Origin: a virus
DNA: 21,974 nt
Virus record (IMG/VR): IMGVR_UViG_3300008116_003133
Span: 1-21,974 of that record
Reading direction: 5' to 3' (one strand)
The notes beneath the pieces are model-generated. The model saw only the letters and a list, made by a program, of their open reading frames with translations. It searched no databases and was not told the DNA's origin. The translations under genes were made by a program, and so were the position numbers. Positions 1-21,974 of this stretch are shown here, piece by piece. The stretch's first letter is position 1. Each line of letters begins with the position of its first letter.

Positions 1-1638
1 CTCAGTCAATGGTGTGTTAGACAAAGAATCTGATTCTGGACGATAAAAATGTGTGCCATATCGTGAGTACCGATTGCCATATGCATCCATGAGACACAGA
101 ATGTTCTTCACTGCTTTAGAAAACTCCGAGTTACTCATCTTAGAATTGATCATCTCACGTAGATATACAGCAGGACAAAGCATCTCATTCAAGTTTTCAC
201 TGAAGCAACCAGAACTCCAAGAATCAGGTTCATAACGATTCTCTTCAGGGTAATCAATAGAACGAACAGCATCATTGTTACCAAAACCATAGGCAGCAAA
301 CGGAATGTTTACTTTACGGCAGAATGATGCCAGAATAAGAATCTGTTCATAGGATGAAGATAGATTCTCAGCCATTGAACCAGACTTGTCTAGCAACAAA
401 ACCAAGCCATGTGATTTACCTTTTGGTACACGCATAACTTTTTTGAAGATAGCATCATCAATTTGATATTTGAAGATACGGCTAACATCAATGTCACCAG
501 TGTCCGATGTTTTTGCTTTAGCAAACTTGTCGGCCGCTTTACGCATCTCAAACTCTTTGGCTAACAATGAAATGAACCGTTCGTTTTTACGACGGAAATC
601 ATTATACAGTCCATTAGCCAGTGATTCATATTCAGGCCGTTGATTCTGGAACTCACGTGTTAGGATTTCTTGTACACGTTTTGCTGGCGTGATAATCTTT
701 TTCAGATTGGCTTGCGGTATGTTGACATACACGTAGTTACGTGCTTTCTTGTCAATCAAGGATTCTTCATTACGACGGTAGTTATCGTCCGTTTCACAAG
801 TTGGCTCAAAGTGTTCGCTTGTGCTTTGTGAATCTTTGAAACGATTGATGATATCAGTGAGTTCACCATCTTCACCCTCACCATCTTCAGGATTGCCAGA
901 TGATTTTGCGTCGGATTCTTTCTCTTGATCACCATCTTCACCATCAGCCTTGGCTTTAGATTTGTTTTTGCCTTGACCATCAGTTTCGGAATCACCTTCA
1001 TTTGAGCCAGATTCTACTTCAGCAAGTTCACCATCTTCACTGAAGATAAATGCATCTTGCGGCAATTCAATTTGTGATTGTTCTTCTTTGGAATATTCCC
1101 AAATCTCTTCAGTCAATTTGAGAACTTCTTCCCAAGTTTCACATGCTTGCACACGGTCAACAAAGTCCTGTTCTTTCTCATTGAAAGACAATCGCAAAGT
1201 GTAACCAGATTTTGTGTATAGATTCAGCCGATCAATGAATGGAAACGAATCCATGTCACGATCTTTGATACCAAAGAAGTCACGTTTCATTAGTTCGCCA
1301 AAACCATTGACGAATGATTTACGTAAACCAGGGTAGCGGCGTTTCTGACGTTTCTCAATACGTGCATCTTCAACCACATTCAGGAAGCCTTTGTAGTTGC
1401 GACCACGATCATGCACAGCACCGTGCCAACCATCAGCAGGTGTATCAATAGCGTGACCAACTTCATGACCCATCAGTAAGTCATAAAGATCACCAGACAT
1501 ATCCGTCCAGATAGGACAAGTTAGAATACGATTTTTAGGATCAAACGATGCCGTTTGTGTTTTGGCATGTTGAACAGTAAGATTCTCGGTCGCCATTAGT
1601 TTGGCAAGGCCGGACTTTTGATTTTGAATGTTGCTCAT
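1..1638 (-). CDS. CobT-like protein: HExxH metallopeptidase motif plus von Willebrand A domain (partial at window edge)
   Basis: The frame is open for 546 codons from the ATG at 1638 to base 1, so the C-terminus is missing. An AGGGAT ribosome site lies about 8 bases before the start. The N-terminal part has a zinc-metallopeptidase motif HEVGH at residues 58-62, followed by VVEDARIE near residues 88-95, whose glutamate could be the third ligand. Residues about 190-265 form an acidic, Gly/Ser/Asp/Glu-rich linker. A von Willebrand A domain follows, with MIDAS motif DKSGS at 417-421. This layout matches CobT-like proteins of T4-like aquatic phages, which often accompany an AAA+ CobS/MoxR-type ATPase. 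In bacteria CobS and CobT belong to cobaltochelatase; the phage role is unknown, and a MoxR/vWA-type chaperone or remodelling function is equally possible. It follows the 59-aa gene after 16 bases and probably shares its promoter. Confidence 0.82.
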   Translation of the reverse strand, partial: MSNIQNQKSGLAKLMATENLTVQHAKTQTASFDPKNRILTCPIWTDMSGDLYDLLMGHEVGHAIDTPADGWHGAVHDRGRNYKGFLNVVEDARIEKRQKRRYPGLRKSFVNGFGELMKRDFFGIKDRDMDSFPFIDRLNLYTKSGYTLRLSFNEKEQDFVDRVQACETWEEVLKLTEEIWEYSKEEQSQIELPQDAFIFSEDGELAEVESGSNEGDSETDGQGKNKSKAKADGEDGDQEKESDAKSSGNPEDGEGEDGELTDIINRFKDSQSTSEHFEPTCETDDNYRRNEESLIDKKARNYVYVNIPQANLKKIITPAKRVQEILTREFQNQRPEYESLANGLYNDFRRKNERFISLLAKEFEMRKAADKFAKAKTSDTGDIDVSRIFKYQIDDAIFKKVMRVPKGKSHGLVLLLDKSGSMAENLSSSYEQILILASFCRKVNIPFAAYGFGNNDAVRSIDYPEENRYEPDSWSSGCFSENLNEMLCPAVYLREMINSKMSNSEFSKAVKNILCLMDAYGNRYSRYGTHFYRPESDSLSNTPLTE

Positions 1639-1654
1639 TTGATATCCCTATCAA

Positions 1655-1834
1655 TTACTGAACATACATTGTATCAGGTACAATAAAGTTTGTCAACTCT
1701 GATTCATAGTTATCGGAAAGGCAAGCATCTACCAGTATATCTATACCGTATCTGGCTATTGCTGCTTTGACATCATGCAAAGATGCTAAGTAATCTAATT
1801 CTTCTTGCTCGGAAAACTCTTGTAATTCTGACAT
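1655..1834 (-). CDS. Small acidic protein of unknown function (59 aa)
   Basis: I do not recognise this protein. The frame opens at a GTG (1855), but the ATG at 1834 is preferred because a clear AGGAG ribosome site sits 7-8 bases upstream of it. The product is 59 residues, acidic (SELQEFSEQEELDYL at the N-terminus), with no membrane segment, signal peptide or cysteine motif; it is predicted to be mostly helical in the first 45 residues. It is the first gene behind a consensus sigma70-type promoter and is followed 16 bases later by the CobT-like gene. That suggests early expression and perhaps a role linked to the CobT-like protein, which is inference from position only. Confidence 0.6.
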   Translation of the reverse strand: MSELQEFSEQEELDYLASLHDVKAAIARYGIDILVDACLSDNYESELTNFIVPDTMYVQ

Positions 1835-1864
1835 AATTATCTCCTGATCAATCACTATATGGTA

Positions 1865-1893
1865 ATTATATCAGAAGGTTTTTAGTTTGTCAA
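1865..1893 (-). promoter_or_regulatory. Perfect sigma70-type promoter for the 59-aa and CobT-like genes
   Basis: On the minus strand TTGACA (1893-1888) and TATAAT (1870-1865) are separated by exactly 17 bases, and TGA precedes the -10, giving an extended -10 element (TGnTATAAT). The expected transcription start near 1858 leaves a leader of about 24 bases containing the AGGAG site of the 59-aa gene. The -35 overlaps the stop codon of the glycosyltransferase gene. A host-sigma promoter of this quality suggests early expression. Confidence 0.85.
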
Positions 1894-2786
1894 GCCTTGA
1901 AATTAGTTGTCAATTTCATACCATACTCATTGGTACCAGTCGGTATTGTGATGTCTTTTTTGTAACGAAGTTCATTCTTCTTGAATGATGAATAGTCCAC
2001 ATAGTGGTGCCAGCGTTTGTATCTCCAGACCATTCGTGCTACATCTGGATGCATACGAACCAGCATTTCGGATTTGTTTCTGGTACCTTCAGCATTCACA
2101 CCATCTACCCAATGATTCTTTTCAACACCTTCTTTGTGGTAAAACTCTTCTGTGTTACCGCCTTTGACAGTTTGTGTTGCTGCTTTACCTTGAAGAAATG
2201 CATTGAACTGAATAGTACAATCACCATCTTTCAATACACGCAGACAGATATCAGTATCTTCATTGTACCTACCACGCCAACGATGTTTACAATCATTGGA
2301 GATAAGCAATGTGGAATAGATACGAGTGTTCTTTACATATGGTGGATAACTTTGATTTGGTGCAATGAAGAATCTATACTGAAAGCCAGAGATAGGCACA
2401 TTCTCAAAACGATCCACAAAATCTTCTGCTGCTTTGAAGATACAACCAGACTCTACACGAATACGATAGTTCTGGTGTAAACGATAGAAGTCCGAGATGT
2501 TATCATCAAGCACCCAATGTTTCTCTGCACCAATAGAAATAGAATGATCCCATGCAAAGTTTCGTGCACGACCAGGACCATCACCATGATTACTGAATGG
2601 TGCAACAATCAATGTAACATAATCACGAATCTTGAAGTTGTCTAGTGCTGCATCATATGCTTTCTCATCTTGTGGCTCAATCACAATATAATGAGGTACT
2701 TTCATACGGGACAATGATCTTGATGTGATCATTGTATCTGCACGACCTTTAGAAACGATATAAACTGGATGTGTTGGATTCGTCAT
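1890..2786 (-). CDS. GREB1-like / TET-JBP-associated-type glycosyltransferase, candidate DNA base modifier
   Basis: This 298-residue protein begins with a nucleotide-sugar-binding-like strand and loop (PVYIVSKGRAD, residues 7-17). It continues with APFSNHGDGPGRARNFAWDH (62-81), HWVLDDNISDFYRL (90-103, with a DD pair in the place of a GT-A DxD motif), RWRGRYNEDTDICLR (169-183) and FNAFLQGKAATQTVKGGNT (194-212). From memory these blocks match a phage family of GT-A glycosyltransferases related to eukaryotic GREB1 and predicted to glycosylate modified pyrimidines in DNA. Assignment is by remembered motifs, not by a search. The ATG has a GGAAAAG site upstream, and the first 38 bases overlap the end of the methyltransferase gene, so the two are probably coupled. 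A glycosyltransferase acting on another substrate is the main alternative. Confidence 0.7.
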   Translation of the reverse strand: MTNPTHPVYIVSKGRADTMITSRSLSRMKVPHYIVIEPQDEKAYDAALDNFKIRDYVTLIVAPFSNHGDGPGRARNFAWDHSISIGAEKHWVLDDNISDFYRLHQNYRIRVESGCIFKAAEDFVDRFENVPISGFQYRFFIAPNQSYPPYVKNTRIYSTLLISNDCKHRWRGRYNEDTDICLRVLKDGDCTIQFNAFLQGKAATQTVKGGNTEEFYHKEGVEKNHWVDGVNAEGTRNKSEMLVRMHPDVARMVWRYKRWHHYVDYSSFKKNELRYKKDITIPTGTNEYGMKLTTNFKA

Positions 2787-3540
2787 TTCTTTTCCATATT
2801 GTAGGTTTGTTGTTCCATATTTTACAGTTTACTTTTTGATATTCTTTTGTTTGTAAATGCTGATTGAATATCTTACTAATTTTATCTTGACTTGTTATTG
2901 TACCATAAACATCATACTGTGTAAAGTGTCCCATGCCCCATGTGTTGAATGAGTTGGCAATAATCATATGCTTTGGATTTATGGTATTGATGATATCATC
3001 CACATGCTCAATCGGATTGTAAATGTGTTCAAAGTATTCTGATGCCCACAGAATGTCAACTGGTTCTTCAATGTCATGAATAGATTCAATTAGATTGAAG
3101 CCAAATCTTTCTGCCATTATCTCACAGAGTTTCCATTGTTTGGTATCTTTTAGATTGATAGCATAGACTTTAGCATCAGGAAACACTTGCTTCAATAGAC
3201 ATGTGCTGTAACTTATACCACAACCAATGTCAACGATAACTTTAGCATTTACAAGTTCTGAAAAATGAGATGACTTGATGATGCGTTTGATATAGTCTCT
3301 GCTGTATGTTACAAAGCAATTGAATATATCAATGAAGTAATAATCATGGTTATATACTTCGTAGATGTTTCTGGTATCTTGATGTTCTAGATCATCATAC
3401 CATTTATTAGACAACTCAAGAAATATTTTGTCTGTCTTTCTAATAGACCTACACTCATCAGCATCTATCGTAAACAGACTACCATAGTCTTTGAGAAAGT
3501 ATTCAAATAAGACATTTGGTTTTTCTTTGAGAAAATCCAT
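2749..3540 (-). CDS. Class I SAM-dependent methyltransferase, substrate unknown
   Basis: The 263-residue product has an approximately 98-residue N-terminal region of unknown function, then a Rossmann-type methyltransferase core. Motif I is VIVDIGCGIS (101-110); an acidic-loop equivalent follows at KVYAINLKD. The segment ILWASEYFEHIYNPIEHV matches the motif around strand 4 in small-molecule and sugar methyltransferases. No DPPY or NPPY motif is seen, which argues against an ordinary adenine or cytosine-N4 DNA methyltransferase; no PC motif of cytosine-C5 enzymes is seen either. The start overlaps the stop of the 117-aa gene by one base (TAATG), and the end overlaps the glycosyltransferase by 38 bases. 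It could modify a sugar or a base intermediate made with the glycosyltransferase, but this is inference. Confidence 0.75.
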   Translation of the reverse strand: MDFLKEKPNVLFEYFLKDYGSLFTIDADECRSIRKTDKIFLELSNKWYDDLEHQDTRNIYEVYNHDYYFIDIFNCFVTYSRDYIKRIIKSSHFSELVNAKVIVDIGCGISYSTCLLKQVFPDAKVYAINLKDTKQWKLCEIMAERFGFNLIESIHDIEEPVDILWASEYFEHIYNPIEHVDDIINTINPKHMIIANSFNTWGMGHFTQYDVYGTITSQDKISKIFNQHLQTKEYQKVNCKIWNNKPTIWKRNDESNTSSLYRF

Positions 3541-3893
3541 TAGTCCTCAATCCATCTTTTCAATGAGTTTTCATCACGCTCAAGTTTTGGATACCAGATA
3601 GACTTTGTTTTCATGGTAAGATTTTGATCTACCAGTTTTGCAAACGCTTCATAGTCTTCCTGATTACGGAAGTGTAGATAGATTGTCTTGAATGTTTTCT
3701 TTTCATTCTGTTCAAATGCTGGCATGCCAACCCAATGCTTTTTCCATTCAGCATTGTGTATATCTACGCCATCTTCATCGGAATCTTCATCTTCACCAAA
3801 GAACCGATTCAAAGTAGGAGGTTGATATTCATCTGTCAACAACTCCATACAGTTTTCATACGATTCAGATTCTTGAACTTTGTTGTTTTCCAT
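3540..3893 (-). CDS. Small conserved phage-type protein with WVGMPAF and TKSIWYPK segments, function unknown
   Basis: The protein has 117 residues. The first 45 are acidic and probably flexible. The rest contains HWVGMPAFEQNEKKTFKTIY, then FRNQEDYEAFAKLVDQNLTM and TKSIWYPK. I recall small proteins with this pattern (W-GMP-F, HFR-EDYE-FA, TKSIWYP) in phages and mobile elements beside DNA methyltransferase genes, but their function is not known to me. The compact alpha/beta part looks like a partner or ParB-neighbour type domain rather than an enzyme; no catalytic motif is visible. The ATG (3893) has a GAGGAA site about 9 bases upstream and overlaps the deformylase end by 29 bases. The stop overlaps the methyltransferase start by one base. 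Confidence 0.7.
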   Translation of the reverse strand: MENNKVQESESYENCMELLTDEYQPPTLNRFFGEDEDSDEDGVDIHNAEWKKHWVGMPAFEQNEKKTFKTIYLHFRNQEDYEAFAKLVDQNLTMKTKSIWYPKLERDENSLKRWIED

Positions 3894-4461
3894 TCTTATG
3901 ATTCCTCACAATTTTCTTTACCAATTTAGTTGCTCTTTGTCTTGCCATCTTGAGTGCAAGAGGTTTTATATAATCAGTATATCTGATTCCATTCAAATGG
4001 TCAAGTTCATGTAGGTAACAACGAGCAGATAGTCCATCTAATCTTGCTTGTTTTACCTCACCGAATTCATCAGTAAACTCTACCTCAATCCATTTTGGTC
4101 GTTCAACATTTAGGAACAATGCAGGAAACGATAAGCAACCTTCTTTGCCTTTTTCCCATTCATCACTCTCATCAATAACTTTTGGATTGATACAGACTAA
4201 TTGAAAATCTTCTGTACCAATAACGAACATTCGTTCAGCAACACCACATTGATTAGCAGAAAGACCTAAACCGGAATATAACTTCATGGTAAGTTTCATT
4301 CGTTTTGCTAATGTTACCATTGCTGGTGCTGGAAATCCACCTGTATATAGTGGTATTTTTTGCTGAAGCATAAAGTAATCTTCACCAAAAACTTGTAGTG
4401 GTTCTACTTGTTCAACTTGCTGTATGCCAGCTGCGGTATCAATTGTTAGTATTTCACTCAT
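3865..4461 (-). CDS. def: Peptide deformylase
   Basis: Peptide deformylase removes the formyl group from the N-terminal methionine of nascent proteins, using a metal held by one cysteine and two histidines. All three family motifs are present: GLGLSANQCG (64-73), EGCLS with metal-ligand C109 (107-111), and HELDH (151-155) with ligands H151 and H155 and catalytic E152. The enzyme has 198 residues, with an extra N-terminal stretch of about 30 residues, and a basic tail (KKIVRNHKNGK) after the last motif. Deformylases are known from T4-like cyanophages, where they are thought to help process a large pulse of phage protein. The start overlaps the stop of gene 46 as ATGA. Confidence 0.92.
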   Translation of the reverse strand: MSEILTIDTAAGIQQVEQVEPLQVFGEDYFMLQQKIPLYTGGFPAPAMVTLAKRMKLTMKLYSGLGLSANQCGVAERMFVIGTEDFQLVCINPKVIDESDEWEKGKEGCLSFPALFLNVERPKWIEVEFTDEFGEVKQARLDGLSARCYLHELDHLNGIRYTDYIKPLALKMARQRATKLVKKIVRNHKNGKQQSSRI

Positions 4462-6167
4462 TTTATTATCCTTGAAAAATTCTTCACCTTATCAAATCGG
4501 ATTGTATTCATAAACTTATCTTGCAGTATGTCACCTTTATGGCTGATGACAAACAGATTTACTCCATCAAGTGTGTGTAGTATCTTCATCAAATCTTCTG
4601 TGCCACTAGTATCTAGGCTTGAATCAAACACCTCATCCAGTATCAACAGATTGGTATTGGTAGAGTTCTTTAGTTTTGCAATTGCTCTCCATGTCAGCAT
4701 CAATGCCATATCAATACGCTGCTTCTCACCCTCTGAGAAGTTATGATAACTAAAGTCATCACGGTGACGGGACTTGATTGTTTCTTTGAATGACTCATCA
4801 AGATTGAAGTTCACAAAGAAGTCCATACTGGTCAGATACTTGTTCACCAGTTTGTTTATCACAGGCAAATATTGTTTGATGATATTTGTTTTGATACCAG
4901 TATCTTTTAGTAATGTTGATGCTACGTCCAAATATGTCTTATCATTTATCAACTGCTTCAGTTCTTCTTGTGCTAGTTCAATTTGTGACTGAAGAGTATC
5001 AAGTACATCAATATCTGTGCTTTCTTTCTTTGGATTTCTAATTTGTTTTATTTCTTTTTCTAATCTTACAATGGTATCATTCAGACCTTTGATACCTGTA
5101 TTTGTGGTTGCTATCTGTACACGAACATTAGATAGATTTTTCTCTTCAGCTTTTTGTGTCCTCAACAGTGCTTCATGTGCAGATAGTTTTGCTTGTAGTT
5201 CTGTCAGACCACTAGTGAGTTCTTGTTCTTTTGTAGTAAGTTCTGTGAGTTGCCCCTCTTTAAACTCCAGGGTAATGGCTTGCCTACAGGTTGGGCAATC
5301 AGCATTGTGTTCATAGAAACTTCTATCTGTTCCCACTTTGGATATTTTGCCTTCAATCTGGCTCTCAATTTTTCTAAACGCAGCAACCTTCTTTTCATTT
5401 TCAGGAATGTGTGAGCATATATCTTGGAGCCTCTCTTTTGATCGTTCCAGATCGTCAATCTCTCCACGTAGGGTGCGAATTGTTTCTCTGTGCAGAAGTA
5501 TCTCTTCCTCATATTCTTTTACCTTTGCTTCAATATTTTCATTGAGTTTATCTTGGTGTTCTTTCTTGAGTTCATACTTCTGTTCAAGCAAAGAAATATC
5601 ACTCTTCTTTGCAACTGTTAGGTCTTTATTGTTTGACAGTCTTTCTTTTACCAGACTGTTCATTGTAGAAAAGATTTGAATGTCTAACAAATCTTCAATG
5701 ATAGCACGACGGTCAGCAGCAGATAACTGCATGAACGGTGTAAATGATGCTGAACCAAGTATAACGATCTGTGTAAAAGACTTGTAGTTTAGTTTGAGAA
5801 TAAACTTCTCTAGATAGTCTTGATAATCTCTTACAGCCGCATCTTGGTTCAGCAAAACGGCGTCTTGGTATATCTCAAACACATTTGGTTTGATACCACG
5901 AACAATTTTATATTCTTTATTACCAATAGAAAACTCAATCTCTACAACACAATCTCTGCCATTGATACTATTTAGGAGATTAGGCTTGTTTATGTTTCTA
6001 AATGGCTTGCCGAACAGACCAAAGCACAATGCATCAAGCATCGTTGACTTACCTGATCCATTTGTACCAACAACAAGCGTATTGGTATTACCATTTAGTT
6101 CAAGTTCAGTGAAATGGTTACCAGTTGATAATAAGTTTTTCCAGCGCAGTCGTTTAAATAAAATCAT
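4458..6167 (-). CDS. 46: Recombination endonuclease subunit gp46 (Rad50/SbcC-like ATPase)
   Basis: gp46 is the ATPase of the gp46-gp47 complex, which resects DNA ends for recombination-dependent replication and degrades host DNA. At 569 residues it is close to T4 gp46. The Walker A GTNGSGKS is at 34-41. A coiled coil surrounds the zinc hook CPTC (291-294), which dimerises the arms. The ABC signature FSEGEKQR is at 477-484 and Walker B LLILDE at 507-512. All motifs are intact. The start codon overlaps the gp47 stop (ATGA), as expected for translational coupling of the two subunits; the stop overlaps the deformylase start in the same way. Confidence 0.95.
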   Translation of the reverse strand: MILFKRLRWKNLLSTGNHFTELELNGNTNTLVVGTNGSGKSTMLDALCFGLFGKPFRNINKPNLLNSINGRDCVVEIEFSIGNKEYKIVRGIKPNVFEIYQDAVLLNQDAAVRDYQDYLEKFILKLNYKSFTQIVILGSASFTPFMQLSAADRRAIIEDLLDIQIFSTMNSLVKERLSNNKDLTVAKKSDISLLEQKYELKKEHQDKLNENIEAKVKEYEEEILLHRETIRTLRGEIDDLERSKERLQDICSHIPENEKKVAAFRKIESQIEGKISKVGTDRSFYEHNADCPTCRQAITLEFKEGQLTELTTKEQELTSGLTELQAKLSAHEALLRTQKAEEKNLSNVRVQIATTNTGIKGLNDTIVRLEKEIKQIRNPKKESTDIDVLDTLQSQIELAQEELKQLINDKTYLDVASTLLKDTGIKTNIIKQYLPVINKLVNKYLTSMDFFVNFNLDESFKETIKSRHRDDFSYHNFSEGEKQRIDMALMLTWRAIAKLKNSTNTNLLILDEVFDSSLDTSGTEDLMKILHTLDGVNLFVISHKGDILQDKFMNTIRFDKVKNFSRIIK

Positions 6168-7231
6168 GAATCAGTATTCAATGCTTCCACATATAGTTCA
6201 CGCATAACATTCTTTAGTTTATCAGTTTTTACATCTAGTGTCAAGTTGTCTATGTATTTGGAAAGAATGGTCATCGTATCTTCCGTTTGATCTACCAATT
6301 CATCATCGGCAACATTTTCTACATCACCAAAATCTTCCACAATAGACACATCTGCTGCACCAGCTTTGTAAAGATTGTCTATTACCACATCAAATAAGAA
6401 TGGATTTTGTTTGTTCAACACTACCACTTTGACATATGCATCTTTGTATACAGAGTAATCAAAGGTGCGATACTGTTCTGCAAAATGTTCTAAGTCATCT
6501 TTGTAATTCAACTTATAGAACATACGATTTGGATTCTGTATAAACTCTAGTTCACGTGTATTGGTATCAAAGATATGAAAGCCACGTGGATCATTGTAGT
6601 CAGACCAAAACATTTCATAGGGTGTGCCTACGTATGTGATAGAACCATCTGTTGATTTGTGGTGAAAATGACCAGTAAGTACGATATCATACTTACCTAA
6701 AGTTTTTCTGTCTAGTCCTTCATTGTGAACAATACCTGCTTGCATTTCAAAGCCGGATATTTCAAAGTGGCCAAAACAGATTTGTGATTTGGAAGATTTT
6801 ATTTGAGAAAGGATTTCACTTTCGTTGTCATCACATAACCAAGGTATAATGTCAATATCAATCCCATCAAAACTGACTGTACTAAAAGAATCGTATATAG
6901 TAATATTATCATATTCGTTCAACAGCAGTTGAGATGAGTTTACCTCTAGTGTGTTCTTGTATGCGACATCATGATTGCCAAGAAGAGTAATGAACGTGAT
7001 GTCGTTTTCTCTAAGTTTATCAAAGAAGTATTTACGACACAGATAGAGTGAATTGAAGTTAATAAACTTACGGCGGTCAAATAGATCGCCGAGTTGTACA
7101 ACGGTTGTAATACCATTTTCTTTTAGATATGGAAAGAATGTGTTCTCGTAGAACTTCTCAATATATTTATGAAATTCCAACGAATCATTACGCATTCCAA
7201 AATGCGTATCACCAAGTATGCATAGTTTCAT
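6164..7231 (-). CDS. 47: Recombination endonuclease subunit gp47 (Mre11/SbcD-like nuclease)
   Basis: gp47 is the metallophosphatase-fold nuclease partner of gp46. The metal-binding motifs of the Mre11 family occur in order: GDTH (7-10), GDLFDRR (48-54), GNHD (85-88), GHFE with H155, and TGHFHHKS (186-193). Length is 355 residues, near T4 gp47. An acidic segment (residues about 295-320) precedes the C-terminal helix expected to bind gp46. The ATG lies two bases after the gp55 stop, and no good ribosome site is visible; a consensus promoter in the end of gp55 would start transcription at or next to this ATG (see promoter at 7238-7265). Confidence 0.93.
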   Translation of the reverse strand: MKLCILGDTHFGMRNDSLEFHKYIEKFYENTFFPYLKENGITTVVQLGDLFDRRKFINFNSLYLCRKYFFDKLRENDITFITLLGNHDVAYKNTLEVNSSQLLLNEYDNITIYDSFSTVSFDGIDIDIIPWLCDDNESEILSQIKSSKSQICFGHFEISGFEMQAGIVHNEGLDRKTLGKYDIVLTGHFHHKSTDGSITYVGTPYEMFWSDYNDPRGFHIFDTNTRELEFIQNPNRMFYKLNYKDDLEHFAEQYRTFDYSVYKDAYVKVVVLNKQNPFLFDVVIDNLYKAGAADVSIVEDFGDVENVADDELVDQTEDTMTILSKYIDNLTLDVKTDKLKNVMRELYVEALNTDS

Positions 7232-7233
7232 AC

Positions 7234-7770
7234 TTAGATTATATCATCATCTAAAAAGTTGTCAAGTCCTACTAACTTTTTTACCTTCTTTTTCTTTTTA
7301 TTTTCTTCAAAGTTGTGGATAAACTCGGAGATGTTATCATACAATTCAAACTGTCTCATGTTACCATTTTCATCTTCATACATCTCACCCTCATCAAGCA
7401 AACCAAACTGTTGTGTGGCTTTATATTTGACATAAAGTTGTTTCTTCTCACGCATAATCCTACGTAGAAACGCATAGTAAATTATCTGTGTGAAGTATGC
7501 AAATGGATTCTTTGATTTGGCTGGATCAAAGTTACGGAAATACATTAGACAGTTCTCTACACCATCCGATATCATCTCATCACGATATGTGTATGAGATA
7601 AAGTTAGGCTTACGTGATAGATGTTCTGCAATCTTTAGAAAGCATTCACCAATATAGTCTGGTATCTTTGGTTCTTGTGTGCTATTAGTCTTGGCTTGTT
7701 CACACTCATCACGATACTTGATCAGTGCTGCCAGAAAATCAGCATTGTTTACGTAGTGTTTAGTTGTCAT
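7234..7770 (-). CDS. 55: Late-transcription sigma factor gp55
   Basis: gp55 replaces the host sigma factor on RNA polymerase and recognises the late promoter TATAAATA, exact copies of which occur in this window. The product has 178 residues, near T4 gp55. Its core, EMISDGVENCLMYFRNFDPA (65-84) followed by FAYFTQIIYYAFLRRI (90-105), corresponds to sigma region 2. A lysine-rich stretch leads to the C-terminal peptide GLDNFLDDDII, which resembles a sliding-clamp-binding tail; T4 gp55 binds gp45 through its C-terminus. The start overlaps the epimerase stop as ATGA, placing a core regulator at the end of the accessory sugar operon. Confidence 0.9.
   Translation of the reverse strand: MTTKHYVNNADFLAALIKYRDECEQAKTNSTQEPKIPDYIGECFLKIAEHLSRKPNFISYTYRDEMISDGVENCLMYFRNFDPAKSKNPFAYFTQIIYYAFLRRIMREKKQLYVKYKATQQFGLLDEGEMYEDENGNMRQFELYDNISEFIHNFEENKKKKKVKKLVGLDNFLDDDII
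7238..7265 (-). promoter_or_regulatory. Sigma70-type promoter inside the end of gene 55, reading into gene 47
   Basis: TTGACA (7265-7260) and TATAAT (7243-7238) are separated by 16 bases on the minus strand, with TGA before the -10. It is embedded in the last codons of gp55. The predicted transcription start, about 7 bases downstream, falls on the first base of the gp47 ATG, so the transcript would be leaderless or nearly so. Both hexamers match the consensus, but the coding overlap leaves chance possible. Confidence 0.55.
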
Positions 7771-8708
7771 ACATTACCATGTTTATTGTTCTTCAAATAT
7801 GTATAACCTTTGATTAGTTCTTCTACACCATCATCTAATGTGTGGTATGGATGCCAACCAGTTGCTTCTAACTTTGCATTTGATACAATGTAGTTACGCT
7901 GATCTGGATCTTTCTTGATATCACCTTCTACGATTGTAAAGTTAGGTATCTGTTTCTTGATTATCTCACATAGTTCTAACTTGGACACATTTGCAGTTGA
8001 TAAACCTACGTTGTAGATATTATTTTTCATCTCATCAAACTGATAGATTGCATGTAGAAATGCTTCACATACATCACGCACATGGATATAATTACGTTTG
8101 AAATGTCCTTCAAAGATAACAACATAGCCATCATTGACTGCACGGTACGTTAGATCATTTACCAGTAGATCGGTACGCATACGTGGTGACATACCAAATA
8201 CAGTAGCCAATCTGTAACTGATTGAGTTATCACGCTGCATCAATCTTTCTTCTACGGCAACTTTATCAATAGCATATTTGGAGATTGGACGAAGTGGTGA
8301 ATCTTCTGTGCAGAAATTATTTTCATCACCTGTACCATATGCTGAATTAGTTGTAGGCATAATGACACGTTGCTCATCCGATATACTATTCAACATCCAG
8401 AACATTGCATCTTTGTTTGTTGTGTCTGCACCAACAACATCTTTATTACAGAGTGGTGCACCAACCAATGCTGCCAATGGAATAATTATGTGTGCATCTT
8501 TGAGTAAAGGTGCCATATGTGCTGGATTACGAATGTCACCATTTACAATCTTTAGATTTTTATTATCACAAAGATGATTGAAACTTGTTTGACCAAACAT
8601 GAAGTTATCAATCACAGTTACTAGACAACCCATCTGTAAAAGATACTCAACAAGAATACTACCAATGTAACCAGCTCCACCAGTTACTAATACACGCCAC
8701 TGTTCCAT
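7767..8708 (-). CDS. NAD-dependent epimerase/dehydratase (extended SDR, nucleotide-sugar type)
   Basis: This 313-residue protein is an extended short-chain dehydrogenase. The NAD-binding motif TGGAGYIG is at 9-16, an acidic residue (D34) ends strand 2 and favours NAD over NADP, and the active site shows TNSAYG (120-125) with the YxxxK pair Y145 and K149. The family acts on nucleotide-linked sugars as epimerase, 4,6-dehydratase or 4-ketoreductase; which of these cannot be decided from sequence. It is separated from the upstream PLP-enzyme gene by one base (TAATATG) and overlaps gene 55 by ATGA, so it is the last member of the sugar block. Confidence 0.88.
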   Translation of the reverse strand: MEQWRVLVTGGAGYIGSILVEYLLQMGCLVTVIDNFMFGQTSFNHLCDNKNLKIVNGDIRNPAHMAPLLKDAHIIIPLAALVGAPLCNKDVVGADTTNKDAMFWMLNSISDEQRVIMPTTNSAYGTGDENNFCTEDSPLRPISKYAIDKVAVEERLMQRDNSISYRLATVFGMSPRMRTDLLVNDLTYRAVNDGYVVIFEGHFKRNYIHVRDVCEAFLHAIYQFDEMKNNIYNVGLSTANVSKLELCEIIKKQIPNFTIVEGDIKKDPDQRNYIVSNAKLEATGWHPYHTLDDGVEELIKGYTYLKNNKHGNV

Positions 8709-8709
8709 A

Positions 8710-9888
8710 TTATACCCTATTCAAAACTGATACGATTTCGTCAATTGCAATCTTACTCAAAGTTGGATAATTTCCAATATAGAATGAGTAGAAGTGCATG
8801 TGTTCTGTGTTTGGAAAATCTAAGTAGTGATCACCATATGTTGATGTCAAATATGGCTGACGTAGTTGATTGCCACCACCAGCAGAACCACGACGGAACT
8901 CTACTTCATTGTCACGCATCTTGTGCATGAGTCTTTGTACAAAATCTTTGTTAGCATACTCTGGCTGCAACACAATGTTGAATGCATAGTTACTGCAACC
9001 AGTGTAATTAAAATCAACTTTGTATTTTGTTCCATCTAACTTACTCATGAAGTATGATAAATTATCATTTCGTTTAGAAACATTCTCATCTAAATGTTTT
9101 AGTTGATTTTGACCTAATATGCCACCAATCTCTGTGTTACGCATGTTGTATGCTGGATATGCAAAGATAAAATCTGGATTCAGTTCAGGATACATGTCTT
9201 GATATGACTGTTTCATGCTATCAGAGCCACACTCACGTACCATACCATGTGAACGAAGCATACGTACAGTGTGATATACATTCTCATCGTTTGTACATAC
9301 CATACCACCTTCAATTGTGGACATGTGATGTGCAAAGTAGAATGAGAAGTTGGACATCCAACCAAAACTACCTAGCTTCTGACCATTGTGTGTTGCACCA
9401 TGTGATTCACATACATCTTCAATCAATGGTATATTGAGTGCTTGAAGTTTGAGTACCAGTTCATCTGTAAGACAGTTGAAGCCTTGTGCATATGTGAGAA
9501 ACACTGCACGTGTATTTGGTGTGATTGCTTTGAGAATACCTTCTGTACTCATACCAAGTGTGTCAAGATCAATGTCAACAAACACTGGCTTGAAACCACA
9601 CTGTAACACTGATGCTATATCTGATATCCATGTAAATGGTGGCACGATAACTTCACCGCCTTCTGGATGAAGAATCTTTAGCATCGTCATTGACAATAGA
9701 TTAGCAGAAGCACCTGAGTTTACAAACACAGAATACTTTACACCTAACCATTTACTCCATGCTTCTTCAAAAGCACGGCACTCTGGACCATTTGTTAGTT
9801 TTGGATTTTCTTTTTTTAGATGTTCTATTACCAAATCTAAATCTTCTCTAGTAATATTGTCAGACATTAGTGGATACTTCATCATCAC
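8710..9888 (-). CDS. DegT/DnrJ/EryC1-family PLP enzyme with His in place of the Schiff-base Lys (ColD-like sugar 3-dehydratase candidate)
   Basis: The 392-residue protein follows the DegT/DnrJ/EryC1/StrS fold: VNSGASANLL (57-66), VPPFTW (82-87), DIDLDTLGM (106-113), IEDVCESHGA (156-165) and SFYFAHHMSTIEGG (182-195). In aminotransferases of this family the position of H187 is the lysine that holds PLP. A histidine there is known in two deoxygenating enzymes, ColD (GDP-4-keto-6-deoxymannose 3-dehydratase) and the CDP-sugar dehydratase E1/RfbH. The cysteine cluster for the iron-sulfur centre of E1/RfbH is absent, so ColD-like chemistry, C3 deoxygenation of a 4-ketosugar, is the better guess. The start overlaps the sugar kinase stop (ATGA). 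Two further in-frame ATGs follow the first, so the exact start is uncertain by two codons. Confidence 0.85.
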   Translation of the reverse strand: MMMKYPLMSDNITREDLDLVIEHLKKENPKLTNGPECRAFEEAWSKWLGVKYSVFVNSGASANLLSMTMLKILHPEGGEVIVPPFTWISDIASVLQCGFKPVFVDIDLDTLGMSTEGILKAITPNTRAVFLTYAQGFNCLTDELVLKLQALNIPLIEDVCESHGATHNGQKLGSFGWMSNFSFYFAHHMSTIEGGMVCTNDENVYHTVRMLRSHGMVRECGSDSMKQSYQDMYPELNPDFIFAYPAYNMRNTEIGGILGQNQLKHLDENVSKRNDNLSYFMSKLDGTKYKVDFNYTGCSNYAFNIVLQPEYANKDFVQRLMHKMRDNEVEFRRGSAGGGNQLRQPYLTSTYGDHYLDFPNTEHMHFYSFYIGNYPTLSKIAIDEIVSVLNRV

Positions 9889-10868
9889 TCCATAATAATT
9901 TTTGAGCCTTCATAATCAAACTTGAAAGGCACCCATACATTGATTTCAGGTATTGCTTGTTTTATTCTATCTTGTGCATCAGGTGGTGCAAGAAACATAA
10001 AGAAACCACCACCACCTGCACCCATCAATTTACCACCGTATGCGCCTGCTTTGATAGCTTTATTGTATATTGTATCTATGTAATCAGTTGTAACACTGTC
10101 AGTAAGTTCACGCTTACGCTCCCACTGATACTTCAACAAGTCACCTATTTCATACATTTTACCATAGTTTTCAAAATAGGTCAACGCTGTTTCGGTCAAT
10201 GTGCCAATTTCATCTAACAATCTTTCTGATTTACCTTTTTTGATGGCATCAACTTGTTGCTTGGCATGTACATCAGATAATCTATCTATACCAGAAAAGC
10301 CTAACATGATATGTTGTTCAAACATATCCAAATAATCTGCATCTACTTTGAGATGTCTTACTTTGATACTGTTTCTTTCTAATTCTATTACACGAACACC
10401 ACCATACGCTGCCATAATTTGATCTTGTACACCAACTGACTCACCAATTTTGTTCTGTTCCACATTGATAGCAGTGATTGCCAACTGATATGGGTTGATT
10501 GGTATGTTGGCTTGTTTTGCTAGTGCATGAATCAGTCCAACAGTAAATGAAGAAGATGATCCAATGCCACTCCTAGCAGGTAAATCACCGTCATGAGTAA
10601 CAGATATACCATTTGGCACTCCAAAATATTTCAAGCATTCTCTAACAGAGGGATGATCTATTTCATCAATATCTTTTACACTTTCAATCTTTGAGTATAT
10701 AACTCTGTTCACATAATCAAAGTATGGTGGCAGTTTCTTCAAATTGATATAGCAATAGTGTGCCATAGCAGCAGAGATTAGTTTAGTTGGCTTGTTCTCA
10801 AACCATGCTGGATAATCTGTACCACCACCAAACAGAGACAACCTATATGGTGTTTTTGATATAATCAT
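9885..10868 (-). CDS. GHMP-family sugar kinase (HddA/fucokinase-like)
   Basis: The 327-residue protein carries the three GHMP kinase motifs: RLSLFGGGTDYP (9-20), PARSGIGSSSS ATP loop (97-107) and KLMGAGGGGFF (280-290). GVQDQIMAAYGG (146-157) is typical of the branch containing D-glycero-D-manno-heptose-7-phosphate kinase (HddA) and the kinase half of FKP. It would phosphorylate C1 of a sugar or heptose phosphate before nucleotidyl transfer. No nucleotidyltransferase is present in the window, so activation must depend on the host or on genes outside. Starts and stops overlap both neighbours by ATGA. Confidence 0.88.
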   Translation of the reverse strand: MIISKTPYRLSLFGGGTDYPAWFENKPTKLISAAMAHYCYINLKKLPPYFDYVNRVIYSKIESVKDIDEIDHPSVRECLKYFGVPNGISVTHDGDLPARSGIGSSSSFTVGLIHALAKQANIPINPYQLAITAINVEQNKIGESVGVQDQIMAAYGGVRVIELERNSIKVRHLKVDADYLDMFEQHIMLGFSGIDRLSDVHAKQQVDAIKKGKSERLLDEIGTLTETALTYFENYGKMYEIGDLLKYQWERKRELTDSVTTDYIDTIYNKAIKAGAYGGKLMGAGGGGFFMFLAPPDAQDRIKQAIPEINVWVPFKFDYEGSKIIME

Positions 10869-11395
10869 TTTTCATTATAATAATCACCATACTCCACAAG
10901 AATAGTTGCTTTACCATCTTGTCTCAAATATGCATTACGATATGCATCGTAAATCTGTCCTGGCTCTTTCAATCTAATTATATCTGTATTAGGACACATG
11001 AGTTTATATGCATCTGTATAATCACCAACATGTTGATGCTGTGGATGTAATGGTCGTTCTGAACCAATACCAGTTCGTATAATCATTCTTGGTTTATAGT
11101 CAGACATCATAGTAACTTTGTCAACATGATTCACAAGTTGATTAGTTGCACATATCAAAAAGTTCCATCGTGGGTAAATGCTCACAGGAATATAACCAGC
11201 AAGTGCAAGACCTAATGTGATACCCATCTGTGTATCTTCAAAGACTGGCATCTCAATAAGTTTTTCTTTCGGCACATCTTTCAATGTGTTTGACATTGCT
11301 GTGCCAGCATACTCTACTGCTTGTCCAATAAAGACCACACGTGGATCTTTTGCAAGCATGTCCATTGCAGATTTTAGTTCATCAAAATATTTCAA
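10865..11395 (-). CDS. E1-beta / transketolase pyrimidine-binding-domain protein (short)
   Basis: The product of 176 residues corresponds to the pyrimidine (Pyr) domain of E1-beta and transketolase proteins. MPVFEDTQMGITLGLALAGY (49-68) matches the block in which a glutamate (here E53) activates thiamine pyrophosphate in E1-beta proteins. The usual C-terminal transketolase domain is absent: family members are about 325 residues. The start codon is TTG, overlapping the alpha gene stop as TTGA; it is supported by GAGGG about 8 bases upstream and by the coupling. With the preceding protein it should form a heterotetrameric TPP enzyme. Substrate is unknown; acyl or aldehyde transfer to a sugar is suggested by its neighbours. 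Confidence 0.82.
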   Translation of the reverse strand: MKYFDELKSAMDMLAKDPRVVFIGQAVEYAGTAMSNTLKDVPKEKLIEMPVFEDTQMGITLGLALAGYIPVSIYPRWNFLICATNQLVNHVDKVTMMSDYKPRMIIRTGIGSERPLHPQHQHVGDYTDAYKLMCPNTDIIRLKEPGQIYDAYRNAYLRQDGKATILVEYGDYYNEK

Positions 11396-11991
11396 AACTG
11401 TACCCTCGTTCCAGCACCAGCATGTGGATATTTCGTTTCATATTGATAGTAATAGAGATATTCACTTTCAGTGTTCATATAAAATGATTCTTTTGCACCC
11501 CAAGTTTTTGCTGTATCAGTACACACTGATTTACCATTATCTTCTACAATAAATTTGATAGGTAATTTATGTTGTATGGAGTATTTCATATTCTCCATAA
11601 AGATACCTGCCTCTGCTGTCATATCACCAACAAAACAATACACTTTTGTATCAACACCTTTTCTTTTTATTGCCATTGCTGTACCAACAGCAATTGGTAT
11701 ATTGCCACCAACGATTGCTGTTGAGTAGATGTTGTACTCTGGATAGCAAAGTGAAATAGATTTACCATCAAGTATATCTTTCTCAAGTTGTTCTGGTGGT
11801 ACACCTTTAAGTAAGCATTGATAATGTGAACGCCATGAACAAAACACCCAATCTCTTGAACGGATGTCTTTAAAGATTTTTATCATCTCATTTTCATTAC
11901 CATAATACAAATGAATTGGCGCACGAATACGTGCATTGTTGAAATGATTTGCAATCTTATCTTCAAATGCTATAAGTTCATCTTTAGTCAC
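11392..11991 (-). CDS. E1-alpha-like thiamine-pyrophosphate-binding protein (short)
   Basis: This 199-residue protein resembles the TPP-binding alpha subunit of pyruvate/acetoin dehydrogenase E1. SWRSHYQCLLKGVPPE (52-67) and PEYNIYSTAIVGGNIPIAVG (84-103) match the conserved E1-alpha blocks. The TPP/Mg motif runs from GDMTAEAG (122-129) to VEDNGKS (149-155), spaced about 28 residues as in the family. E1-alpha proteins are normally 320-370 residues, so the C-terminal third is missing, but the end (YPHAGAGTRVQF) looks natural rather than broken. The ATG (11991) overlaps the radical SAM gene stop by eight bases, and the stop overlaps the TTG start of the beta gene. The absence of E2 or E3 genes argues against a dehydrogenase complex and for a carboligase. 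Confidence 0.82.
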   Translation of the reverse strand: MTKDELIAFEDKIANHFNNARIRAPIHLYYGNENEMIKIFKDIRSRDWVFCSWRSHYQCLLKGVPPEQLEKDILDGKSISLCYPEYNIYSTAIVGGNIPIAVGTAMAIKRKGVDTKVYCFVGDMTAEAGIFMENMKYSIQHKLPIKFIVEDNGKSVCTDTAKTWGAKESFYMNTESEYLYYYQYETKYPHAGAGTRVQF

Positions 11992-13489
11992 CTAGTATTT
12001 TCCTCTTCAATCTAATCTTGGACATCTGCTCAATATTCTGTCTTGATTTCAATCCAAATTTATTCTCAACAAGATTTAGAAATGGTTTATGTGAAAAGTA
12101 TTTGTGCCAAGCATCATCACGAAACTTCAATACTTCTGCACCAGTCAATGTCTTTGTTCGTAGTGGTGTACAATCGTATGATAGAAAAGCAAACTCATCA
12201 AATGTTTGTGGTAATTCCCATCCATTGTTGACTGCTTCCATGTACAATGGACTACCTGGTAATGCCATTGCTGCATAGAAGTTCGCATGTTCACAATTCA
12301 ATTCTAATGCAAGGTCTAGTGTCTCTTGCATTGTTTCCATCGTATCTTCTGGAAAACCAAACATGTAATTACCAAGTACATTGATGCCAGCATCTTTGAT
12401 ATCTTGTACAACTTCACGAATATCAACTTGTTTGAACTTACCTTTATCAATCTCTAAACGAACTTGTGGATTACCTGCTTCAATACCTAATGCTAACCAA
12501 TTTACACCAGCATCTTTGAATAATTGTAATTGATCTTTACGAACAGAATCTACACGTGCATATGCCCAGAAGTTGAATTCCATACCACGTTGTTTGATGC
12601 CTTCAAGAATTGGTATGTAATATTTTTTATTCAGAAAGAACATCTCATCAGTTAAACGAACTGTTCGTACACCTCTTTCATACAAATATTCAAACTCTTT
12701 GAGCATCAATTCAGGTGACCAGAATCTCATGCCACGTGAGTCAGAAGAAACTGTACCTTGTGTGTAAGATGTACGATTGACAATATTGATCATACAAAAG
12801 TTACAGCCAAAAGAACATCCTAATGATGTAGAAATTGCAGCAAATGGTGTACGACCCTCATCTAAAAAGTTTGTATGCCAATAATGAGCACGATACTTAT
12901 TTAATTCCACTAAGTCCCATGCATAACCAGGCATCACACGATCCATATCTTCTGTCTTTACAATCTCACCGGGCGCACCAGTTGCAGCAAAGCCATGTTT
13001 CTTGTATACCAGACCACGAACTTTATCTAACTCATCAACATAGTTTGTCTGTAACAAATCTAATAAACCATATACACCCTCATTGATGAACACAAAATCA
13101 ACATATGATAGACCAATTACTTCAAACGGTAATGCAGATGCGTGTGAACCAATGAATACAATTTTAATTGAAGGTCGTGAGAGTTTGAGTTGTTGTGCTA
13201 GTTTGGTAGCACCAATCATCATCGTTGTGCCTGAGTTTGGATTTTGTCCGTATAGAACAAAGACTGCTATATCTGTGTCTGTTTCTGCAATACAGTGTGC
13301 AGCATGTTCATAATCATGTGATGGATCAGCATCAAAATCTAGAATACATGGATCATAACCTTCAACACGAACAGCATTAGCTAATAATAATGCCCATGTC
13401 GGAGGTTCAATAGCAGAATACTTATCTGCAAGTCCTTGGTATGCTTGTGCAGCACTACTTGGTATAACGAATGTCACCACTTTTGACAT
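11984..13489 (-). CDS. Radical SAM enzyme with N-terminal cobalamin-binding-like domain
   Basis: The protein has 501 residues. Residues 1-150 form a Rossmann-like domain of the cobalamin-binding type (LLLANAVRVEGYDPCILDFD, IVFIGSHAS, FVFINEGVYGLLDLL). The DxHxxG histidine motif is not seen, so any cobalamin would be bound base-off without the lower His ligand. The radical SAM cluster motif CSFGCNFC (C225, C229, C232) follows, then RLTDEMFFLN, YARVDS, LALGIEAGN and NYMFGFPEDT, blocks of the B12-binding radical SAM family. Such enzymes methylate or rearrange unreactive carbons. The chemistry here cannot be assigned; methylation or ring formation on a sugar or lipid are possibilities. It opens the accessory block and follows the Sm-like gene after 14 bases, with AAAGGA as ribosome site. 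Confidence 0.9.
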   Translation of the reverse strand: MSKVVTFVIPSSAAQAYQGLADKYSAIEPPTWALLLANAVRVEGYDPCILDFDADPSHDYEHAAHCIAETDTDIAVFVLYGQNPNSGTTMMIGATKLAQQLKLSRPSIKIVFIGSHASALPFEVIGLSYVDFVFINEGVYGLLDLLQTNYVDELDKVRGLVYKKHGFAATGAPGEIVKTEDMDRVMPGYAWDLVELNKYRAHYWHTNFLDEGRTPFAAISTSLGCSFGCNFCMINIVNRTSYTQGTVSSDSRGMRFWSPELMLKEFEYLYERGVRTVRLTDEMFFLNKKYYIPILEGIKQRGMEFNFWAYARVDSVRKDQLQLFKDAGVNWLALGIEAGNPQVRLEIDKGKFKQVDIREVVQDIKDAGINVLGNYMFGFPEDTMETMQETLDLALELNCEHANFYAAMALPGSPLYMEAVNNGWELPQTFDEFAFLSYDCTPLRTKTLTGAEVLKFRDDAWHKYFSHKPFLNLVENKFGLKSRQNIEQMSKIRLKRKILGD

Positions 13490-13503
13490 AACAAAAAATC
13501 CTT

Positions 13504-13935
13504 TTAGTGTAGTTTTTTAGTTCGTGAATCGTTCACAAGTTGTTGGAGTTGTTCAAGTTGTTCACTGCTTAGAGGACCATCATCTTCTTCATACTGTGGC
13601 TCGTCATCTTCTTCAAGCAATTCTTGAAGCATCTTATCTGAATCTTCCATCTCTTTTGTGGTACGTTCAACTAACTTGTCGTAATACAATATCATTGTTT
13701 CTTTTGGATCAATGATAGTGATGATATCCGATGTGTATACCAACGCAGAGTTTTCTTTGATGAGTTCAATAGGTAACCAAGGCATCATCATCATGACTGT
13801 TTGACCAGTCGGCATACGACGAAATACTAAACGCATTGGATCATTGAGTTGAACTTGATCTGAATCTTCTTGCTCAAACATAGAAGCCATAATATCTTCA
13901 CCAGTTTGCATTCTTATTAGTTTTACGTTATGCAT
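13504..13935 (-). CDS. Small acidic-tailed protein, possible Sm-like fold, conserved in aquatic T4-like phages
   Basis: The product has 143 residues. The first 90 are strand-rich: HNVKLIRMQTGEDIMASMFE, VQLNDPMRLVFRR, QTVMMMMPWLP and ITIIDPKETMILYYDKLVE. A turn after each short strand and the opening pattern VKLI-x-TGE resemble Sm/Hfq-like barrels, and I recall similar small proteins (VKLIRL-SGEE) in marine T4-like phages. The last 50 residues are highly acidic (ELLEEDDEPQYEEDDGP). Function is unknown; RNA or nucleoprotein interaction would be a guess from the fold. The start overlaps the uvsW stop by eight bases, so it is probably co-transcribed with recombination genes. Confidence 0.75.
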   Translation of the reverse strand: MHNVKLIRMQTGEDIMASMFEQEDSDQVQLNDPMRLVFRRMPTGQTVMMMMPWLPIELIKENSALVYTSDIITIIDPKETMILYYDKLVERTTKEMEDSDKMLQELLEEDDEPQYEEDDGPLSSEQLEQLQQLVNDSRTKKLH

Positions 13936-15433
13936 CCTTGACCTCTATATTGTAGAATTTATACTTGAATTTTTCTTCATCGTATATGGTAACACGATCT
14001 TTTAAATGTTGCAATGTATAATTGACATGTTTACCTATACGAAAATCATCTGCTATATCATATAGAACTGCTTCTGTTTTATTGTCTCCGATTCGGAGTC
14101 CTCTACCAATTGATTGTAGGTTTCTAACTCTTGACTTAGACGGTGAGGCAAAAACAACATTGTGAAGATTACGTATGTTGATACCAGTGGAAAAAGTGCC
14201 GTAGGAAGCAACAATGATAGCATCATTTTGTTTTTCGGTAATAGCACGTACTTGTTCACGGACTTCCACATCTGTTCCACCATACACAAAGAAAACGTGC
14301 CTATTACCAGCTTTTTCTTGAATGAGTTTGTATAGTTGTTTACCATGCTTCTCTACCAGATTGAATAATATAAGTGAATTGCCTGTAAGTGATATAGCCA
14401 GATTACGAATGAACTCATTTCGTGCCCTACTACTAACTATGTAGTCTATTTCCGATTGATAGTCCCAAGTGCGTGACTGTTTACAGATTGCATCAGAGTA
14501 TTTGAGTACCAAACATTTGATTCTAAAATCTGCTAGTTGTTTGTTCTCAATAAGTTTGGCTGTTGTGGTAGATTGATACACTGGACCAAACAGTCCTTCT
14601 AATACTAACTTATGTGTCTGTGTACCGTCAATAGTACCAGTACAGCCTATGCGATAAGAAGCATTCTTCAAGCCAGTCATGATAGTAGTCAATGACTTTG
14701 CTTTGAATTGGTGTGCTTCATCACCTAATACAAAATCAAACTGCTCAAAGTATTCTGGTGGATTTTTGTAGATAGATTGCCATGTGGTAATGGTCAGAAA
14801 CTTATCTGTATGCTTATCTTTTCCTGAATACTGTCTATGGGTGTGCTCTGCGGCATCGTAACCATAAGATTCAAAATCAGAATACATTTGCTCAACAAGA
14901 GAAGTTGTAGGAACAATTAGCAGTCCTTTCTTGTAACCTTTGTGTTGTAGATATCTAAGAATTAGATATTGAATCAACGATTTACCAGATCCAGTCGGTG
15001 ATAATAACAACATTCGTTTGTTTCTAACGGCAAATATGAATGCTTTTGCTTGATAATCATAGACACCTGATGTTATAATGCTTTTGTCTAGTTTCAGATC
15101 ATCAATAAATGCTTTTGCTTCTGCTGCTGAAAAACTCTCTGTGATGTTTACTGGCGTATCAATTGCCAGTTTGTAGTTTCTTTCATCACAAAACTTCTGA
15201 ATGTATGGAACAAGACCGTGATAGATTGTGTATGTACGAAGATCAGCTAATCTTATCTTTCCATCCCACAAACGGTTCTTGTAAGCAGGCATGAATTGGT
15301 AACCAGGAACAAAGAATGTAAAGTAATCTGCCAACTCCTGAGCAACACTTTTTTCACAATCAAACTTCAGAAACGCTTCGTTCTGTTTGTATAAAACTAG
15401 ATCATACACCTTGAATAAACTTTTCCCAATCAA
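13928..15433 (-). CDS. uvsW: DNA/RNA helicase UvsW
   Basis: UvsW is a superfamily 2 helicase that unwinds R-loops, migrates branched DNA and switches origin-dependent to recombination-dependent replication. The 501 residues match T4 UvsW in length and layout. The N-terminal domain shows FVPGYQFMPAYKNRLWDGKI (41-60). Helicase motifs follow: Walker A SPTGSGKS (145-152), VPTTSLVEQM (174-183), DEAH (238-241), GCTGT (263-267) and QSIGRGLR (440-447). The longest frame starts at TTG 15433, with a GAGGGG site five bases upstream; a GTG at 15409 would give a length nearer T4 at the N-terminus. Either way the gene overlaps the end of uvsY. Confidence 0.93.
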   Translation of the reverse strand: MIGKSLFKVYDLVLYKQNEAFLKFDCEKSVAQELADYFTFFVPGYQFMPAYKNRLWDGKIRLADLRTYTIYHGLVPYIQKFCDERNYKLAIDTPVNITESFSAAEAKAFIDDLKLDKSIITSGVYDYQAKAFIFAVRNKRMLLLSPTGSGKSLIQYLILRYLQHKGYKKGLLIVPTTSLVEQMYSDFESYGYDAAEHTHRQYSGKDKHTDKFLTITTWQSIYKNPPEYFEQFDFVLGDEAHQFKAKSLTTIMTGLKNASYRIGCTGTIDGTQTHKLVLEGLFGPVYQSTTTAKLIENKQLADFRIKCLVLKYSDAICKQSRTWDYQSEIDYIVSSRARNEFIRNLAISLTGNSLILFNLVEKHGKQLYKLIQEKAGNRHVFFVYGGTDVEVREQVRAITEKQNDAIIVASYGTFSTGINIRNLHNVVFASPSKSRVRNLQSIGRGLRIGDNKTEAVLYDIADDFRIGKHVNYTLQHLKDRVTIYDEEKFKYKFYNIEVKDA

Positions 15434-15836
15434 TCACGCCCCTCAACTGATAAGTTCGTGAGTTTAGTTCTTTTAGTATTGCTTGACATACCTCTACGAT
15501 TTCTTCATGAAGAAGTTTTCGTACAAGGTACTTATTGACATCATCATCTGCTTCTAGATATGTATTGACTTCGGATTTGAGTGTATATGGAAACGGTTGC
15601 CAACCATGTTGTTTCAGTTCTTCTTCATCAAGTTTACCTGTATAGTACTCCCATTTTAACTTACGCCATTTATTATACTGAAACTCTGCTTCTTTGGCTA
15701 ATAACCGATGTGAAGATAGAATATGCAGATATTTGGAATGCAATTTTGGAATGTCAATCAGTGCCTTACCTGGTTCGGTGCGGTCAATATTAGCATCCGC
15801 AGTCCACATTTGTAATACTTCGTCAAGTTTGCTCAT
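15402..15836 (-). CDS. uvsY: Recombination mediator UvsY
   Basis: UvsY loads the UvsX recombinase onto single-stranded DNA covered with gp32. The 144-residue protein aligns by pattern with T4 UvsY (137 aa): an N-terminal helix, then RLLAKEAEFQYNKWRKLKWE (44-63), YYTGKLDEEEL (64-74), and the segment YTLKSEVNTYLEADDDVNKY, comparable to T4 KSEMKTVLSADKDV. Position directly before uvsW supports the call. The start has an excellent AAGGGAG ribosome site seven bases upstream, and a host-type promoter precedes it. Confidence 0.88.
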   Translation of the reverse strand: MSKLDEVLQMWTADANIDRTEPGKALIDIPKLHSKYLHILSSHRLLAKEAEFQYNKWRKLKWEYYTGKLDEEELKQHGWQPFPYTLKSEVNTYLEADDDVNKYLVRKLLHEEIVEVCQAILKELNSRTYQLRGVIDWEKFIQGV

Positions 15837-15856
15837 AGTATTTCTCCCTTACGGGA

Positions 15857-15885
15857 ATTATATCACATTTAGAATAATTTTTCTA
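15857..15885 (-). promoter_or_regulatory. Extended -10 promoter for uvsY
   Basis: On the minus strand the -10 TATAAT (15862-15857) is preceded by TGA, making an extended -10 (TGATATAAT). A -35-like TAGAAA (15885-15880; four of six matches) lies 17 bases upstream. The predicted start near 15850 leaves a leader of about 14 bases that begins close to the ribosome site. It overlaps the end of the tail-tube-like gene and lies downstream of the gp23 terminator. Confidence 0.65.
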
Positions 15886-16408
15886 CGTTATAATAGGTAA
15901 ATCTGAAAGTAGCGTCGGCAGTAACAATGGTATCTGGCGTATCGGTTGTAGATACCACAAAACCAGATATTGAGATAGGGAATAAATCTTTGAAGTTGAA
16001 GCGGTAGTACGGTTTGTTTGATGCAGAAAGAATAGTTACAGAGCCATCTGAATATTGTGGTGTTTTTGTTACTTGTGCTGAATTGAACTGAGTCAATTTA
16101 TTCAGATTCTTATACTCTTCATACTCGGTAGGGAATGTCATAGCACGAATCCAATCGTGTATTTCTAACCACGAAAGCATCTCGGCATCAACAATAAAGG
16201 TAATGTTGAGTACATCGTAGATACTCTTTTCACCTGGTGCATATAGTTCAACAAATGGATTCTGTACAGGAATCTCTGATGTTGAAAGACCTGGTAATGA
16301 AATAGTCTGACAAAAGTATTGTAGATTAGGTGCACGTGAAAAGTTCAGCGTGAACTTATTCGGCTGTAGACTATTTGGATTGGTTGGATTGCGTGTTAGA
16401 ACTGTCAT
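15869..16408 (-). CDS. Tail-tube-fold virion protein (gp19/gp3-type) between gp23 and uvsY
   Basis: The ATG at 16408 gives 179 residues (an in-frame GTG at 16441 lies inside the terminator stem and is rejected). The pattern YFCQTISLPGLS, then IPVQNPFVELYAPGEKSIYD, LNITFIVDAEM, WLEIHDWIRAMTFP and a closing strand TFRFTYYNVE resembles the T4 tail-tube family (gp19, with gp48 and gp54), where similar cysteine/LP and LxWP blocks occur. In related aquatic phages the gene in this place, between gp23 and uvsY, is as I recall often annotated as gp3 (tail completion). The exact role, tube-like adaptor or tail terminator, cannot be decided by eye. No good ribosome site precedes it; an ATAAATA late-like box lies only five bases before the start. 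Confidence 0.7.
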   Translation of the reverse strand: MTVLTRNPTNPNSLQPNKFTLNFSRAPNLQYFCQTISLPGLSTSEIPVQNPFVELYAPGEKSIYDVLNITFIVDAEMLSWLEIHDWIRAMTFPTEYEEYKNLNKLTQFNSAQVTKTPQYSDGSVTILSASNKPYYRFNFKDLFPISISGFVVSTTDTPDTIVTADATFRFTYYNVEKLF

Positions 16409-16413
16409 ATCTC

Positions 16414-16421
16414 TATTTATG
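16414..16421 (-). promoter_or_regulatory. Imperfect late-promoter box before the tail-tube-like gene
   Basis: CATAAATA differs by one base from the T4 late box TATAAATA. It lies between the gp23 terminator and the tail gene. With the usual spacing, transcription would begin at or beside the ATG (16408), leaving no leader. Function is uncertain. Confidence 0.35.
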
Positions 16422-16427
16422 TGCCAT

Positions 16428-16454
16428 AAAAAAAGAGGCACCCGAAGGTGCCTC
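16428..16454 (-). terminator. Rho-independent terminator after gp23
   Basis: The minus strand reads an 8-bp perfect stem GAGGCACC / GGTGCCTC closed by the stable loop TTCG (C-UUCG-G), followed by seven T residues. It lies about 30 bases after the gp23 stop and separates capsid genes from the tail gene and uvsY. Confidence 0.95.
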
Positions 16455-16484
16455 TCTAAATCCCACTCTACGGTGGTTATTTTA

Positions 16485-17828
16485 TTACATCAAGTTCGCA
16501 ATACGGAAACCACGGTAGTAGTTGTTGCTCTGAGTATTCAGAGTACCAAGACCTTGTGTTGTACCTTCTGCGAATGGGTTAGCAACTAGACCATAACGTG
16601 TCTTGAAGCCAATCTTTGGTTGGAAAGTACCAGTATCAACTGCACGAACCATTTGTAGAGGTACGTATGGGCAGTAGAACATACCAGCATCGTATGCGTT
16701 TGTGCCTTTGAAACCAACTACAGCAAACTCAGATGTTGAGCCTGTTGGGAAGTATGGATCAATGTATACTTTGATACGACCGAAGATTGTACCAGCAAAT
16801 GTGTTACCAGTATCGTCAACTGTCAGTGATACTTGACCAGCTAATGCTGAGTTATAGTCAAGAATACCAGACATTGCAAGTGCAGATGCTACGTCTGAAG
16901 AACAGATAACGATGTTACCTTTACCACGACGAGTCAACTTAGCGATCTGGTTAGCTTCACGTTCAATTTGGAATGCAAGACCTTTGATCTTTTCAACCAT
17001 CCAACGACCGTTTGAGTCAGTGTCAAGATTGAATGCACCAGCAGTTGTTGTACCTGCTTGGCAACCAGGCTTAGCGATTCTGTAGATTGTGCGGATAACT
17101 TCACGGTTGATTTCAGCAAGAATCTCAGCAGACAGAATGTTTGCTAGTTCTGTTTCAGCATCTAGACCATGAACTGCTTTCAAGTCTTGTGCAAGTTCCA
17201 TTGAGTATTCTGCTTTTAGGGCACGTGTACGTGCTGTTACAGTAACTTTCTCAATTGAGAATGCCATTTCTTGGAATGTATTACCAGCAGCACCGTCACC
17301 TAATGCTTCAGCAGAGCCAGTTGTCATTGCACCACCAGGAGCAGCATTACCTGTGAACAGATAATCTGTTGTGTTACCAGAAATGCTCATTGAAGATGCA
17401 GCAATAGCGCCGTTAGCACCAGAGAATGCTGTGTTAGCTTCGTTGTAGAATGCTTCTGTACCGCCTTGTGATGAGTAACGTGTACGCATCGCAAAGATCA
17501 GACCTGTAGGACCTGTCATTGGCTGAACGCCGCAAACGTCATACGCAATCAGATTAGGTAATGAACGACGAACTAAGCTGATAAGAATTGGATCAAAACC
17601 AGCTACAGGACCAGCAGCAGCAGCAGAACCACTGAAACCACCTGTACCAGCAAAATTAGTTGGTGAACCTGCTTCTTGAAGAATGTGACCTTCTTTGATC
17701 ATTTCTTGAGCTTGGTTCTCAAGAATAACTGCTGTTACCGCTTTACGGTATGGGTCAGCAATTTTAGGCATATCTGGATGATCCAGAACGCTTTCCCATT
17801 TAGTTTGTAGATTTTCAGACAAATACAT
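16485..17828 (-). CDS. 23: Major capsid protein gp23
   Basis: gp23 builds the hexamers of the head. The protein has 447 residues, shorter than T4 gp23 (521). The N-terminal segment MYLSENLQTKWESVLDH, the block FDPILISLVRRSLPNLIAYD (78-97) and VQPMTGPTGLIFAMRTRYSS (100-119) are typical of the family. A gp21 cleavage site LQE|A after E52 would release a 52-residue propeptide, as T4 gp23 is processed at a comparable I/L-x-E site. The C-terminal part (VRAVDTGTFQPKIGFKTRYG) is also conserved. The ATG has AAGGAGA upstream. The gene follows gp22 by 23 bases, with no exact late box between them, and ends at a strong terminator. Confidence 0.96.
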   Translation of the reverse strand: MYLSENLQTKWESVLDHPDMPKIADPYRKAVTAVILENQAQEMIKEGHILQEAGSPTNFAGTGGFSGSAAAAGPVAGFDPILISLVRRSLPNLIAYDVCGVQPMTGPTGLIFAMRTRYSSQGGTEAFYNEANTAFSGANGAIAASSMSISGNTTDYLFTGNAAPGGAMTTGSAEALGDGAAGNTFQEMAFSIEKVTVTARTRALKAEYSMELAQDLKAVHGLDAETELANILSAEILAEINREVIRTIYRIAKPGCQAGTTTAGAFNLDTDSNGRWMVEKIKGLAFQIEREANQIAKLTRRGKGNIVICSSDVASALAMSGILDYNSALAGQVSLTVDDTGNTFAGTIFGRIKVYIDPYFPTGSTSEFAVVGFKGTNAYDAGMFYCPYVPLQMVRAVDTGTFQPKIGFKTRYGLVANPFAEGTTQGLGTLNTQSNNYYRGFRIANLM

Positions 17829-17851
17829 CTTTGTATCTCCTTATTTTATTT

Positions 17852-18946
17852 TTAGATTTTGATTTTAGAAATCGCTTGTGCAACAGAAGCAACATATGGA
17901 TCAGCGGCAACTTTCTTTGCGCTTCCATCGTCCTCAACTTCTTCATGCAATTGTGAAGCATCGGCTTTCTTTACGCCAGATGGGAAATAGTTCTCACGGA
18001 TTGTCTCAAGTTTTTCTGTGAACTCTTCCTCTGTGGAGAATTCTACACTCTCTGCAAGTGACTTAATTTTTTCTACTTGAGTTGCTGTAAGACCTTCGCA
18101 TACTTCATTCACAAGTTGTGCTTTGATTGCTTCAGTAAGTTGTTTTTTATACTGAACATTTGCTTCAATTTCTTCATTCAGTTTTACTTCCAGTTCTTCA
18201 ACTTTAGACGCTAGTTCATCTACAAGTTCTACTTTATCTTCTGGAACGTTGATATAGTTTTCAGCAAATAGATTACGCAGACCAGCAATAAAATCTTCTG
18301 TGATTTCGGAACGTAGACCGCTTTCAATTGCGATTTCGTTTTCTTCCATCCATTGTTCTACCACGTAGTTTAGGTAGTCATCTACTTTTTCTGTTAGTTC
18401 GTCACGGATAGCACTAACTGCTTCTTCCAATTGACCAGCATACTCTGCTTCAAGTTGTTCTTGGATCTGTGCAACACGGTCAAATACACGTGCTTCAAAG
18501 ATTGTAGCAGCTTTTGCTTTGAAATCTTCCGAGATGTTTGAATCGTCAGCGAACAATGAAGCAACATCTTCTTTCATCTGTGCTTTCATTTCTTCAACTG
18601 CTGCATCATCATCTACCAACTCTTCGTCATCACGTTCTTCTTCTTCTGCCATCTTGTTTGTACCTGAACCCGGCTTCATGTTCTTGTCGCCAAGTTGAAC
18701 ATCACTAGATGCTGCTGATGATTTAGTTGTAGGTGCAGAAGCACTATTGGATGCTTTGTTTGATAACTTAGCTGAGTTGTCATCAGGCTTATAATTTTGT
18801 GGTGTTGGACCACCTAAATCTTCTGGTGTAGTTGAATTGCCTGGAGCAATGTGACCAGATAATTTAGGCATTGGCATACCACCAGCTGACTTCTTGCTTC
18901 CTGCAAGAATTTCTGCTGCGGCTTCCATTAGTTTAGTTGTTGCCAT
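17852..18946 (-). CDS. 22: Prohead scaffold protein gp22
   Basis: gp22 forms the core on which the prohead is built and is then cut up by gp21. The 364-residue protein is longer than T4 gp22 (269). Residues 15-120 are low-complexity (Ser, Gly, Pro, Lys, then very acidic). The rest is a long, charged helical region with coiled-coil character; WMEENEIAIESGLRSEITED (199-218) is the conserved block that identifies gp22. Several gp21-type sites (L/I-x-E) occur, for example LME|A near residue 8, LEE|A near 175, LTE|A and LAE|S further on. A T4 late box lies 23-30 bases upstream and an AAGGAG ribosome site near the ATG. Confidence 0.92.
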   Translation of the reverse strand: MATTKLMEAAAEILAGSKKSAGGMPMPKLSGHIAPGNSTTPEDLGGPTPQNYKPDDNSAKLSNKASNSASAPTTKSSAASSDVQLGDKNMKPGSGTNKMAEEEERDDEELVDDDAAVEEMKAQMKEDVASLFADDSNISEDFKAKAATIFEARVFDRVAQIQEQLEAEYAGQLEEAVSAIRDELTEKVDDYLNYVVEQWMEENEIAIESGLRSEITEDFIAGLRNLFAENYINVPEDKVELVDELASKVEELEVKLNEEIEANVQYKKQLTEAIKAQLVNEVCEGLTATQVEKIKSLAESVEFSTEEEFTEKLETIRENYFPSGVKKADASQLHEEVEDDGSAKKVAADPYVASVAQAISKIKI

Positions 18947-18968
18947 TGAATATCTCCTTATGATTTCT

Positions 18969-18976
18969 TATTTATA
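18969..18976 (-). promoter_or_regulatory. T4-type late promoter for gp22-gp23
   Basis: The minus strand contains an exact TATAAATA, the late box recognised by gp55-RNA polymerase, in the gap between gp21 and gp22. The predicted start near 18962 precedes the AAGGAG site and the gp22 ATG (18946). It would allow extra expression of scaffold and capsid. Confidence 0.85.
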
Positions 18977-18980
18977 AAAT

Positions 18981-19631
18981 TTAGAGTTTTCGTAGGAAGT
19001 TTTCGAAAAGTTGCAATCCAACAGCCTCGACTTCTCTGCGTGATGCTTTACGAATCTGTTGCTTAGAATAGTCAATATCCGATTCAACGAAACGACCCTC
19101 TACAAACATCCACTCTTTGTTTTCCATAATACCCTGAACAAATGCACCAGGAGCAGATGGGTCAGCAACGATATCAGCAGCAGTTGCAAGGCGCAAATCA
19201 TCTTGTACTAGATTGTAACCTTCCTTTGTCATAACGACAGAACCTAAAGCACGTGAAGATACACCTAGATTGACGCCAGATTCAATAAGATTCTTAGCAA
19301 TCAAACCATATGGTGTTTCCATGATCAGTGCTTTACCGACAAATGTATTGCCATTCTCTACCAAACTTGTAATCTTGTGTGACACACGTTCTAGATTTAG
19401 TGAAGGTGTGTCAGGGTGTCCTAGTTCACCAAGTGCACGATTTGTTTTGATGTAATCATCAGTGTATCGTGTTACTTCTTGGCGCAACGTATCCATTTTG
19501 TACATACGATTGTTGCGATTTACTGTATCGCCAACCAGAAATGTGCCTTCAATGTATAGTTGTTTTCTACCATCTTCTGTTTTTTCGGTAAGATATCTTA
19601 CCTCTTCAATGTGTTCTTTGATGAGTTTCAT
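18981..19631 (-). CDS. 21: Prohead core protease gp21
   Basis: gp21 is the serine protease (family U9 in older classification) that matures the T4-type prohead by cutting scaffold, core proteins and gp23 after (L/I)xE. The 216 residues show the His motif GELGHPD with H72, and the Ser motif GVSSRALGS with S125 or S126. TFLVGDTVNRNNRMY (30-44) is also typical of the family. The start codon overlaps the stop of the preceding gene by one base (TAATG), and a GGAG lies about 10 bases upstream. The gene is in the canonical place before gp22 and gp23. Confidence 0.95.
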   Translation of the reverse strand: MKLIKEHIEEVRYLTEKTEDGRKQLYIEGTFLVGDTVNRNNRMYKMDTLRQEVTRYTDDYIKTNRALGELGHPDTPSLNLERVSHKITSLVENGNTFVGKALIMETPYGLIAKNLIESGVNLGVSSRALGSVVMTKEGYNLVQDDLRLATAADIVADPSAPGAFVQGIMENKEWMFVEGRFVESDIDYSKQQIRKASRREVEAVGLQLFENFLRKL

Positions 19632-19993
19632 TATAGAGATACTCCTGTATATGGATCAACATTGTATGTTGCAATCTTAGCTAGATGCAGAATTACAGTT
19701 CCGCCTGTATTGATTTCAATTACAATGCTTTGATTATTATTGTTTGCCACTGAGTAACCATATGAATCAAAATCCATGTCACCACCATTTTGCAGTGCTA
19801 ACATTGGCACACCGTTTCTTGTGATACGAATGTTACCGTTTGTTGACCATAAAACGTGTTTGATATCAGCAGCAGTAACAGTTTCGGTTGTAGCATTTGC
19901 TCTTAGATTATTGAGAGTAATTGTATATGTTCCAGGATCAACTGCACGAACAATAGAAGAACCTCTCAGTGTATTTGTAATTTCAAATGGCAT
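19631..19993 (-). CDS. Beta-rich head-region protein, unknown function (120 aa)
   Basis: I recall similar short proteins (ITN-LRGS-IVR-VDPGTYT) near the head genes of aquatic T4-like phages, but no function. The 120 residues alternate short strands and turns: IVRAVDPGTYTITLNNLR, TAADIKHVLWSTNGNIRITR, PMLALQNGGDMDFDSYGYSV and QSIVIEINTGGTVILHLAKI. This is a pattern of a small beta sandwich, as in capsid decoration or fibre-like proteins. There is no cleavage motif, signal peptide or membrane segment. It sits between the basic core protein and the protease; its stop overlaps the gp21 start. It may be a minor head or decoration protein, which is inference only. Confidence 0.7.
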   Translation of the reverse strand: MPFEITNTLRGSSIVRAVDPGTYTITLNNLRANATTETVTAADIKHVLWSTNGNIRITRNGVPMLALQNGGDMDFDSYGYSVANNNNQSIVIEINTGGTVILHLAKIATYNVDPYTGVSL

Positions 19994-19994
19994 T

Positions 19995-20456
19995 TTATTT
20001 TAGTCCCATAGCTTTACGACGGCGCATTGACATCTTTCTTTTTAGCAATGTGCGTCTTAGTTTACTTTTTCTGGTTGTTTTCCAAGAACGTTTTAGCAAA
20101 CGTGCTTTACGTAATCTTACTGTTGCTGGTATACGACGAACGGTACTACCAGACATACGATAACCTTTTAGTCCAGACTTCTTGACATTACGCTGGACTA
20201 TAATACGACCTTTTTTGTTACGACGAATGCGGCGTCTTATCTTTAGTATGCGCCCCATCTTAACGATGTTTGGATTGCGTTTCTTTGCAGCTTCTTCCAA
20301 TACTTCTTCGTCAACTTCAATCTCTTCAAACATCTCATCAACAATATACGGCTTTGCTTCTTCCATTTTGATAGAAGCAATGTCATTCAAACGCTCAAAG
20401 ATTAGTTCTTTGGCTTCGTCTAATTTATTCTGTAGAATTAAGTCTACAAAATTCAT
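19995..20456 (-). CDS. Basic prohead core protein with acidic, probably gp21-cleaved N-terminus
   Basis: I choose the ATG at 20456 (153 residues) over the in-frame TTG at 20468, because GGAA lies about 8 bases before this ATG. Residues 1-55 are acidic and helical (MNFVDLILQNKLDEAKELIF, then EMFEEIEVDEEVLEE). A gp21-type site LEE|A follows E55. The remaining 98 residues contain 41 Lys or Arg and no Asp or Glu (for example ILKIRRRIRRNKKGR and RRTLLKRKMSMRRRK). This resembles core or internal proteins of T4-like heads, which are delivered with the scaffold, cut by gp21 and left with the DNA. No exact homologue is recognised. It overlaps the preceding gene by 32 bases. Confidence 0.78.
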   Translation of the reverse strand: MNFVDLILQNKLDEAKELIFERLNDIASIKMEEAKPYIVDEMFEEIEVDEEVLEEAAKKRNPNIVKMGRILKIRRRIRRNKKGRIIVQRNVKKSGLKGYRMSGSTVRRIPATVRLRKARLLKRSWKTTRKSKLRRTLLKRKMSMRRRKAMGLK

Positions 20457-21087
20457 ACAATTTTCCAAATGATGATACTGATTCAGTTAGTTGTTGCCAG
20501 AATACTTCTCTGCTGTCATTGTCCAACTGTTCGTATACGTTTATAATTTGTTGTTTTGTTTCTTCATTTAGAGTGATGGAATTACCATCATTCAGTATCA
20601 ATTGTTCCGATTCTGCAAGTTCTTTTACAAATCCTTCTGCTTGAATTACCGGTTGCACAGCAGGACCATATGGTAAACTAAACACACGTTTCAGTTTGTC
20701 ACTCCAGTACAAAGCAATACGTGTACCATCTGGATATAATCTTACTGCTTTGCGTTTGATTACCAAAATTACTGGTGGATCTGGAACTAATGGAGTATCC
20801 ATCGGTCCTTCATTTAGTTCCACATCTTCACGCACTGCTTGTCTTGCTTTGGTATAAATCTGTTTGTTATTAGCAATCAAATCTGCCATGCGATTGAATA
20901 AATTACGCATGATTTCACGGTCAGCATTGTTGAACACAGGACGTTCTTCAGCCATCTTGTCTAAGATTTTATGAATACGATTCAACTGTGCTTTGTTTGC
21001 CAAACCTGCACGAACAAGAGCGTCAAACTTGGAATAGTCCGACTTTTCTTCTTCAACGATAGATTTGAACTCTAATAAGGATCTCAT
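20425..21087 (-). CDS. Conserved head-region protein (220 aa), in the place of T4 gp68
   Basis: The 220-residue product has a helical N-terminus, MRSLLEFKSIVEEEKSDYSK followed by LVRAGLANKAQLNRIHKILD, which I recall from marine T4-like phages near the head genes. The middle contains a strand-rich segment (PVILVIKRKAVRLYPDG, RIALYWSDKLKRVFSLPYGP); the C-terminus is helical. A gp21-type site LNE|G occurs near residue 94. In T4 this place is held by gp68, a 141-residue core protein, but similarity cannot be claimed by eye. The start overlaps the gp67-like stop as ATGA, so the two are coupled. Confidence 0.72.
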   Translation of the reverse strand: MRSLLEFKSIVEEEKSDYSKFDALVRAGLANKAQLNRIHKILDKMAEERPVFNNADREIMRNLFNRMADLIANNKQIYTKARQAVREDVELNEGPMDTPLVPDPPVILVIKRKAVRLYPDGTRIALYWSDKLKRVFSLPYGPAVQPVIQAEGFVKELAESEQLILNDGNSITLNEETKQQIINVYEQLDNDSREVFWQQLTESVSSFGKLYEFCRLNSTE

Positions 21088-21287
21088 TCCTCAGTTACTT
21101 CTTCTTCTTGATCGTCTGTGTTTTCTTCAGACTCTTGCTCTTGCCCGCCAAAAAGAGTTGAAGCGATTTCTTGTTTGCGACCTTGGAGCGCATCGAACGC
21201 TTTCGCTGATAAAACATTTTCTATACCTTCTTTTGCCGAGATGTTATCACCCGCAGCAATATTGTTGATAATATCTTTGATATCCAT
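21084..21287 (-). CDS. 67: Prohead core protein, gp67 (PIP)-like
   Basis: In T4, gp67 (PIP) is a small acidic core protein needed for correct head shape. This 67-residue protein fits in size (T4: 80), position directly after gp20, and pattern: an N-terminal helix (MDIKDIINNIAAGDN), IENVLSAKAFDALQGRKQEI, then a very acidic tail (EQESEENTDDQEEEVTEE). Identification rests on gene order and composition more than on residues. A late promoter box lies about 25 bases upstream, and AAAGG serves as ribosome site. Confidence 0.7.
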   Translation of the reverse strand: MDIKDIINNIAAGDNISAKEGIENVLSAKAFDALQGRKQEIASTLFGGQEQESEENTDDQEEEVTEE

Positions 21288-21298
21288 AATAACCTTTC

Positions 21299-21974
21299 TT
21301 ATCTTCGTCTATTATTTATATTGACCACTGACTTGTTTACCTCATCGTCAAGTTGAGGTGTCAGTGATTCAGGTTCTTCGGCATTTTCTACCGTGTTATC
21401 TTCTGGTTCTGCTTGTGGTTCTACACTTTGTGGTCCACCTAATACAGGACCTTGCATGTCATCTGGTAGAGTTTCTTTTTCTTTTGCAATCTCTTCTTGC
21501 ATTGCTTCAATCTCTTCATCAGTCATCATAAGAATCTTGTTCATGACATAATTATTAGAGAAGTAACGACCAACAAATGGATCAACTAATTGGACCATCT
21601 GGAGTCTGTTCTGTAACAATTCTGCTTCACGCAACTCGGTAAAGTTATTGTCTTTACGGAAGTCATAGTAGATAGATTCTTTGAACTCATCCCACTCTTC
21701 ACGTGTACAGATACCCTTCAATACCAACTGCATTTTTAGTGCATCATCAAACAACTGTGAGAACTTATTACGGAGACGAATAACAAACTTGGCAAACTTC
21801 AGTTCATCACGTGTAATTTCTTGTGAACGACCAAGGCCTGCAAGACCACCTTCTTGTGATTCAAGGCGTGAATAAGGTACGTTTAGAGACTGAAGTAATT
21901 TCTTTTGGAAATACTTTACGTCCTCTAACTCACCAAGATTTTGTCCGGCTGGTAGAGTAGTAATCTCTGTACCT
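21299..21974 (-). CDS. 20: Portal vertex protein gp20 (C-terminal part)
   Basis: Only the last 224 codons are in the window; the frame continues past the right edge without a stop. gp20 forms the dodecameric portal through which DNA is packaged. The segment DVKYFQKKLLQSLNVPYSRL followed by LGRSQEITRDELKFAKFVIR and LRNKFSQLF is the strongly conserved family block (T4 has EITRDELKF at the same place). It is followed by KGICTREEW and DPFVGRYFSNNYVM, then an acidic, glutamate-rich tail. The end contains the late promoter of the next gene. Confidence 0.95.
   Translation of the reverse strand, partial: GTEITTLPAGQNLGELEDVKYFQKKLLQSLNVPYSRLESQEGGLAGLGRSQEITRDELKFAKFVIRLRNKFSQLFDDALKMQLVLKGICTREEWDEFKESIYYDFRKDNNFTELREAELLQNRLQMVQLVDPFVGRYFSNNYVMNKILMMTDEEIEAMQEEIAKEKETLPDDMQGPVLGGPQSVEPQAEPEDNTVENAEEPESLTPQLDDEVNKSVVNINNRRR
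21313..21320 (-). promoter_or_regulatory. T4-type late promoter for the gp67-like gene
   Basis: An exact TATAAATA occurs on the minus strand, inside the final codons of gp20, 25 bases before the gp67-like ATG. The expected start near 21306 leaves a leader of about 19 bases with the AAAGG ribosome site. In T4 the corresponding head genes also have internal late promoters. Confidence 0.82.

Follow-up and report, generated by a model that had tools for sequence, protein, structure and literature searches.

A candidate DNA-glycosylation cassette in a T4-like phage: a TAGT glycosyltransferase, its separated N-terminal module and a probable O-methyltransferase

The TET-associated glycosyltransferases (TAGTs) were reportedly defined as a class in an analysis of 2013. 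In phage T6, the family member serves in gentiobiosyl-HMC synthesis, and a 2026 study counted 288 of 753 phage genomes that carry a TAGT with neither an alpha- nor a beta-glucosyltransferase, leaving the role of these enzymes open (PMC13216743). A survey of the Tevenvirinae states that the glucosyltransferase of phage Aeh1 ‘presumably modifies DNA’, the base being unknown (PMC8056088). TAGT itself is therefore already known. New with respect to the searchable literature, outside of which lie subscription papers, are the protein module that accompanies it, the split and ParB-containing forms of that module, and a methyltransferase partner.

We analysed an entire IMG/VR record of 21,974 bp from a T4-like phage (hereafter the window), in which genes of the UvsW, UvsY, gp55, gp47, gp46, gp19-, gp21-, gp22- and gp23-type can be recognised by sequence and order, and in which no tRNA was found. 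Three minus-strand ORFs encoding proteins of 117, 263 and 298 aa are present at the site where the initial annotation had proposed a hypermodification trio (Table 1). Within the trio, neighbouring genes share 1 nt and 38 nt, and a further 29 nt are common to the 117-aa gene and a peptide deformylase gene. The minus-strand gene order downstream of gp46 is peptide deformylase, 117 aa, 263 aa, 298 aa, a small ORF and a VWA/peptidase-like gene. All three trio proteins are conserved across many independent contigs. Peptide deformylase is the 5′ neighbour of the module described below in most T4-like loci, and is probably a neighbour that stands outside the mechanism. The cultured cyanophage S-RIM2 has gp55, gp47, gp46 and the peptidase in the same order as the window, with only small hypothetical ORFs in the stretch from gp46 to the peptidase and no TAGT found in its genome, and the trio block therefore resembles an island within otherwise syntenic surroundings.

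Table 1. Positions of the features discussed in the text, numbered from the first nucleotide of the window.
Feature	Position	Strand	Basis
TAGT (TET-associated glycosyltransferase), 298 aa	1890..2786	-	PF20691, PHROG 842
E176-D177 of ‘NEDTD’, presumed catalytic-base region	2256..2261	-	Invariant in ten-member TAGT alignment
D94-D95 of ‘WVLDDN’, presumed GT-A metal/donor site	2502..2507	-	Invariant from window to T6 Ggt and second TAGTs
Class I SAM methyltransferase, 263 aa, probable O-methyltransferase	2749..3540	-	Weak profiles, predicted fold, no DNA-methyltransferase motif
Stand-alone TAGT N-terminal module, 117 aa	3540..3893	-	Same domain TAGT-fused in cultured phages
Conserved core of module, residues 50-117 (W..GMP...KTKSIWYP...RW)	3543..3746	-	Alignment of split and fused forms
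Putative sliding-clamp-binding motif TLNRFFGEDED, residues 27-37	3783..3815	-	Motif class enriched; resembles gp55 and gp43 C-termini
Peptide deformylase gene	3865..4461	-	PF01327, E 4.9e-37; directly upstream of 117-aa gene
Sugar-nucleotide biosynthesis cluster	7767..13489	-	Epimerase, RfbH-like PLP enzyme, HddA-like kinase, TPP beta and alpha halves, B12 radical SAM

That the 298-aa protein is a glycosyltransferase, as initially annotated, was borne out: it belongs to the TAGT family, matching Pfam PF20691 at E 2.3e-43 (149 bits, far above the cut-off of 27.5) and PHROG 842 (phrog_842) at E 1.5e-46. PF20691 was the sole Pfam family to match this protein, for which the initial annotation had proposed a GREB1-like identity. 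Residues R75, D94-D95 and E176-D177 are among those invariant in a ten-member TAGT alignment that includes T6 Ggt and divergent second TAGTs; going by GT-A enzymes in general, we take D94-D95 to be the metal/donor site and E176-D177 to supply the catalytic base. TAGT conservation tops that of the neighbourhood, with a median identity to the window of 82% across 79 loci, a value biased upward since these loci were chosen by TAGT similarity, compared with medians in the loci holding them of 54% for gp46, 66% for gp23 and 55% for the 117-aa protein. The enzyme and its relatives are spread over hundreds of phage contigs. The nearest cultured relatives found by tblastn (44-53% identity) are in the Aeromonas phages avDM12-TAAL, Ah1, phiAS5, Aeh1 and 65, in Tenacibaculum phage PTm1, in Pectobacterium phage POP12 and in Vibrio phages. 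T6 Ggt was not reached by tblastn with the window TAGT, and its PF20691 match is at E 4.8e-11, compared with 1e-33 to 1e-63 for relatives of the window enzyme.

Sequence search found no solved structure resembling TAGT. In the predicted structure of a fused relative, which is 72% identical to the window TAGT in the alignment, the TAGT part has pLDDT mostly above 90 and is confidently modelled as a GT-A fold. Foldseek with this model returned GT-A enzymes at E 5.6e-6 and weaker, all with low TM-scores, including LH3, AvpGT (solved with Ara-A) and heparosan synthase. The top PDB match is lysyl hydroxylase LH3, nominally the kind of protein or polysaccharide glycosyltransferase that the initial annotation had counted against its own proposal, but this outcome discriminates little because all of the GT-A matches are weak and generic. 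The acceptor of the 298-aa protein is presumed to be DNA.

The 117-aa protein had been placed in a family associated with DNA methyltransferases, an identity that gives way to a different one. It has no match in Pfam, PHROG or NCBIfam, and its last ~65 residues correspond to the N-terminal module of TAGT itself, which is fused to the enzyme in cultured phages. When it was searched against 50,697 phage records, all matches fell within the N-terminal part of TAGT genes, with residues 53-117 matching the region ahead of the catalytic domain in Aeh1, Ah1, phiAS5, 65 and PTm1/PTm5. Profile searches found module-TAGT fusions in Kuja (which has two tandem TAGTs), POP12 and 1.124.O, and also in the metagenomic contigs L159, L166 and L167, with two module copies. 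Every module match with E<1 in the 50,697 records lies in or adjoins a TAGT. Viral contigs found by the 117-aa protein alone have a TAGT fused to the module or no more than ~1.1 kb downstream wherever the contig reaches, and TAGT adjoins the module in 10/10 bacterial-genome loci. Extending the phage search to E up to 10 with a 41-residue module probe gave the same TAGT contexts and one chance-level match, and plasmids gave chance-level matches only. Starting from TAGT, a second set obtained with this enzyme comprises 128 unique TAGTs with sufficient flanking sequence, of which 120 have the module fused or adjacent (just upstream in 115, fused in 4, downstream in 1; none detected in 8). The first TAGT set agrees, its exceptions all being near contig ends. 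Judged by these sequence comparisons, the 117-aa protein is a separated TAGT module.

About half of the upstream module genes in the 128-TAGT set are long (~205-250 aa), and in about half of the small-phage loci the module forms part of a larger polypeptide, in many cases together with a ParB_N domain; Pfam matched ParB_N in 23 of 40 long modules scanned and not in the window’s own 117-aa protein. In phages, DNA methyltransferases are frequently found together with ParB-type domains (PMC12783734), and the ParB_N modules are, in our view, the main independent reason for proposing DNA as the target. Many small phages also have terminase-like genes, recognised by eye, near TAGT.

The N-terminus of the T4-like modules is low-complexity, acidic and disordered, and that of the window module contains PPTLNRFFGEDED. 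The C-terminal end of gp55 (late sigma factor) is GLDNFLDDDII in the window and SPSLDFLYEAND in T6, and polymerases of related contigs end in SLDSFFL and SLESFFA; gp55 and gp43 bind the sliding clamp via such C-terminal ends. Of the 78 T4-like N-termini, 72 contain the motif in a loose form (shuffled mean 13.6, maximum 24) and 46 contain it in a strict form (shuffled mean 1.3, maximum 5), counts that reflect conservation and not independent events, since the motif was defined after viewing the sequences and its carriers share ancestry. In the long ParB-type forms the motif is not above shuffle, and the shortest forms are also not enriched. These similarities raise the possibility that the T4-like module binds the gp45 clamp via its N-terminal peptide. 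A clamp-guided DNA glycosyltransferase has precedent, because the T4 alpha-glucosyltransferase co-purifies with gp45 (PMC13216743).

The reading of the 263-aa protein (METHYLTRANSFERASE) as a DNA methyltransferase was not upheld, as it contains no [DNS]PP[YFWHC] or PC motif and its nearest folds are O-methyltransferases. It matches Pfam Methyltransf_31 at E 1.4e-5, under that model’s cut-off, and the UbiG and trans-aconitate methyltransferase models weakly; no match was found in cultured phages at E 1e-3. Its AlphaFold model (pLDDT 91.3) has mostly small-molecule O-methyltransferases as best PDB neighbours in Foldseek (TM about 0.4-0.5), and the protein is predicted to be a probable small-molecule or sugar O-methyltransferase.

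Methyltransferases of the window type occur in 27 of 246 unique TAGT loci, no more than 1.3 kb from TAGT in 26 of these 27 (counts that, like those for the slot below, include close relatives and indicate recurrence, not rates). The gene orders differ among unrelated small phages, and include module-methyltransferase-TAGT (L376), nucleotidyltransferase-methyltransferase-ParB.module-TAGT (L344), ParB.module-TAGT-methyltransferase followed by a terminase-like gene (L308), and TAGT-methyltransferase (L349). A scan seeded with the window methyltransferase returned contigs that all have a TAGT. Several phages unrelated to one another have this methyltransferase family in their TAGT cassettes, and on this ground we consider the trio to be the real, recurring unit that was first suspected. 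In other loci the slot is occupied by a divergent second TAGT, by a GT-B enzyme, by an FkbM methyltransferase or, once, by an HNH-like gene (L060). Counted within 1.3 kb of TAGT, there are second TAGTs (12), nucleotidyltransferases of HldE/TagD type (14), GT-B enzymes (9), FkbM methyltransferases (6), 2OG oxygenases (4) and C5-methyltransferases (2). As the companions that build or decorate sugars outnumber those that oxidise bases, the methyl group would be placed on the sugar.

The window also carries a sugar-nucleotide biosynthesis cluster, the RfbH-like PLP enzyme of which has His-His at the usual lysine position. From its gene content, the cluster could plausibly produce a deoxy or branched sugar of an unusual kind, and it is possible that it supplies the TAGT donor. 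The cluster is found in the closest relatives and is missing from many TAGT-positive loci, and is thus not required for TAGT.

With moderate confidence, we read the trio as a DNA-glycosylation cassette, in which TAGT and its module glycosylate phage DNA and the methyltransferase caps the sugar. As a GT-A enzyme, TAGT would move a sugar from a nucleotide-sugar donor onto phage DNA, to which the 117-aa module would direct it. In T4-like phages, the N-terminal peptide of the module would bind the gp45 sliding clamp, such that modification follows replication, and in many other phages targeting would proceed via the ParB_N domain within the module protein. The 263-aa methyltransferase would O-methylate the transferred sugar, and FkbM methyltransferases or second glycosyltransferases in the slot of related loci could extend or decorate the same glycan. 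Sugar on DNA could serve as camouflage against bacterial defences, with protection against host nucleases the presumable benefit.

A sugar on a pyrimidine hydroxyl requires that hydroxyl first, and a hydroxyl-placing enzyme is therefore needed; the initial annotation expected it elsewhere in the genome. As the window is a genome fragment, this question was addressed in relatives (165, 161, 150, 118 and 114 kb, and smaller; completeness unverified). No PF00303 hydroxymethylase/thymidylate synthase was found in them, although T6 gp42 was detected at 1.7e-16, and no PF11440 alpha-glucosyltransferase, with the T6 control positive at 5.6e-260. The sole clear PF00303 match in Aeh1 and 65, both deposited as complete, is an ordinary thymidylate synthase; PTm1 has a second PF00303 gene, annotated as a pyrimidine hydroxymethylase. 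These results speak against the expected hydroxymethylase and leave little room for a T6-like second layer, in which a dCMP hydroxymethylase encoded outside the window provides HMC, an alpha- or beta-glucosyltransferase adds the first glucose and TAGT the second sugar, even though such an activity is reported for the T2/T6 family member (PMC13216743) and the window is only a fragment. Just as improbable is a TET-type route, in which TAGT glycosylates 5hmC produced on DNA by a C5-methyltransferase together with a TET/JBP dioxygenase, and the 263-aa protein is the DNA methyltransferase. The family is named for its association with TET, and in a few small loci (L163, L229) TAGT has a C5-methyltransferase nearby, but no PF00145 C5-methyltransferase was found in the large T4-like relatives, the 263-aa protein is without the catalytic motifs of a DNA methyltransferase, and PF12851 (TET/JBP) had no match in 27 records, in a search that also detected none in any control genome. 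The 2OG oxygenases of PF13640 and PF13759, considered as the missing hydroxylase, were rejected: they are sporadic, occur in few TAGT relatives and do not follow its distribution, and the largest number of PF13759 genes (four) is in S-RIM2, which has no TAGT. Three large TAGT contigs have 58 gene clusters in common, which look like the T4-like core, ThyX, RNR and a deaminase, and among which no shared hydroxylase was recognised by eye. For 79 early/sugar-region ORFs of the 161-kb relative, the Pfam families listed (up to 25 per batch) included a single PF13759 oxygenase, and TET was not one of them. Two small Vibrio-phage genomes have mainly TAGT and a helicase in common, with a few weaker matches, and thus show no common partner enzyme. 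That no hydroxylated-base enzyme is consistently found with TAGT counts against the cassette reading, the hydroxyl-linked model of which needs one, and the apparent absence of base-preparing enzymes in the large relatives is suggestive. Known DNA-sugar pathways probably do not explain the route taken by the cassette. A fuller version, in which TAGT and the module glycosylate DNA independently of both a TS-type hydroxymethylase and TET, attaching the sugar straight to a canonical base or to a hydroxyl from an unrecognised enzyme, and the sugar is methyl-capped, is one that we put forward tentatively and consider rather unlikely as a whole.

Two further considerations weigh against the cassette reading, namely the distance of the window TAGT clade from T6 Ggt (low identity and a weaker PF20691 score) and the predicted structural neighbours of TAGT, the top ones being protein and polysaccharide glycosyltransferases. 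These nearest solved folds, together with the other sugar genes that such phages carry, including the sugar-nucleotide cluster, would suit a target other than DNA (protein, tRNA or a host surface glycan), for instance to block superinfection or alter host machinery. We regard this as unlikely in view of the family link to the DNA-acting T6 enzyme, the ParB_N-containing modules, the nearby terminase-like genes and, in T4-like members only, the clamp-like motif. The methyltransferase could also be an unrelated passenger that overlaps TAGT by chance, as most loci are without it and its slot once holds an HNH-like gene; its proximity to TAGT in nearly all of its loci, with varying gene orders and across several phages that are unrelated, and the fact that the seeded scan recovered only contigs with TAGT, make this improbable.

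With the small gene and the methyltransferase reassigned, the cassette gains in interest. The analysis names the companions of TAGT in the window clade: an N-terminal module that is nearly always present, and a slot that sugar-tailoring enzymes can occupy. The cultured phages Aeh1, 65, PTm1 and Kuja are places where the modification can be sought directly, and the parts of the cassette are separable and can be deleted singly. If the DNA-glycosylation reading is true, O-methylated sugar would occur on DNA and an unmapped DNA-glycan chemistry would extend over hundreds of phage contigs, which could be useful for understanding modification-dependent restriction.

The locus can be compared with several described systems. 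Like the beta-glucosyl-HMC-alpha-glucosyltransferase of T6 (ggt, PF20691), the window enzyme belongs to a T4-like genome and to the same Pfam family, with the D-D and E-D residues conserved, and its clamp-like motif is reminiscent of the clamp partnership of the T4 alpha-glucosyltransferase. However, T6 Ggt shares only 19% identity with it and is without the N-terminal module in the alignment, and T6 has gp42 and an alpha-glucosyltransferase, neither of which was found in the window’s relatives. The arabinosyl-deoxycytidine pathway of Mosigvirus (RB69, NP) likewise joins sugar-nucleotide genes of the phage’s own to glycosyltransferases in T4-like genomes, acting there on DNA, but uses a TS-family 5-hydroxy-dCMP synthase (PMC13390438), whereas no TS-family gene was found in the large relatives of the window. 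ParB-linked modification such as that by CmoX/CmoA in cyanophage S-B43 also pairs a base-modifying enzyme with a ParB-type domain in phages (PMC12783734), although its chemistry is carboxymethylation, that proposed here is glycosylation, and the window module is without ParB_N. The window enzyme belongs with the solitary TAGTs of Aeh1, phiAS5, 65 and PTm1, in which module and TAGT form one protein, whereas in the window the two are split and the methyltransferase lies between them.

The sugar-nucleotide cluster of the window comprises an epimerase, an RfbH-like PLP enzyme in which lysine is replaced by His-His, an HddA-like kinase, the beta and alpha halves of a TPP enzyme, and a B12 radical SAM protein, and it suggests an unusual NDP-sugar, deoxy or branched. 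Within operons of TAGT (the PF20691 glycosyltransferase), a small HldE/TagD-type nucleotidyltransferase occurs at 14 unique loci in two arrangements; in T4-like contigs, its relatives are also found between gp55 and gp47. The peptide deformylase gene upstream of the module (the N-terminal module of TAGT) is kept in most T4-like TAGT loci.

Coordinates of features in the window and in compared TAGT loci (L-numbers)
Feature	Locus	Position	Strand	Context
Sugar-nucleotide cluster	window	7767-13489	-	between gp55 and gene adjoining uvsW
Peptide deformylase gene	window	3865-4461	-	immediately 5' of module gene
Small HldE/TagD-type nucleotidyltransferase	L330; L342	4990-5391; 6915-7325		TAGT operon
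Prophage-like TAGT cassette	L232; L233	2395-6066		Pantoea stewartii; Erwinia sp.
Module, TAGT and C5-cytosine methyltransferase	L229	371-2718		record titled Mycoplasmataceae MAG
TAGT in two overlapping frames	L153/L152	5325-6240		118-kb and 54-kb contigs
Tandem TAGT pair	L086	3575-6263		Vibrio phage Kuja

The Pantoea stewartii and Erwinia sp. set, which adjoins terminase-like genes, is the TAGT cassette in chromosomal form: an MptE-like protein, a GT9-type glycosyltransferase, a methyltransferase, the ParB_N-module protein (a longer module form) and TAGT. L229 unites its three genes on a single short contig. The two-frame TAGT reflects either a frameshift or a sequencing error. In Kuja (Ackermannviridae), each tandem TAGT carries its own N-terminal module.
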